A DNA stretch of 64,000 nucleotides from an uncultured Candidatus Melainabacteria bacterium. GTDB taxonomy: Bacteria; Cyanobacteriota; Vampirovibrionia; Gastranaerophilales; Gastranaerophilaceae. The stretch covers positions 1-64,000 of the forward strand of contig CANARY010000005.1 in NCBI GenBank assembly GCA_947364235.1, given 5' to 3'. This document shows, piece after piece, positions 1 through 64,000 of the stretch (positions are counted from its first letter, which is position 1; each line of letters begins with the position of its first letter). The position numbers and the translations under genes are program-made. The notes below the pieces were generated by a model. That model had not been told where the DNA came from. It saw only the letters and a program-made list of their open reading frames with translations, and ran no database searches.

Positions 1-26
1 TACGGCATAATTCGGGCTAAACTTTA
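1..26 (-). promoter_or_regulatory. Possible sigma-28-like promoter reading out of the window
   Basis: Read on the minus strand, TAAAGTTT (from 26 to 19) is followed after 12 bases by GCCGTA at the window edge. The boxes match the three sigma-28-type promoters further in, but the spacer is one base longer than the canonical 11 and the -10 box is cut off. It would drive a gene to the left of the window. Tentative. Confidence 0.3.
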
Positions 27-62
27 ATTTTTATTGATAAATTGTTACATTTCGTAATAAAA

Positions 63-92
63 AAATACCTTCCTTTTTAGGAAGGTATTTTT
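63..92. terminator. Bidirectional intrinsic terminator
   Basis: An 11-bp perfect inverted repeat (63-73 with 80-90) has a 6-base loop, with a T run on the right and an A run on the left. It can terminate transcription in both directions. On the minus strand it ends the DUF561 gene, whose stop is 18 bases away. Confidence 0.8.
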
Positions 93-109
93 CACTTTTT
101 TTAAAATTA

Positions 110-865
110 TTAAACTAGTTCAACTGTGTATTGAGCATTACGTTCTGCAATTTCAACAAGGCTTCTTGAAACAGCAAGCATTGAAATTTCTGAATCAAGT
201 TTATTAACGCAAGATCCGCATCCAATAGCAGAAGCGCCAGCTGCGAATGCTAAAGAAGCAGTTGTCGGATTGATTCCAGTTGCTGTCATAATAGGAAGCT
301 CGATATTTCTAGAGAGTTCGATTGTATTTGAAATAGTCAGCTCAGCTCTTTCAACCAAGCCTCTAACCCCGTTTGAAGGTGTTTCATTAGAGAAATGACC
401 TTCTGTTTGAATTAAGTCAACGCCTAATGTTTCAAGTTCTCTTGCTAATTGAATTTGTTCAGAGATTTCGAGTTCACCAGGAATTGTAACGCAGAAGAAT
501 ACATCATTATCAATAAGTTCTTTTGTTTCTTGTGCAAGTTTTAATACTTGAGAAGCTGAGAAAGATTGACCTTTTTTATATAGTGCATCAAAGTTTCCAA
601 GTTCAACTGCATCTGCGCCTAAAGCTACTGCGTGAGCAAGCTCTTGAGGGTCAATTGAAGATACAAATAACGGTAGTTCGGTCATTTGTCTTGCCATAGC
701 TATGATATCAGGATTTGCACAAATGTCAATTGCGCTTGCACCTGAATTTGAAGCTGCTAATACAACTTTTTTTACGCTTTCAGCATTAAAATTATCAATA
801 CCTGCAATAATTTTTACAGCTCTTTTTTCTGTTAAAGCTCTTTTAAAACTTTCAATTCTTGACAT
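110..865 (-). CDS. DUF561 family TIM-barrel protein
   Basis: This 251-residue protein resembles the DUF561 family, predicted TIM-barrel proteins known from cyanobacteria and plastid-bearing eukaryotes. Seen here are the conserved N-terminal stretch around VKIIAGIDNF, then IDICANPD and LFVSSIDPQE, and a C-terminal GASAIGCGSCV that looks like a phosphate-binding loop. No signal peptide or membrane segment is present, so it is probably cytoplasmic. The start at 865 is preferred because AAAGGAGAA lies just upstream and a good promoter ends at 908; a longer reading frame reaches 967 but would begin upstream of that promoter. It is transcribed away from the protease gene. The biochemical function is not known to me. 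Confidence 0.85.
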   Translation of the reverse strand: MSRIESFKRALTEKRAVKIIAGIDNFNAESVKKVVLAASNSGASAIDICANPDIIAMARQMTELPLFVSSIDPQELAHAVALGADAVELGNFDALYKKGQSFSASQVLKLAQETKELIDNDVFFCVTIPGELEISEQIQLARELETLGVDLIQTEGHFSNETPSNGVRGLVERAELTISNTIELSRNIELPIMTATGINPTTASLAFAAGASAIGCGSCVNKLDSEISMLAVSRSLVEIAERNAQYTVELV

Positions 866-907
866 AATATTCTCCTTTTGTGTCGATTGTGATATAACAT
901 CTCGTTT

Positions 908-936
908 ATTATACATTAAAATTTGAAAGCTGGCAA
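908..936 (-). promoter_or_regulatory. Sigma-70-type promoter of the DUF561 gene
   Basis: On the minus strand TTGCCA (936-931), a 17-base spacer and TATAAT (913-908) form a near-consensus promoter. The predicted start point near 901 leaves a leader of about 36 bases with a clear Shine-Dalgarno site. Confidence 0.65.
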
Positions 937-955
937 TATATAGCCAACAAGGTTT

Positions 956-983
956 TTGAGATGACAATTGTCTGCGCTAAGAT
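956..983 (+). promoter_or_regulatory. Candidate promoter of the HtrA-like protease gene
   Basis: TTGAGA (956-961) and TAAGAT (978-983) are separated by 16 bases. The -35 is good and the -10 moderate. Transcription would begin near 990, after the upstream in-frame ATG at 961, which supports 1018 as the real start codon. Confidence 0.4.
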
Positions 984-1017
984 TATTTGCAAATATTTAT
1001 CTAAAAGGGATAAATCG

Positions 1018-1665
1018 ATGTTCAAAAAGCTTTTCTTGATAATGATATTTTCGTCAATAACTCTGCCGGGCTTATGTTTCGGCAAGCCGCTAAAAAGTGC
1101 TGTGACTATTTATGAAGAAATTAATCCGGCTATAGTATCAGTAGATTCTCAATTATCTGACGGTTTGTCTTGCGGAACAGGCTGTATAATTGATAAAAGC
1201 GGTATCATCTTAACAAGCGCCCATGTTGTTGATGTAGGAAAATCTGTTGTTGTGACAACAAATAGCGGTCAAAATTACACAGCAAAAGTGCTTAAACATT
1301 TAGGAGAAAATAAGGATATTGCGCTTTTAAAAATTGAAGCTGCAAGAGATTTGAAAACTGTGAAGCTTGGTAATTCTTCAAAAGTTAAAGTGGGTGAAAA
1401 AGTTCTTGCTATTGGAAATCCATTCGGATTTAGCGGTACTTTAACGCAGGGGATAATTTCGCGTATAGATTATGCTAAAAATCGGATTCAAACAGATGCA
1501 GCTATAAATCCAGGTTCGTCAGGAGGTCCTTTATTGAATCAGAAAGGCGAAATTATAGGGATTAACCAAGCTATTTATAATCCGGATAACAATATTTCTA
1601 ATATTGGCATAGGCTTTGCTACTCCGATTAATCTTGTAAAAGAGTATTTGAAAGATAGCGGCTGA
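1018..1665 (+). CDS. Secreted HtrA/DegP-like trypsin-fold serine protease
   Basis: This 215-residue protein starts with a signal peptide (about residues 1-22) and is then a single trypsin-like protease domain. The catalytic triad is visible: His69 in SAHVVD, Asp100 in NKDIALLK and Ser168 in NPGSSGGP. It should cleave misfolded or regulatory proteins in the periplasm or at the surface. Unlike full DegP/HtrA it ends just after the protease fold and has no PDZ domain. An in-frame ATG at 961 exists, but 1018 has the AAAGGGA ribosome site and gives a clean signal peptide. The next gene begins 18 bases later and encodes another exported protein. Confidence 0.88.
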   Translation: MFKKLFLIMIFSSITLPGLCFGKPLKSAVTIYEEINPAIVSVDSQLSDGLSCGTGCIIDKSGIILTSAHVVDVGKSVVVTTNSGQNYTAKVLKHLGENKDIALLKIEAARDLKTVKLGNSSKVKVGEKVLAIGNPFGFSGTLTQGIISRIDYAKNRIQTDAAINPGSSGGPLLNQKGEIIGINQAIYNPDNNISNIGIGFATPINLVKEYLKDSG

Positions 1666-1676
1666 TGTTATATAAT
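1648..1676 (+). promoter_or_regulatory. Strong promoter giving a leaderless transcript
   Basis: TTGAAA (1648-1653), a 17-base spacer and TATAAT (1671-1676) lie over the 3' end of the protease gene. The next start codon, ATG at 1684, is only 7 bases after the -10, so the predicted mRNA begins at or next to the start codon. Confidence 0.65.
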
Positions 1677-1683
1677 AACAAAG

Positions 1684-2259
1684 ATGAAGATTTTTGTTAC
1701 TATAATTATGATGCTTTTTTTAAGTCAGATTTCTTTTGCAGAGCCTGTTTTAAGAGATTACGATGAATTTGATATTCCTGCAGGTACTCATGTGCAGGTA
1801 ATTTCATTGCAGGAATTTTCGACAGCTTATTGTGAAGAAGGTGATAAAGTTCATTTTGAATCAACTTCTGATATTTATCTTTACAATAAAAATATAATTC
1901 CTTTAGGTACAAAGTTTTCAGGCTTTATTGATAAGAAAAATGAGCCTATAATAGGTACGCATGCAGCAATGCGTGTTTTTGTTAATAAAATGTATCTTCC
2001 TGACGGATATGAAATTCCGATAAAAGCGTTTATATATACAGCAAATAATAATATTATCGGCGGAGGTTTGACGCCTCCTGCTGAGTACATAAGAGTGCCG
2101 CATTATCAGCGGTGGGCGATGTTTAGAGCAATGGGAACGCTGCAATGTGTTCCGGGAGCAAGAAGAAAAATGGGTGAACATGTTACAGTTTCTTCGGGGG
2201 CAGATTTAATTATAGTTCTTGTTGAGCCTGTGCATTTATCGCACGTGTTAATAAATTGA
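1684..2259 (+). CDS. Exported protein of unknown function, TrbI/VirB10-like fold suspected
   Basis: This is a 191-residue protein with a signal peptide (about residues 1-19, ending near FAEP). The mature part contains IPAGTHVQV, then a VHFESTSDIYLYNKN segment and IPLGTKFSGFI. The same order of motifs occurs in the product of the next gene (VPAGTSLPA, then NNKLIAPAGSTVSGAV), so the two appear to be distant paralogs. The pattern resembles the beta-barrel of TrbI/VirB10-type proteins, but that is only an impression. The predicted mRNA is leaderless. No catalytic motif is visible. Confidence 0.7.
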   Translation: MKIFVTIIMMLFLSQISFAEPVLRDYDEFDIPAGTHVQVISLQEFSTAYCEEGDKVHFESTSDIYLYNKNIIPLGTKFSGFIDKKNEPIIGTHAAMRVFVNKMYLPDGYEIPIKAFIYTANNNIIGGGLTPPAEYIRVPHYQRWAMFRAMGTLQCVPGARRKMGEHVTVSSGADLIIVLVEPVHLSHVLIN

Positions 2260-2305
2260 CAAAAATCTCATTGATATTAAAATGTAATATAGGGGAGGGA
2301 TTCAA

Positions 2306-3049
2306 ATGGAGAATAAAATTTTAGCGTTTTTAATGCTTGTTTCACTATGTTCAGTTAATACTGCTTATGCTGCATCAAATTACTCTTTTCAGCAGTCTCA
2401 GCCAGTTTACAATGCTCCATATATTCAACAGCCTATGCAGTATTCCTCAAATCAGCCGCTGCAAGGCAATGTAGTGATGGTTCCTGCTGGAACTTCATTA
2501 CCAGCTATGCTTATAACTCCTATCTCGTCAGCAACTGCAGCTGCAGGTCAAGGAGTAACTATGGCTTTGAATTCTGATTTTTATTATAACAATAAATTGA
2601 TAGCTCCAGCAGGAAGCACTGTTTCAGGTGCAGTAATTGAAGCTTCTAAAGCTAAAAGAGGAAGTATGAACGGTAAGCTTTGTATTCGTTTTACCCAGAT
2701 ATTTACTCCTTACGGAACACAAATTCCGATTTCTGCTGTAATTAAGACAGATGATAATTCAGGGGTTTTAATTGGCGGAACTAAAATGGATGTAACAAAA
2801 AATTATGCTAAAGATTTAGCAGCAGGAAGTGCAGCAGGGGCATTATCAGGTCTGGTATTTGGTGCTCTTGCAGGCGGTGACTTAGGCCGCGGAACGGCTT
2901 TAGGTACAGCAGTAGGGGCCGGAGGCGGGCTGGTTAAGTCTGTATGGGATAAAGGAAATGATGTTGAAATACCTGCTAACTCATGTATTGATTTAATGCT
3001 GACACAACCGATTACGGTTTCTGCGTCAAGTTATAGTTACGAAAATTAG
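2306..3049 (+). CDS. Exported protein with a glycine-zipper-like segment, paralog of the preceding gene
   Basis: This 247-residue protein has a signal peptide (about residues 1-22, ending YAAS) and a Gln/Pro-rich stretch. A beta-rich domain follows, with VPAGTSLPAML, LIAPAGSTVSGAV and a RFTQIFTPYG segment. Near residues 170-210 is an Ala/Gly-rich region (AAGSAAGALSG, AGGDLGRGTALG, AVGAGGG) typical of glycine-zipper membrane-active proteins. A strong ribosome site (GGGGAGGG) precedes the ATG. It sits between an exported paralog and the TonB cluster, so an envelope role is likely but unproven. Confidence 0.72.
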   Translation: MENKILAFLMLVSLCSVNTAYAASNYSFQQSQPVYNAPYIQQPMQYSSNQPLQGNVVMVPAGTSLPAMLITPISSATAAAGQGVTMALNSDFYYNNKLIAPAGSTVSGAVIEASKAKRGSMNGKLCIRFTQIFTPYGTQIPISAVIKTDDNSGVLIGGTKMDVTKNYAKDLAAGSAAGALSGLVFGALAGGDLGRGTALGTAVGAGGGLVKSVWDKGNDVEIPANSCIDLMLTQPITVSASSYSYEN

Positions 3050-3118
3050 TAAGTAGATTAATTTAATTTGTAACAGATTTTATTATTCTATAAAAGTAGT
3101 ACAAGAGAGAAATAAAAA

Positions 3119-4312
3119 GTGACACTAATAAATAAAAAAAGTTTTATATCAGATGAGGATGAAGAAAAGAAATTAGAGGAATATGTTCTTCCTGCTATTG
3201 TAACAAGCAAGCCGGAAGTTATTCCTATAAAAAAATCGCTTGCAATATCATCAGCGCTTCATCCCGGAGTTGTATTGTTAATATGGCTTATTACAGTTGC
3301 ATTAGCTTTAATGGGTATTAATCTGAATTTGTTTAAGAAGCCTGAAGCTCAATTGAAAAAAGATATCGAATTTGTGCTTGTTGACAAAGAAGCAAAACCT
3401 CGCGATCCTAATACAAAGAATCGTGCAGATATGAATTCAAGAAGCGGCGGTATAAATGATCCTAAGAGAAAAGTTTCAATGCCGTCTCCTGCTCCGAGTA
3501 AGCCTTCAAAACCTTCAGCTGCAGCACAAACTGCTAATAAGTTAATCAAACAGCAGCAAAAACAAATAAAACAACAGTCAAAGCCTCAGCCGGCTAAAAC
3601 TCAACAGCCAAAACAAGCTCAGAGTAAGCCTGCTCAGCAGCAGACTGCTCAAAATAAGCCGTCTCCGGCAAAACCTGCACCTCCAACTGCAAGACCGTCT
3701 TCAAGACCGGTTTCTTCTCCGGCTCCTGTGCCGAAACCTTCGTCTGCGTTTACGGTAGCAGCTCCTAAAGGGGCACCTGCAGGTAAAACCTTAGCCACAG
3801 GTCCGGTTGGCGGAACTTCAGCTCCAACTGGTGCAAAATCTGGTTCTGCTTCATCAGGAACTGGAAGTAAAGGAGGCGGGGCGTATGCGCCGAAACCTTC
3901 ACTTTCTCCATCTTCTGGCGGCGGCAGCGGTCAGCTCGGCAGAGCTCCGGGAGGTTCCGGTAATTTGGGCAACCCTGGCGGAGGAGGCGGAGCACCGGGT
4001 ATTGATGCTTTGAGAGAACCGGATTTTGGTCCTTATATGCGTGAGCTTCAAAGAAGGATTAAGTTGAATTGGGATCCTCCTAAAGGAAATGAAAGCAAGC
4101 GTGTCGTGCTTTTATTCAAAATAGCTAAAGACGGACGTTTGTTGTCTTGCAGAGTGCATAAGTCTTCCGGCATGCCTATAGCAGATCAGGCAGCTTTGAA
4201 AGCAGTTGAATTAACTGCTCCATTCAGACCTTTGCCTGCTGATTTCAAAGGACAAAGTATTGATATTCAGTTTACGTTTGACTATAACGTATTCAATGCG
4301 TCAAGATATTAG
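3119..4312 (+). CDS. TonB-type energy transducer with long Pro/Gln/Gly-rich linker
   Basis: This 397-residue protein starts at GTG after AGAGAGA. It has a cytoplasmic N-terminus, one membrane helix (about residues 48-70) and a long low-complexity periplasmic linker rich in Lys-Pro, Gln and Ala, then Gly and Ser. A TonB C-terminal domain follows (about 305-397) with KLNWDPP, FKIAKDGRL, HKSSG and APFRPLP. TonB proteins pass proton-motive energy from ExbB-ExbD to outer-membrane transporters. The linker would span the periplasm. It is followed by a short paralog, then exbB and two exbD genes, evidently one operon. TolA is an alternative, but no other Tol-Pal genes are present. Confidence 0.85.
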   Translation: MTLINKKSFISDEDEEKKLEEYVLPAIVTSKPEVIPIKKSLAISSALHPGVVLLIWLITVALALMGINLNLFKKPEAQLKKDIEFVLVDKEAKPRDPNTKNRADMNSRSGGINDPKRKVSMPSPAPSKPSKPSAAAQTANKLIKQQQKQIKQQSKPQPAKTQQPKQAQSKPAQQQTAQNKPSPAKPAPPTARPSSRPVSSPAPVPKPSSAFTVAAPKGAPAGKTLATGPVGGTSAPTGAKSGSASSGTGSKGGGAYAPKPSLSPSSGGGSGQLGRAPGGSGNLGNPGGGGGAPGIDALREPDFGPYMRELQRRIKLNWDPPKGNESKRVVLLFKIAKDGRLLSCRVHKSSGMPIADQAALKAVELTAPFRPLPADFKGQSIDIQFTFDYNVFNASRY

Positions 4313-4344
4313 GGGTAAATAAGGATAAATATTAGAGTAATAAG

Positions 4345-4833
4345 ATGGAACCGGTAAAAGAAAAAATAAGTATAATTGACATAATATTGACCTTGTTGGG
4401 TATTGGTATGATTGTAGTTTGTTGTTTGTACAAATTTAATCACTGGCTGCCATCTTTTGAGCTTGCTAAGGAGTTTTATAAAACACCGGTTGTTCAAAAA
4501 AATGATAATAAGTTTACAAGTAAAGTTCAAACTGACAATAATGTTGATTTTAATGCTTATATGGAGGAGATGAAGAAAAAAATTAAGTCGAATTGGAATC
4601 CTCCAAAAGAGGACGAAAGCAGACATGTCGTGCTTTTGTATAAAATAGCAAAAGATGGCAATTTGCTGGGTTATAGAGTGCTTGAATCTTCAGGTTCATC
4701 GGAAATGAACTCCGCAGCAATTGATGCACTTAAAGCTTCAGCACCATTCAAGCCGCTTCCGGATGGTTTTAAAGGTCAGAGTATTGATGTTAGCTTCACA
4801 TTTGACTATAACGTATTTAATGCATCAAAATAA
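4345..4833 (+). CDS. Short TonB-type energy transducer, tandem paralog
   Basis: This 162-residue protein has one N-terminal membrane helix (about residues 10-30), only about 35 residues of spacer, and a TonB C-terminal domain. That domain is very close to the one encoded just upstream: KSNWNPP, YKIAKDGNL, ESSG, APFKPLP and the shared ending TFDYNVFNAS. The two genes look like a tandem duplication in which one copy lost, or never gained, the long linker. Such a short protein could hardly cross a normal periplasm alone. It may work with the longer transducer or on a target near the inner membrane. Confidence 0.82.
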   Translation: MEPVKEKISIIDIILTLLGIGMIVVCCLYKFNHWLPSFELAKEFYKTPVVQKNDNKFTSKVQTDNNVDFNAYMEEMKKKIKSNWNPPKEDESRHVVLLYKIAKDGNLLGYRVLESSGSSEMNSAAIDALKASAPFKPLPDGFKGQSIDVSFTFDYNVFNASK

Positions 4834-4878
4834 CAGAGGTAATCAGGGTAAATAAATTAAAGAAAAGAGGATAAAATT

Positions 4879-5529
4879 ATGGAATTATTATTACATTCAA
4901 TTCAATTAGACTGGCCGGTACTTTTGCCGATTCTTGTATGCTCAATTTTAACTTTAACAGTTGCGATTGACAGAGCTGCATTTTATAATGCCAACAAGAG
5001 AAATGTAATTGAGTTAATACCAAAGCTTCAAAAAGAACTTGCTAAAAATAATCTAATGGGGGCTCAAAATCTTGCTGTTCAATGCGGAGGTATTATTGGC
5101 GAAGTAACAGAAGAAGGGGTTAGAATATTGTCAGAACAGAAAAAAGGTTTTTCGCGTTCTTTTGATATCGCATCTGCTCTTGCTACAAGAAAGCTTGAAC
5201 ACAGATTAACAATTCTTGGTACAATAGGCGGTGTAGCTCCTTTCTTAGGTTTGTTTGGTACTGTTGTAAGAATTCTTTATACATTCCAGGATTTGGCTTC
5301 TCAAGGCAACCAGTCAGCAGCAGTTGCAATGGGTATCGGTTCGGCTTTGATTGCTACAGCGTTCGGGCTTGGTGTAGCGATTATTGCAGTTGTTTGTTAC
5401 AATACCTTCCAATCTACAGTAAGAGGTTTTGAGGATGATTTCCAATTGATTAAATTATTGTTCTTAAGCTTTGTAGATTCAGAAGAAGAAGCAAACGTTA
5501 AATCACAGTCAAGCGTAGCGCTTGGTTAG
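4879..5529 (+). CDS. exbB: ExbB/TolQ/MotA-family proton channel subunit
   Basis: This 216-residue inner-membrane protein has a first helix near residues 12-28 and two closely spaced helices after about residue 110. The segment LTILGTIGGVAPFLGLFGTV is the family signature, followed by SALIATAFGLGVAI. ExbB pentamers form the proton channel that drives TonB with ExbD. Position between two TonB-type genes and two exbD genes supports ExbB over MotA, as does the lack of a long cytoplasmic domain. The ribosome site AAAGAGGA lies before the ATG. Confidence 0.9.
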   Translation: MELLLHSIQLDWPVLLPILVCSILTLTVAIDRAAFYNANKRNVIELIPKLQKELAKNNLMGAQNLAVQCGGIIGEVTEEGVRILSEQKKGFSRSFDIASALATRKLEHRLTILGTIGGVAPFLGLFGTVVRILYTFQDLASQGNQSAAVAMGIGSALIATAFGLGVAIIAVVCYNTFQSTVRGFEDDFQLIKLLFLSFVDSEEEANVKSQSSVALG

Positions 5530-5589
5530 GGATAAAAAGGTAAATGTTATTGAAACAATCTTCTCATTGAGAGGTGGAAAGAGAAAATA

Positions 5590-6117
5590 ATGGGTATAAA
5601 AACAGGTAAAAAAGCTTTATTTACAGAAATAAATATTACGCCATTAACAGATATTTTTCTTGTGCTTTTAATTATCATGATGGTTGTTGCACCGACGTTT
5701 CAGTCTGTTGATAATTCAATCACAGTTCCTGAAGTAAATAGCGGGACTGCCATTGAGCAGGGAAAAGTTACTGTATCAGTGACAAAAGACGGGACTATTT
5801 ATGTTGACAGCAAACGTTCTTCAATCGGCATGCTTGCTGCAGATTTGGAAAATCTTAGAGGTGATAACGATAAAGCAGAAGTGGTTGTTAAAGCTGATGA
5901 AAAGGTTAAAAGCTCTGTAATCCTTGATATTATGGATGCTGCACAAGATGCCCATTATAAAAAATTGATTGTAGCAGGCGAGCCTTTAAATAAAAAAGAC
6001 CAAAAAGTGTTAGAAGAAGGAGAAAGCACTTCAAATTATACTTCTAATGCAAATACAATAGAAGGGGCTTCAACTGCTCTTCCTGGCGATAATCAATATG
6101 AGAATTGGAGTGAATAA
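5590..6117 (+). CDS. exbD: ExbD/TolR-family protein, first copy
   Basis: This 175-residue protein has a short cytoplasmic N-terminus, one membrane helix containing the conserved Asp of PLTDIFLVLLIIMMV, and a periplasmic domain. It should form the stator with ExbB. It carries an extra C-terminal tail of about 40 Ser/Thr/Asn/Glu-rich residues not present in the next copy. The stop codon overlaps the next start by one base (TAATG), so the two copies are translationally coupled. Confidence 0.9.
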   Translation: MGIKTGKKALFTEINITPLTDIFLVLLIIMMVVAPTFQSVDNSITVPEVNSGTAIEQGKVTVSVTKDGTIYVDSKRSSIGMLAADLENLRGDNDKAEVVVKADEKVKSSVILDIMDAAQDAHYKKLIVAGEPLNKKDQKVLEEGESTSNYTSNANTIEGASTALPGDNQYENWSE

Positions 6118-6494
6118 TGCGTGACAGTTTTAATGAAATAAATATTACACCATTAACAGATATTTTTCTTGTGCTTCTTATAATAATGATGGTTATTGCG
6201 CCAATGCTTGACCAGCAGGGATTAAACCTTGCAGTGCCGGAAATTGTTAATCAAGAACAAATTGTGAAAGATAGCAAAATTATGAATTTTACTGTAACCT
6301 CTGATAACAGATATTTGTTTGACGGTGCTGAAATTGCAGCTAGTGATATAGAACAAACTGTTTCTCAGCGGGCAAAAGATTTCCCTGACGGGCTTTTAAT
6401 TCAGGTTGATGATGATGCTGAACACGGAGCTGTTGTTAAGTTAATGGATGGAGCAAGAAATGCAGGAGTTACAAGTATTTCTCTTGCAAGGTAA
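6117..6494 (+). CDS. exbD: ExbD/TolR-family protein, second copy
   Basis: This 125-residue ExbD paralog has an N-terminal helix (INITPLTDIFLVLLIIMMV) identical to the upstream copy over most of its length but a different periplasmic domain. The conserved proton-pathway Asp is present. Two different ExbD proteins with two different TonB-type proteins could give two transducer complexes sharing one ExbB, or a hetero-dimeric ExbD. The start overlaps the upstream stop by one base. Confidence 0.9.
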   Translation: MRDSFNEINITPLTDIFLVLLIIMMVIAPMLDQQGLNLAVPEIVNQEQIVKDSKIMNFTVTSDNRYLFDGAEIAASDIEQTVSQRAKDFPDGLLIQVDDDAEHGAVVKLMDGARNAGVTSISLAR

Positions 6495-6500
6495 GAATAG

Positions 6501-7292
6501 ATGTTTATTTTAAAACCTTTTATCTGGATGTTTGAAACTGAAAATTTTTGGAAAAGAATTGTGCAGCTTCTAGCTGTACAGCTTCTTTTTTATATTCTAG
6601 CAAGCGTATTTAATTATTTTATTATGCTTCAGGACATAAGTTTTATTCTAAAAATGCTATGTTATGTACTTATGTTTTTTTCTTTAGTTGTTCCATGGCT
6701 TATTTTTCAAGGTTATTTTTGGAGACTGACTGCAAATGTGATTTCGCGAGATATGGATATTCAATCTAATAGTATTTACTCAGGTAAAGTTAAAAGCGTT
6801 TTTACTATTCATCTGCCGGAATTTAAGCCTGCAGAGTTTTTGTGGCGCGGGTTTGCATCTGTAATTGCAACTATTGTTATGATTTTACCTTATGCAATGC
6901 TTGTGTACTCTACTATTTTTACAGAATCTTTTAGCATGCCTTGGAACAATATTGATAGTTATCATAAGCTATACTCAGCAAGTTATAATTTACTTTATTT
7001 GTTTTTCTTTGCTTTCATGCCGGCTTTATTATGGAACTATGCAAAACAAAATTCTGTTTTCGCTGTGTGGAATATACCAAAAGCAGTATATATTATAGAA
7101 AACTACTTTTTTAAATATGTTGGTCACACTATTTTATTTGTAATTTTTTATTTATTGAACTTTTTTGTTTTGTATCAAATATATCAACTATTTGGTAATA
7201 TAGTTTACTTAGTTTCCGGTATTTTGTATTTGTACAGCTTACATGTATACGCATACCTTTTAGGCACTATTACTCCCGTTGCAGAAGGATAG
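6501..7292 (+). CDS. Multipass membrane protein, DUF4013-like
   Basis: This 263-residue hydrophobic protein has about six membrane helices. The sequence around MPALLWNYAKQNSVFAVWN is like the DUF4013 family of uncharacterised membrane proteins. It starts 7 bases after exbD and ends the energy-transduction operon, but no transport signature can be recognised. It ends 45 bases from the convergent holB gene, and no clear terminator separates them. Confidence 0.65.
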   Translation: MFILKPFIWMFETENFWKRIVQLLAVQLLFYILASVFNYFIMLQDISFILKMLCYVLMFFSLVVPWLIFQGYFWRLTANVISRDMDIQSNSIYSGKVKSVFTIHLPEFKPAEFLWRGFASVIATIVMILPYAMLVYSTIFTESFSMPWNNIDSYHKLYSASYNLLYLFFFAFMPALLWNYAKQNSVFAVWNIPKAVYIIENYFFKYVGHTILFVIFYLLNFFVLYQIYQLFGNIVYLVSGILYLYSLHVYAYLLGTITPVAEG

Positions 7293-7337
7293 AGCGTAAA
7301 TGTATGAGGCTGGTTTTGAGCTTGCATGCTTGGCGTT

Positions 7338-8183
7338 TTAAACTATTAACTTCAAGCATAAATCGTCAAATATATTTGCTGCTCTGATACCGAGTTTTGC
7401 TTGGCGTTTTGCATTTTCAACAAGCTCTGCATGTTTTATCAATTCTGTATATTTTGGATTTGATTTTAAAGTTTGTAAGATATAATTCTGAATACTTTCA
7501 AGAATTTCTAGAACGGAATGTTCTTTTGTCAAATCGCATAATTTTTGTGAAATATCAAAAATATCTTTACGTTCAAACTCAAAATAGTTTGTAAAAATAC
7601 CTGAAATACAATCATAACTGTATTCAAGTTTTTTATATGAAGGCACAAAAAAGCATTGAGAGCGTGAAATGATTGTTGATAATACATCATCGATATAACG
7701 GGTTAAAAATATAAATGTAACACCAGGCTGCGGCTCTTCAATGATTTTAAGAAGTGAATTTGCTGTCTCAGCCTGAAAATTCAGGGGATTTAAGCCTGAA
7801 ATATTGCCTTCATCATCTTTATCGCAAAAAATAAATACCCTGTGAAATTCTGATGCTGAAACGAGAGTTTCTTTTATCATTTGAGATTGTTTTATTGAAA
7901 TAACTGTCTTTGAGTCATCATCTTCTGGTTTATTGTCAAGTCTGGATATTGTAAGAATTGCAGGATGTGAGTTTTCTCTTATCCACCTGCAGTTTAAACA
8001 CTCGCACTCATCTTTTTTCTCTTCTTTACAATTGAGAAGTCTGCTGATTTCAAGAGCAAAAGTATATTGAGCATCTAAATCATTTCCATAGAAGAGTATG
8101 CTTTGAGGAAGTGCACGCTCAGAAGAGTTTAAGGCGCTTGTAAAATATTCAGTTAAAAACGGATATTTATCTGATAATAGCAC
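7338..8183 (-). CDS. holB: DNA polymerase III subunit delta-prime
   Basis: This 281-residue clamp-loader subunit has an N-terminal AAA+ fold whose P-loop position (FYGNDLDAQYTFALE) lacks the GKT of an active ATPase, as expected for delta-prime. It retains a zinc module (Cys residues in NCKEEKKDECECLNC), the LLKIIEEPQP segment typical of DnaX/HolB and the sensor SRSQC (canonical SRC). It helps DnaX and delta open the sliding clamp. Its first 17 bases overlap the end of holA, so the two subunits are translated together. DnaX itself is less likely because the Walker A site is missing. Confidence 0.9.
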   Translation of the reverse strand: MLLSDKYPFLTEYFTSALNSSERALPQSILFYGNDLDAQYTFALEISRLLNCKEEKKDECECLNCRWIRENSHPAILTISRLDNKPEDDDSKTVISIKQSQMIKETLVSASEFHRVFIFCDKDDEGNISGLNPLNFQAETANSLLKIIEEPQPGVTFIFLTRYIDDVLSTIISRSQCFFVPSYKKLEYSYDCISGIFTNYFEFERKDIFDISQKLCDLTKEHSVLEILESIQNYILQTLKSNPKYTELIKHAELVENAKRQAKLGIRAANIFDDLCLKLIV

Positions 8184-9132
8184 ATTCCACCTCTCTGGTT
8201 ATGTCAATCGCTTCTGCAGATTTAATTTTGAACTCTGCTTCAAATAAGTTTTGCTTTAATCTTACCAAGTCTCCTGTATTTGTATTTTTTAGTTTTTGCA
8301 ATGTCTGTTTAACAACAAATTCATGCTGTCCTGTAAGTTTTGAAAGTTCTGCAGGAGTTGATGTTGAAGATTTTGTTTTTAAAATAATCCATTTTTTGAG
8401 CATTGTTTGAACTGCAGATAAAATTTCTAACGGGTGTTTTTTGTCAAGAAGCTTATTAAACTCTAAAAGAGCTCTATCACGTTCGCCTTTCATAATAAGT
8501 TCAGTGAAGTTGAATAAATCTTCATTTGATATACAAATATCTTCTACCATTTTTTGGGTAACTTTTTTTTCAGGATAAGCAATTAGCTTAAGTTTATCAA
8601 GTTCAGTATTAAATTCTCGCAGATTGCTGCCTATTTGTTCAATAAGTAAGCTAACAGCGTTATCTTCAAGTACAATATCTTTTTTCTTAGCCTGCATTTT
8701 AATCCATCCGGTAATTTCAGCTGTCTTATAACTTTTAAAAGCAGGAAATTCTTTTACATTGTGTTTAGATAGTATTTTATAAAGTTTACGTCTGGAGTCA
8801 GGTTTTTTATTCTCATCTCTAGGCAGTTTAACAACAAAAACAATATTTAATGAAGCAGGGGTGTTGTTGAGTGCTTCTTCTATTTCAGAAAGTTCACTAT
8901 CTTCGAAAAAGTTTCTGTTAGAGAGAAGATACTCTTCTGCATTAATTATAATCAACATGTCTCCAAACATCATTGGAGTTGTTCTAAGAGCTGTGATTAG
9001 AGTGTTGAAATTAGGATTATCAAACGTTTGAAGACTCATAGATTTGAAGTCCGGATTGAGTTTTGAGCTCATTTTTTCAAGCTCAAGTTCTATATTGTAA
9101 TCTTCGTCTCCATAAAAAAAATATACAGCCAT
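8167..9132 (-). CDS. holA: DNA polymerase III subunit delta
   Basis: This 321-residue protein begins MAVYFFYGDEDYNIE, the usual start of HolA. It has the delta N-terminal region with MMFGDMLIIINAEE, then KKKDIVLEDNAVSLLIEQIGSNLREFNTELDKL, typical of the middle and C-terminal collar domains. Delta opens the beta clamp. Its length fits the family. TATAAT at 9144-9139 ends 6 bases before the start codon and no ribosome site is present, so the mRNA is probably leaderless. It overlaps holB downstream. Confidence 0.9.
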   Translation of the reverse strand: MAVYFFYGDEDYNIELELEKMSSKLNPDFKSMSLQTFDNPNFNTLITALRTTPMMFGDMLIIINAEEYLLSNRNFFEDSELSEIEEALNNTPASLNIVFVVKLPRDENKKPDSRRKLYKILSKHNVKEFPAFKSYKTAEITGWIKMQAKKKDIVLEDNAVSLLIEQIGSNLREFNTELDKLKLIAYPEKKVTQKMVEDICISNEDLFNFTELIMKGERDRALLEFNKLLDKKHPLEILSAVQTMLKKWIILKTKSSTSTPAELSKLTGQHEFVVKQTLQKLKNTNTGDLVRLKQNLFEAEFKIKSAEAIDITREVECAIIR

Positions 9133-9138
9133 ATCTAT

Positions 9139-9144
9139 ATTATA
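9139..9144 (-). promoter_or_regulatory. -10 box of holA-holB, leaderless arrangement
   Basis: TATAAT on the minus strand lies exactly 6 bases before the holA ATG. No convincing -35 is seen at standard spacing. The arrangement repeats at several other genes in the window. Confidence 0.5.
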
Positions 9145-9196
9145 CTGCTTATATAATTTGATATTATGAACTTTTGTAACAATTTATCAAATTCGT

Positions 9197-9223
9197 TAAA
9201 GTTGTTAAAAAAAATGCCGTTAT
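9197..9223 (+). promoter_or_regulatory. Sigma-28 (FliA)-type promoter
   Basis: TAAAGTTG (9197-9204), exactly 11 bases, then GCCGTTAT (9216-9223) match the flagellar sigma-28 consensus TAAAGTTT-N11-GCCGATAA. The predicted start near 9230 leaves a short leader with AAAGGAG before the ATG at 9264. A TATAAT at 9223-9228 overlaps and might add sigma-70 activity. Confidence 0.72.
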
Positions 9224-9263
9224 ATAATATATATAAAGAGAAAATACGCGAAAGGAGCTCTAT

Positions 9264-12122
9264 ATGGGTCTTGGTATTAATTCATCAGATGCATTAGAAC
9301 AAGCTAAAGCAAGGCAGCAGGAAGCTTTAAAAGCAAAAGAAGCTGCGGAAAAAGCTAGAGCAGAAGCTGTACAAAAGGATTCTGAAGCAGCAGCTGCTGC
9401 TTCAAAAGAAGCAGCTGAAGCTGATGCTGCGGAAGCAAAAGCTGCAAAAGAAGCTGCTGATGTTACAGCGGCTCAAACAAAAATGAATTCTGCAAATGTT
9501 AGGGTTAATACAGCTCAATCAGCGTATTCAAATGCTTTAAATCAACTTTCACAAGCTCAAGCCGGCGGGGATGAAAATGCAATTGCAAGTGCCCAATCTG
9601 CTGTTGATAGAGCTTATGCAGAACTTCAAACAGCTCAGCGTGAAGCTGATGCGGCTAAAAAAGAATTAGATAAAGAAATTAAAGAATCAGAAGAAGCGCA
9701 AAAGAAAGCAGAAACAGAACGTAATGAAGCTATCCAAGCGCAAAATGATGTGGAAGCTGCGAAAGAAGTGCTGGCTAAAGCTGATGTTGATTTGACTAAT
9801 GCAATAACTGTATTAGAAGCTGCTGAAACAGCTCTTGCAGAAGCTGAAGCTGCAGCAGAAGAAAGTGCGCAAACAAAAGCAATTGATAATCCGGAAGGAG
9901 TTCAAGAAGCTGAGCATCTTTCAGAAGAAGAAATTTCTAACCTTGTTGCTAATGAAGGATATGTAAGTATCACTTCAAAAGAACAGTTCCTTGAAATATT
10001 TCAAAATGGCGGAATTGATTTAAACGGTAAATATATTCTAAGCTGCGACATGGATTTAAGTGATGTAGAAAATTGGAATCCTGTTGGTGATGATAAAAAT
10101 CCGTTTAAAGGTGTGTTTAACGGTAATGGTTATTCTATTAACAACCTTACTATCAATGTTACTGATGATAATGTCCAAAACGTTGGTTTCTTTGGGGTTA
10201 CAGAAAACGCTGTTATAACTAATGTAGACTTTTTTGATGCAAATATAATTACGCCGGATGACTTTATCGGAGGTTCTGCTGCTGTCGGTATTGCGGCTGG
10301 TACTGCAAGAGGTACAACATTTGATAATATAACATTGTCTGGTTCGGTTACAGGTTACGAAAGTGTTGGCGGTTTAGCAGGTATTATCAACGACAACTCT
10401 TATTTTGATAGTGATGGTAATCTGGTAGATATTGGCAATAGTTATGTTGCAAACATAGATACTTCAGTCAATGCCAATGGTAAATATTTTGTTGGCGGTT
10501 TGATTGGTTATGTCAAAGATACTTCAACGTTTGAAGGTGTTGCAACAAGAGATTTGAAGATTTCAAATTGTAATACAAGCGGAAACATTGTATTTACAGA
10601 AGAATCTGCAGGCGGCATGATTGGTGAAGCTGGTAAGACAATTATTACTATTAATAATTGTACAAGCTCTGCTAATATTACTTGGGATAATGATGAAAAT
10701 GACGGCGACATTTCATTCTTGATGGAAACAGGCAGAGCCGGCGGATTTATTGGATGCGTAAATGGTTCTTACATTGCTATCTGTAATTCAGAATACAAAG
10801 GTAATCTAGATGTAGAAGGCGATTTTAAGAGCGAATGGTACGGATGGTACATGAATGATGCTCAGGTAACTATTTATGAACTTTCTGGCGGCTTACCTAT
10901 TGATGATATTTTGAATATTGATGGTATAGATGCACTTACTCCTGTGACGGATCCAGCAGCAGGTATTGCCCATTATCAGGTAACGGTAAGTACACTTACC
11001 GGACTTGATAAAATGGTGTCAATGATTCAGGCAAATCCAGCCCTTGCTGATATGGTCACATTCAATGTTAACTTTGATTTTGAAGCAATGGATGGCATGT
11101 ATGACCCTTCTGTATATGAGCAGTATGGTGTTGTACAGCATTTGTATGAAGATGAAGACGGCAATGTTCATAATGATGTTTATATCGATAATGAAATAGA
11201 TTTAGAGACAACATTCCATAAAGGTGAAGGCGGAATGTGTAATGGGTCTATTTGTATTATGGATTATGTACCATTGGAAAGTACAATGGTAAAAGGGCTT
11301 TATAAAAATGAAGACGGTGAATACGTTGTAAATACCAATGAAGGCTTAAAAAATGTTGATATGAAGTTCAACAGCAGCGGTCAGATTACAAATGTTACAA
11401 AACGTTTGGAAACTGATGAAGTTAAATATCGTGAAAAGATTACTGCGATGGTTCAATTCTATCAGCAGCAAATGTATGCAGCTATTAGAGAAATGTATGC
11501 ATTAAGTGAAGAAGAATCTCTTCCAATGCTTAACAAAGCTGAATATAAAAAGCTTATTAAAATGCAAGAAGCCGGCATGGAATTAACAAACCAGCAGAAA
11601 GCAGCGATTGCAGCTTATGAAGTCGATTATAAAGTTATGAACATTGTATCTGATACAACTCATAACTATGGCTGCGGTATGGGCGGAAACGCATCTTTTC
11701 TTGATGAATCAAAAGCAATTCAAATGTTTGATACAGAAGGCAGACCTTTGTTTACTACATTAAATGGTGATCAGCTGCGTCAAAGAATGGATGCTGACGG
11801 CAGCTTGATGACAGATGAAGACGGTGTTCCTATTTATGAAAATCTCGATGGCAGCGACTATGAAGGTTTAGGAGAAGTATATGCTCAACGCGGATATCCT
11901 AAAACAGATGAAAATGGTAACTTCTTATATACTGATAAAGACGGAAAACCGGTAACAAAAATTAAGAATGAAGACGGAACAACTTCTTATAAAAATTCCG
12001 ACGGTTCTGACTATGCTGGAGAAGAAGATGATCTAAAACAACAGCTTGATCCGTATAATAATGCTGATGAATATAATGATTTAGAAGAACAAATGAAACA
12101 ATTACTCGGCAGTTTAACATAA
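9264..12122 (+). CDS. Large coiled-coil and GLUG-repeat protein, probably in the flagellar regulon
   Basis: This 952-residue protein has no signal peptide. Residues 5-215 are an Ala/Glu/Lys-rich coiled coil. Residues about 225-510 form a beta-helix-like region with GLUG-type repeats: VGGLAG near 368, FVGGLIG near 410, SAGGMIG near 450 and RAGGFIG near 492. The C-terminal third has acidic DG-rich repeats such as DADGSLMTDEDGVPIYENLDGSDY and a second NSDGSDY. GLUG repeats are known from bacterial surface and adhesin-like proteins. The sigma-28-type promoter and nearby flagellar export genes suggest a late flagellar or flagellum-exported substrate, but this is inference. A strong terminator follows. 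Confidence 0.75.
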   Translation: MGLGINSSDALEQAKARQQEALKAKEAAEKARAEAVQKDSEAAAAASKEAAEADAAEAKAAKEAADVTAAQTKMNSANVRVNTAQSAYSNALNQLSQAQAGGDENAIASAQSAVDRAYAELQTAQREADAAKKELDKEIKESEEAQKKAETERNEAIQAQNDVEAAKEVLAKADVDLTNAITVLEAAETALAEAEAAAEESAQTKAIDNPEGVQEAEHLSEEEISNLVANEGYVSITSKEQFLEIFQNGGIDLNGKYILSCDMDLSDVENWNPVGDDKNPFKGVFNGNGYSINNLTINVTDDNVQNVGFFGVTENAVITNVDFFDANIITPDDFIGGSAAVGIAAGTARGTTFDNITLSGSVTGYESVGGLAGIINDNSYFDSDGNLVDIGNSYVANIDTSVNANGKYFVGGLIGYVKDTSTFEGVATRDLKISNCNTSGNIVFTEESAGGMIGEAGKTIITINNCTSSANITWDNDENDGDISFLMETGRAGGFIGCVNGSYIAICNSEYKGNLDVEGDFKSEWYGWYMNDAQVTIYELSGGLPIDDILNIDGIDALTPVTDPAAGIAHYQVTVSTLTGLDKMVSMIQANPALADMVTFNVNFDFEAMDGMYDPSVYEQYGVVQHLYEDEDGNVHNDVYIDNEIDLETTFHKGEGGMCNGSICIMDYVPLESTMVKGLYKNEDGEYVVNTNEGLKNVDMKFNSSGQITNVTKRLETDEVKYREKITAMVQFYQQQMYAAIREMYALSEEESLPMLNKAEYKKLIKMQEAGMELTNQQKAAIAAYEVDYKVMNIVSDTTHNYGCGMGGNASFLDESKAIQMFDTEGRPLFTTLNGDQLRQRMDADGSLMTDEDGVPIYENLDGSDYEGLGEVYAQRGYPKTDENGNFLYTDKDGKPVTKIKNEDGTTSYKNSDGSDYAGEEDDLKQQLDPYNNADEYNDLEEQMKQLLGSLT

Positions 12123-12130
12123 TAGTTGAC

Positions 12131-12160
12131 AAAAAAGCTTCTTTAAAAGGAGCTTTTTTT
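12131..12160 (+). terminator. Intrinsic terminator after the GLUG protein gene
   Basis: AAAAAAGCT (12131-12139) pairs with AGCTTTTTT (12151-12159), extended inward by a few pairs with a 3-base loop and followed by T residues. It lies 9 bases after the stop codon. Confidence 0.85.
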
Positions 12161-12206
12161 GTGTAAATAAATGTAAAAAACTATACAAATACTTATGCAA
12201 ATGTTA

Positions 12207-12212
12207 TATAAT
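12207..12212 (+). promoter_or_regulatory. -10 box in front of a small gene, leaderless arrangement
   Basis: TATAAT ends 8 bases before the ATG at 12221, with no Shine-Dalgarno sequence between. No good -35 is found. Translation would begin at or within one or two bases of the mRNA 5' end. Confidence 0.45.
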
Positions 12213-12220
12213 ATAGGTAT

Positions 12221-12439
12221 ATGTATATCGTCAAAAACTTGAAGGACTATAATTTGTCCCACAAGCAGAGGATTTTTGCCGGCTACTTGAAGGATAATGT
12301 GGATTCGTTCACCTGTTATGAAAAGGTAACGAATCGTAGTGCAATGCGTAAATATTTTGCGCCGGACAATGATTTCATTACATACAGCACGGCTATTGCG
12401 GAGCCTGCAGAATTGCTTGCACGTGCACATGTTGGTTAA
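12221..12439 (+). CDS. Small protein of unknown function (72 residues)
   Basis: This short reading frame encodes a charged, soluble 72-residue protein (LSHKQRIFAGYLKD, then VTNRSAMRKYF). I do not recognise it. It is likely real because a TATAAT box sits just upstream, codon use looks like the neighbours, and its stop is one base before the ATG of an exported protein, suggesting coupling. The reading frame is also overlapped by a longer frame of the downstream gene, which complicates the choice. Confidence 0.5.
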   Translation: MYIVKNLKDYNLSHKQRIFAGYLKDNVDSFTCYEKVTNRSAMRKYFAPDNDFITYSTAIAEPAELLARAHVG

Positions 12440-12440
12440 A

Positions 12441-13019
12441 ATGAAAAGATTTTTAGTTTTATTATTAATATTTTTTGTTCTGCCTTCGGTATCAGCTGAA
12501 GAAATTTATCGTTTAGATTTTCAAGGAGAGCAGTATAATTTAATTTACAGCCAAAAAAGCAGTGAACATAACGGTTATTTTAATGGTTATTTCAAGCAGG
12601 GGGAAGACATCAATTCTTGGACGGATATGATAGCAGTTCATCATTTTCCAAATGTTTTTTCACCAATAGAGACTGCTCATAATTTTAAAGAGTACTTGGC
12701 GCAGCTTCGATGTCCGTGCGCTATTTCAGAAGATGAGGAAAATAACCGCAGTATGATTGACTGCTTGGTGATAGATTCTGAAGAGCTGCCTATTGTTCTT
12801 GAATTTAATGTGTTTAAATATGAAAAGCATCCTGAATGCGGTACAATAGCTTTTCAATATGTTAAGAAATATAGTGTGGATAATGTTTTACAAGTTGAAA
12901 AAGTAAAAAAAGATTTCGAAAAATATCGTCCAAGAATAATAAAACAGGTTTTAAAGTATGAAATGCCGGAACTTGTAAAAGTTGATATTGGTGAAATAAA
13001 ACTTAATGATTTGCCATGA
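12441..13019 (+). CDS. Exported protein of unknown function
   Basis: From the ATG at 12441 the protein is 192 residues with a clear signal peptide ending VSAEE near residue 20. The frame is open back to 12339, but the earlier start would bury the signal peptide and overlap the small gene. An ATG at 12429 is a close alternative. There is no good ribosome site, so translation is probably coupled to the small gene one base upstream. The mature part has three cysteines and no known motif. It lies just before fliP. Confidence 0.65.
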   Translation: MKRFLVLLLIFFVLPSVSAEEIYRLDFQGEQYNLIYSQKSSEHNGYFNGYFKQGEDINSWTDMIAVHHFPNVFSPIETAHNFKEYLAQLRCPCAISEDEENNRSMIDCLVIDSEELPIVLEFNVFKYEKHPECGTIAFQYVKKYSVDNVLQVEKVKKDFEKYRPRIIKQVLKYEMPELVKVDIGEIKLNDLP

Positions 13020-13076
13020 CCTTATGAAATTTGATAGCATAGACTTGTAATATAGTCATTTTTTAAGGGAAAAGAG

Positions 13077-13835
13077 ATGAATTGGTTTAATATAAGACGG
13101 TTTGGGGTTGTTGCAGGGTTAATTCTTGCAGCGTTTTTGCCTGTAGAAGCAGCAATGTCGTTTCCAAATATTAATATAGGCATGCAAACAGCGAATACAC
13201 CTCAAGATTTTACGAACGGACTCCAAATTTTAATCTGGTTAACGATACTTACGCTTGCTCCAAGTATACTGATTATGACAACTTCTTTTGTAAGGCTTGT
13301 TGTAGTTTTATCTTTGACCAGGCAGGCGCTTGGAGCAGGAAATCTGCCTCCAAACCAGGTTATAACAAGCTTGGCTTTGATTTTAACTTTTTTTATAATG
13401 GCGCCAACATTTAATGAAATTAATGAAAACGCTCTACAGCCGTATATGAAAAATCAAATTACTCAGCAAGCGGCACTTGACAGGGGGATTGTTCCTGTAA
13501 GAAATTTTATGTTTAAACAGACGCACGAAAAAGAGCTTGCACTTTTTGTAAGAATGGCAAAGATAGAAAAGCCTAAGAATAAAGACGATGTGCCGACTTA
13601 TGTTTTGCTGCCGGCGTTTATACTTAGCGAGCTGAAAACTGCATTTACAATAGGGTTTGTAGTTTATCTTCCGTTTTTGGTTATTGATATTGTTGTATCT
13701 TCTGTACTGGTATCAATGGGTATGATGTTCTTACCTCCGACTATGATTGCTCTGCCGTTTAAGCTTATAATGTTTGTAATGGTAGACGGATGGTATTTGG
13801 TAGTTAAATCTTTGGTAGAAAGCTTTGTAAGGTAG
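13077..13835 (+). CDS. fliP: Flagellar type III export gate protein FliP
   Basis: This 252-residue protein has a cleavable signal-like N-terminus, as usual for FliP, and four membrane helices. Family signatures are visible: TSFVRLVVVLSLTRQALG, LPPNQVITSLALILTFF and the C-terminal MGMMFLPPTMIALPFKL. FliP forms the core export gate with FliQ and FliR in the inner membrane. fliQ follows 4 bases later. This begins the flagellar export run. Confidence 0.96.
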   Translation: MNWFNIRRFGVVAGLILAAFLPVEAAMSFPNINIGMQTANTPQDFTNGLQILIWLTILTLAPSILIMTTSFVRLVVVLSLTRQALGAGNLPPNQVITSLALILTFFIMAPTFNEINENALQPYMKNQITQQAALDRGIVPVRNFMFKQTHEKELALFVRMAKIEKPKNKDDVPTYVLLPAFILSELKTAFTIGFVVYLPFLVIDIVVSSVLVSMGMMFLPPTMIALPFKLIMFVMVDGWYLVVKSLVESFVR

Positions 13836-13839
13836 AGTT

Positions 13840-14115
13840 ATGAATCAAGATATAGTAATAACGCTTTTACAAAAAATGTTCATATTAACGCTGGAAATCT
13901 CTGTTCCTGTGCTTCTTGTCGGGGTTGTGCTGGGGCTTCTGGTAAGTATATTTCAGACTGTTACGCAAATTCAGGAATCTACATTAACGTTTGTGCCTAA
14001 GATTGTGGGCTGCGTCTTGCTTTTAATCTTTCTTATGCCATGGATGTTCAGTATTTTTATAACTACTGTAAATGAATTTATGAGTATGATACCTCAATTA
14101 ATCGGCGGGGCATAA
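13840..14115 (+). CDS. fliQ: Flagellar type III export gate protein FliQ
   Basis: This 91-residue protein has two membrane helices and the FliQ signature FQTVTQIQESTLTFVPKI. Length and gene order (fliP-fliQ-fliR) are canonical. It packs around FliP in the export gate. Its stop overlaps the fliR start by one base. Confidence 0.95.
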   Translation: MNQDIVITLLQKMFILTLEISVPVLLVGVVLGLLVSIFQTVTQIQESTLTFVPKIVGCVLLLIFLMPWMFSIFITTVNEFMSMIPQLIGGA

Positions 14116-14894
14116 TGTTCAATCTGGATGTTTTGTTTTCTACTGCTAATATAATTCTTTTTATGGCAATTTTTACAAGGCTTTCAGGACTTTTTGCTTC
14201 GGCGCCGCTTTTCTCAACATATCCTATTCCAATGCAGGTTAAGATATGGCTGGCAGCAGCAATTGCGTTTATTTTGTTTCCAATAGTGCAGTATAATACT
14301 GCATTTACGGTGCCAAGCTCAGTGCCAGCTCTTACTCTTATATTAATAAAAGAGTTTTTTATCGGATTTGCAATGGGATATTGTGCTAATATTCTATTTA
14401 TAGGAATAGAGCTTGGAGTAAATATGTTTGCTGTTCAGATGGGGCTTTCTGCTGATCAGGCTTTGAATCCTGCATCAGGAGGCCAGTCTCCCGTTATTAC
14501 GCAGGCATATACGTTTCTTGCTACTATGCTTTTTATTGCTCTTGGGGCTCATCAATGGCTTTTCTCTGCTATTTATAACAGTTTTAAAAGTATGCCTGTG
14601 GGATATACACTAACTTTTTCTCCTGAACTTTTCGGACATATTGTAACAGTTACAGCGCAAATATTTGGTATCGGGCTTGGAATTGCACTGCCTATTTTTG
14701 GCGTTTTGTTTATAACAGATATTTTATTAGGTTTTACTTCTAAAATGATGCCTCAAATGAATATTTTTATGGTTTCTCTGCCGCTTAAAATTTATTTAGG
14801 GCTTTTGCTTTCGTTGATTTTCATGCGTCCGATGGCTGAGTACATTGCTGTTTTAATAGGAAGATTTCTTGAACAAATTGCTTTTATGTTTTAA
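14115..14894 (+). CDS. fliR: Flagellar type III export gate protein FliR
   Basis: This 259-residue multipass protein has the FliR features FTRLSGLFASAPLFS, GYCANILFIGIELG and LGLLLSLIFMRPM. It completes the FliP5-Q4-R1 export gate. In many genomes flhB follows directly, but here a divergent DUF2142 gene lies between. fliR and that gene end tail to tail and overlap by 4 bases. Confidence 0.94.
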   Translation: MFNLDVLFSTANIILFMAIFTRLSGLFASAPLFSTYPIPMQVKIWLAAAIAFILFPIVQYNTAFTVPSSVPALTLILIKEFFIGFAMGYCANILFIGIELGVNMFAVQMGLSADQALNPASGGQSPVITQAYTFLATMLFIALGAHQWLFSAIYNSFKSMPVGYTLTFSPELFGHIVTVTAQIFGIGLGIALPIFGVLFITDILLGFTSKMMPQMNIFMVSLPLKIYLGLLLSLIFMRPMAEYIAVLIGRFLEQIAFMF

Positions 14895-16165
14895 ATCAGA
14901 AAGCTTGCATAGATAAGATTTAAAATAATAATGCTTAGAATAAAAAGCTTCAAATAATTTGTATGTATTTTAAAATAGTTCTGTATAACAGCTGCAAAGC
15001 TCAGATGAAGAGGGATGAAATATCTTCCCTGGGTTCCTATTATAATTCCGCTTTCTAGCGGAGAATAGGTTAAAAAATACAGTGCTGTTGTTAAGAGGAT
15101 AAAAATGCTGTTGAATATAACAATAAAAATTCTATCTGCAATTTTGACTCTTATGCTATCAATGAAAGATGAGATTAAATAAGAAAAATAAAGAAGTAAA
15201 ACAGAAATAGGATTTGGCTCGATTTCCAGCCAGCCAAGCCGGAACATGCTTGATTGAAGATAAAAACAAGTTTTATGCAAGAATGTATTTATGAATAATT
15301 TTAAAACGTATGCAGGATGAGTAAAGAAGAGTAGTTTTCTTGTTTCGACATCAATGTTATCGCCAATAAGCATGTAAGAATTTGAGCATAATATGTTTTG
15401 TAAAATTGCTCCAATTGAGAAGAGTGGTAAAAATACCAAAAATTTATTATTTATTTTTGATTTTGGGACGAGCAGAAATAGCAGTGAAAACAAAAATATG
15501 CCTTTAAACAAAACGCTAAACAGAGTCATTAGTATAAAAGGTTTAATGTTTTTGTTTTCTCCGTATGCCAGGCTAAAAATATACCCGATGTATATAAAAA
15601 CAAAACCTAAGTTTATACTGTCTGCTGAAAGAGACATTCCTTCGTAAACTGTTATAGGAAATAAAGCACAAATTAAAAACTGCCATTTAAATGGAGTAAT
15701 TTTAATTGCGAAAAATGTCAGCGCGAGCCATACAGCCAGATTAAAAAAACGTGCTGAGTAAAATTGGATATAAGGATTTGTTGTAATACAGGATGTAATT
15801 TTAAGTCCGATGGCTGATGGAAGGTACAATATAAAAGAATATCCGCTGTTGTTATGTGTATAATTTAGGTTTTTAAATTCTAATAAATCTGTGTAATGAT
15901 TTATATTTTTGAATTTTTGGAATTGAGCACAATTTTTTCTCAGCAAAAGTTTTCTATTTGGTAAAAGGTCTTTTGTAAAATCACCTGTTTTATCGTTATG
16001 TATAACTAGATTTGAAACTTCACACGCTCTTAATAAATGCATAGGCTCATCCGGAACCTGAAAAATAGGTGTGATAACCATAAATAGCAGCCCGAAAAAT
16101 ATTCCAAGGCAGAGAAAGATATGTTCAGGCTTAAGCTTAATTAAAAATTTTACGCATTTATTCAT
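14891..16165 (-). CDS. DUF2142 family multipass membrane protein
   Basis: This 424-residue protein has about ten membrane helices. Near the N-terminus, PIFQVPDEPMHLLRACEVS matches the DUF2142 family, whose members resemble GT-C-type membrane glycosyltransferases and often sit in polysaccharide loci. The C-terminal YSPLESGIIIGTQGRYFIPLHLS is also typical. It lies on the opposite strand between fliR and flhB and shares a 20-base start region with flhB. No Shine-Dalgarno is present and a TATACT box ends 6 bases before the ATG, so the mRNA may be leaderless. The substrate is unknown; glycosylation of surface or flagellar components is conceivable. Confidence 0.78.
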   Translation of the reverse strand: MNKCVKFLIKLKPEHIFLCLGIFFGLLFMVITPIFQVPDEPMHLLRACEVSNLVIHNDKTGDFTKDLLPNRKLLLRKNCAQFQKFKNINHYTDLLEFKNLNYTHNNSGYSFILYLPSAIGLKITSCITTNPYIQFYSARFFNLAVWLALTFFAIKITPFKWQFLICALFPITVYEGMSLSADSINLGFVFIYIGYIFSLAYGENKNIKPFILMTLFSVLFKGIFLFSLLFLLVPKSKINNKFLVFLPLFSIGAILQNILCSNSYMLIGDNIDVETRKLLFFTHPAYVLKLFINTFLHKTCFYLQSSMFRLGWLEIEPNPISVLLLYFSYLISSFIDSIRVKIADRIFIVIFNSIFILLTTALYFLTYSPLESGIIIGTQGRYFIPLHLSFAAVIQNYFKIHTNYLKLFILSIIILNLIYASFLI

Positions 16166-16171
16166 AATTTA

Positions 16172-16179
16172 AGTATAAT
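16172..16179. promoter_or_regulatory. Overlapping divergent -10 boxes for the DUF2142 gene and flhB
   Basis: On the minus strand TATACT (16177-16172) lies 6 bases before the DUF2142 start at 16165. On the plus strand TATAAT (16174-16179) lies 6 bases before the flhB start at 16186. The two boxes overlap, so polymerase binding would be mutually exclusive. Both -35 regions are poor. Confidence 0.5.
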
Positions 16180-16185
16180 ATAATT

Positions 16186-17268
16186 ATGGGAAATGAGGCA
16201 GCAGAAAAAACCGAAGAAGCGACCACCCGACGACGGACGAAAGAACGTGAACGCGGGAATGTGTCAAAGAGCAGGGATTTAGATTCTGCTCTGGTTATGG
16301 TTGCAAGTATTGCATTACTGGGTGTTCTCGGTTCCGGCATGATGAATACCATGCAAGGTATGATGAAAGAGACTTTCTCTAATCTAAGTTATGCAAACAT
16401 GGATGTAACAAATGTGATGGGCGTTCTGCTGCCTTATTTTAAATATCTTGGTATGATTGTTCTTCCATTTTTTGTTTTGCTCGCGATTTCAGCGGTATTT
16501 ATTATAAGGTTTGATGTAGGACATGTCTTTGCTCTGGAGAAAGCAAAGTTTAATCTTGAAAACATTTCTCCAAAGCGTATGCTTCAGAATGCAAAACGAA
16601 TTTTTAATCCATTTGAACCGCGCTCTCTTGTTGAGTTTGCAAAATCAATTCTGAAAATTGTTGTTGTAGGTGCTTGCGGTTATTCAGCAATAAACAGCAG
16701 AAAAGGCGATTTACTCGGGCTTGTCGGACTTGATATTCCTATTGCGATAAATATTATTTTGTCGATTCTAATAAATATGATTATAAACATGTGCCTTGCT
16801 ATGCTTATTCTTGGATATCTGGATAAAAAATATCAGAATTATGAGTATGAAAAATCTATTAAGATGACAAAGCAAGAAGTTAAAGACGAACATAAAGATA
16901 CAGAAGGTGATCCTAAGATTAAAGCTAAGATAAAATCTATTCAGATGCAGATGGCACGCCAGCGTATGATGTCTTCTGTACCTGATGCTGATGTTGTTGT
17001 AACAAACCCGACGCATTATGCTGTTGCAATTAAATATGACAAGACTAAAGCTCCAGCTCCGATGGTTGTGGCAAAAGGAGTGGATTATCTTGCATTCCAA
17101 ATAAGAGAAATAGCAAAAGAAAACAATGTTCCTATTGTAGAAAATAGACCGGTAGCACGTTCGCTTTATAATACTGTGCCTATAGAGGGAATAATACCTT
17201 CAGATATGTATGTAGCAGTGGCTGAAATCCTTGCTTATGTCTTTAAACAGAAAAATGGTTTAGATTAA
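16186..17268 (+). CDS. flhB: Flagellar export switch protein FlhB
   Basis: This 360-residue protein has four membrane helices and a cytoplasmic domain with the autocleavage motif NPTH at residues 274-277, then YAVAIKYD. FlhB switches export from rod/hook to filament substrates. The N-terminus (EKTEEATTRRRTKERERGNVSKSRDL) is the usual charged FlhB start. No Shine-Dalgarno precedes the ATG; a TATAAT ends 6 bases upstream. It is separated from fliR by the divergent DUF2142 gene and followed after about 100 bases by flhA. Confidence 0.96.
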   Translation: MGNEAAEKTEEATTRRRTKERERGNVSKSRDLDSALVMVASIALLGVLGSGMMNTMQGMMKETFSNLSYANMDVTNVMGVLLPYFKYLGMIVLPFFVLLAISAVFIIRFDVGHVFALEKAKFNLENISPKRMLQNAKRIFNPFEPRSLVEFAKSILKIVVVGACGYSAINSRKGDLLGLVGLDIPIAINIILSILINMIINMCLAMLILGYLDKKYQNYEYEKSIKMTKQEVKDEHKDTEGDPKIKAKIKSIQMQMARQRMMSSVPDADVVVTNPTHYAVAIKYDKTKAPAPMVVAKGVDYLAFQIREIAKENNVPIVENRPVARSLYNTVPIEGIIPSDMYVAVAEILAYVFKQKNGLD

Positions 17269-17300
17269 ACTGCTGCGGGATAGTTCTCTTTCTTATTTAC

Positions 17301-17371
17301 TCTCCTCCCTTAATAAATCTTAAATTTATTGCTTGTTATTGCTGCTGATGATAGAATATTATTGGAGGAGA
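17301..17371 (+). promoter_or_regulatory. Possible Shine-Dalgarno-sequestering hairpin in the flhA leader
   Basis: TCTCCTCC at 17301-17308 is a perfect complement of GGAGGAGA at 17364-17371, which is the flhA ribosome-binding site. Between them AATAAAT (312-318) and ATTTATT (324-330) form an inner hairpin. If folded, the flhA ribosome site would be masked. Confidence 0.4.
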
Positions 17372-19492
17372 ATGCCTTATTATCAGGCTGGAGAAAAAGT
17401 GGAATTCGGTAAATTATCAAAAGTATTAGGCAATAATGATATCGTCCTTGCTATAGGCTTGGTCGTGATTGTCTGCATGATGGTAATTCCTCTGCCGGCT
17501 CCTATGCTGGATTTGCTTTTAACTGTTAATATTTCGTTAGCAGTTGTTATTCTTCTTGTCTGCCTTTATACACAAGAGCCGCTTGATTATTCATCATTTC
17601 CTACGGTTTTGCTTATAGCAACACTTTTTAGGCTTGGCTTAAATGTAAGCTCTACGCGTTTGATTCTTTTAAATGGTGAAGCAGGTAACGTAATTACTTC
17701 GTTCGGAGAATTTGTTGTCGGCGGAAACTATGTTGTCGGTGCTGTTATATTTTGTATTCTGGTTTTGATTAACTTTATGGTTATTACAGGCGGTGCAACG
17801 CGTGTTGCTGAAGTTTCTGCAAGGTTTACATTAGATAAAATGCCAGGTAAACAATTGAGTATTGATGCAGATTTAAACTCGGGGTTGATTAATGAAGAAC
17901 AAGCGAAAGAAAGACGCCGTAAGCTGGAAAGAGAAACAGATTTCTACGGTACAATGGATGGTGCTTCTAAGTTTGTTAAAGGTGATGCAACAGCAGGTAT
18001 TGTTATCACTGTTATAAATATTGTCGGCGGTTTGATTATCGGAGTTATTCAGCTTCACATGAATGTGCAGACCGCGCTTTCTACTTATACAATTTTAACT
18101 GTAGGCGACGGCCTTGTATCACAGGTTCCGGCTCTTTTAATATCAACCGCAACAGGTTTGATTGTATCGAGAGCGACGGGTAAGGACGAATCTTTATCTT
18201 CTGATATCAAAAATGAAATGTTTTCTGATCCTCGTGTATTAGGGGTTGTAGCCGGGCTTCTCGGTTTTATGGGTATTGTTCCCGGCATGCCTACTCTTCC
18301 ATTCTTGACAATAGCAATGGTTGCAGGAGGAATGGCTTATTTTAGGTCAAAAGCTAAAAAGGAAATTATCCAAACTCAAGAAGCTCAGATTGCAGAACAA
18401 GCTCAGCAAGAAAAGCTCGGCAAAAAAGAAAAACGCGCTAAAGCAACGAGAGAAAGTGTTATGGAGCTGCTTAATGTTGATACAATCGAAATAGAAGTAG
18501 GCTACAGGCTTGTTCAGCTTTTGAATGTTGAAATGGGTGGTGATTTGCTGGAACGTATTGCACAAATTAGACGCCAAACAGCTCTGGATTTAGGCATTGT
18601 ATTGCCTTCAATAAGGGTAAGAGATAATTTACAACTTTCTCCTAATTCATATCAGATAAAGCTTAAGGGGGTTGCGTTAGAATCTGGTGAAGTTTATCCT
18701 GAAAGGTTTCTTGCTATGTGTGCAGGTGATCCTGTAGGAAATCTGGCTATTAATGGTATTCATGCAATAGAACCTGCTTTTGGTCTGCCTGCTTTATGGA
18801 TTGAAGCGAAAGACAAAGACATGGCTGAAATGTCAGGATACACTGTTGTTTCTGCTTCAGCTGTTATTTCTACGCATATTACTGAAGTTATTAAAAAGTG
18901 TGCTTCTGAAATTATTTCAAGGTTTGATGTACAGCAGCTTCTTGATAATCTAAAAAAAGAGGTTTCAGAAGATTATGTCGCTGATATGATGCGCGATATT
19001 ACAGTAGGTGACGTTCAAATAGTTATGCAAAATCTGCTGAAAGAAGGAGTTGCTGTCAGGGATTTAAAAACAATTCTTGAGACAATTAGTCTGCAGGCTA
19101 AGATTAATAAAAGTCCAAGTTTTCTGACTGAGCATGTAAGGCAGGCGCTTTCCAGAAATATATGCAAGCAAAATCTTGCAGATACAGGAGAATTGTATGT
19201 AATTACACTTGCTCCTGATGTTGAAAATACGATTGCCAGAGGTGCAAGTCCTGATGGTCAGAGTGTAACGCTTGATCCAAGTTTTACTAAAAATATGTTT
19301 GATAAGATGAATTTAGAGTTAGAGAAAGCTATTACAGCAACTGGCAACCAGCCTGTGATACTTTGTTCTTCTCCAATCAGGCTTTTGTTTAGAAAGCTTG
19401 TTGAAAGAACATATCCGCAAATTGCGATTATGTCATATAATGAAATAAGCCCGAATGTTAAAGTAAAATCTGTTGGTATTGTCAGGGCATGA
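17372..19492 (+). CDS. flhA: Flagellar export gate protein FlhA
   Basis: From the ATG at 17372 the protein is 706 residues. The strong GGAGGAG site just before it favours this start over an in-frame ATG at 17333. The N-terminal half has eight membrane helices and the FHIPEP-type signature (LDYSSFPTVLLIATLFRLGLN, then KMPGKQLSIDADLNSG). The C-terminal half is the cytosolic ring domain that docks chaperone-substrate complexes. FlhA couples proton flow to export. Downstream are a PilZ protein and a small membrane protein. Confidence 0.96.
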   Translation: MPYYQAGEKVEFGKLSKVLGNNDIVLAIGLVVIVCMMVIPLPAPMLDLLLTVNISLAVVILLVCLYTQEPLDYSSFPTVLLIATLFRLGLNVSSTRLILLNGEAGNVITSFGEFVVGGNYVVGAVIFCILVLINFMVITGGATRVAEVSARFTLDKMPGKQLSIDADLNSGLINEEQAKERRRKLERETDFYGTMDGASKFVKGDATAGIVITVINIVGGLIIGVIQLHMNVQTALSTYTILTVGDGLVSQVPALLISTATGLIVSRATGKDESLSSDIKNEMFSDPRVLGVVAGLLGFMGIVPGMPTLPFLTIAMVAGGMAYFRSKAKKEIIQTQEAQIAEQAQQEKLGKKEKRAKATRESVMELLNVDTIEIEVGYRLVQLLNVEMGGDLLERIAQIRRQTALDLGIVLPSIRVRDNLQLSPNSYQIKLKGVALESGEVYPERFLAMCAGDPVGNLAINGIHAIEPAFGLPALWIEAKDKDMAEMSGYTVVSASAVISTHITEVIKKCASEIISRFDVQQLLDNLKKEVSEDYVADMMRDITVGDVQIVMQNLLKEGVAVRDLKTILETISLQAKINKSPSFLTEHVRQALSRNICKQNLADTGELYVITLAPDVENTIARGASPDGQSVTLDPSFTKNMFDKMNLELEKAITATGNQPVILCSSPIRLLFRKLVERTYPQIAIMSYNEISPNVKVKSVGIVRA

Positions 19493-19517
19493 TGAAACTT
19501 ATTAAGAAAGGACAAAT

Positions 19518-20117
19518 ATGAGAGAACTGATAAAAAATAATCAATTGGTAACAATTGTTCCGCAAGATTTTAAAAAAACTAATAAAGGACGCGTTCTTGA
19601 GGTTTCTCCAGAAGGTTTTAGAATGGAGCTGAAGTATGTTCCTGAAGGTTTGGTTGTAAATCATATTTGTGATTTTTATTCTTTTACAGATAATGGGTAT
19701 TTGTATTTTGAATCTTATATCCAAAATCTTGAAAATAATGTTATAACAATAGCAAACCCCGTAAAACACCGTTTCTTGCAGAGACGTAAATTTACACGTG
19801 TTAAATTCTTAGAAGACTTGGTTTTAACTTGCGGAGAAGTTTCTCATAAAATTAGAACATTGGATTTATCAGCAGGGGGTATGAAGGTCAGAACTTCTGA
19901 AAATATTGATATTGAAAAGGATTACAGTGTTTCAATTAAACTTAGTGATGAACAGGTTGTTAATTGTAAGTATCAGCTGATTAGGGTTGAAAAAAGCGAT
20001 GGCGGGCTTTATACAATATCTGGCAGATTTTCACAGTTAAGCAATATTGATAAAATGACGCTTGTACAATTCTGTATGAAAAAAGATATGGAAAATCTTA
20101 ATAAAAGAGGCGAATAA
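19518..20117 (+). CDS. PilZ-domain cyclic-di-GMP receptor, YcgR/flagellar-brake-like
   Basis: This 199-residue protein has an N-terminal beta domain (about 1-85) and a PilZ domain. Both c-di-GMP motifs are present: RxxxR at Arg90-Arg94 (QRRKFTR) and DxSxxG at Asp116-Gly121 (DLSAGG). This two-domain layout is that of YcgR-type proteins, which bind c-di-GMP and slow flagellar motors. Location 25 bases after flhA, with AAAGGA as ribosome site, supports a role in motility control. Confidence 0.85.
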   Translation: MRELIKNNQLVTIVPQDFKKTNKGRVLEVSPEGFRMELKYVPEGLVVNHICDFYSFTDNGYLYFESYIQNLENNVITIANPVKHRFLQRRKFTRVKFLEDLVLTCGEVSHKIRTLDLSAGGMKVRTSENIDIEKDYSVSIKLSDEQVVNCKYQLIRVEKSDGGLYTISGRFSQLSNIDKMTLVQFCMKKDMENLNKRGE

Positions 20118-20126
20118 TAGAGTATT

Positions 20127-20471
20127 ATGGGGTATGCAGAAAACATAAGACTATTTTTTATTGTAATGACATTGATAATAATAGGTACGGTAAGTATTGT
20201 AAGAATCGGTGCCATTGATTTACATGCGATAATAACGACTGCGTCTTTGTTAATTCCTGCAATTATTGTTATGGGTTATCTAGGACAAAGGATTGGTGAA
20301 ATTGTTGATAATCCAAAAAACAGAGCAGATGCTGATTATAAGATTGCTGTATTGAACGCTTTGAAGAAAATGGATAAATCTATAACTCTTCAGGAACTAA
20401 ACGAAAAATTAACAAAACAGGTAGCTGAACCTGATTTGCCGGAAGCTCCAGAAGATGATATTGATGTGTAG
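20127..20471 (+). CDS. Small two-helix membrane protein of unknown function
   Basis: This 114-residue protein has two membrane helices (about residues 8-25 and 32-50) and an acidic cytoplasmic tail ending DLPEAPEDDIDV. It starts 9 bases after the PilZ gene and is the last member of the flagellar run. I do not recognise the family. The position suggests motility or a local envelope role. Confidence 0.65.
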   Translation: MGYAENIRLFFIVMTLIIIGTVSIVRIGAIDLHAIITTASLLIPAIIVMGYLGQRIGEIVDNPKNRADADYKIAVLNALKKMDKSITLQELNEKLTKQVAEPDLPEAPEDDIDV

Positions 20472-20523
20472 TTTTATGTTTATGATAAAATAAAGCTTGT
20501 ACCAGTTTGAGGAGTAAGAATAG

Positions 20524-23001
20524 ATGAAAGAAGCTTATTTTCCACAGGAAATAGAAAAAAGATGGCAGGAGGCTTGGGAAAAGAATAATGTTTTCCATAC
20601 TCCTGATAATAGTGATAAACCTAAATATTTTGCTTTATCAATGTTTCCATACCCTTCAGGCAAGCTGCATATGGGGCATGTAAGAAACTATACGATTACT
20701 GATGTTATTGCAAGATTTAAGAAAATGCAGGGGTACAATGTGCTTCATCCGATGGGGTGGGATAGTTTTGGGCTTCCTGCTGAAAATGCTGCTATGAAAC
20801 ACGGTGCAAATCCTGCGAAATGGACTGATGAAAATATTGCATATATGACAAAACAGCTCAAGATGCTTGGTTTGTCTTATGATTGGCAAAGAGAAGTTAC
20901 TACTTGCAAACCTGATTATTATAAATGGACTCAATGGCTGTTTATTCAGCTTTATAAAAAAGGGTTAGCTTATAAGAAGGAAGCTGCTGTAAACTGGTGT
21001 GAAACTTGCGGTACAGTGCTTGCTAATGAGCAGGTTATTGATGGTAAATGCTGGAGATGTGATAACGTTGTTGAGAAAAAATATCTTTCTCAGTGGTTCT
21101 TTAAAATTACGGATTACGCAGAAAGACTTCTAGAGGATTTAGATAAACTAGACGGCTGGGGTGATAATGTTAAAACAATGCAGGCTAACTGGATTGGAAA
21201 ATCTCAAGGTGCAATCTTTAGATTTAAAGTTAAAGAAATAGAAGGACTTGAAGTTCCTGTTTACACAACAAGACCTGATACTGTTCATGGTATTACTTAC
21301 CTTGTTGTTGCTCCTGAGTACAAAGATATTGAAAAACTTACAACTCCTGAAAATAAAGATGCTGTTGAAGCTTACAGAGCAAATGCGCGCAAAATGACAG
21401 AGATTGAAAGACTTTCAACTGACAGAGTTAAAACCGGCGTGCCTCTAGGAACTCATTGTATAAATCCATTTACAGGCGAAGAATTTCCGCTTTGGACTGC
21501 AGATTATGCACTTGTTGAGTATGGTACAGGTGCAGTAATGGCTGTTCCTGCACATGATACACGAGATTATGATTTTGCTAAAAAGTATAATCTTCCGCTT
21601 AAAGTTGTTATTCAGAACTTGGAAAATCCTTCTGACTGCAAAGAAGCGGCTTATACTGAAGAAGGGGTTCTTGTTAACTCAAACGAATTTAACGGAATGA
21701 AAAATACCGAAGCTAAAAAAGCGATTACTCAAAAGGCTGTGGACAATGGATTTGGTGAGTTTAAAACTCAGTACAGATTAAGAGATTGGTTGATTTCGCG
21801 TCAAAGGTATTGGGGAGCTCCTATTCCTATGGTTTATTGTGATAAATGCGGAATAGTTCCTGAGAAGGAAGAAAACCTTCCTGTTATGCTTCCTGAAGAT
21901 GTGGATTTTTCTGTTGCAGGAAAATCTCCGATTACTACTTCTAAGACTTTTGCTGAAACAACCTGTCCTATTTGCGGCGGTAAGGCAAGAAGAGAGCTTG
22001 ATACTATGGATACGTTTGTATGTTCAAGCTGGTATTACTTAAGATATTCGGATGCTAAAAATGCTGAAATGCCGTTTGCAAAGGAACTTGTAGATAAATG
22101 GCTTCCGGTTGACCAGTATGTCGGCGGTATTGAACACGCTATTCTTCACCTTTTGTATTCAAGATTCTTTACAAAAGCTCTTAAAGATTTAGGCTTGTTA
22201 AGTTTTGATGAACCGTTTAAAAATCTTTTAACTCAGGGTATGGTTTTGAAAGACGGCTCTAAAATGTCTAAATCTAAAGGAAATACGGTTGATCCGGATG
22301 AAATATTCGAAAACTTTGGAGCAGATACTGCAAGATTATTTATTCTTTCAGATTCACCTCCGGCAAGAGATTTTGACTGGTCTGATGCGGGTGTGGAAGG
22401 ATGTTATAAATTCTTGAACCGTGTTTGGAGACTGGTTAGTGAAAATCAGCAGCATATTTCTAAAGATTATAAACTGTCATTCCCGCTTACACGCGAAAAT
22501 GATGATTTAGTAAGGACAGTTCATATTGCAATGAAGGGTATTACTAATGATATTTCAAATGATTTTCAGTTTAATACAGTAATTTCTAAATACAGAGAGT
22601 TAACTAATTCAATATACGAATGGCGCAATAAGCGTAATGAGTTTTCAGAAGAAGACAAAAATGTATTTAGTTTTGCTGTAGTATCTTTGGTTAAATTGAT
22701 GGCTCCTGTTACTGTTCACATGTCAGAAGAAATATGGAATGATTTAGGTTTTGAAGGTTCTATTCATGATGATAAATGGTGTGAATGGGATGAGAATCTT
22801 GCTAAGGCAAGTAAAATCACTCTTGTTGTTCAGGTGAACGGTAAGGTCAAGGATAAAATTGAAGCTGATGAGGGGCTTGGTGATGACGATTTGAAAGCTC
22901 TTGCTCTTTCAAGTGATAAGATTAAAGAGCTGACTAGTGGTAAACAAATTGTAAAAGTCATAGTCGTTCCAAAGAAACTTGTTAATATTGTAGTTAAATA
23001 A
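20524..23001 (+). CDS. leuS: Leucyl-tRNA synthetase
   Basis: This 825-residue class I synthetase charges tRNA-Leu. The HIGH motif appears as HMGH at residues 49-52 and KMSKS at residues 580-584. The CP1 editing domain (TTRPDTVHGITYLVVAPE, then MAVPAHDTRDYDFA) and two zinc-knuckle regions (CETCG...CWRC and CDKCG...CPICGG) are intact. The C-terminal anticodon region ends normally. A GAGGAG site precedes the ATG and a strong terminator follows the stop. Confidence 0.97.
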   Translation: MKEAYFPQEIEKRWQEAWEKNNVFHTPDNSDKPKYFALSMFPYPSGKLHMGHVRNYTITDVIARFKKMQGYNVLHPMGWDSFGLPAENAAMKHGANPAKWTDENIAYMTKQLKMLGLSYDWQREVTTCKPDYYKWTQWLFIQLYKKGLAYKKEAAVNWCETCGTVLANEQVIDGKCWRCDNVVEKKYLSQWFFKITDYAERLLEDLDKLDGWGDNVKTMQANWIGKSQGAIFRFKVKEIEGLEVPVYTTRPDTVHGITYLVVAPEYKDIEKLTTPENKDAVEAYRANARKMTEIERLSTDRVKTGVPLGTHCINPFTGEEFPLWTADYALVEYGTGAVMAVPAHDTRDYDFAKKYNLPLKVVIQNLENPSDCKEAAYTEEGVLVNSNEFNGMKNTEAKKAITQKAVDNGFGEFKTQYRLRDWLISRQRYWGAPIPMVYCDKCGIVPEKEENLPVMLPEDVDFSVAGKSPITTSKTFAETTCPICGGKARRELDTMDTFVCSSWYYLRYSDAKNAEMPFAKELVDKWLPVDQYVGGIEHAILHLLYSRFFTKALKDLGLLSFDEPFKNLLTQGMVLKDGSKMSKSKGNTVDPDEIFENFGADTARLFILSDSPPARDFDWSDAGVEGCYKFLNRVWRLVSENQQHISKDYKLSFPLTRENDDLVRTVHIAMKGITNDISNDFQFNTVISKYRELTNSIYEWRNKRNEFSEEDKNVFSFAVVSLVKLMAPVTVHMSEEIWNDLGFEGSIHDDKWCEWDENLAKASKITLVVQVNGKVKDKIEADEGLGDDDLKALALSSDKIKELTSGKQIVKVIVVPKKLVNIVVK

Positions 23002-23028
23002 AAAAAGCGGGAATTTCCCGCTTTTTTA
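23001..23028 (+). terminator. Intrinsic terminator after leuS
   Basis: A GC-rich stem GCGGGA / TCCCGC (23007-23012 with 23016-23021) is flanked by an A run and a T run. It directly follows the leuS stop codon. Confidence 0.9.
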
Positions 23029-23060
23029 TTCTTTTTATTGTATACAAAATAATCTTTATA

Positions 23061-23205
23061 TGGTATGATTAAATCAGTAGTAGTATAAAAATTTTGAGGA
23101 TATATGCGATAGCAGAGATTATTAAAAACAATAATAATTGCCAGGCAGGTTATATGTGCCTGGGTGTCGTGTATATATAAAAAATAGAAAAGGAATAGGT
23201 GCTAA
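23061..23205 (+). promoter_or_regulatory. Extended -10 promoter and structured leader of rny
   Basis: TGGTATGAT at 23061-23069 is an extended -10 element; a weak TTGTAT lies 20 bases upstream. The predicted leader of about 130 bases contains a 7-bp hairpin, CCAGGCA (23141-23147) with TGCCTGG (23157-23163), and an AAAAGGAATAGG site before the ATG. No reading frame of note lies in the leader. Confidence 0.4.
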
Positions 23206-24726
23206 ATGAGTGCATGGTTGACCGTTGCGGCAGTTGCGTTGGTTATACTAGCGGCTGTTATTGTAGTACAGAGAGTTAAGTATAAAAACCTCATACTTCA
23301 GACAGAACAGTCAAAGAAAGATTTGCTTGAAAAAGAGGCTTTGCTACAGAAAGAAGCAATGATTAAAGCTAAAGAAGCGCTTCATAATGAACGTGAACAG
23401 CTTAATGAAGATGAAAGAGAGCGCAGAAGAGAATTTGCTGCGATTGAAAATAAACTTTCTAAAAGAGAAGATATTTTAGAAGATAAAATTCAACAGGTAA
23501 CTGATAAAGAAGTTGAGCTTGATAGAATGAAAGATCAGCTTATAGAAAAAGAAGATTTTCTTGCTGAAATTGTTCAAAAACAAACAGTTGAGCTTGAAAG
23601 AATAGCAGGAATGTCAGCAGAAGATGCAAAAAGGATGCTGCTTGAGCAGTTGAAAAATGATTTGGCTCAAGAGCAAATGCAGCTTATAAGAGATAACGAA
23701 GCTAAAATTAGAGAAAATGCTTTGGAAAAATCTAAAGAAATTCTTACAACAACAATGCAAAGATGCATGATGGAGCAGGTTGTGGAATCAACTGTTTCTG
23801 TTGTTTCTCTTCCAAATGATGAAATGAAAGGCCGTATTATCGGACGTGAAGGACGTAATATCAGAACGCTTGAAACTTTGACAGGTGTGGATTTAATTAT
23901 TGATGATACTCCGGAAGCAGTTGTTCTTTCAGCTTTTGATCCAGTAAGAAGAGAAATTGCTAAAATTGCTCTTGAAAAACTTATACAAGATGGTCGTATT
24001 CACCCGGTTAGGATTGAAGAAACAGTTGAAAAATCCCGAGAAGAAGTCGAAAAGAAAATTATGAAAGAGGGTGAAAACGCTGCTCTTGATATGGGTATAA
24101 TGGGGTTAAATAAAGAGCTGATTAAAAATCTTGGACGTTTATATTACAGAACAAGTTACGGACAGAATGTTTTGAAACATTCTTTAGAAGTTGGTCATAT
24201 TGCTGGAATGCTGGCTGCTGAGCTAGGGGCAAATGTTTATGTTGCTAAACGTGCAGGGCTGCTTCATGATATTGGTAAAGCTGTTGACCAGACGCAGGAA
24301 GGTACTCACATTCAGCTTGGGGTTGAGCTTGCTTCAAGGTATGGTGAAAAGCAAGAAGTTATTCATGCGATTGAAGCTCATCACGATGACGTTACTGCTA
24401 ATACTATTGAAGCTGTTCTTGTAAAACTAGCTGATGCAATTTCTGCTGGACGCCCTGGAGCAAGAAGAGATACTTTAGAAATTTATATTAAAAGACTTCA
24501 AAAAATTGAAGAAATTGTTAACAGCTATGAAGGTATTAAGCAGTCTTTTGCAGTACAAGCAGGTCGTGAGGTGCGTGTAATTGTTCAAGCTGAAATGTTT
24601 GATGATTTAGCTTCTCAAAAACTTGCAAGGGATATTGCAAAGAAAATTGAGGATGAGCTTGATTATCCGGGACAGATTAAAGTTACAGTTGTTAGAGAAT
24701 TTAGAACTACTGAAATTGCGAAGTAG
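23206..24726 (+). CDS. rny: Ribonuclease Y
   Basis: This 506-residue endoribonuclease has the full RNase Y layout: an N-terminal membrane helix (residues 3-22), a long charged coiled coil (about 25-190), a KH domain with [15 protein letters not shown], and an HD domain with LLHDIGKA near residues 352-360 and EAHHDD downstream. It starts mRNA decay at the membrane. A YmdB-type phosphodiesterase gene follows, the same neighbour as in Bacillus. Confidence 0.96.
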
Positions 24727-24742
24727 TAAGTGAGCAGGGGCA

Positions 24743-25594
24743 GTGGAGAAGCAGATTAAAATATTGTTTTTTGGAGATATTACCGGCAGACAAGGGCGTC
24801 TGGCGGTAAAGTCTTTCTTAAAATCTCAAGCTGGTGATGCAGATTTTGTTATTGCGAATATTGAGAATGCTTCTCACGGGTTCGGGCTTACTAAGAAGAA
24901 CTATGAGGATTTATCTAACTCTGGAATTGACTGTTTTACTTCAGGAAACCACATTTGGGATAAAAGAGATATTTTTGAGTATATTGACGAAGCTCAAAAA
25001 CTTGTACGTCCTATAAATTATCCTGCAGGGACAAAAGGTGCCGGCTCGCGTGTGTTTGATTTGAAGGGGCGTAAATTTGCGGTGATTAATGTTCTGGGGC
25101 GTGTATTTATGCCTCCTATTGATTCTCCTTGGGAAGTTGTTATTAATGAAATTGAACGGCTTAAGAGCGAAGGGGTTGAAAGTATTATAATAGATTTTCA
25201 TGCAGAAGCAACTGCAGAGAAGATTTGTTTTGCTAAGTATCTTGCTGCAAGGTACAATTCTGAGGAAAATGCTTTGATTAAAGCATTTTTTGGAACTCAT
25301 ACTCATGTGCAGACTGCGGACGAAAAAATTTATAAAGGAATGGCTTATATTACAGATGCTGGTTTTTGCGGTGCAGAAGAAAGTGTTATAGGGATGGAGT
25401 TTTCAACTTCTTTTAAACGGCTTTCTACAAGTATTCCTGAACGTTATGAAATAGCAGAAACTCCGCTTGCGCAAATAAATGGTGTTGAAGTCCTGATTGA
25501 TGGAAATTTGTCAACACAGATAAAAAGAATTAATTTAATAGTAGATAATAAAAAAAATGAAAGTGAGGATAACGTTGAAAATACTGGCGGATAA
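24743..25594 (+). CDS. YmdB-family metallophosphoesterase
   Basis: This 283-residue protein starts at GTG (24743). It shows the metallophosphoesterase motifs of the YmdB/TIGR00282 family: FFGDITGRQG near the start, ENASHGFGLT, GNHIWD, DFHAEATAEK and GTHTHVQTAD. YmdB hydrolyses 2',3'-cyclic nucleotides in Bacillus. It follows rny by 16 bases, and the rny-ymdB order is conserved in distant bacteria, which supports a shared role in RNA turnover. Confidence 0.92.
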   Translation: MEKQIKILFFGDITGRQGRLAVKSFLKSQAGDADFVIANIENASHGFGLTKKNYEDLSNSGIDCFTSGNHIWDKRDIFEYIDEAQKLVRPINYPAGTKGAGSRVFDLKGRKFAVINVLGRVFMPPIDSPWEVVINEIERLKSEGVESIIIDFHAEATAEKICFAKYLAARYNSEENALIKAFFGTHTHVQTADEKIYKGMAYITDAGFCGAEESVIGMEFSTSFKRLSTSIPERYEIAETPLAQINGVEVLIDGNLSTQIKRINLIVDNKKNESEDNVENTGG

Positions 25595-25636
25595 TAACGC
25601 GCTGTTGTTCTGCGAAGTCAGACTGCGAGGGCAATC

Positions 25637-26488
25637 GTGAAAAGTGATTTTCATATACACACTTATTATTCCGATGGCGTCTTTTCTCCTGAAAAGATTG
25701 TGGATTTGGCTTTAGATGCTGGGCTTCAGGTTATTGCTTTGACAGATCACGATAATGTTTTATCGCACGATGTTGCAGCAGAGTATTTAAAGACAAAAGA
25801 GGTCGATTTTACGTTAATTCGTGGAATAGAGGTTAATACTCTTTATAAAGATTATGAAGTCCATATCTTGGGATATTTTCCAGATGTAAATAAAAATGAT
25901 TTCAAAAACTTATTAAAAGTGCAGCAGCAAGCTCGTACTAAGCAGACAAAGGAAATTTTACACCTCTTGGCTAAAAAAGAGGGTATTAAAATTGCTTTTG
26001 AAGATGTGAAGAATATGGTAGCAGAAGGAGGAAGTATAGGACGTCCTCATATTGCTAAAGCAATTACAAATGCTGGAGGCACCAGTAATGTAATGGAGGC
26101 TTATAGTAAGTATATTCATAGAGCTTCACCAGTTTATGTCGAAAGAAAAACGGTTTCTCCTTTTGATGCTGTAGAAGTTATTTATGATGCAGGGGGAATT
26201 CCTGTGATTGCTCATCCGTATGATATTGATATTGCTGAAAAGCTTATTAAAGATTTGATGAATTGCGGATTAAGAGGCATTGAAGCTTACCATAGAAAAC
26301 ATTCTCCTGCACTTGTTGAGTATTTTTCTTCTATGGCAGAAAATCTTGGGCTTATTGTAACGGGCGGATCTGATTTCCACGCTCCTAATATAATGAACGG
26401 ACAGATTATTCTGGGTAAAAACTTTGTGCCTGAGTGGATTTACGAAGGGCTTTTGAATGAGAAAAAACATTTGGACATGGCTAGATAG
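25637..26488 (+). CDS. PHP-domain phosphoesterase, TrpH/RNase AM-like
   Basis: This 283-residue protein begins at GTG and carries the PHP metal motifs DFHIHTYYSDG (His6, His8), ALTDHDN, RGIEVN, IAHPYDID and GGSDFHA. Related proteins hydrolyse 3',5'-nucleoside bisphosphates or trim short RNA from the 5' end. Its place after rny and the YmdB-type gene fits an RNA-degradation operon. Polymerase-type PHP domains are ruled out by the small size. Confidence 0.88.
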   Translation: MKSDFHIHTYYSDGVFSPEKIVDLALDAGLQVIALTDHDNVLSHDVAAEYLKTKEVDFTLIRGIEVNTLYKDYEVHILGYFPDVNKNDFKNLLKVQQQARTKQTKEILHLLAKKEGIKIAFEDVKNMVAEGGSIGRPHIAKAITNAGGTSNVMEAYSKYIHRASPVYVERKTVSPFDAVEVIYDAGGIPVIAHPYDIDIAEKLIKDLMNCGLRGIEAYHRKHSPALVEYFSSMAENLGLIVTGGSDFHAPNIMNGQIILGKNFVPEWIYEGLLNEKKHLDMAR

Positions 26489-26509
26489 TAAGGTATTAAT
26501 GAGGTAACG

Positions 26510-27088
26510 ATGAAAAAAGGATTTACGCTTGTAGAAGTTTCAATACTGTTTGTTATCTTTTTGATAGTGGCGTTTCTTGTTATACCTCTATCTTTGGATG
26601 ATACTATTCAAGCTAAAAATACTTCCAGATGGCGCAGTGTTCAATCTGATTTTGCAAATGTCTTTTATTCAATTAATACTCAAAAGGATTTTGAAGATTT
26701 TAATTTCAGCGAGACTTTTGCTAATGTAATATCTAATGAAATAAAAAATAATATTGAACCTTACAAAATAACTTTTATGAATGGAACTTATCCGAATGTA
26801 ACTTATAGATTTAATGATTTTAAGCTTACACAGGGAAATTCGGTTTTAGCGTATAAACTTTTTGAGAATTCTCAAAACGATTTACGCGGAGTTTTTCTTT
26901 ATGATGTGAATGGTTCTGTTGGTCCAAATGTATGGGGAAAAGATGTTTTTGGGTTTAATATTTTTTCAGATAGATTTGAACCATTCTGTAAAAATGATTC
27001 TATCAGCGTACAAAAACAGGATTGTTCAAAAGCTGGTACTGGTTTATGCTGTTCAAATTACTATTTAATCGGCGGGAGTTTTGATTAA
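26510..27088 (+). CDS. Type IV pilin-like / pseudopilin protein
   Basis: This 192-residue protein begins MKKGFTLVEVS, a class III prepilin leader with cleavage expected after Gly4 and the conserved Glu at mature position 5. A hydrophobic helix follows and then a globular domain with four cysteines near the C-terminus. It should be processed by a prepilin peptidase and assembled into a pilus or pseudopilus. No other pilus gene is in the window. The stop overlaps the next start (TAATG). Confidence 0.82.
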   Translation: MKKGFTLVEVSILFVIFLIVAFLVIPLSLDDTIQAKNTSRWRSVQSDFANVFYSINTQKDFEDFNFSETFANVISNEIKNNIEPYKITFMNGTYPNVTYRFNDFKLTQGNSVLAYKLFENSQNDLRGVFLYDVNGSVGPNVWGKDVFGFNIFSDRFEPFCKNDSISVQKQDCSKAGTGLCCSNYYLIGGSFD

Positions 27089-27672
27089 TGATTAAAAACG
27101 TATGTGTTTTTGCGTCTTCTTCTAATAAATTGGGAGAAGAATATTATAAAGCAGCTTCAGAGCTTGGTCATTTGATTGGTCAAAATGGAATGAATATAGT
27201 TTATGGCGGCAGTCGATTGGGGGCAATGTATGCTTGCGCATCTGCTGTAAAAATTTCCGGCGGAGATATTATTGGGGTAATGCCTCAGAAGATTTATGAT
27301 TTTGGAGTCGGAAATCCGGAAGACTGTGCGGAGTTTTATCTGACAGAAGGGATGAGAGAAAGAAAAGCTAAGATGGATGAGCTTTCTGATGCTGTAATTG
27401 CTCTAGCAGGCGGATTTGGAACTCTGGAAGAAATTTCTGAAATGATAGTCCAAAAACAGCTCGGTTATAATACAAAGCCTATTATAATTCTTAATACCTG
27501 CGGTTTTTATAACAATTTATTAGAATTTTTTAATCGTATTATTGAAGATAATTTTGCAGCTAAAAGTGCAAAAACGTTGTATTATGTTGCTTCTTCTCCT
27601 GAAGAAGCTGTAGATTATTTGAAAAATTATACTTATACTTCAAAAAAAGTATGTTTATCTGAAAAATATTAA
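27088..27672 (+). CDS. LOG-family nucleotide phosphoribohydrolase (TIGR00730)
   Basis: This 194-residue protein has a Rossmann-like fold with YGGSRLGAMYACASAV, MRERKAKM and the LOG signature AGGFGTLEE near residue 108. The usual PGGxGTxxE has Ala for Pro. LOG proteins release the base from nucleoside 5'-monophosphates, including cytokinin forms. It overlaps the pilin-like gene by one base and the convergent LuxR-type gene by 4 bases. Confidence 0.9.
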   Translation: MIKNVCVFASSSNKLGEEYYKAASELGHLIGQNGMNIVYGGSRLGAMYACASAVKISGGDIIGVMPQKIYDFGVGNPEDCAEFYLTEGMRERKAKMDELSDAVIALAGGFGTLEEISEMIVQKQLGYNTKPIIILNTCGFYNNLLEFFNRIIEDNFAAKSAKTLYYVASSPEEAVDYLKNYTYTSKKVCLSEKY

Positions 27673-27875
27673 GGCAGATGATTATACAAAATTGCGCAGA
27701 CCGCTGCTTGTACTTTATTGTGAACGTTTAACTTACGGAAAATGTTCTCAATATGTGCTTTAACTGTATGTATAGAAATTATTAAAGCTTCTGCAATTTC
27801 AGGGTTACTTTTCCCCTCTGTAATAAGTGCCAAAATCTCTTTTTCTCTTTGTGTTAAATTATTTATCTCGTCCAT
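27669..27875 (-). CDS. Stand-alone LuxR/GerE-type DNA-binding protein
   Basis: This short protein (68 residues from 27875) is almost entirely a LuxR C-terminal helix-turn-helix: LTQREKEILALITEGKSNPEIAEAL, then HTVKAHIENIFRKLNV. It lacks a receiver or ligand domain, as in small GerE-like regulators. The frame is open to 27893. I prefer 27875 because TATTAT lies exactly 6 bases before it, the leaderless pattern seen elsewhere. Its targets are unknown. Confidence 0.82.
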   Translation of the reverse strand: MDEINNLTQREKEILALITEGKSNPEIAEALIISIHTVKAHIENIFRKLNVHNKVQAAVCAILYNHLP

Positions 27876-27998
27876 ATTCCTATAATAATACATATTCAGA
27901 AAAAGTGGTTAATGTATTTTCCAATTTAAAAAATTTACAAAAGTTTACAGAGATTAATGGATAATTTTGTCAAATTAGAAAATAAAAATTGTAATAAC

Positions 27999-28649
27999 TT
28001 AAGTGTTAAAAATTCTATCACCGGCATCGCCCATGCCTGGAACGATGTAACCGCGCTCGTTTAAGCGTTCATCAACTGCAGCGACAATTAATGTTATTGC
28101 AGGGAAATTTTTAAAAACTGCTTCAATTCCGTCTGGTGATGAAATCATACAAATGCAGCAAATATTTGTTTCAGGAATACCTTTATCTACGTAAAGCCTT
28201 ATTGCTTCAATAAGAGAGTTTCCGGTTGCCAGCATTGGGTCTGTAATATAAACATAATAATTTTCAGGATTGTTTACCGGCATTGGTACTTTGTTATAGT
28301 ACCAAACTGGTTTAAGTGTTTTTTCATCGCGATACATTCCGATATGTCTGATAGTTGCTTGAGGAAGAATATCAACGGCTTCGTCGGTGAAGATTAAGCC
28401 GGCTCTTAGAATGGGTGAAATTATTATTGTAATATCGGGATTAATTGTTTTTGTTTTGCACTCAGCAACAGGTGTTTCTATTTCTATGTCTTTTTGGGGC
28501 AGATTTTTTGTTGCTTCATAAAGCAAAATCCTTGTCAACTTTCTTGCAGCAAGCCTTACACCTTCTGTGCTTGTATTTTTATTTCTCATTGTGCACAAAC
28601 TCTGATTAACAATCGGATTTGTAATAATTTTTAGATTATTTTTTTCCAT
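27999..28649 (-). CDS. upp: Uracil phosphoribosyltransferase
   Basis: This 216-residue enzyme makes UMP from uracil and PRPP. The PRPP loop YITDPMLATGNS and the C-terminal uracil-binding region ERGYIVPGMGDAGDR are intact. It overlaps the upstream MCE gene by 14 bases and is probably cotranscribed with it. No terminator is visible in the 105 bases that follow. Confidence 0.95.
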   Translation of the reverse strand: MEKNNLKIITNPIVNQSLCTMRNKNTSTEGVRLAARKLTRILLYEATKNLPQKDIEIETPVAECKTKTINPDITIIISPILRAGLIFTDEAVDILPQATIRHIGMYRDEKTLKPVWYYNKVPMPVNNPENYYVYITDPMLATGNSLIEAIRLYVDKGIPETNICCICMISSPDGIEAVFKNFPAITLIVAAVDERLNERGYIVPGMGDAGDRIFNT

Positions 28650-29307
28650 GTGTGTACTTCTCCCTGCTATTTTTATATTTTTTTAACTTATCATTTAAGT
28701 CATTTACTTTTTTAGTTGAATCATCAAGCATAGTATCAGCGTATTTGATAAGCTTATTAACGTCTTGCTGTTCTTCCAGAGGTAATTCTTCTATAAATTT
28801 AACTTTTTCGCTAAAAGAAGATGTTGTATAAATTATAGAAGCAAGTTTCTCAAACATGTCATTTAAAAGTCCTGCTGCATCGTGAAGTCTTTTTGGCGGG
28901 TTGACTGTTAAAAGAGGTACATTGTTATCGATATATGTATTTTTATCAGGAAGATAAAGCTCAAGTGATTTTGAACCAGCCATACCGCTGAATTCTACTG
29001 TTGCTACTGTGCCTTGAGGCAGTATAACAGAATTATCTGTAATAATAAATTTTATGTAAACTTCTTCGTTTGTAGGTTTAATTTTAGTTATATGACCGAC
29101 TTCTATTCCCATCATTCTAACTGGCGAGCCTACGATAAGTCCGTCAACATCATTCATAAAAATGGTGTAATCATTATCATTTTGTTGTTTTTTTACATAT
29201 AATATAGTTGAGATAGATACTATAATAAGTATAATTACAAGCCAGACAAGTAATTCTATACTATGAGTTATATAAAAAGTGTTTTTATCTTTTTTTATCC
29301 CCGTCAT
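28636..29307 (-). CDS. MlaD-like MCE-domain protein
   Basis: This 223-residue protein has one N-terminal membrane helix (about 18-36), then an MCE domain with DVDGLIVGSPVRMMGIEVGHI and FSGMAGSKSLELYLP, and a charged C-terminal helix ending KREK-type residues. MCE proteins form hexameric lipid-shuttling rings in the periplasm with an ABC transporter. No permease or ATPase gene is adjacent. TATAAT lies 9 bases before the ATG and no ribosome site is seen. Confidence 0.88.
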   Translation of the reverse strand: MTGIKKDKNTFYITHSIELLVWLVIILIIVSISTILYVKKQQNDNDYTIFMNDVDGLIVGSPVRMMGIEVGHITKIKPTNEEVYIKFIITDNSVILPQGTVATVEFSGMAGSKSLELYLPDKNTYIDNNVPLLTVNPPKRLHDAAGLLNDMFEKLASIIYTTSSFSEKVKFIEELPLEEQQDVNKLIKYADTMLDDSTKKVNDLNDKLKKYKNSREKYTHGKK

Positions 29308-29316
29308 ATTAGATTT

Positions 29317-29345
29317 ATTATATAAAAAAATATATTCTTATACAA
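29317..29345 (-). promoter_or_regulatory. Promoter of the MCE-upp operon
   Basis: On the minus strand TTGTAT (29345-29340), 17 bases, then TATAAT (29322-29317). The start codon at 29307 is 9 bases beyond the -10, so the leader is at most a few bases. A TGTAACA motif lies upstream at 29368-29374. Confidence 0.5.
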
Positions 29346-29382
29346 CTATTCTTTGTTTATAAAGATTTGTAACAGTATTTTG

Positions 29383-29937
29383 TCATAGCTGAGATTTAAT
29401 CGCTCCCCAAGCACGAATAAATCCTTTTTCGTATTTTAAAAGGTAGTATCCGCCTTCTTGAATATATTCAATTTCTGCTTCCATGTGTTCGTATTCTTTT
29501 GGAGGAGTTGCACCGGTTTTTGCATATTTGGCATCTATTACTTTTTGTATTTTTTCTTTGCGTTTTCTTTCTTTGACGATTTTTCTTTCTTCTTTTTCAA
29601 GCTTTTTGCTTTTTTCATAATGCCTTTTTAGTTCTTTTTCGTTTTCAGCGATTTTGAAAACGGGAATAACAGCAATTAAATCTTTTGATTCGCTTAAATA
29701 TAAAAATTCCCTGTCATCTGAAAGTGCAAGCTGATAAAATCCCGGTTTAATAAAGTTCCCGTTATAATCAGGTATATAATTTTGTATTGTCAAAACCGGC
29801 TGTTCATCTGTTGGAACAGAGTATCGATATATTGAATTCTGATGGACTGTTATACCAGAAGGTACTGCCGGATAAGGGGCAGATGGTGCTAAATAATCAA
29901 TGTCTCGAAGTGCAGGTGTAATAATTCCATCAATCAT
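29383..29937 (-). CDS. Unknown protein translationally coupled to rnpA
   Basis: This 184-residue protein has a beta-rich N-terminal part (about 1-95) and a very basic helical stretch (about 100-150: KLEKEERKIVKERKRKEKIQK), then a short C-terminal domain. I do not recognise it. The ATG overlaps the rnpA stop (ATGA), so the two are probably translated together. Its position is where yidD or yidC is usually found. The basic helix suggests RNA or membrane-surface binding, which is inference. Confidence 0.6.
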   Translation of the reverse strand: MIDGIITPALRDIDYLAPSAPYPAVPSGITVHQNSIYRYSVPTDEQPVLTIQNYIPDYNGNFIKPGFYQLALSDDREFLYLSESKDLIAVIPVFKIAENEKELKRHYEKSKKLEKEERKIVKERKRKEKIQKVIDAKYAKTGATPPKEYEHMEAEIEYIQEGGYYLLKYEKGFIRAWGAIKSQL

Positions 29938-30278
29938 AATTTTTCAGCCAGTTTATTAATTATCGAGTTTACATAATCGAAATCTTTACCCAAAAGTTTT
30001 GCAGACGCAACAAAAATGACAGACATATATTTATTAGAAGGAGGCTGATTTTTTATAAGCAGCCTGCAGCTTTCACGCATAAGACGTTTTATTCGATTTC
30101 TCTTTACTGCACGTTTATGGATTTTTTTGCTTACAACAAAACCAATTTTAGTCGGATACTCATTGTTTTTTGTTTTTCCGCAAAACATAGTTATTCCGCC
30201 TGAATGAAATGTAGTTCCTGTTTTATATGTTGCTTTAAAAGCACTTCTTTTTTTTAGTCTGTACGCTTTTGGTAACAT
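29934..30278 (-). CDS. rnpA: Ribonuclease P protein component
   Basis: This 114-residue basic protein has the RNR motif KRAVKRNRIKRLMRE and the start LPKAYRLKKRSAFKATYKTG typical of RnpA. It helps the RNase P RNA mature tRNA 5' ends. Its promoter is near consensus and leaves no leader: TTTACA-N17-TATTAT with 6 bases to the ATG. rpmH, the normal upstream neighbour, is not here. Confidence 0.95.
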   Translation of the reverse strand: MLPKAYRLKKRSAFKATYKTGTTFHSGGITMFCGKTKNNEYPTKIGFVVSKKIHKRAVKRNRIKRLMRESCRLLIKNQPPSNKYMSVIFVASAKLLGKDFDYVNSIINKLAEKL

Positions 30279-30284
30279 ATTAAA

Positions 30285-30313
30285 ATAATACAGCTTTTGT
30301 AAAGCTTTGTAAA
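30285..30313 (-). promoter_or_regulatory. Strong rnpA promoter, leaderless
   Basis: On the minus strand TTTACA (30313-30308), a 17-base spacer and TATTAT (30290-30285) lie exactly 6 bases before the rnpA start codon. It is divergent from the sigma-28-type promoter at 30331. Confidence 0.7.
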
Positions 30314-30330
30314 GTTTTTGTTAAAAAGAT

Positions 30331-30357
30331 TAAAGTTTTAGAAAAAAATGCCGTAAT
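30331..30357 (+). promoter_or_regulatory. Sigma-28 (FliA)-type promoter
   Basis: TAAAGTTT (30331-30338), exactly 11 bases, then GCCGTAAT (30350-30357). The -35 is a perfect consensus and the -10 retains GCCG. The start point near 30364 leaves a short leader with AAGGAG before the ATG at 30380. Confidence 0.75.
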
Positions 30358-30379
30358 TCTTATTATAAGGAGTAAATCT

Positions 30380-30940
30380 ATGTCAGATGATTTTAAAGTA
30401 GAAAAAAGTTCGGTTAATACAGGAGGACAAGCGCAAAATAGCGGTGAAAGGAAAGTTATAGATGAATCTGCATATAGAATTCGTGCTCCGAGAGAAAAAG
30501 GCCCTACTGCTGTAGGACGTGGCGGAGATCCATTTTTTAGGCGTATAAATGCAACTAATGATCAGCTTAAAGAGCTAATGGATGAAACTTCTACTATACA
30601 AGACTGGGTGCAGCGTGAAACTTCTAATAATGTTGCATTGGCTTGTCTTGAAAATGAAAATTTAAAAGAAATATATTTTGCAATAAAAGATGGTTTTGTA
30701 TCTGCTGACAAAACGTACGGGAAAATTTCTCTTATGGGGTTTAAAACACCTTCTGGAGTTGAAATACCAAGATTGAAAATTTTTGATGAAAATGGAGAAG
30801 TGCTTCAAGTTCTCACAGGACCTTTAGCAATTGATGAGCTGAATAAAAGAGCTCTTGCGTATAATGAAATATCAAATAATTATGAAGCAGTACCGGATGA
30901 AGCTCAGGATACTTCGGTTATTAATGATTACATTACATAG
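30380..30940 (+). CDS. Unknown protein under a sigma-28-type promoter, candidate motility protein
   Basis: This 186-residue soluble protein has a disordered N-terminus (about 1-50, rich in Gly, Ser, Gln and Arg). A short helix follows (NDQLKELMDETSTIQDWVQRE), and then a small domain around IKDGFVSADKTYGKISLMGF. I do not recognise it. There is no signal peptide. The promoter is an almost perfect flagellar one, so it is probably a late flagellar or chemotaxis-class protein. The 3' end overlaps the convergent ATPase gene by 8 bases. Confidence 0.68.
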   Translation: MSDDFKVEKSSVNTGGQAQNSGERKVIDESAYRIRAPREKGPTAVGRGGDPFFRRINATNDQLKELMDETSTIQDWVQRETSNNVALACLENENLKEIYFAIKDGFVSADKTYGKISLMGFKTPSGVEIPRLKIFDENGEVLQVLTGPLAIDELNKRALAYNEISNNYEAVPDEAQDTSVINDYIT

Positions 30941-33875
30941 AGTTTTTCTTTAAAATAATTCCATTAAGCCTGCAGAAAGAAGTAAGTACTCCAAGTTCTT
31001 CTTTTAGTTTTTTTTGTAAATAAATATGTTCAGGTAAAATGCTTACGTTTTTTGCAAGCTGGAACATTTTAAGCGCTTGTTTTACGTATTCTGCCCGCAT
31101 AGAAGATTTTGGCAGTGCTAATTCTTGGTATAATTTTGCTGACAGCAGGTAAGATTTTACAAGTATTGACTCGAGGTTAAATTGTTTTGCAATGAATATT
31201 GATTTTTCAATATACACTTTTGCAGAGTCAAAATCTTGTTTTGCCATATAGATTTCGCCAATCAGCTTATTATACAAAGCAATAAAATAATAGTTATTGA
31301 TATTTGGACCTTGAGCAACATCAAGTGCTTTTGCTGCGATATCAAGTGCGAACTGAGTACCATTTGTAATTAAACGTATTTCAGCAATTAAATACCAAGA
31401 AAGCAATACTCCAGTCGCAATTTTTTCTTTTGCAAAATATGAAACCTGTTCTTCAAGTATTTCTAATGCTCTTTTATTCTCGTTTTTGTCATGGAGCATT
31501 TTGGCCAGCAAAGTTTTAAGAATATTTTTTGTAAAACTATCATTTGCATTATTTGCATAAGCTGCAACATTGAATAGTTCTTCATATAAATTGTTATAAT
31601 CTTTTTTTAAGAACTTATTAACTATATCTATGAAATTCCAGCGGGAAACTATAAATGTATCCATAGAGTCAAGAGAGAATTCTTTAAGCATATCATCAAG
31701 AATTTTTTCAGATGTTTGAAGCTCTCCTTTTACTGTTTTAGCTAACGCAAGAGCTAAAAAGGCACGACATTTTAGTACAGGGTTTGTATTTTGATTTTTT
31801 TCTAAAATATCAAAAATTAGCTGTATTGTATCGAACATCCGGTTATCGCCTTGGAATATTAAAGCTTCTGCCAAATCAAAATAAACTTCAATCCAAGTGT
31901 CAAAAAGTTCTGAAACGCTTATCAAAGCATTATTTTTACCTTTGGTTAGATAACGTTCTATCACCGGCATTATCTCATTATCTACAAGATTAATTACCTG
32001 ACCGCAGTTGCCCAGTTTAAGCATTGGGCGCACTTGTCTTGTTTTTACAAGAGTTTTTTCAAGTTCCATTTCATCAGGTAATTTGTTTAATACGCAGTCA
32101 GCGCATTCAATTGCTCCCCAGTAATTACCATTTTTCATAGAAGCAGATGCAAGATACCCTAATAGTTCAATATGTTCGTAATCTTCATTATCTTCCAGCA
32201 TCATCACGGCATTTTGAAGGTATTCAAAAGCAGCATTATGGTCGATAGGCTCGAGGAGTTTTCCAACGCGTGTATAAATATTTTTCTTGATTTTTAAACA
32301 CTGAATGGTGTTTTTATTTTCAATAAGCTTTAAAGCCTGTTTTTGAGAAATAATATACAAGCCGATATCACCAATGTAAGAAGCTTGCTTCATCAATATT
32401 GTCCAGATTTCAAAAGCCTCATTATCTTTGTTGAGCTTTTGGATAATGTAACATATTAGAACAAGTGAAGACTGTTTATATATGTTTAATATTTCATATA
32501 AAATATTAAGTATTTCAGTAAAAGACTCATCGTTTTTGATAATTGATACAATGATTTTCCATATATTAATGCTTTTAAACTCAAATGATAAGTTATTAAT
32601 CTGGTTTATGAATCCATTTTGTACTAAAAATTCAATCAAGCTCTCAAATTCTTTAGAAGAATTGTTATCAAAATGTTCAAGCATTGCAGGATAAAATTTA
32701 TTTCCAAGAATAGACATTGCAGCCAGCATTCTGAATGCAGGTTTATTTTCTTGTTTTAATATTTCAAGCCTTGTTTCTATAATATTTTCTAATGATGTAT
32801 AAGAAACTTGTTTAATACCATTTTTTAAAGCATCTTTATAAAGCATTATCATCTGCTCTATAGCAGCAGGATTTCCTGCTGAAATTTTGTAAGCAAGATT
32901 TGCAAAATCTTCTCCGACATTAATTTCCTGATGCTGGTGAATAATTACATCAACTTGATTTCTGGTAAATGGTGCAACTGTTAAATCTGCATAGTTTTCT
33001 GCTGTTAATTTGGATGATGTAATATGCCCCATTCCAGGCTTTTCTACAGATGATATGATTATAAATTTACATCTCTGCAGGATGTAATCATCTTCAAGAA
33101 GCTCTTTTAATAAATCAAAAGACATTCCGTCAATGTTTTCAAAATTATCTATAATAAATACAGCTTTCATTTTTTCAACAATAGTCTGTATTACTTTTTT
33201 TAATACTACAAACATTTTTGCTTTATTGTAGTAAATGTTTTCATACTTGTCGAAATTTTCAGGATATAAAAAATTTAATAAATCTAAAATCTCAGTATTT
33301 GTAAGTGCTGGAAAGTCTTGCCTAAAAAATTTAAGAGAATTTTTCTTTAACTGCAAAGTATCAGGACAAAAATTATTAATATTGAAAAATGTTAATAATA
33401 AATCTTGAAAATATCCGCAAGGAGAAAGCTGTGTTACTTGTGTACAAGTTCCTAAAAGCCAAATTAATTTTGCGTTTTTTAAATCATTTATAGCATACCT
33501 TAATACAAGATTTTTTCCGATGCCGCTTTCACCGCTTATCGTAATTACAGATGAATCTGCATCTTTAATCGCTTCTATAAGTTTAGTTTTTACTTTTTGC
33601 TGCGAATTTTTTGAAGCATTGTATTCAGGTTTTTGCGTGGTTTTAGGCTGTACAAACTCAATACCGCATTTTCTGCAAGCTTTTGCATTTGGAAGATTTG
33701 CAGCTCCGCATTCGCTGCAAATCTTGATTAAAACCTTGCTGCATCCGGAACATTTTGTTGAAGTAATAGAATTTATAGTCCCGCAATCTTTACATATAGA
33801 TGCAACTTTACTTCCGCAGTGACTGCATTTTAATGAATTGTCTTCAATTTCCTTTTTACATCTGGGACATTGCAT
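30933..33875 (-). CDS. Zinc-ribbon / P-loop ATPase / TPR signalling protein (STAND-like)
   Basis: This 980-residue protein starts with three zinc ribbons: Cys3/6/17/20, Cys28/31/42/45 and Cys53/56/67/70. An ATPase domain follows with Walker A GESGIGKN at 115-122, where Asn replaces the usual Thr or Ser after the Lys, and Walker B KAVFIIDNFEN. The remaining 550 residues are helical repeats of TPR type. The layout resembles AAA-16/STAND regulators, which bind nucleotide and assemble on sensing a signal; no effector domain is fused. It is the last gene of an operon with two acidic proteins, 13 bases after the preceding one. Confidence 0.72.
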   Translation of the reverse strand: MQCPRCKKEIEDNSLKCSHCGSKVASICKDCGTINSITSTKCSGCSKVLIKICSECGAANLPNAKACRKCGIEFVQPKTTQKPEYNASKNSQQKVKTKLIEAIKDADSSVITISGESGIGKNLVLRYAINDLKNAKLIWLLGTCTQVTQLSPCGYFQDLLLTFFNINNFCPDTLQLKKNSLKFFRQDFPALTNTEILDLLNFLYPENFDKYENIYYNKAKMFVVLKKVIQTIVEKMKAVFIIDNFENIDGMSFDLLKELLEDDYILQRCKFIIISSVEKPGMGHITSSKLTAENYADLTVAPFTRNQVDVIIHQHQEINVGEDFANLAYKISAGNPAAIEQMIMLYKDALKNGIKQVSYTSLENIIETRLEILKQENKPAFRMLAAMSILGNKFYPAMLEHFDNNSSKEFESLIEFLVQNGFINQINNLSFEFKSINIWKIIVSIIKNDESFTEILNILYEILNIYKQSSLVLICYIIQKLNKDNEAFEIWTILMKQASYIGDIGLYIISQKQALKLIENKNTIQCLKIKKNIYTRVGKLLEPIDHNAAFEYLQNAVMMLEDNEDYEHIELLGYLASASMKNGNYWGAIECADCVLNKLPDEMELEKTLVKTRQVRPMLKLGNCGQVINLVDNEIMPVIERYLTKGKNNALISVSELFDTWIEVYFDLAEALIFQGDNRMFDTIQLIFDILEKNQNTNPVLKCRAFLALALAKTVKGELQTSEKILDDMLKEFSLDSMDTFIVSRWNFIDIVNKFLKKDYNNLYEELFNVAAYANNANDSFTKNILKTLLAKMLHDKNENKRALEILEEQVSYFAKEKIATGVLLSWYLIAEIRLITNGTQFALDIAAKALDVAQGPNINNYYFIALYNKLIGEIYMAKQDFDSAKVYIEKSIFIAKQFNLESILVKSYLLSAKLYQELALPKSSMRAEYVKQALKMFQLAKNVSILPEHIYLQKKLKEELGVLTSFCRLNGIILKKNSM

Positions 33876-33887
33876 TAATACTAACCC

Positions 33888-35333
33888 TTATAAAACAGCA
33901 ATAATTTCATTTAATGCTTCTATAACTTTATTTTCACTCATTTCAAGTTTTGATGAAATTTCAGAAACAGGCAGGCTGTCTTTGTATTTTAAATTATAAA
34001 TTTCTACAATATTAAGCTCTGGATGTTTATTATCAAGCTCTTCTAAATCTTTTGAAATTACTTCACAATCAATACTTTCACAAAGCTCTGTGTTCTCAGG
34101 TGTGAATTCAAATTTAGAGTAATCTGTGGAAATGAAATTTTTTATTTCTTCTTCTTCTTCTTCGTCGTCGTCTTCGTCGTCGTCAGCTGCTTTGAAATCT
34201 AATTCTTCTGTTTCTTCTGATAATAAGCTATTGTCCTCAAAAGCCGGGTTTAACGTATCTAAAACATCATCAAAGTTTTCTAAACATTCATCTTCTATCA
34301 ATAAATCATCACTAATACAAAGTTCTTCATCTAAGCTGGTTTCTTCAGTTTCAATCGTTTCAGGCAATACTTCTTCATCTAAAGAATTCTGTTCAACAAG
34401 ACAAAGTTCTTCATCTAAGCCGGCTTCTTCAGCTTCCATTGTTTCTGGCAGCGCTTCTTCTGCCAAAGTATTCTGTTCATCGAGAGAAATTTCTTCTATT
34501 ATTTCAGGCAAAACTTCCTCTTCTAAAGCTTCTGGCAATATGTCTTCTTCAGGCAATAGAATATCTTGAGTTTCTTCGGCTTCTGCAGCTAAGTCTTCTG
34601 GAATACTTTCTTCTGCTAAAACCTCTTCTTCATAAATCAGTTTTTCTTGAGGTGCTTCAACTGCTGCGTTCTCAATTTCTGTAACGATAAGCTCAGGTGA
34701 AGCTTCTTCTACAAGCAATTGTTCTTCTTGCTCGTCTTCAAGTAATACTTCTTCATTTTCTAATAAATCTTCTGCGTGATTTTCTTCTTCAAAAGTTAGT
34801 TCTGGAAGTGTTTCTGCAATTGTATTTTCTTCAACTTCAAACTCATCGAGATTAATTTCTTCGATTAAGCAGTCAGGTTCTTTTGGCGTGTCAGAACTCT
34901 CAATAATTACTTCTTTAATTTCTTCTGTTTTTTCAATTATTTCAGGCTTAATAGTTTCAATAACTTCATTTTTAACTGCAGGGCTGTCTTCTTTTGCAGG
35001 AAAGTTAATCATTTTATCTACTAAATTATTATCAACTTTAGTGTAAGTTTCTTCTATTTTTGCTGCCGGCTGTACAGCTTCGTGTGTTATTACTCTATGA
35101 TTCAGTTCGCTGTGAAAATTCATTCGTTTTGGAACAGTAATCATAGATGTTGAAACAACTTTTGAAAGATAAGCATTAAGAACAGCGTCGTTGCTTACTG
35201 TATTTAATATTACTTCTGAATGAGAATAAACATCCTCAATAATATCTTCTAAAATAGCTTCCAGTCCAGGAAATTTTTTGTGTGTTCTTACTAAGTTTTC
35301 TATTATACTGTAGTATTTACTTTCTTTTTCCAT
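33888..35333 (-). CDS. Glu-rich repeat protein with helix-turn-helix-like C-terminus
   Basis: This protein is about 481 residues. The N-terminal 80 residues look folded (FPGLEAILEDIIEDVYSHSEV). The long middle is strongly acidic with imperfect repeats such as EEVLPETIETEETSLDEEL. The last 55 residues (KYKDSLPVSEISSKLEMSENKVIEALNEI) look like a sigma-region-4 or similar helix-turn-helix. The frame extends 4 codons further to 35345; neither start has an ideal ribosome site. It lies between a membrane protein and the zinc-ribbon ATPase. I do not recognise a family. A cytoplasmic adaptor or regulator is plausible. Confidence 0.62.
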   Translation of the reverse strand: MEKESKYYSIIENLVRTHKKFPGLEAILEDIIEDVYSHSEVILNTVSNDAVLNAYLSKVVSTSMITVPKRMNFHSELNHRVITHEAVQPAAKIEETYTKVDNNLVDKMINFPAKEDSPAVKNEVIETIKPEIIEKTEEIKEVIIESSDTPKEPDCLIEEINLDEFEVEENTIAETLPELTFEEENHAEDLLENEEVLLEDEQEEQLLVEEASPELIVTEIENAAVEAPQEKLIYEEEVLAEESIPEDLAAEAEETQDILLPEEDILPEALEEEVLPEIIEEISLDEQNTLAEEALPETMEAEEAGLDEELCLVEQNSLDEEVLPETIETEETSLDEELCISDDLLIEDECLENFDDVLDTLNPAFEDNSLLSEETEELDFKAADDDEDDDEEEEEEIKNFISTDYSKFEFTPENTELCESIDCEVISKDLEELDNKHPELNIVEIYNLKYKDSLPVSEISSKLEMSENKVIEALNEIIAVL

Positions 35334-35354
35334 AATAAATCTCATCTTCCAGTG

Positions 35355-37376
35355 TTATAAACGTATAATCAAGACAGGGTTACCCTGTAATTTTGCAAAA
35401 GAGTCTGTATTGGTGCTTAAATTCATTCCAAGTGCTCTATTTACAGTATGTAATATTAAATCATCAACGCTCTTTTCACCGCTGGAAACCACAATTCCTG
35501 CAGCTTCAAACTTTCTGCTTCCGCTGTTATATTTTATTTCAACGCTGATTTTATTTGTTATAGGCGGTTTATTTAATAAAAGTAATTCTGTTTTTAAGTT
35601 AAGTTGAATAATTTTTCCTAATTTAACAAGATACCTTTTTGCTGAAGAGTTAGATGCATATCCAGCAGGAACTTCCCAGTCAACTTTAAGGTTTGATACT
35701 AGAATAGAAGCATCTAGATTTTGTTCTATAACAGGTATAGTATCAGAAATTCCTTCATTCTGATGGTTTTGAGGTGCGGTTGTTTCCACCGTTTCAATCG
35801 GCATTGCTTCTTCAATTTTTGCAGAATCTCCCGCTGCAGGCAAGCTGTCTAATGGCATGTCATTATTTGGCAGTTCTTCATTTATTCCTCCTGCAAAATA
35901 TTTCGTGTAGCCGAAATATCCAAGCGCCCCTGCAATAATTAAAAATGCTATAACAGCAACAGGTTTAAAAGAACTTTTTTGTTTATTAGTTTTGATTTCA
36001 TCAAATTCCTGCTCTATCTCATCTGCATTTTCCTCTTGAGTAATTTCATCTGTATTAAATAAAGCTTCTATCTGTTCTTCTGCAGCGTTTTCTGCTTCCT
36101 CTGCTTCTTCAGGTATTTCGATTTCAGGTTCATTTGATAATTCTTCTAAAATGTCAGATGTTTCGCTGTTAGGAGTTGCTTTTGTAGAAAAATCATAAAT
36201 TTCTTCTTCTTCAGTTTCAGTTTCTTCTTCCGGCATTTCAATTTGTTCTTCCGAAGCAGTCTCTTCTTCAATGATGTCATCTTCAACAAAACTCAAAGGC
36301 TCCGGTTCACTTTCTACCAGCTCTTCTAAAGTAACTATGTCTTCTTCAATTTCTTCTTGAAATTCATTAATTATTTCATCATTACTTTGAACTTCTTCAA
36401 GTGAGATTTCTTCGTTAAACTCAGGCTCACTAAAAGTTTCAGGTTCATTGTTGGCTTCTTCATGCTCTTCAGTAGACAAATCTTCTATGCTGATATCTGA
36501 TTCCTCCAGCAGCATAAAATCATCTGTCAAATCACTTTCTTCCGCTTCAGGAAGCGGTTCAAAGCTCAACTCATCACTTATTTCTTCATTTAAAAGTTCT
36601 TCTTCAATAAAGTTGTCTAAATCAGCTTCTTCTATTAAATCAAGTTCGGCAGAACTGTCTAAGGACAATTCTACATCTAATGACTGGATAGAATCTTCTG
36701 CTTGCGGAGCTTCGTCTATTGTAGTTTTTACAACAGAAACGAACTTGAATATTTCTTTTGCTTTAGCTGCTTTTGCAAGCTTTATACGACCTTCTTTTGA
36801 TTGAAGCAAGTTTGAATAAAAGCTGTTTTTATCTTCAATTCTATTATCGATATATGCAAAAATATCATTATCGCTTATTTCAATATCTTCATCTCTATTA
36901 ATAATAAGTGTTTCTATGTCATAAAAAGACTGTAAATCATTTTCGCTTATATAATAACTTCCATCAATGAGATTATTTTTCTGAATATTTTCTGGAGTGA
37001 TAAATCCGACAACATTTGCTCCAGATAAATCTTCGTTTATTTTAATAAACATGTAAGCAAGCGGGAGAAGGCTGCTGCTAAAATGTGCTTCCGGAACACT
37101 AATTTCTTCTTCAGAGAAAAATACTCTTACATCAATGTAATTTTTATTGATATAAATATCTGAAATATCAATATCTTCCAGTACTAAGCCAATATTATGC
37201 AAACCGCTTTCAGAATCAACATCATAGTTATTTTTGTCAAAGAACTTTGATGCAATACTTCCAGCTATTGCATTTGCAACTGCACGATTCCTAACTCCGG
37301 TGTTTGTAATCATTTTGCAAATATTTTGTGCTAACTCAATATCGCAGCTCTCTATTATAAAATTATCAGTATTCAC
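35355..37376 (-). CDS. Membrane protein with acidic cytoplasmic part and TonB-C-like external domain
   Basis: This 673-residue protein starts at GTG after GGGAGAG. Residues 1-225 are a folded domain that distantly recalls cyanobacterial DUF1822 (VRVFFSEEEISVPEAHF, VVGFITPENI); that match is weak. Residues 230-460 are a Glu-rich disordered linker. A single membrane helix lies at about 469-493. The end (about 560-665) resembles a TonB C-terminal domain: ISVEIKYNSGSRKFEAAGIVVSSGEKSVDDLILHTVNRAL has the strand-strand-SSG-helix pattern. It could carry a signal or force across the membrane. It leads the operon with the Glu-rich protein and the ATPase. Confidence 0.62.
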   Translation of the reverse strand: MNTDNFIIESCDIELAQNICKMITNTGVRNRAVANAIAGSIASKFFDKNNYDVDSESGLHNIGLVLEDIDISDIYINKNYIDVRVFFSEEEISVPEAHFSSSLLPLAYMFIKINEDLSGANVVGFITPENIQKNNLIDGSYYISENDLQSFYDIETLIINRDEDIEISDNDIFAYIDNRIEDKNSFYSNLLQSKEGRIKLAKAAKAKEIFKFVSVVKTTIDEAPQAEDSIQSLDVELSLDSSAELDLIEEADLDNFIEEELLNEEISDELSFEPLPEAEESDLTDDFMLLEESDISIEDLSTEEHEEANNEPETFSEPEFNEEISLEEVQSNDEIINEFQEEIEEDIVTLEELVESEPEPLSFVEDDIIEEETASEEQIEMPEEETETEEEEIYDFSTKATPNSETSDILEELSNEPEIEIPEEAEEAENAAEEQIEALFNTDEITQEENADEIEQEFDEIKTNKQKSSFKPVAVIAFLIIAGALGYFGYTKYFAGGINEELPNNDMPLDSLPAAGDSAKIEEAMPIETVETTAPQNHQNEGISDTIPVIEQNLDASILVSNLKVDWEVPAGYASNSSAKRYLVKLGKIIQLNLKTELLLLNKPPITNKISVEIKYNSGSRKFEAAGIVVSSGEKSVDDLILHTVNRALGMNLSTNTDSFAKLQGNPVLIIRL

Positions 37377-37504
37377 CTAACACTCTCCCATACTATGTTT
37401 AATAATACCATACTATAAAAAAAAAATCTATATTTCAGCATGCTTTATCTTGACATTTAATACTAAATAATTAAATCAAATAGTGGATATCGAATAGCAT
37501 TTGC

Positions 37505-37531
37505 TAAAGTTTAATAAATTATATCCGTTTA
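37505..37531 (+). promoter_or_regulatory. Sigma-28 (FliA)-type promoter
   Basis: TAAAGTTT (37505-37512), exactly 11 bases, then TCCGTTTA (37524-37531). The -35 is perfect. The -10 differs from GCCG in its first base. The start point near 37538 leaves a short leader with GAAAGGA before the ATG at 37554. Confidence 0.6.
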
Positions 37532-37553
37532 TGTAATTGAAAGGACAGAATAC

Positions 37554-38213
37554 ATGTTTTCATCAATGATACAAAATTTATTATCTTCATCAGGCCAGGC
37601 AAGTGCGATGCAGCGAGCTGTTCAGATGAATAACTATGTAAATAATTTTAATGCACAGCTGACTCCGGTTGAAAAAAAACAAGCTGATGCTCAGCAAACA
37701 CAGGTTCAGTCTTTTGATAAAGTTTTAAAAAATTCTGCTGGAGTAAAGTTTGGAGATTTGCTTTCTAAGCCTGTTACAAAAGTTAACGCTAATATTTATA
37801 CTGCTCAAGCAAATTCTGCTTCAGAAAAGATTACAACAAGAGAGCAAATTAAAAATATTATATTTAGAGCTTCGAAAAGGCATGGAGTTGATGAAAAACT
37901 TGTAAATGCGCTTGTCAAACAAGAGTCAGGTTTTAATCCTAATGCTAAATCTAAAGTAGGCGCAATGGGTTTAATGCAGCTGATGCCTGCAACAGCAAAA
38001 GGCCTGGGAGTTACAAATCCTATGGATCCTGAGCAGAATGTTGAAGGCGGAGTGAAATACTTAAAGTCCATGCTTAATAAATACAACGGTAATGTAATTC
38101 TTGCGCTGGCAGCTTACAATGCAGGTCCGGGAGCTGTTGATAAGTACTCAGGAGTTCCGCCTTACAAAGAAACCCAAAATTACGTAAAGTCTATATTAGC
38201 AAATTATCTTTAA
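37554..38213 (+). CDS. SLT-type lytic transglycosylase, probably flagellum-linked
   Basis: This 219-residue protein has an N-terminal unstructured region (about 1-95) and a lytic transglycosylase domain. The catalytic Glu124 lies in VKQESGFNPNAKSKVGAMGL, followed by MQLMPATAKGLG and AAYNAGPGAV. It cleaves peptidoglycan glycan strands. No signal peptide is visible, so it may be exported by another route, such as the flagellar apparatus. The sigma-28-type promoter supports a role in passing the rod or filament through the wall. Confidence 0.85.
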   Translation: MFSSMIQNLLSSSGQASAMQRAVQMNNYVNNFNAQLTPVEKKQADAQQTQVQSFDKVLKNSAGVKFGDLLSKPVTKVNANIYTAQANSASEKITTREQIKNIIFRASKRHGVDEKLVNALVKQESGFNPNAKSKVGAMGLMQLMPATAKGLGVTNPMDPEQNVEGGVKYLKSMLNKYNGNVILALAAYNAGPGAVDKYSGVPPYKETQNYVKSILANYL

Positions 38214-38244
38214 AGGTAATCACGGGGTGAAAATCGCAGGACTT

Positions 38245-40113
38245 CTAAACTGATTTTTGCAGTCTTTTTATTTCGCGCTCTTTGTCCTGCTTTTCATGTA
38301 TACGGCGTGTATTAGCATAAGTTAAACGAGGAATGAACCAGCCAAGCAGATAAGGTGAAATAAAGAATGTTGTTAATAAGCCTGGAACAGACGTCAAGCC
38401 TCTTGCAAAAGTTGCAATCTTATTGCTTTTTGCATTTCCAGCAGCTTTCATAAGCTTTTTAATTAACTCATCTGCATTAGACTTGTCTAATTTTTCAACA
38501 ATAGAGATAATCTTTTTATTCTTGTTTGATTTCGGCATTCCTTTCATAGAGCTCAAATATTTGAATACAGAATCAGCATGCTCTGACTTGGAGATAATTT
38601 TTTGTAAATCGCCGCCATTATTATCTATATATTTACAGAAATTTAACATTTTATCTTTTGTATCAATTTTGTTGTATAAAGCATTAATTTCCGAGTTTGT
38701 TAAAACATGCGCTTTGCTGTATGGATTCATCAAATCAAGAGAAGCTTTTAGTTTTGATTTCGGCGTCCTGTCTTTATGCATAAGGACAAATCCTGACTGT
38801 TTTTCATAAGAAGTTACACATGCTCTTGTAAGCATAGGAACTGCAAATACAACTGCAAGGCTTGATGTAACATCTCTTAAAATGATTTCCCAGAGTTCTG
38901 TTAAATCTTTTTTGCCCTCTTCATCAACCTGGGCGCGGCTGTAAGCCCTCATTCCTCTAGGAGCAAGCAAGCCGAATAATGATAATCCTGCCATTAATGT
39001 ATTGGTAAAATTATGTCCGTTATATTCAAGTTCAGATGAAACAAAATCGCTTTTGTTTTTATCTATAGCTTTACCAAGTTTTTCAAGTATATTTTTATTT
39101 GGCTTATTTCCTTTGAATGCTATGTTATTATTTTCTTCTTTGTTTACTCCTCTTGCTCCGGGAGCAGTGTTGCTTCTTGCATAAAGTTTCGGAAGTACAG
39201 AAAGTACGCCTAATGTTGCTGCCATTGTAGCAATATTTGTTATCATTCTCTTAGCAAGAGATTTATCTTTGATGCTTTCGGCACTTAACTCATCAAGTTT
39301 GGCTAGATGTTTATTGGCAGTGATTGCGTCATTTGAATATTTCATCATTGCATCAATTGTATCTTTGGCTGCAAAAGCTTTTTTGCTGTCAAATTTTTCC
39401 GAACCGAATTTAACTTTTTGCAGCATTTCTAAATCTGTACCTTTAGAATATTTAATATTACTGATGTGCTCAACAATATTGTTCATGCATTCTGATTTAT
39501 ATTGTGATTTACCGCGGAATCTTTTAAGCTTAACTCCGTCCGGTATTTTTTCCATGTTGTTAATCTGCTTCAAAATATAGTCAATGGATTCTTTTGAGGT
39601 GTTTTCTCTGCCAAGAGTATCTTGAAGCATCTTTTCGATATTTATTTTATAAAATTCCTGTTTAAATTTATTGCTGTCTTTTAAAAGTTTTTTATCAAAA
39701 TCAGAGTTGGTGATTACTTCTTTCAAGCTGTTTCCAAATCTTTTGATTAATTGCGAGTTTACGCTTGTTGAGTGTCCGAATTTTGCAGCAATAAGCATGG
39801 CAATTGGAGCCACTGCCATCATGCAAGGTCCGGTAAGTCCTTCTCTGCCTAAAACTTCAAACCCTTCTTGTTTGTTATATCTGCCGGTGTTTTCTTTATC
39901 TCTCAAAAATCCGGCAGCAGTTCTGGGGATTGTCATTCCGCCAAAATCTTGAATCAAAAATGAGGCAAGAAAGCCTTTATCTTCAATCCATTGCATGGTA
40001 TTTCCGCTGAGATTAAGCAAATTCGGCATTCCTGCTCTAAAAGCTGGTTGTTGCTGTTTAATGGTATTTAAGGGCATACCCTGATTTCTATTTTGATTAA
40101 CTTTCAAGCACAC
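38245..40113 (-). CDS. Large unknown membrane-associated protein
   Basis: This 622-residue protein starts at GTG after AAGGA. It has several hydrophobic segments (PCMMAVAPIAMLIAAKFG, IATMAATLGVLSVLPKL, SLAVVFAVPMLTRACV, VPGLLTTFFISPYLLGWF) separated by basic helical stretches. There is no ordinary signal peptide and no family I recognise. The N-terminal PAFRAG and internal IAFKGNKP segments are unusual. It is monocistronic, between the sigma-28-type transglycosylase gene and rpoB. A role cannot be assigned. Confidence 0.6.
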   Translation of the reverse strand: MCLKVNQNRNQGMPLNTIKQQQPAFRAGMPNLLNLSGNTMQWIEDKGFLASFLIQDFGGMTIPRTAAGFLRDKENTGRYNKQEGFEVLGREGLTGPCMMAVAPIAMLIAAKFGHSTSVNSQLIKRFGNSLKEVITNSDFDKKLLKDSNKFKQEFYKINIEKMLQDTLGRENTSKESIDYILKQINNMEKIPDGVKLKRFRGKSQYKSECMNNIVEHISNIKYSKGTDLEMLQKVKFGSEKFDSKKAFAAKDTIDAMMKYSNDAITANKHLAKLDELSAESIKDKSLAKRMITNIATMAATLGVLSVLPKLYARSNTAPGARGVNKEENNNIAFKGNKPNKNILEKLGKAIDKNKSDFVSSELEYNGHNFTNTLMAGLSLFGLLAPRGMRAYSRAQVDEEGKKDLTELWEIILRDVTSSLAVVFAVPMLTRACVTSYEKQSGFVLMHKDRTPKSKLKASLDLMNPYSKAHVLTNSEINALYNKIDTKDKMLNFCKYIDNNGGDLQKIISKSEHADSVFKYLSSMKGMPKSNKNKKIISIVEKLDKSNADELIKKLMKAAGNAKSNKIATFARGLTSVPGLLTTFFISPYLLGWFIPRLTYANTRRIHEKQDKEREIKRLQKSV

Positions 40114-40166
40114 TAATCCTTATTCTTAATTATAAAAAGTTTGTTGAATTAGAAATTTTGACCTTA

Positions 40167-40223
40167 TGTAACAAACTTTAATTATTTTGTTACAATTTGA
40201 AGAATTGTAAATTTTTTGTAACA
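40167..40223. repeat. Three TGTAACA motifs upstream of rpoB
   Basis: TGTAACAAA (40167-40175) and TTTGTTACA (40186-40194) form a perfect 9-bp inverted repeat with a 10-base centre. A third copy, TTTGTAACA, lies at 40215-40223. The same 7-base core occurs in other gene gaps of the window. It may be an operator. Confidence 0.5.
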
Positions 40224-40260
40224 AAAGGCTTGAAAAATTGTACATTATACCCTTGTTAAC

Positions 40261-40288
40261 TTGACGTTAGATTTTGATGGTGTACGAT
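40261..40288 (+). promoter_or_regulatory. Candidate rpoB promoter
   Basis: TTGACG (40261-40266), 16 bases, then TACGAT (40283-40288). The leader would be about 85 bases and has GAGGTG before the ATG. The -10 matches four of six bases, so this is tentative. Confidence 0.4.
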
Positions 40289-40381
40289 AGTAAAACATGC
40301 TGTATATGGGATAATTATGTCCGAAATAGAAAGTAGAAAAAATTTTATATAGTACATCATTAGAATAGATGAGGTGAATTA

Positions 40382-43300
40382 ATGTCGACAGAATATGCAA
40401 AAAGAGTAACTCCAATGGGTATCCCTAATACTCGTTTGGATGATTTACCGGATTTAATTGACGTGCAGAAAAAATCATTTGAATGGTTTTTAAAAGAAGG
40501 GCTTAAAGAAGAGTTGTTAGCTTTTTCTCCTGTAAAAGATTATACAGGAAGATTAGAGCTTCATTTCTTGCCAAACTACACGTTTGATAATGCAAAATAC
40601 ACAGTAGAAGAAGCTCGCATTCATGACGCAACTTATGCAAAGCAGCTTCGTGTAATGGTAAGACTCGTAAACCGTGACAGCGGTGAAATTAAAGAACAGG
40701 AAGTTTATATCGGTGATATTCCTACAATGACTGACAAAGGTACTTTCATTGTAAATGGTGCAGAACGTGTAATTGTTTCACAGATTGTTCGTTCACCTGG
40801 GGTTTACTTCAAGAGAGAAATTTCTCCAACAGGTAAGAGATTGTACAATGCTACAATGATTCCTAACCGCGGAGCATGGTTGAAAATTGAAACAGATTCT
40901 AACGATATTATTTACGTTAAAATCGATAAGAACAGAAAAATTCTTGCTACAACTTTATTGAAGGCAATGGGTATTACTGTTTCAGAAATGGAATCTTTAT
41001 TTACTCACTTTGAATTCTTAAAGAAAACATTGGATAAAGATACTACAGAAACAACAGATGATGCTTTAATCGATTTGTACAAAAAATTAAGACCCGGCGA
41101 CCCGGCTTCTGCTCAAGGTGGACGTCAAATTCTTGAGTCAAGATTCTTTGATGATAAGAAATATGACATCGGTCGTGTAGGTCGTTACAAATTAAATAAA
41201 AAATTGAACTTGAATATTCCTAAGAATCAAAGAACTTTAACTGTTCAAGATATTGTAGCTTCAATTGAATACTTAATTAATTTAACTTATGATGAAGGTT
41301 CTTTGGATGATATCGACCACTTAGGAAACAGAAGAATTCGTTCAGTCGGCGAATTGTTGCAGAATCAGTTCAGAGTTGGGCTTTCAAGAATTGAAAGAAT
41401 TGTAAAAGAAAGAATGACTTTACAAGATTCTGAAACTTTGACACCATTGAACTTATTGAACACTAAACCTTTAGTAGCTTCATTAAAAGAATTCTTCGGT
41501 TCATCACAGTTATCACAGTTCATGGACCAGATTAACCCATTGGCTGAGCTTACTCACAAAAGACGTATTTCAGCTTTAGGACCTGGCGGTTTGCAGAGAG
41601 AAAGAGCAGGGTTTGCTGTTCGTGATATTCACCCTTCTCACTACGGCCGTATTTGTCCGATTGAAACACCGGAAGGTCCAAACGCAGGTTTGATTGGTTC
41701 ATTAGCTACACACGCAAGAGTTAATGATTACGGTTTCATTGAATCACCGTTCTTTGTTGTAAAAGACGGGGTTGTAACTGATGAAGTTGTTTATATGACA
41801 GCAGATGAAGATGAAAACTACAGATGTGCTCCTGCAGACGTTCAATTGAATTCTGACAACACATTTAAAGATGCTCAAATTCCTGTTCGCTACAGATCAG
41901 AATTTATTATGAGTGATGCTTCAAAAGCTGACTATATGGGTGTTTGCCCTATTCAGATTATCTCTGTTGCGACATCAATGATTCCGTTTATTGAACACGA
42001 TGACGCGAACCGTGCATTGATGGGTTCAAACATGCAGCGTCAGTCAGTTCCTCTTCTTATCACAGAAAGACCTGTTGTAGGTACTGGTATGGAAAGAAGA
42101 GTTGCAAAAGACTCAGGTATGGTAGTTTGCGCTAAAGTTGACGGTGTTGTTGAAAGAGTTGTTGGTGAAGAAATTATTATCAGAGACGTAAACGGCAAAC
42201 AGCACTTACATACATTGATGAAATACGTACGTTCTAACCAAGATACTTGTATTAACCAGAAACCAATTGTTCACGAGGGTGATAAAGTTCAAGCTGGTGA
42301 TGTAATCGCTGACGGAGCTTCTACAAGCTGCGGAGAGCTTTCTATTGGTAAAAACATTTTGGTTGCTTACATGCCTTGGGAAGGGTTCAACTTCGAAGAT
42401 GCTATCTTGCTTTCTGAAAGATGCGTACATGATGATATCTTTACATCAGTTCACATTGAAAAATTAGAAATAGATGCTCGTCAAACTAAGCTTGGACCGG
42501 AAGAAATTACAAGAGAAATTCCTAACGTTTCAGAAGAAGCTTTAAGACACTTAGATGAACGTGGTATTGTTCGTATTGGTGCAAGAGTTTATGCTGATGA
42601 CATTCTTGTAGGTAAAGTTACTCCAAAAGGTGAAAGCGAACATCCGCCTGAAGAAAAACTTTTAAGAGCAATCTTCGCAGAAAAAGCAAGAGATGTTAAA
42701 GACAATTCACTTCGCGTTCCTCATGGTGAAGGCGGCAGAGTACTTGACGTTAAAGTATTTGATAGAGAAAAAGGCGACGAATTGCCGCCGGGAGCAAATA
42801 CTGTAATCAGAGTTTATATTGCTCAAAAACGTAAAGTTTCTGTAGGTGATAAACTTTCAGGACGTCACGGTAATAAGGGTATTGTTTCAAGAATTCTTCC
42901 AAAAGAAGACATGCCATTCTTGCCAGACGGTACTCCGGTCGATATCGTATTGAATCCGCTTGGTGTTCCTTCTCGTATGAACGTTGGTCAAACTTATGAA
43001 TGCTTATTAGGCTTGGCTGCATACTTAACAGGTGACCACTACGAAGCTCCTTCGTTTGATGAAAGATATGGTGATAACCAGTCTGAAATCGCAACAAGAG
43101 CTGAATTGGTTCGCGGTATTAAAGAATCAGGATGCGACTGGGTAAGAGAAGATGGTAAGGTTTACTTAATCGACGGCAGAACTGGTGAACCGTTTGATGA
43201 ACCTATTGCTGTCGGCTTATCTTATATCTTGAAACTTGTTCACTTAGTTGATGATAAGATTCACGCACGTTCAACAGGTCCTTACTCATTAGTTACGCAA

Positions 43301-43696
43301 CAACCTTTAGGCGGTAAGGCTCAGTTCGGCGGACAAAGATTCGGTGAAATGGAAGTTTGGGCACTTGAAGCTTACGGTGCTGCTTATACTCTTCAAGAAA
43401 TGTTGACTATCAAATCAGATGATGTTAACGGACGTAACAGAGCTTATGAAGCAATCGTTAAGGGTGACAATATTCCAAGACCTGGTATTCCAGAATCATT
43501 TAAGGTACTTGTAAGAGAATTGCAAAGTATCGGTTTAGATATTACAGTTGCTAAGAAAAACGGTGTAGAAGTTGACTTGATGTCTGATATGGACGATTTG
43601 CGCAAAGCAGCGCCTAAAAGAACATTATCAGATATTGATTCAGAGTTGTTAAACATTAACTTCTTTGACACTTCTGCTACACTGGGTGAAATATAA
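40382..43696 (+). CDS. rpoB: RNA polymerase beta subunit
   Basis: This 1,104-residue subunit is close to the cyanobacterial length. Conserved blocks include [16 protein letters not shown], the rifampicin region [57 protein letters not shown] and the C-terminal [25 protein letters not shown]. The usual upstream ribosomal genes (rplKAJL) are absent; rpoB has its own 268-base upstream region. rpoC1 follows after 12 bases. Confidence 0.98.
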
Positions 43697-43708
43697 GGAG
43701 ATAGAAAA

Positions 43709-45418
43709 TTGTCTACAAGTATTGATTATTTTGATTATATACGCATAAGCATCGCTTCACCTGAAAGAATTTTGAAGTGGTCTTACGGCGAGGTTACAAA
43801 ACCTGAAACGATTAACTATAGAACTTTAAAACCTGAAAGAGACGGTTTGTTCTGCGAAAGAATTTTTGGACCTACAAAGGACTGGGAATGCTATTGCGGA
43901 AAATACAAAAGAGTTCGTCATAAAGGTATCATCTGCGAAAGATGCGGCGTTGAAGTTACAGATTCTAAAGTAAGACGTCACAGAATGGGACACATTAAGC
44001 TTGCTGCTCCTGTTTCTCATATCTGGTTCTTAAAAGGTATTCCTTCTTACTTAGGTTTGCTTCTTGATATGACTTTGAAAGACTTAGAACAGGTTATTTA
44101 TTTCAATAATTATGTTGTAATTGACCCTGCTGACAGTCCTTTCAAAAAGTTCCAGCTTCTTTCAGAAGAAGAATACGAAGACTTCATTATGGAAAATGAA
44201 GAATCTAAATTAGAAGTTGGTATTGGTGCTGAGGCAATCAAGAAGTTACTTGGTGAAATCAAGGTTGTTGAGCTTGCTGATGAAATCAGAAACGAGCTTG
44301 CCGGCGGAGTTTCTTCTGTACAGAAGAAAGGTAAATTAATCAAGAGATTAAGATTGCTTGATTCTTTGATTTCATCTGATACAGATCCAACTTGGATGGT
44401 AATGGATGTACTTCCTGTAACTCCTCCTGATTTAAGACCAATGGTTCAATTAGACGGCGGCAGATTTGCAACTTCTGATTTGAACGATTTATATAGAAGA
44501 GTTATCAATAGAAACAATCGTTTACAGAGACTTCTGGAAATGGGTGCACCTGAAATTATCGTAAGAAACGAAAAACGTATGCTTCAGGAAGCTGTTGATG
44601 CTCTAATTGATAACGGAAGACGCGGCAGAACTGTTGTTGGTCCGAATAACAGAGCATTGAAATCTTTATCTAATATTATTGAAGGTAAACAAGGTCGTTT
44701 CCGTCAAAACTTATTAGGTAAACGTGTTGACTATTCAGGTCGTTCAGTAATTGTAGTTGGTCCAAAATTGAAATTGAACCAGTGCGGTTTGCCGAAAGAA
44801 ATGGCAATTGAGTTATTCAAGCCGTTTGTTGTAAATAAATTAATTGAAAGAGGTTTCGTACAAAATATCAAATCAGCTAAGAAGATGATTGAAAGATCTG
44901 ATGCTAAGGTTTGGGATATTTTGGAAGAAATTATTGATGGACATCCGGTAATGCTCAACCGTGCTCCGACCCTTCACAGACTTGGTATTCAGGCATTTGA
45001 ACCTAAATTGGTAGAAGGTCGTGCAATTCAGCTTCACCCTCTTGTATGTACAGCGTTTAACGCCGACTTCGATGGTGACCAGATGGCTGTTCACGTTCCG
45101 CTTTCAATAGAAGCTCAAACAGAAGCTAGAATGCTTATGTTAGCTACAAATAATATTTTGGCTCCGGCTAACGGTAAGCCAATCATCACTCACTCACAAG
45201 ATATGGTTCTTGGTCTTTATTACTTAACAATTTTGAAGAACCCTGAACAAGAAGTGAAAGGATATTTCTATAACTTTGCAGACGCTATTTCTGCTCTGGA
45301 AGCTAAGATTATCACTCTTCATGATAAGATTGTGGTTCGTGATGAAAAAGGCAAGAGAATAGAAACTACTGTTGGTAGAATTATATTCAACGAAGCTGTT
45401 AGAAAAGCATTGGCTTAG
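43709..45418 (+). CDS. rpoC1: RNA polymerase gamma subunit (N-terminal part of beta-prime)
   Basis: This 569-residue protein starts at TTG after a clear AAGGAG. It is the separate N-terminal half of beta-prime found in cyanobacteria and plastids. Visible are the zinc site CYCG...CERCG and the active-site magnesium motif NADFDGD with Asp453, Asp455 and Asp457. It ends after the [11 protein letters not shown] region, and rpoC2 continues the chain. It is somewhat shorter than typical cyanobacterial RpoC1. Confidence 0.97.
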
Positions 45419-45462
45419 GGTTAAACTTAAGTAGAAAAAGAGAAATTGAGGAAAATATAAAG

Positions 45463-48400
45463 ATGGAAAATACTTATACACATGCAAAAACTCAATCCTT
45501 AGATTTTATCAATAAACAAATGGATAAAAAAGGTTTGAATAAGCTGCTTGCTCAGATTTATCTTGAATTCGGCGGAGCTAAAACTGCAGAGCTTGCGGAT
45601 ACTCTTAAGAATTTAGGATACAGATATGCAACAAAATCCGGCGTAACGATTTCTATCGCAGACCTTACAGTTCCTGATTCAAAGCAAGAATTGTTAAAAG
45701 AAGCAGAACAAGAAATTGAAAAATCTACAAACAGATATTTAAAAGGTGAAATTACAGAAGTTGAAAGATACACAAAGGTTATCGATACTTGGTCAGAAAC
45801 AACAGCAAAGCTTACTGAACAAGTTGTAGACAACTTCGATAGATTAAACCCTGTTTATATGATGGCATTCTCCGGAGCGAGAGGTAATTTGTCTCAGGTA
45901 TCACAGCTGGTTGGTATGAGAGGTTTGATGGCAGATGCGCAAGGTCAAATTATCGACTTGCCGATTACTTCAAACTTTAAAGAAGGCTTGTCTGTAACTG
46001 AATACATCATTTCTTCTTACGGTGCAAGAAAAGGGCTTGTTGATACAGCGTTAAAAACAGCTGACTCAGGTTATTTGACAAGACGTCTTGTTGACGTTGC
46101 TCAAGATGTTATCATTCGCGATGCAGATTGCGGCGGTGATAAATATATCAACATGAAACCTATTTGCGATGGTGACAATATTATTGTTCCGCTTATTGAT
46201 AGATTACTTGGCAGAACTGTTGCTCAAGATGTATTTGATACTGATGGTACAACATTGCTTGTTGCAAAAGATACAACAATGGATAGAAATGATATCAAGA
46301 AAATATCTCACTTGAACTTGCAAGAGCTAAAAGTTCGTTCAGGTTTAACTTGCGGACTTGAATATGGTGTTTGCCAAAAGTGTTATGGCTGGGCAATGAC
46401 AACTCAAAAACTTGTTGATGTTGGTGAAGCAATTGGTATTATAGCAGCTCAGTCAATCGGTGAGCCTGGAACTCAGTTAACAATGAGAACTTTCCACACA
46501 GGCGGTGCGGTTGGTGTAAAAGAAGCTACAAAAGAAATTCACGCAAATGAAGCGGGTACTGTTGAATCTAAGCTTAAAACAAGAGAACTTAGAACACGTC
46601 ACGGGGATGTTGTTAGAGTTTCTATTTATGAAGCTGATATTGACGTTAAGGGTTCTAAAAAGTCAACTTCTTATCACATACCAGCTGGTGCAACAGTATT
46701 CTTTGAAGATGGCATGAAAGTTGAAAAGAACTTTAAGCTTGCTGAATTCAGACCATCATCAAATGATGCAGGCCGTTTGACAGAAAAAGCTACAAAAGAT
46801 ATTAATGCTGATATGTCAGGTATGGTATTGTTTGAAGATTTTGTTGCTGATGAGAAAAAAGACAGACAAGGTAATATTTCTAGAACTGCTAATAAAAATG
46901 GTATAGTATGGATTATCGGCGGTGATGTTTATAACTTACCGGGCGGTTCAAAAGTTCTTGTATCTGATGAGCAGAAAGTTAAATCAGGCGATCGCTTAGC
47001 AGAAACATTAATGATATCTGAGCATGGCGGAGAAGTTCGTTATTCAGAAGATTTAGTTGTTGAAGCAGTTAAATCAGGTAAAAATACAATTAATAAAATT
47101 GTTCAAGGTAAAGAAATTACAATTGTAATTGCATCTTTAACTCCTGCTAATGCTAGTTTCGAGCAAACTAAAAAAGAACAATTGTGGACTGTTAAAAATT
47201 CTGATGAAAAATATATCGTTAAAGCTCCAATTGATACAACTGTTGAAAATGGTATGATTATTGCTGAGCTGGTTGATGATGAATGTTCAGTATCTTCATC
47301 AGGTGAAATTAAGTATGTTGATATTGAAGTTGATGATAATCAAATTGTTACAACTCCTGGACATATTGTATTTGTACCGGAAGAAGTTCATCAAATAAAT
47401 AAAGATTCTTCATTAAAAATGGTTGATAACGGTACATTTGTAACTGCAGGTACTGAGGTTGTGAAAGACGTATATTGTCATATTGATGGTATTGTTGAGT
47501 TTAAAGAATTCAATGAAGTTATCCATGAAGTTACAATCAGACCTGGTGAAGTTCATACGTTAGCAAATATTTCTGAGCTTAAAGTTGAAGAAGGTGCAGT
47601 TATTGAAGCTGGTACTACTATTGCAAAAGGAATCAAAGCAAAAGAAACTTCAATTGTTACAGTTATGGAAATGGATTTTGATGATTTGGATATCGATGAT
47701 TTGGATGAAGAAATTGATGCAGCTTCATTAGAAGAAGAATCATTAGAAGATAAACCGGTACAAATCCTTGTAAGACCAGTTCAACCGATGTTTATTGAAC
47801 CAAAAGATGTTAACATTGGATTTGATACAACAGATGCATTAATCAATATTGTTCCTGTAACTCAGCTTCAATATAAAGATGGTGCAAGAGTAAGAAACTT
47901 AGATGGTGCAACATTAACAAGAACATCTTTAGTTCTTCAAATGCAAGGTTACTTGTCACACCTTAAAGGGCTTGTAGAACTTGATGAAAAGGGTGAATTG
48001 AAAATTGTTGTACTTGAAACATTAATCGTCCGTCGTGAGTTAGAAGGTAATTCTAAAATGAATAGCTCATTACAGACTGAATTACTTGTTGAAAATGGTC
48101 AAGTTATTGCTCCTAAGACTCCAATTGCAAAAACAGAAGTTCTTGCGTTGAATGACGGGGTTGCTTCAATTAAAGGTGATGTAACAGAATCAAGAAGATT
48201 ACTTTTGAACTGTGAAAACTTTGAAACAGTAATCGAAACTAAGTCAAAACCATCCGTTAAGAAAGGTGATTTTATTAAACTTGATACAGTTGTTGCAGAA
48301 TCTGGCGAAACTGCTTCTGTTTCAGGTAAGATTGTAGATGTATCTGCAAAATCTGTAACAATCAGAAACGGTCGTCCTTACTTAATCAGCCCAGGTACAA

Positions 48401-49320
48401 TGTTACAGGTAGAAGAAGGTTCTCTGGTACTTAGAGGTGATATGCTTGCTACATTAGTATTTGAAAGAGAAAAAACAGGCGATATCGTTCAAGGTCTTCC
48501 GAGAGTTGAAGAGCTTCTAGAAGCAAGAAAACCTAAGGATTGTGCTATTTTAGCAGAAGCTGATGGTGTTGCTGAAATTGAAATTGAAGACGATGTTCCT
48601 AGATTATTCTTAGCTGCTGAAGGCGGAAGCAGAACTGAAATCAAGTTTGCAATTGACGCAAGTATTGTTGTTCAGAACAAGCAAAAGATTAAGAAAGGTC
48701 AGCCGTTAACAAGCGGTCCTCTTAATCCGCATGACGTAATAAGACTTTGCGGACCAGAAGAAGCTCAGCAGTATTTGGTAGACGAAGTTCAACGTGTATA
48801 TCGTTCTCAAGGTGTAGAAATTGCTGATAAACATATTGAAATTATTGTACGTCAAATGACTAAGAAAGTTCGAGTAGTTGATTCTGGTGATACTAATTTA
48901 TTGCCAGGTGAATTGGTTGAAGTTCAAACTTTTGAAAATGAAAATAAAGCAGTAAAAGAACATGATGGTCAAGAAGCAACTTGTGAATACATGTTGTTAG
49001 GTATAACAAAAGCTTCATTGAATACAGAAAGCTTTATTTCAGCAGCTTCATTCCAGGAAACTACAAGAATCTTAACAGAAGCAGCTGTAGATGGTAAGAA
49101 AGACTTATTAAGAGGTTTGAAAGAAAACGTTATTATTGGTCGTTTGATACCTGCAGGTACTGGTTTCCATCACTTGTCTAATGCAAATGAAGAACGTGAT
49201 AGAGAAGCTCAAAAACGTGCAGCTCAAAGAAATCAGGCAAGAAAACCTGCTGCAATTTTAGAAGAAATTGAAGGCATGTTTGGCGCTCCTGAAATCACAG
49301 AAGCATCTGAAGAAGAATAA
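45463..49320 (+). CDS. rpoC2: RNA polymerase beta-prime subunit (C-terminal part)
   Basis: This 1,285-residue protein carries the second half of beta-prime. Early blocks are FSGARGNLSQVSQLVGMRGLM and the zinc-binding CGLEYGVCQKC. The trigger loop is interrupted after FHTGGAVG (about residue 351) by an insertion to about residue 1005, where GDIVQGLPRVEELLEARKP resumes the normal chain. This matches the SI3 insertion of cyanobacteria. Within it, residues about 735-765 are a Glu/Asp-rich strip (MDFDDLDIDDLDEEIDAASLEEE). A terminator follows the stop. Confidence 0.97.
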   Translation: MENTYTHAKTQSLDFINKQMDKKGLNKLLAQIYLEFGGAKTAELADTLKNLGYRYATKSGVTISIADLTVPDSKQELLKEAEQEIEKSTNRYLKGEITEVERYTKVIDTWSETTAKLTEQVVDNFDRLNPVYMMAFSGARGNLSQVSQLVGMRGLMADAQGQIIDLPITSNFKEGLSVTEYIISSYGARKGLVDTALKTADSGYLTRRLVDVAQDVIIRDADCGGDKYINMKPICDGDNIIVPLIDRLLGRTVAQDVFDTDGTTLLVAKDTTMDRNDIKKISHLNLQELKVRSGLTCGLEYGVCQKCYGWAMTTQKLVDVGEAIGIIAAQSIGEPGTQLTMRTFHTGGAVGVKEATKEIHANEAGTVESKLKTRELRTRHGDVVRVSIYEADIDVKGSKKSTSYHIPAGATVFFEDGMKVEKNFKLAEFRPSSNDAGRLTEKATKDINADMSGMVLFEDFVADEKKDRQGNISRTANKNGIVWIIGGDVYNLPGGSKVLVSDEQKVKSGDRLAETLMISEHGGEVRYSEDLVVEAVKSGKNTINKIVQGKEITIVIASLTPANASFEQTKKEQLWTVKNSDEKYIVKAPIDTTVENGMIIAELVDDECSVSSSGEIKYVDIEVDDNQIVTTPGHIVFVPEEVHQINKDSSLKMVDNGTFVTAGTEVVKDVYCHIDGIVEFKEFNEVIHEVTIRPGEVHTLANISELKVEEGAVIEAGTTIAKGIKAKETSIVTVMEMDFDDLDIDDLDEEIDAASLEEESLEDKPVQILVRPVQPMFIEPKDVNIGFDTTDALINIVPVTQLQYKDGARVRNLDGATLTRTSLVLQMQGYLSHLKGLVELDEKGELKIVVLETLIVRRELEGNSKMNSSLQTELLVENGQVIAPKTPIAKTEVLALNDGVASIKGDVTESRRLLLNCENFETVIETKSKPSVKKGDFIKLDTVVAESGETASVSGKIVDVSAKSVTIRNGRPYLISPGTMLQVEEGSLVLRGDMLATLVFEREKTGDIVQGLPRVEELLEARKPKDCAILAEADGVAEIEIEDDVPRLFLAAEGGSRTEIKFAIDASIVVQNKQKIKKGQPLTSGPLNPHDVIRLCGPEEAQQYLVDEVQRVYRSQGVEIADKHIEIIVRQMTKKVRVVDSGDTNLLPGELVEVQTFENENKAVKEHDGQEATCEYMLLGITKASLNTESFISAASFQETTRILTEAAVDGKKDLLRGLKENVIIGRLIPAGTGFHHLSNANEERDREAQKRAAQRNQARKPAAILEEIEGMFGAPEITEASEEE

Positions 49321-49344
49321 GATAAATTATATTTTTACTGAAAG

Positions 49345-49374
49345 AGGCGCAGGGTGAAAATTCTGCGCCTTTTT
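49345..49374 (+). terminator. Intrinsic terminator after rpoC2
   Basis: AGGCGCAG (49345-49352) pairs with CTGCGCCT (49363-49370), with a 10-base loop and four T residues. It ends the rpoB-rpoC1-rpoC2 unit before the trigger factor gene. Confidence 0.85.
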
Positions 49375-49454
49375 ATTATTCTTTCCCCATTTACTTTGTC
49401 ATCTGTTTGTAGTAGTTTAAAAGGGTGAATAATATTAGAAAAGAGGATAAATAA

Positions 49455-50747
49455 ATGAAAACAACTATTGAGAGACAGTCTGAAAATATCGTAAAAGTTG
49501 ATATTGAAGTTCCAGCAAAAGATGCTGTCAATTATTACAACAATGCAGCTAAAAGATTAGCACAGTATGTAAATATTCCTGGTTTTAGAAAAGGAAAAGC
49601 TCCAAGAAATATTGTTGAGCAAAATATTGGTGAAGAAAGAATCAAACATGAAGCATTAGAAGGTGCTTTACCTAAGATTTTTTCAGAAGTTATTAAAGAA
49701 AATGAATTTGATGTTGTTGCTCAGCCATACGTTGAATCTTACGACTATAAAATTGGAGAAGATTTAAAGATTGTTGCTAAGATTGAGCTTAGACCAGAAG
49801 TTACTTTAGGTGAATACAAAGGTTTAACTCTTGAAGTTGACGCTTATAAAACTCCTGAAGATGCTATGCAGAAATCTATTGATGGTCTTTTGCAGCAGCA
49901 CGCTTCAACCCTTGTTGTTACAGATAGAAAAACTCAAAACACTGATACAATCGTGTTTGATTTTGAAGGTTTTTCTAATGGAGAGAAAATAGAACACGGT
50001 GATGCTAAAAACTTTACTTTGGATTTAGCTAACTCAAGCTTTATCCCTGGTTTTGCCGAACAGCTTGCAGATAGACCTCTTGGTGAAGAATTTGAAATTA
50101 ATGTTACTTTCCCTGAAGAATATCATGAAAAGAAATTAGCAGGTCAGCCGGCTGTGTTCAAATGCAAAATCAATGAAATCAGAACAAAAGTTATGCCTGA
50201 GCTTACAGATGAGTTTGTTCAAAAAGTTGGACCATTTAAAACTGTTGATGAGTTGAAAGCTGATATTCAGAAATATTTAGATCAGCAGAAAGAAGATATC
50301 GACAGAACTAACTCAGAAAAAGCTATTTTTGAAAAGGTTACTTCTGAAGCTAAAGTTGAAATTCAGCAATCAATGATTGATAGAGAAGCAGACCAGCTTG
50401 TTGAAGAATATAAACAAAAATTAGGTATGCAAGGTTTTTCTTGGGAGCAGGCTGTAGAAGCTCAAGGATATGATAATATTATGAATAGCTTAAAAGAGGA
50501 TGCAGCTGTAAGAGTTAAGAATTCTTTAGTAATTGATCAGATTGCAAAAGCTGAAAATATTGTTGTTTCTCAAGCTGAGTTCGGAGCTAAACTTTCTGAA
50601 ATCGGACGCATGTACCAGATTGATACACCTACTATGATTAAGCAGTTATCACAGACTCCAGGCGTGTTTAATGCTATTTCTCAACAAGCATTGAATGAAA
50701 AAGTAACTCAGTTCTTAGCTGAAAATAACAAAGTTAATTTAAAATAG
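49455..50747 (+). CDS. tig: Trigger factor
   Basis: This 430-residue ribosome-associated chaperone has the N-terminal ribosome-binding signature FRKGKAPRNIVEQ, an FKBP-type prolyl isomerase domain (about 155-240, FVFDFEGF-type strands and NSSFIPGFAEQL) and a helical C-terminal cradle. The ribosome site is GAGGATAA. clpP and clpX, its common neighbours, do not follow; instead the convergent DUF3326 gene overlaps its 3' end by 14 bases. Confidence 0.95.
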   Translation: MKTTIERQSENIVKVDIEVPAKDAVNYYNNAAKRLAQYVNIPGFRKGKAPRNIVEQNIGEERIKHEALEGALPKIFSEVIKENEFDVVAQPYVESYDYKIGEDLKIVAKIELRPEVTLGEYKGLTLEVDAYKTPEDAMQKSIDGLLQQHASTLVVTDRKTQNTDTIVFDFEGFSNGEKIEHGDAKNFTLDLANSSFIPGFAEQLADRPLGEEFEINVTFPEEYHEKKLAGQPAVFKCKINEIRTKVMPELTDEFVQKVGPFKTVDELKADIQKYLDQQKEDIDRTNSEKAIFEKVTSEAKVEIQQSMIDREADQLVEEYKQKLGMQGFSWEQAVEAQGYDNIMNSLKEDAAVRVKNSLVIDQIAKAENIVVSQAEFGAKLSEIGRMYQIDTPTMIKQLSQTPGVFNAISQQALNEKVTQFLAENNKVNLK

Positions 50748-51681
50748 TAAGTAGTTCTTTGTAACTATTAATACTAATGCAATTATTAGAAAAGATTTCG
50801 GGAGTGACATTCAGTACACTCTCGTTTTCTTTTACTGCATAAACAGGTTTACCGAGTTTAATCATTTCTAAAACTGGTATTGCGCCAAGAGCGTTATACG
50901 GCATAATAAGAAAATCAACATCATTTACACTTATTTTTCCGTGTTTTTCAAGTCTTGGAGCTTGTGACAAACCCAAAAGAATACAAGGTAAAAATGTAGG
51001 AGTAATATACTCAGCAGAGCACCTTTTATCTACAATTTCTGTAGAAATGCTTATATCAGAAAATGCAGGAGCATGAGCACAAGGAATTTTGAATTCTTTG
51101 GAAATATAATGTGAAATTATTGCTTCAACTCCTCCAACTGGATCAACTCCGACTCCACTTGCGTAATCATCACCCTGCTCATCAGGGAAATGGCAGACTA
51201 TTGCAATTGCTTCAGCTCCTTTATTAATGAGTTTTTGCGCAGCTTTTTTTAATGTTTCAATGTTCTTAACATTCCCCATTGAAGCACCTGATTTATCAAC
51301 AAAAAATTCAACCCCGACTTCTTCATCAGTAATTTCATAAGCGCAGATATTAACTCCATAAACTGTTTCAACTGCATTCATTGTATTTATGTGTACGTTC
51401 AAGACAGGCTGTGAAATGGATTTGTCAAAAATTACACCTATTTTATTTTTTATTGATGGAGTTAAATTTAATTTACCTCTGAAAAATTCATCAAGAGAAT
51501 ATCCTTCAATATAGAGCATGTTTTCTGTTATTCCGGAAAAACACGCTGCATTTACTACATTAGGATTTACTATTAAGTTGTATTTTGAAGCAAATTTACG
51601 TGCCCAGAAACTTGCATCTCCTGCAAATCCGCCAATAGATGCTCCTATACCCGTTGGAATTATAAATGCGCCTGTTTTCAT
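50734..51681 (-). CDS. DUF3326 family protein
   Basis: This 315-residue protein begins FIIPTGIGASIGGFAGDA, the signature of DUF3326, a family known from cyanobacteria and plants. Other conserved parts are NPNVVNAACFSG, YIEGYSLDEF and GVGVDPVGGVEAIISH. It appears cytoplasmic. The function is unknown to me. TATAAT ends 6 bases before the ATG with no ribosome site, another leaderless candidate. Confidence 0.85.
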   Translation of the reverse strand: MKTGAFIIPTGIGASIGGFAGDASFWARKFASKYNLIVNPNVVNAACFSGITENMLYIEGYSLDEFFRGKLNLTPSIKNKIGVIFDKSISQPVLNVHINTMNAVETVYGVNICAYEITDEEVGVEFFVDKSGASMGNVKNIETLKKAAQKLINKGAEAIAIVCHFPDEQGDDYASGVGVDPVGGVEAIISHYISKEFKIPCAHAPAFSDISISTEIVDKRCSAEYITPTFLPCILLGLSQAPRLEKHGKISVNDVDFLIMPYNALGAIPVLEMIKLGKPVYAVKENESVLNVTPEIFSNNCISINSYKELLTILN

Positions 51682-51687
51682 AGGCTA

Positions 51688-51693
51688 ATTATA
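51688..51693 (-). promoter_or_regulatory. -10 box of the DUF3326 gene, leaderless arrangement
   Basis: On the minus strand TATAAT ends exactly 6 bases before the ATG at 51681. A second TATACT overlaps it just upstream. No convincing -35. Confidence 0.5.
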
Positions 51694-51762
51694 GTATAAT
51701 CTTGCAAAATATTCTACTCTATTGTAAAATTATAAGTATGATTTAAAGGTATATGAGAGTAA

Positions 51763-53100
51763 ATGGACCTGACAGACTTTTTAATTAATATTTTTATAAT
51801 TTTATTTTTACTTTTTATTAATGCCTTTTTCGTTGCTGCAGAGTTTTCTCTGGTAAAGGTACGTAAAACGCGTTTAGAGCAGCTTTGTAATGAAGGTAAT
51901 TCTAATGCAAAAAAAGCGATGAAACTGGTTAATGATGTAAATAGAATGCTTGCTGCTGCACAATTAGGAGTTACTATTGCAAGTATTGCTTTAGGATGGG
52001 TTGCAGAGTCAACTATTGTACAAATAATTGAACCTGTGATAAATTTCTTTGCTCACGGTGCAATATCAGCCCATATTGTGGCTGTTCCGATTTCATTTGT
52101 GTTGGTAACTTATTTCCATGTGCTTGTAGGTGAGCAGCTGCCAAAATGTATTTCTCTAAGACATCCTGAGACAATATCTCTGTTAATTGCAGCTCCAATG
52201 GATGTTTTTATAACTTTGTTTAAGCCATTTGTTTGGTTTATGGAAGTTTCAGGCAATAAGCTTTTGTCTGCTTGTAATGCTAACTCAGAAGATGCTTCGC
52301 TTGCGCATTCAACTGAAGAATTGGATATGCTTGTAGATGCAAGCTATAACGAAGGAGTGCTGAATGAAACTGAAGCTGAAATGCTTCATAACATGTTTAA
52401 ATTTTCTGATTTGATGGCAAAACAGGTTATGCTTCCAAGAACAGATATGGTTTGTATTCCTAATGATATAAATTATGAAGAGTTGAATAAAGTTGCTCTT
52501 GAGAATCAATATACTAGATATCCTGTTTATGAAGAAAATATTGATAAAATTTTAGGGTTTATTCATGTAAAAGATTTATATTCTCTTGCAATGACAAAAG
52601 AGGATTATTCTATTAATAAGCTCATAAGACCGTTAATACTTATTCCTGAGACAATGACTCTGGACAATTTAATCATTGAGTTTAAAAAGCGTCATTGCCA
52701 GATTGCTGTAGTTATTGATGAATTTGGCGGTACATCTGGTTTAATAACTCTTGAAGATGTTCTTGAAGAAATCATTGGTGATGTTCAAGATGAATTTGAT
52801 GAAGAAGTTGAAGCTGATATAAAAGAAATTGGTGAAAATTTGTATATTGCAAATGCGATGATGCGAATTGACGAAGTTGTTGAATTCTTTGATTTAAATG
52901 AATCTTTGTTTGAAGAAGATGATGTTGAAACTATTGCAGGGCTTGTTGTTAAGCTTTTAGGCAGAATTGCTGAAGTAGGAGATTCTGTTTCTTTTAACGG
53001 GCTTGTATTTACTGTAAATGAAGTCGATGGAGCAAGAATTACTAAGCTTCAAATTTACTGCGAACCTATTGCTGAGGCAGAAGATTCAGAAGAAGCTTAA
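51763..53100 (+). CDS. HlyC/CorC (CNNM-CBS) family transporter
   Basis: This 445-residue protein has an N-terminal CNNM membrane domain with four helices (FFVAAEFSLVKVRKTRLEQL, NRMLAAAQLGVTIASIALGW) and a pair of CBS domains with PRTDMV and YPVYEENIDKILGFIHVKDL. A C-terminal CorC-HlyC domain starts near EIIGDVQDEFDEE. Members are linked to magnesium or other ion export. It stands alone in the plus orientation. Confidence 0.92.
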   Translation: MDLTDFLINIFIILFLLFINAFFVAAEFSLVKVRKTRLEQLCNEGNSNAKKAMKLVNDVNRMLAAAQLGVTIASIALGWVAESTIVQIIEPVINFFAHGAISAHIVAVPISFVLVTYFHVLVGEQLPKCISLRHPETISLLIAAPMDVFITLFKPFVWFMEVSGNKLLSACNANSEDASLAHSTEELDMLVDASYNEGVLNETEAEMLHNMFKFSDLMAKQVMLPRTDMVCIPNDINYEELNKVALENQYTRYPVYEENIDKILGFIHVKDLYSLAMTKEDYSINKLIRPLILIPETMTLDNLIIEFKKRHCQIAVVIDEFGGTSGLITLEDVLEEIIGDVQDEFDEEVEADIKEIGENLYIANAMMRIDEVVEFFDLNESLFEEDDVETIAGLVVKLLGRIAEVGDSVSFNGLVFTVNEVDGARITKLQIYCEPIAEAEDSEEA

Positions 53101-53205
53101 TTGTAAAAAAATGTAAAGAATTTTCTATAATTCTGAAATTTGTTATACCCCAGTGACTTTATATAAATACAGTGTGTTTATAATAGTGTTGTAAAGGTTT
53201 ATTCT

Positions 53206-53994
53206 ATGTCAGCAGGTTTAGCAATAGCAGCATTTATGCCTTCAGTTGCATCTAATGGAGTTTTTCTTGTAAGAAGAAGCAACAGCGGTATGGAAGCTTT
53301 TGGAGAAAATAATCCTTTCGTTGCAGCTATGAATTTGGATGTTGCAGGCGGTCAGGTATTAAAAGCTGGCAGCGGATTATCAGAAATAGCTAAAAATTCG
53401 AAAAATGAGCTTGCTGCAGGTTTTACAGGGGCAGAAGAGTCAATAAAAGCTTTATTTAAAACTAATAATCTTGTTAAAGGAGTCGGCAAAGTATTATCTT
53501 ATACAGCGGACCATATTAATCCTGTTATTTGTGCAACAGGAGCTGTGAAAGTTCTTACTGCAGATGATAAAGCAGATGCTGCTGTAAAAGAAAGTTTAGC
53601 GCTTGGTACAATGTTTGCTTCTGAAGCTGCTGCTAAAAAAATAATAGGTATGCCTATAGTTAATAAATTTAACTCTAAGATAATGAGTATAGAAAATGAC
53701 GGTGTTTATAAACTTACAGATGGAACTAAAAAGCTTATTGCAAAAAATGGACAGTATAAAATTATTAATGGTAAAAAACTTGTAATTTCCCGTAAAGGTT
53801 TGTATAAAAAGAATCCGTTCTTTGATAAGCAAGTTGATGCTTTAAAAGATTATTGTGAAACTACAAAAGTTTTAAATAAATCAATTAAGTTTGTTCCTGC
53901 AGCATTAAAAGGTTTAGGATTTGTTTGTGCATCTATTGGCGGTTACAAATTGGGCAGCTTTTGCGCTGACAGAATAATAGGAGAAAGAGCTTAA
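53206..53994 (+). CDS. Unknown protein with a short hydrophobic end
   Basis: This 262-residue protein is Ala/Lys/Gly-rich. A short repeat around residues 165-190 has the pattern DGVYKLTDGTKKLI, NGQYKIINGKKLVI, KGLYKK, three consecutive beta-hairpin-like units. A hydrophobic stretch near the C-terminus (GLGFVCASIGGYKLGSF) may insert in the membrane. I do not recognise the family. It overlaps the convergent next gene by 4 bases. Confidence 0.6.
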   Translation: MSAGLAIAAFMPSVASNGVFLVRRSNSGMEAFGENNPFVAAMNLDVAGGQVLKAGSGLSEIAKNSKNELAAGFTGAEESIKALFKTNNLVKGVGKVLSYTADHINPVICATGAVKVLTADDKADAAVKESLALGTMFASEAAAKKIIGMPIVNKFNSKIMSIENDGVYKLTDGTKKLIAKNGQYKIINGKKLVISRKGLYKKNPFFDKQVDALKDYCETTKVLNKSIKFVPAALKGLGFVCASIGGYKLGSFCADRIIGERA

Positions 53995-54827
53995 CGGTTC
54001 TTTAAGTTAGTGATTTTGCCATTATCTTTGTATAGTGTTTGAAACATTGTTTGAGAACGTCTGTAATTGTTAATAGTAGCTTCTAAAGACGCATTTATTG
54101 TCCAGTAGATAACCGGGATAGATACTGTAATTGTTAAAATTGCAGCTACAGCATGTTTAATTACAGTGTTAATTGTTTTAAAGCGTTTTTTGGTAATGGC
54201 AATATCATCTTGCTGTCTTAGAATGCCATTAATTAGATTTTTGCGTTCTTTGACTGTTAAGCTGTCTATGAAATCAACATTTTGAGGGTCAATATAAATA
54301 ACATATTTAGAGTATTTTACATTTCCATCTAAAAAGTCGAGGCTGTCATTATAATCTTTTTGTTCTTGTGTTAATGAACGTTCTGAAATATTTCCATTAG
54401 TAACTTCTTCAATATTTGTATCAATTGTTGTGCTTGAAAATATTGCGCTGCTTATAGTCGTTTCTGCTTCGCTTTCATTGTCTTTGTTACCGGATTCTTT
54501 TTGTTTATTGAGTTTAGCTTTATATTTTTTAATAAAGTTATCATCTAAGTTTTTATCAATATTTATATCTTTTTTTTCAACTGTAGTAGTCTCAGCTGGA
54601 GGTTCGGCTTTCGGCTCTTCAATAATAGCAGCTGGTTCTTCAAAAAGTGTAGTATCATCATTAACATTGAATACAGGAGTATTGATTTCTGAATCTACCA
54701 TATTTTGTGCATCTTGTGCCAGCTTTGATTGAAGCTGATCGATTAAATCTGAAGAAATATCGTCATTTAAAGATGCTAGTTCATTGATATCCATTGAATC
54801 TTTATCGTGGGAAATTTTTTTAGTCAT
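53991..54827 (-). CDS. Unknown single-pass membrane protein with acidic N-terminal region
   Basis: From the ATG at 54827, preceded by AGAGAG, the protein is 278 residues; the frame is open to 54896 but the longer start has no ribosome site. The first 175 residues are acidic and low-complexity with Asp, Ser and Thr. A membrane helix near the C-terminus (AVAAILTITVSIPVIYWTI) is followed by a short basic tail. A tail-anchored or bitopic protein is suggested. No family recognised. Confidence 0.6.
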   Translation of the reverse strand: MTKKISHDKDSMDINELASLNDDISSDLIDQLQSKLAQDAQNMVDSEINTPVFNVNDDTTLFEEPAAIIEEPKAEPPAETTTVEKKDINIDKNLDDNFIKKYKAKLNKQKESGNKDNESEAETTISSAIFSSTTIDTNIEEVTNGNISERSLTQEQKDYNDSLDFLDGNVKYSKYVIYIDPQNVDFIDSLTVKERKNLINGILRQQDDIAITKKRFKTINTVIKHAVAAILTITVSIPVIYWTINASLEATINNYRRSQTMFQTLYKDNGKITNLKNR

Positions 54828-54914
54828 GCAAGACTCTCTTTTCATGTTTATTGTATGATATAAGTATATTATATATGAGATTTTAATATTAGGCAATCTT
54901 AAGAGAGTTTAAAA

Positions 54915-55934
54915 ATGGGTTCAGATAAAGAAAAGCTAATTAGTATTATAAAAAGATTAGGGGATGCTAAAATTCTTGTTGTGGGCGATCTCGCGTTGGA
55001 TGAAATGGTTTATGGTGATACTGAGAGAATTTCTAGAGAAGCTCCTGTTTTAATCTTACAGCATACGCATACAAAGTTTATTCTTGGAGGGGCTTCGAAC
55101 GCAGCTCACAATGTTTCTAAAATTAATAACGGAAAAGTAAGTGTTATTGGGGTTGTAGGTGATGATTATCAAGCAAATGATTTGAAGCAAGCTTTCTTAA
55201 AAGCTGACATTGATTGTTCTTCGCTTATAACTGATAAAGAGCGTAAGACTATTACTAAAACAAGGATATCCGGTTCATGTTCACATTCTATTACTCAGCA
55301 GATTGTGAGAATTGACAGGCAGACTAACACTCCGATTTCAAAAGAAACTGAACAAAAGCTAATCCAAGAAATAGAAAGATTGGTTCCTGAATATGATGCA
55401 ATTATTCTTTCCGATTATCATATTGGAACTTTGTCTGACGATATAATAAATGCTGTAATTTCTACAGCAAAGAAATTTAATAAGAAAGTTGTTGTAGATG
55501 CACAGCGAAATCTTAATCGCTATTACGGCGTAACATCTTTGACGCCGAATCTTCCTGATACTCAAAAACATGTAGGGTTTTATTTAAGAACTAAAGAAGA
55601 CTTTTTAAAGGCTGGTGCCATACTTTTAGACCAATCAGGAGCAGAGGCAGTTCTTATTACGTGCGGTGCTGAAGGCATGGTTGTAGTTGATAAGAATGGT
55701 AATTATACACATATTCCGGTATTTAATAAAGCAGAAGTATTTGATGTTACAGGCGCTGGTGATACAGTTACTGCTCTTTATACTCTTGCTTTGGCAGTTG
55801 GCGCTGAACCTGTGTATGCTGCTATAATAGGTAATATAGCAGCTGGTATTGTTGTAAAACAATTTGGGTGTGCAACTACAACAGTTGATGAAATTATTGA
55901 TTCAATGCCGGATGTTATAAATTTGGAGGGGTAG
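54915..55934 (+). CDS. hldA: D-glycero-beta-D-manno-heptose-7-phosphate kinase (RfaE1/HldA type)
   Basis: This 339-residue PfkB-family sugar kinase begins with VVGDLALDEMVYGDTERISREAPVLIL and FILGGASNAAHNV, the RfaE domain I signature. VTGAGDTVTA near residue 280 contains the catalytic Asp. It phosphorylates heptose 7-phosphate for ADP-heptose, the LPS core precursor. The nucleotidyltransferase half of fused HldE is absent. The next genes, including an O-antigen-ligase-like gene, fit an envelope-glycan operon. Confidence 0.86.
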   Translation: MGSDKEKLISIIKRLGDAKILVVGDLALDEMVYGDTERISREAPVLILQHTHTKFILGGASNAAHNVSKINNGKVSVIGVVGDDYQANDLKQAFLKADIDCSSLITDKERKTITKTRISGSCSHSITQQIVRIDRQTNTPISKETEQKLIQEIERLVPEYDAIILSDYHIGTLSDDIINAVISTAKKFNKKVVVDAQRNLNRYYGVTSLTPNLPDTQKHVGFYLRTKEDFLKAGAILLDQSGAEAVLITCGAEGMVVVDKNGNYTHIPVFNKAEVFDVTGAGDTVTALYTLALAVGAEPVYAAIIGNIAAGIVVKQFGCATTTVDEIIDSMPDVINLEG

Positions 55935-55936
55935 TT

Positions 55937-56464
55937 ATGAAAAAATTAAATATTGTTGATATTATTATTGTTTTAGGTGTTATAATTGCGCTTTTTGTAT
56001 GTATTTTGACTACTAAACATTTCAGGCAGACTGCTGATAAACAAATTGAAGCAACATCACCAATTACTTTTCAGGTATTTTTGCGCGGGGTTACTGTAAC
56101 AGGCGAAGAGTTTCCGGTAAAATCAGAAGATAAAACGTTTATTACCATTAGAAATGTACCTTACACTGAACTTGATGTTGTAAATGTAACATCTCAGCCA
56201 AGGCAGACATTCTTGCCTTCTGCAAAAAATATGTTAGTTCCTGACCCTGCTCAGCCTGCGATTTTTGATGCAATTATTACTATTACAGATACTGCAAAAA
56301 TTACAAAAGACGGGGCTGTAGTAGGAGGTAATAAGATTAAAATGGGATTGCCTGTAACTTTGGAAGGTGAAAAATATAAATTTAATGGAACTATTTCTGA
56401 TGTAAGGGTTACAAATACAGGCGCTGATGTAAAAGATGACGGTGAAAACAATCAGATAGGATAA
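55937..56464 (+). CDS. DUF4330-like single-pass protein
   Basis: This 175-residue protein has one N-terminal membrane helix (about 6-26, DIIIVLGVIIALFVCI) and a beta-rich external domain (PITFQVFLRGVTVTGEEF, then IKMGLPVTLEGEKYKF). The pattern is like DUF4330, a family of cyanobacteria and related bacteria. It starts 3 bases after the heptose kinase gene, which carries its ribosome site GGAGGGG. Likely an envelope protein; function unknown. Confidence 0.68.
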   Translation: MKKLNIVDIIIVLGVIIALFVCILTTKHFRQTADKQIEATSPITFQVFLRGVTVTGEEFPVKSEDKTFITIRNVPYTELDVVNVTSQPRQTFLPSAKNMLVPDPAQPAIFDAIITITDTAKITKDGAVVGGNKIKMGLPVTLEGEKYKFNGTISDVRVTNTGADVKDDGENNQIG

Positions 56465-56468
56465 AAAT

Positions 56469-59675
<3,207 letters not shown>

Positions 59676-59676
<1 letters not shown>

Positions 59677-60086
59677 TGAAAAGGAATTTGAATGTTATAC
59701 AAGTCAAAGGAATAAAAGGTTTATTGATGCTTCTAGGTGTTGGCTGCTGTCTTTTTGCCGGATTTGTAGTATTTCCGGGCTGGGCTGCAATGCACTGCTG
59801 GAATTTCATGGCTTCTTATGGCGGAGGTGTTCCAACGATTGGACTAATTCAAGGAATTCTTCTCTGGGGAATAATTGTTGCTTCATATTTTGCATTTAGA
59901 AGAGAGCGGGTTGTTGTTTGTTTAAGAAATCCTCAAGGTTTGAACGAAGAAGAGTTGAAAGAAGTATTTGCTAATATAAAAAAACAAGCAGGTGAAGATA
60001 AGATAATTCAATCAATGATTAAAGCAAGAGAAGCTGAACTTAAGTTAAAAGAAGATAATTCGAAAGAAAAAACGGAGATTAAATAA
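59676..60086 (+). CDS. Small two-helix membrane protein of unknown function
   Basis: This 136-residue protein has two membrane helices (about 12-32 and 55-72) and a charged helical C-terminus ending KEDNSKEKTEIK. The start overlaps the ligA stop (TAATG). The stop codon lies inside the loop of a terminator hairpin. I do not recognise it. Confidence 0.65.
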
Positions 60087-60097
60087 ATCTCCGTTTT
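60069..60097 (+). terminator. Intrinsic terminator after the ligA operon
   Basis: AAAACGGAGATT (60069-60080) pairs perfectly with AATCTCCGTTTT (60086-60097). The 5-base loop holds the stop codon of the preceding gene. Confidence 0.85.
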
Positions 60098-60114
60098 ATT
60101 TGGAACTTTAAAAA

Positions 60115-60146
60115 AATAATGCCGGATAAAATTATCCGGCATTATT
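60115..60146 (-). terminator. Intrinsic terminator after nusA
   Basis: AATAATGCCGGATAA (60115-60129) pairs with TTATCCGGCATTATT (60132-60146). On the minus strand an oligo-U run follows (complement of 60111-60116). It lies 7 bases past the nusA stop. Confidence 0.85.
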
Positions 60147-60152
60147 TGATAT

Positions 60153-61388
60153 TTATTCTTCTTCTGAAGTTTCTTCTTCAACTTCTTCTTGGGCGATATC
60201 TTCTTCGTCAAGAGCTTGTTGATTCATTTCTTCTTCGATTTCTTCCTGAATTTCATCAGAATCTACTGCACGATCTTCTTCTTCAGCTTCTTCTGTGTAC
60301 TCATAATTAGAAGCTCTATTTGCTTCATCTTGTTCCATTTGAGAAACGCTCTTAATATCAATCTTCCAGCCGGTCAATCTGTGAGCAAGTCTTACGTTTT
60401 GACCTTCTCTGCCGATTGCAAGAGAAAGCTGGTCGTCTGGAACAACAACTAAAGCGTCTTTTGTTTCTTCATCATCTGTCATAATATCAACAGATACAAC
60501 TCTTGCAGGAGAAATTGCGTTAACGATGTATTCAACAGGATCTGGAGACCATCTTACGATATCGATTTTTTCGTTCTTCAACTCGCCTACGATAGTCTGA
60601 ATTCTTGAACCTCTTGGCCCGATACAAGCGCCGACTGAATCTACTTCCGGATCATTTGACCAAACCGCAATTTTTGTTCTAAATCCTGCTTCGCGTGAAA
60701 TTGATTTGATTTCTACAATTCCGTCTTCGATTTCAGGAACTTCAAGTTCAAAAAGTTCTCTAACGATTTCTGAGTGAGCGTGAGATACGATAACTTGCGG
60801 AAGTCTATTTGTTTCTTTAACATTAAGAACAAAAACTCTGATTCTGTTGCCAGGTTTGTAGTATTCACGTGGAATTTGTTCTTTTTGAGGCATGATAGCA
60901 TCTGTTTTACCGATATTAACAATGACGTTTCTATTTTCAACTCTTTGAATAATGCCTGTTGTTAAAGTTCCTTTCTTTTCAAGGAATTCGTTTAAGATAT
61001 TATTTCTTTCAGCATCTCTGATACGCTGTGTGATAACTTGTTTAGCTGATTGAGCAGCAATTCTTCCGAATTGTTCCGGAGTAACTTCAATTTTAACTTC
61101 GTCGTCAACTTCAACTTCGTCGTCGATTTCCTGAGCGTCTTCTAAAGAGATTTCCAGTTCAGGGTCTTCAACTGTTTCAACAACTGTTTTTGTACTGAAT
61201 ACTCCAATTTCGCCTGTTTGTTCGTCTAAAATTGCTTCGATGTTTGCAGCTTCTTTAACATGCATGTGTTTTTTGTAAGCAGCAACCATTGCGTCGCATA
61301 AAGAAGCAATTAAAACTTCTTTAGATATTCCGCGTTCTCTTTCAAGCTCTTCACAAGCTTCAAATAATGCTGTACCGATTTTAATCAT
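60153..61388 (-). CDS. nusA: Transcription termination/antitermination factor NusA
   Basis: This 411-residue protein has an N-terminal polymerase-binding domain, an S1 domain (KGTLTTGIIQRVENRNVIVNIGKTDAIMP) and two KH domains (ACIGPRGSRIQTIVGELKNEKIDIVRWS and AIGREGQNVRLAHRLTGWKIDI). The last 50 residues are a Glu-rich acidic tail. It follows rimP by 29 bases with an AAAGGAGAACAA site. infB, the common downstream gene, is not present; a terminator follows. Confidence 0.97.
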   Translation of the reverse strand: MIKIGTALFEACEELERERGISKEVLIASLCDAMVAAYKKHMHVKEAANIEAILDEQTGEIGVFSTKTVVETVEDPELEISLEDAQEIDDEVEVDDEVKIEVTPEQFGRIAAQSAKQVITQRIRDAERNNILNEFLEKKGTLTTGIIQRVENRNVIVNIGKTDAIMPQKEQIPREYYKPGNRIRVFVLNVKETNRLPQVIVSHAHSEIVRELFELEVPEIEDGIVEIKSISREAGFRTKIAVWSNDPEVDSVGACIGPRGSRIQTIVGELKNEKIDIVRWSPDPVEYIVNAISPARVVSVDIMTDDEETKDALVVVPDDQLSLAIGREGQNVRLAHRLTGWKIDIKSVSQMEQDEANRASNYEYTEEAEEEDRAVDSDEIQEEIEEEMNQQALDEEDIAQEEVEEETSEEE

Positions 61389-61417
61389 CTGTTGTTCTCC
61401 TTTATTTTAATTTATTT

Positions 61418-61900
61418 CTAATCTATATAAAGCTTTGCTGACTGAATATTTTCTTTAGGAATTTGCAGCTCTTCGCCGTCGTCAAAACGGAAGAATTTCA
61501 GTCCTTCTTTGTCATCCCAGTCCAGAATTTCACCTTTAAAAATCTTCTCTGTCTCGCCTTCTAAAGGAGTTTTAAGCTTAAGGCTTATTCTTCTGCCTTT
61601 AAAAATCAAAAACTCTTTATCGGATTTAAATTTTCTTTCTAAGCCTGGAGAAGAAACTTCCAAATAATATTTTACTGGTATAAGTTCATCAAGAAAATCA
61701 TTTAAGCTTCTTGTCACGTTTTCACAATCATCAAGTGTAATATCTTTTTCGTAAGAGTAAAGATAAATTCTTAAAAACCATCTATGGTTTTCTTTTACAA
61801 ATTCTATTTCAATGGGGATAAGGTTAAACCTTACTGCAGTATTTTCGATAAGCGGTGTAATTTTTTCAAGGATTTCGTATCTATTGATATCCTGTTTCAT
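61418..61900 (-). CDS. rimP: Ribosome maturation factor RimP
   Basis: This 160-residue protein acts in 30S assembly. The family signature LEVSSPGLERKF is intact, as is the N-terminal region with RIYLYSYEKDITLDDCENVTRSLNDFLD. A very strong AAGGAGGAAT site precedes the ATG. Its leader contains a terminator-like hairpin directly upstream. The rimP-nusA order is canonical. Confidence 0.95.
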   Translation of the reverse strand: MKQDINRYEILEKITPLIENTAVRFNLIPIEIEFVKENHRWFLRIYLYSYEKDITLDDCENVTRSLNDFLDELIPVKYYLEVSSPGLERKFKSDKEFLIFKGRRISLKLKTPLEGETEKIFKGEILDWDDKEGLKFFRFDDGEELQIPKENIQSAKLYID

Positions 61901-61922
61901 AATCTATTCCTCCTTATCAAAT

Positions 61923-61955
61923 AAAAAAAGAACGGGAATTGACCGTTCTTTTTTT
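61923..61955 (-). terminator. Intrinsic terminator/attenuator in the rimP-nusA leader
   Basis: AAAAAAAGAACGG pairs with CCGTTCTTTTTTT (61923-61935 with 61943-61955), with a 7-base loop and a run of U on the minus strand. It lies between the promoter at 61976-62004 and the rimP ribosome site. It may also end the small gene at 62013-62228. Confidence 0.8.
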
Positions 61956-61975
61956 AAGAAACTATTCACATTTAA

Positions 61976-62004
61976 ATTATATCAAAAATAAATAATTTTG
62001 TAAA
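61976..62004 (-). promoter_or_regulatory. Strong promoter for rimP-nusA
   Basis: On the minus strand TTTACA (62004-61999), 17 bases and TATAAT (61981-61976) are near consensus. The start near 61969 gives a leader of about 70 bases that contains the terminator hairpin. Confidence 0.7.
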
Positions 62005-62012
62005 TCTCAATA

Positions 62013-62228
62013 TTAAGGTTTATGAAGAAATTTCTTTACAGCTATTTGTGTTAGTTTTCCTACTGCAAATAAAATTGCACTGGCAAAAGGAATAGGAGTA
62101 ATCAATCCGATTCCTCCTGCAACAATCGGTAAATTATCAATTGTAACTTTTTTAGGTATTTGTTTAGTTATTTTTTTTATTTTTGCTGGTGTTTTTACTG
62201 ATATAGTTTTAATAGCACTAATCTTCAT
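62013..62228 (-). CDS. Small basic membrane protein of unknown function
   Basis: This 71-residue protein has a very basic first half (KTPAKIKKITKQIPKKV) and a hydrophobic second half (LPIVAGGIGLITPIPFASAILFAVG) followed by a basic tail. It may insert in the inner membrane. There is no ribosome site; weak -10-like boxes lie just upstream. It diverges from lysS and is followed by the rimP promoter and hairpin. Unknown family. Confidence 0.55.
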   Translation of the reverse strand: MKISAIKTISVKTPAKIKKITKQIPKKVTIDNLPIVAGGIGLITPIPFASAILFAVGKLTQIAVKKFLHKP

Positions 62229-62237
62229 AATTTTATA

Positions 62238-62267
62238 TTAACACAAATGTGTTTATGATAATATATA
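62238..62267 (+). promoter_or_regulatory. Divergent lysS regulatory region with operator-like palindrome
   Basis: TTAACA (62238-62243) and TATATA (62262-62267) with an 18-base spacer could serve lysS. AACACA (62240-62245) and TGTGTT (62248-62253) form a 6-bp inverted repeat over the -35 and spacer. The region is shared with the divergent small gene. Confidence 0.35.
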
Positions 62268-62297
62268 AACTATAAGCAATCTAAATGAGGATAAATT

Positions 62298-63833
62298 ATG
62301 ACACAGCAAACAAAAGAGCCTATTTCGGCAAAAGAAACAATAAGACAAACTAGAATTCAAAAACTTGCAGAGCTCGCAGACAAAGGAATTAATCCATATC
62401 CTTATGCATTTGATAAAGATGCTGATGCAAAAGATTTGCAGGAAAAATACAAAGACCTGTCTGCTGGAGAAGAAACTGAAGATTATTATTCTGTAGCAGG
62501 AAGAGTTATGGCTGTTAGAAATTCAGGTATGTTTATCGATTTGATGGATACAACAGGAAAAATTCAGATATTTTCTCATAAAGAAAATATGGATCCTGAA
62601 ATGGTTAAAACGCTCAAATTAGTTGATATTGGTGATATTCTTGGATTTTACGGTTCAATTAGAAGGACTCCAAGAGGTGAATTATCTGTAAAAGCAAAAA
62701 GTTTTAGAGTGCTTTCAAAATCTCTTCTTCCGCTTCCTAATAAACAAATCAGTGAAGAAAAGCTTGAGCAGCTTAAATCTCACCACACAATGTCTGATAC
62801 TGAAACTAAGTACCGCCAAAGGTATCTTGATTTAATTGTAAACGAAAGTACAAGAGATACTTTAAGAAAAAGAAGTTTAATTATTCAAAAGGTACGTGAA
62901 TACCTTTACAAGCAAGGGTTTATTGAAGTTGAAACTCCAATGCTTCATACTCAGGCATCTGGTGCAAATGCAAGACCGTTTATGACTCATCATAACGCTT
63001 TAGATATGGATTTAACATTAAGAATCGCTCCGGAGCTTCATTTAAAAAGGCTTATGGTCGGCGGTTTGAACGATAAAATATTTGAACTTTCAAGATGTTT
63101 CAGAAACGAAGGTATTGATACTCGTCATAACCCTGAATTTACAATGATTGAGCTATACCAGTCTTTTGTTGATTACAATGAGATGATGGCTTTGACTGAA
63201 AACCTTGTTGCTTATGTTGCGCAAGAAGTTCTTGGTACAATGAAAGTTAAATACGGAGAGCACGAAATCGATTTGACACCTCCATGGGATAGAAAAACTA
63301 TGATTGGAGCTATAAAAGAAATGACTGGTGTTGATTTCGGTGAATTCTTTACTGCAAAAGAAGCTTATGACAAAGCAAAAGCTATGCATGTTGAAGTTGA
63401 TGAAGAAATGAACTGGGGTCAGGTAATTGAAGCAGTATTTGAAGAAAAAGTTGAACCGACTCTTATTCAGCCTATTCATATCATTGATTATCCAAGAGAA
63501 ATTTCTCCGCTTGCAAAAGTTCACAGAGATAATGACAGATTAACTGAACGTTTTGAAACACGTGTAAATGGCTGGGAAATTGCAAATGCGTTCTCAGAAT
63601 TAACTGATCCAATTGACCAGAGACATCGTTTTGAAGCTCAAGCTTTAGCAAAAGCTAATGGAGACGAAGAAGCAATGGAAATTGATGAAGATTACATCAA
63701 TGCTCTCGAGTACGGATTGGCGCCTACAGGCGGTATGGGAATGGGAATTGACAGGCTGGTAATGCTTCTTACCAACTCGCCTACAATAAGAGACGTAATC
63801 GCGTTCCCGACTTTGAAAAAAATAGAAAACTAA
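62298..63833 (+). CDS. lysS: Lysyl-tRNA synthetase (class II)
   Basis: This 511-residue synthetase has an N-terminal OB-fold anticodon domain and a class II core. Motif 2 is seen as RCFRNEGIDTRHNPEFTMIELY and motif 3 as GGMGMGIDRLVMLLTNSP. Lysine-pocket residues in TLRIAPELHLKRLMVGG and HPLAKxH-like SPLAKVHRDN are normal. GAGGATAA precedes the ATG. A GC-rich hairpin follows the stop. Confidence 0.97.
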   Translation: MTQQTKEPISAKETIRQTRIQKLAELADKGINPYPYAFDKDADAKDLQEKYKDLSAGEETEDYYSVAGRVMAVRNSGMFIDLMDTTGKIQIFSHKENMDPEMVKTLKLVDIGDILGFYGSIRRTPRGELSVKAKSFRVLSKSLLPLPNKQISEEKLEQLKSHHTMSDTETKYRQRYLDLIVNESTRDTLRKRSLIIQKVREYLYKQGFIEVETPMLHTQASGANARPFMTHHNALDMDLTLRIAPELHLKRLMVGGLNDKIFELSRCFRNEGIDTRHNPEFTMIELYQSFVDYNEMMALTENLVAYVAQEVLGTMKVKYGEHEIDLTPPWDRKTMIGAIKEMTGVDFGEFFTAKEAYDKAKAMHVEVDEEMNWGQVIEAVFEEKVEPTLIQPIHIIDYPREISPLAKVHRDNDRLTERFETRVNGWEIANAFSELTDPIDQRHRFEAQALAKANGDEEAMEIDEDYINALEYGLAPTGGMGMGIDRLVMLLTNSPTIRDVIAFPTLKKIEN

Positions 63834-63839
63834 TTGTAA

Positions 63840-63865
63840 GGGCGGAGCTTTTTAAAGCTCCGCCC
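63840..63865 (+). terminator. GC-rich hairpin after lysS
   Basis: GGGCGGAGCTTT (63840-63851) pairs perfectly with AAAGCTCCGCCC (63854-63865). The T run after it is poor (CTCTT), so termination may be partial and the next gene could be read through. Confidence 0.65.
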
Positions 63866-63877
63866 CTCTTAAATGCC

Positions 63878-64000
63878 ATGAAAGAACAAGATTTTATAGA
63901 TATAATTAAAAAACAAATAGGGGATGAATTTCTTGGAGATGACTGCGCTTATCTTAAAGAGTTTGGAATAGTAGTTTCTCAAGACAGCCTTATAGAAGAT
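63878..64000 (+). CDS. N-terminus of a ThiL/AIR-synthase-like kinase (partial)
   Basis: The first 41 codons run off the window. FLGDDCAYL followed by VVSQDSLIED resembles the N-terminal metal/nucleotide-binding region of thiamine-monophosphate kinase ThiL (GDDAA, then D-LVE). Other AIR-synthase-fold proteins cannot be excluded from this fragment. No Shine-Dalgarno is visible; the ATG lies 12 bases after the lysS hairpin. Confidence 0.55.
   Translation, partial: MKEQDFIDIIKKQIGDEFLGDDCAYLKEFGIVVSQDSLIED

What the first reader, a model, noticed from the sequence alone, without database searches (positions are those of the whole stretch)
9264..12122. GLUG-repeat coiled-coil protein without signal peptide, placed in the flagellar regulon
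The protein joins a 210-residue Ala/Glu/Lys coiled coil, four GLUG-type repeats and DG-rich C-terminal repeats, an arrangement typical of surface proteins, yet has no Sec signal. With its sigma-28-type promoter and the fliPQR-flhBA genes nearby, it could be exported through the flagellar type III machine as a filament-associated or adhesive appendage. That is a testable, apparently undescribed idea.
Basis: partly seen in the sequence, partly recalled or inferred. Interest (0 to 1): 0.65.

Follow-up and report, generated by a model that had tools for sequence, protein, structure and literature searches.

The report
Signal-less surface-type protein in secretion regulon
A gut bacterium related to cyanobacteria makes a protein that looks built for the cell surface but lacks the usual export tag; its promoter belongs to a set of similar genes that close relatives keep even after losing their flagella, where a second flagellum-like export machine remains, so the protein may leave the cell through one of these machines.

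Summary
ORF 9264-12122 (952 aa) has a coiled-coil helical hairpin (aa 7-200), a GLUG-type beta region and DG-rich C-terminal repeats. It has no Sec signal, and a FliA/sigma-28 promoter (TAAAG-N14-GCCGTTAT, 9197-9223). Eighteen family members in the genus, this one included, all keep that promoter with a 15-nt spacer. The GLUG region is homologous to the variable domains of five flagellins of the same genome.

Only 6 of 18 members lie beside fliP, so the neighbourhood is not the evidence. The promoter is composite: TTGTAA[CA] sits 23-24 nt upstream of the sigma-28 box at nearly all of 25 sites. These sites precede about 20 proteins, nearly all without Sec signals; no flagellin or flagellar operon that I read has one. 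The sigma-28 regulon and FliA persist in relatives without flagellin. Those relatives also keep a second, flagellar-type, rod-bearing export apparatus (FliP2 about 144/146 genomes; FlhA 146/146; window-type FliP1 in 51/54 flagellin-positive and 0/92 flagellin-negative genomes).

Best reading: a Sec-independent substrate of a flagellar-type type III gate, either this second apparatus or the flagellar one, acting at the surface. Secretion and function are inferred.

The parts
9174..9180 (+). TTGTAAC element 23 nt upstream of the -35 box (putative activator half-site; many regulon promoters carry a second copy about 10 bp further up)
   Evidence: 23/25 sigma-28 sites of this genome have TTGT[AT]A[CA] within 45 nt upstream, nearly all at -24/-23, against 4% of window 45-mers; conserved in the orthologues
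9197..9223 (+). FliA/sigma-28-type promoter, -35 TAAAG (9197-9201), -10 GCCGTTAT (9216-9223), 15-nt spacer after TAAA
9253..9257 (+). Shine-Dalgarno AGGAG
   Evidence: sequence
9264..12122 (+). 952-aa coiled-coil / GLUG-type / DG-repeat protein without Sec signal
9282..9863 (+). aa 7-200, antiparallel coiled-coil hairpin (helices 7-101 and 104-200)
   Evidence: AlphaFold2 pLDDT 80-92; heptad period
9912..10769 (+). aa 217-502, GLUG-type beta region homologous to the variable domain of five flagellins of the same genome
   Evidence: fold itself not resolved (pLDDT 45)
10770..11423 (+). aa 503-720, the most conserved part among 18 orthologues (52-81% id), no known domain
   Evidence: Pfam none
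11517..12098 (+). aa 752-945, helical plus DG-rich repeat module shared with the 886-aa coiled-coil regulon protein L038
   Evidence: (E=8.5e-10)
12131..12161 (+). terminator-like inverted repeat with T run
   Evidence: sequence by eye
30307..30357 (+). second composite promoter in the window (TTGTAAA, then TAAAG-N14-GCCGTAAT)
30380..30940 (+). 186-aa Sec-less regulon protein, no Pfam match
13077..14894 (+). flagellar fliP1-fliQ1-fliR1 (export gate that tracks flagellin across the order)
16186..19492 (+). flhB1 and flhA1

Best explanation
The gene encodes a surface-type protein that leaves the cell without the Sec pathway, as one member of a sigma-28 (FliA)-controlled set of putative type-III-exported proteins. 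Shown here: a conserved composite promoter (FliA box plus an upstream TTGTAA[CA] repeat), no Sec signal, and a GLUG region shared with flagellin outer domains. Also shown: a genome-wide regulon of about 20 mostly Sec-less proteins with the same promoter, and persistence of the sigma-28 regulon and FliA in relatives without flagellin that keep a second flagellar-type, rod-bearing export apparatus. Inferred: the S/T/N/G-rich N-terminus directs the unfolded chain to a flagellar-type gate. This would be the second system (FliMN-O-P2-Q2-R2 with FliE-F-H-FlhA2) or, second choice, the adjacent flagellar FliPQR-FlhBA. Outside, the coil hairpin would act as a stalk or packing domain and the GLUG beta region as a binding surface on the bacterium or its appendage.
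For: Promoter: (18/18 orthologues; 23/25 sites with the upstream element; 0 composite sites in shuffled windows). Regulon content: (19 of 20 without a hydrophobic N-terminus against 145 of 199 background ORFs, Fisher p=0.03; first 12 residues richer in S/T/N/G/Q, p=5e-5). Shared domain with flagellins. Second export apparatus across the order. Regulon without flagellin. Family and synteny. Coil hairpin. Precedent for sigma-28-dependent non-flagellar proteins secreted by a flagellar T3SS: C. jejuni Feds (PMC5223770).
Against: No secretion data. An N-terminal type III signal cannot be proven from sequence. GLUG is not recognised by Pfam in this protein and its fold was not resolved. The Sec-less excess is modest (p=0.03) and background ORFs were called mechanically. 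The family itself is confined to one flagellated genus, so presence/absence cannot separate the two gates. One regulon gene (L032) does carry a Sec signal.
Confidence: 0.55

Rival explanations
1. One reading: the protein is exported by the flagellar gate (FliPQR1-FlhBA1) and decorates the flagellar filament as an adhesive accessory.
For: GLUG region homologous to five flagellin outer domains; six members lie next to fliP; the family occurs only in a flagellated genus; orthologue N-termini such as MSLSINTSDAL resemble flagellin MTLTINTNISSL.
Against: 12 of 18 members are not near flagellar genes. No flagellin or flagellar operon read here has the composite promoter. The regulon persists without flagellin. 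The N-terminal likeness is not conserved in half the family.
Confidence: 0.25
2. A cytoplasmic or membrane-associated structural coiled-coil protein made under sigma-28 control (scaffold, polar or motility accessory) that is never exported.
For: No signal peptide or TM segment; coiled coils are common in cytoplasmic scaffolds; eight Cys residues.
Against: GLUG-type regions and flagellin outer-domain homology point outside the cell. The regulon includes LysM and lytic transglycosylase-like proteins, also Sec-less, whose substrate (peptidoglycan) lies outside the cytoplasm.
Confidence: 0.18
3. A chance sigma-28-like site upstream of an ordinary orphan gene; no link to export.
For: AT-rich genome; a loose pattern search also gives hits in the reversed control (50 against 27).
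Against: 18/18 orthologues keep the box and spacer. The upstream element occurs at a fixed distance at nearly all of 25 sites. No composite sites in shuffled windows.
Confidence: 0.02

Closest known systems
Campylobacter jejuni Fed, Cia and FspA proteins (sigma-28-dependent or flagellum-secreted non-flagellar proteins; PMC5223770, PMC2764114)
   Same: Non-flagellar proteins reported to use a flagellar-type type III route; for the Feds, sigma-28 dependence
   Different: No sequence relation was tested or seen; here the sigma-28 regulon and a flagellar-type gate survive in species without flagellin, and the promoter has an additional upstream element
GLUG-bearing flagellins of the same genome (L002-L006)
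   Same: Homologous GLUG-type region (35-40% id)
   Different: The window protein lacks Flagellin_N and Flagellin_C and carries a 200-residue coil hairpin and DG repeats instead
GLUG/M26 IgA-protease-type and other Sec-dependent surface adhesins (Pfam PF07581/PF05342)
   Same: GLUG-type beta repeats; two flagellin relatives also hit Peptidase_M26_N
   Different: No signal peptide, no recognised anchor, no peptidase domain
'Incomplete flagellar gene sets' of non-motile gut Melainabacteria (Soo 2014, PMC4040986; PMC4914512 lists 12-15 flagellar genes)
   Same: Very probably the same genes as the second export apparatus described here
   Different: [quoted passage not shown] the order-wide distribution and coupled regulon argue for a retained function

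Membership tests
Glug repeat proteins (PF07581) | Match to the Pfam Glug model | tested here: not met
   no hit for five family members
Glug repeat proteins (PF07581) | Homology to proteins that carry Glug | tested here: met
Flagellin | Flagellin_N and Flagellin_C domains | tested here: not met
   none
FliA (sigma-28) regulon | TAAA-N15-GCCGATAA-type promoter at promoter distance from the start, conserved in orthologues, with fliA in the genome | tested here: met
FliA (sigma-28) regulon | FliA-dependent transcription | not testable with these tools
   needs RNA data
Proteins secreted by a flagellar-type T3SS (Fed/Cia-like) | No Sec signal | tested here: met
   and alignments
Proteins secreted by a flagellar-type T3SS (Fed/Cia-like) | N-terminal type III export signal | tested here: inconclusive
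   regulon N-termini are S/T/N/G/Q-rich as a group (p=5e-5), which is only compositional
Proteins secreted by a flagellar-type T3SS (Fed/Cia-like) | Secretion lost in export mutants | not testable with these tools
   no mutants or secretome
Non-flagellar T3SS (injectisome), for the second apparatus | Core components closer to Sct than to flagellar proteins | tested here: not met
   FliP2, FliF and FlhA2 are all closest to flagellar structures; FliE and rod proteins present
Non-flagellar T3SS (injectisome), for the second apparatus | Outer-membrane secretin | not tested
   not searched genome-wide
Flagellum, for the second apparatus | Basal body, rod and export gate together with hook and filament | tested here: inconclusive
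   export gate, FliE, FliF, FliH and rod found in flagellin-less G018; no flagellin in those genomes; hook and ATPase not searched

The most novel reading that the evidence does not exclude
Gastranaerophilales carry, throughout the order, a second flagellar-type basal body with a rod but no flagellin, which works as a dedicated secretion machine. Its substrates, including this GLUG coiled-coil protein and the many-copy MGMAASQ family, form a FliA-plus-activator regulon. Sigma-28 in this order would mainly serve protein secretion rather than swimming, and the 'incomplete flagellar genes' of non-motile members would be a functional type III secretion system.
Probability: 0.4. Interest if true: 0.85.

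Novelty: new variant of a known kind. Interest (0 to 1): 0.66.

Why it matters
Gut Gastranaerophilales have small genomes, gut types are reported to lack a type I secretion system (PMC3787301), and how they act on their surroundings is unknown. A flagellar-type secretion system retained across the whole order, with a promoter signature that lists its likely cargo, would explain why non-motile members keep flagellar genes. It would also give a ready list of candidate host- or microbe-contact proteins. The GLUG coiled-coil protein is a concrete test case: one antibody or one reporter fusion would decide between export and cytoplasm.

Tried and rejected
Rejected: chance promoter (18/18 conservation). 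Rejected: the gene as a flagellin or hook-family member (no Pfam flagellin domains). Rejected: neighbourhood to fliPQR-flhBA as evidence (12/18 members lie elsewhere).

Led nowhere: AlphaFold2 with a five-sequence alignment resolved only the coil. A GLUG-domain-only model had pLDDT 45, so no fold search was made. The PDB sequence search gave only weak coiled-coil matches (best: a SipB coil, E=0.034), not used as evidence. NCBIfam gave nothing for the protein. The C-half of the protein has no homologue in the 138 sampled genomes outside the genus, so a correlation with flagella at order level could not be made for this family alone. A likeness of orthologue N-termini to flagellin N-termini was noted but dropped as evidence for the best explanation, because half the family does not share it.

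Full report
THE OBSERVATION. The ORF at 9264-12122 (+) encodes 952 aa from an ATG behind AGGAG. AlphaFold2 gives a confident helical hairpin, residues 7-101 and 104-200 with a turn at GGD (pLDDT 80-92), and both arms have a 3.5-residue hydrophobic period. No hydrophobic N-terminal stretch or TM segment exists. Pfam finds nothing, Glug included, even at E=10. The region 217-502 is nevertheless homologous to the central domains of five proteins of the same genome (E 1e-12 to 3e-16; pairwise 1e-22), and all five are flagellins with Flagellin_N, Flagellin_C and 2-7 Glug matches. These five were the only GLUG-region relatives found in the genome. The C-terminal module (752-945) is shared with one other protein, L038, an 886-aa coiled-coil protein.

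THE PROMOTER. TAAAGTTGTTAAAAAAAATGCCGTTAT lies at 9197-9223, 40 nt before the ATG. In the genome, 17 exact matches to TAAAG-N14-GCCGWTAW exist, and a variant pattern gives 26 sites against 8 for the reversed control. Eighteen family members in the genus, of 58 genomes searched (two of them appear identical), all keep the box with a 15-nt spacer: -35 box 2.0 bits/position, -10 box 1.7, flanks 0.7-1.0. A second element emerged: TTGT[AT]A[CA] lies within 45 nt upstream at 23 of 25 sites, nearly always 23-24 nt before TAAAG, and is often repeated about 10 bp further up, against 4% of window 45-mers and 8% of AT-rich ones. The full composite pattern occurs twice in the window (9174 and 30307) and never in 20 shuffles. 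The spacing resembles direct-repeat sites of OmpR/PhoB-type regulators; this is inference.

THE REGULON. Genes starting about 20-65 nt after such sites encode MGMAASQ-type proteins, EF-hand proteins, a LysM protein, a lytic transglycosylase-like protein without signal peptide (by eye), coiled-coil proteins and small unknowns. About 19 of 20 have no hydrophobic N-terminus, against 145 of 199 background ORFs (p=0.03), and their first residues are rich in S/T/N/G/Q (p=5e-5). Background ORFs were called mechanically, so these p-values are rough. None of the genes identified is a classical flagellar gene. One flagellin (L112:5018) has a sigma-28-like box without the upstream element; no other flagellin or flagellar operon that I read has the composite site.

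THE SECOND EXPORT APPARATUS. In 146 genomes of the order, flagellin was found in 54. The window-type FliP1 (E<1e-70) is in 51 of those 54 and in none of the 92 without flagellin; a second FliP (42-46% id) is in about 144 (my count from its table). FlhA is in all 146, with FlhA1-class hits (E<1e-240) essentially restricted to flagellin-positive genomes and FlhA2-class hits (about 1e-215) in nearly all. Near FliP2 lie a FliMN_C protein, FliO, FliQ2 and FliR2. In the five-contig, flagellin-less G018, FlhA2 follows FliE, FliF and FliH, and FlgB, FlgC and two FlgF/G-like rod genes are present. FliP2, FlhA2 and FliF are closer to flagellar than to injectisome structures. The window's organism has both FliP loci.

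REGULON WITHOUT FLAGELLA. FliA is over its cut-off in 142 of 146 genomes. The MGMAASQ family (conserved N and C ends, variable middle) is in 145 of 146, usually with several matches per genome. In flagellin-less genomes, 11 of the 16 start regions that my script located carry a sigma-28-like box by its pattern, with a few more near-matches by eye. Of 16 boxes found by a looser pattern, 10 have the upstream element, three of them with two perfect copies. Other sites there precede LysM-like and GAF-type genes. Sigma-28 control of such proteins therefore does not depend on flagella.

SYNTENY AND RANGE. Only 6 of 18 members sit beside fliP (window, L067, L068, L069, L085, L204); the others are elsewhere. 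The C-half has no homologue in the 138 sampled genomes outside the genus. The named matches are mostly MAGs of Candidatus Gastranaerophilales.

MECHANISM. I favour Sec-independent export by a flagellar-type gate followed by a surface role: coil hairpin as stalk, GLUG region as binding surface. The promoter class favours the second apparatus; the flagellin-shared domain keeps the flagellar gate open. Secretion, gate choice and adhesion are inferred. The precedent is the C. jejuni Fed proteins, sigma-28-dependent in production and secretion (PMC5223770). Earlier papers recorded the flagellar genes of non-motile members as incomplete sets (PMC4040986; PMC4914512). My searches of the held library found no paper describing a second flagellar-type secretion system in this order; this is not proof of absence.

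Noticed in passing
L048:12204-16124 (G000:C1), L143, L205 and FliP2 loci L087-L094: Second flagellar-type export apparatus (FliMN_C, FliO, FliP2, FliQ2, FliR2; FliE, FliF, FliH, FlhA2; rod genes) in nearly all Gastranaerophilales, including genomes without flagellin.
   Followed up: partly
L050:469-1908, L051:3999-5186, L206:8831-9970 and many others: MGMAASQ protein family: conserved N and C ends with variable middle, several matches per genome in 145/146 genomes, no Pfam match, often behind a sigma-28-type promoter.
   Followed up: partly
L039:9445 and L041:5706 (G000:C5, C2): G11 tracts inside short leader ORFs (..NRxNPCxDM..RGGG) just upstream of two GLUG flagellin genes; only three G/C runs of 8 or more were seen in 256 kb, so these look like phase-variable leaders.
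   Followed up: partly
L135 (G043:C3:91519-91919): C10 tract inside the spacer of a sigma-28-type promoter of an MGMAASQ gene in a flagellin-less genome; possible phase-variable promoter.
   Followed up: no
L048:5029-12297 (-): 2,422-codon ORF (gene probably starting at MSGEQFF) behind a composite sigma-28 promoter, divergent from the second-apparatus operon.
   Followed up: no
L147:4084-4698 (-) and L118: Small operon with 89-108-aa proteins and 107-110-aa MGLIASS/MGVLVAS proteins behind a sigma-28 site, present in flagellated and flagellin-less genomes; size fits a needle- or rod-like subunit.
   Followed up: no
search of PF00771 across the order: Additional weaker FlhA-family match (E about 1e-48 in the two genomes where it is the best hit) in most genomes besides FlhA1/FlhA2.
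   Followed up: no
window 12339-13019: Conserved unknown protein with a Sec-like signal directly upstream of fliP in many genus genomes (motif NGY.N.YFK.GE...W); no Pfam or NCBIfam match.
   Followed up: no
window 14891-16165 (-): DUF2142 membrane protein gene inserted on the opposite strand between fliR and flhB.
   Followed up: no
L004 (G000:C7 start) and L006 (G000:C12 start): Two GLUG flagellin genes are cut at contig ends, suggesting assembly breaks at repeated flagellin sequence.
   Followed up: no
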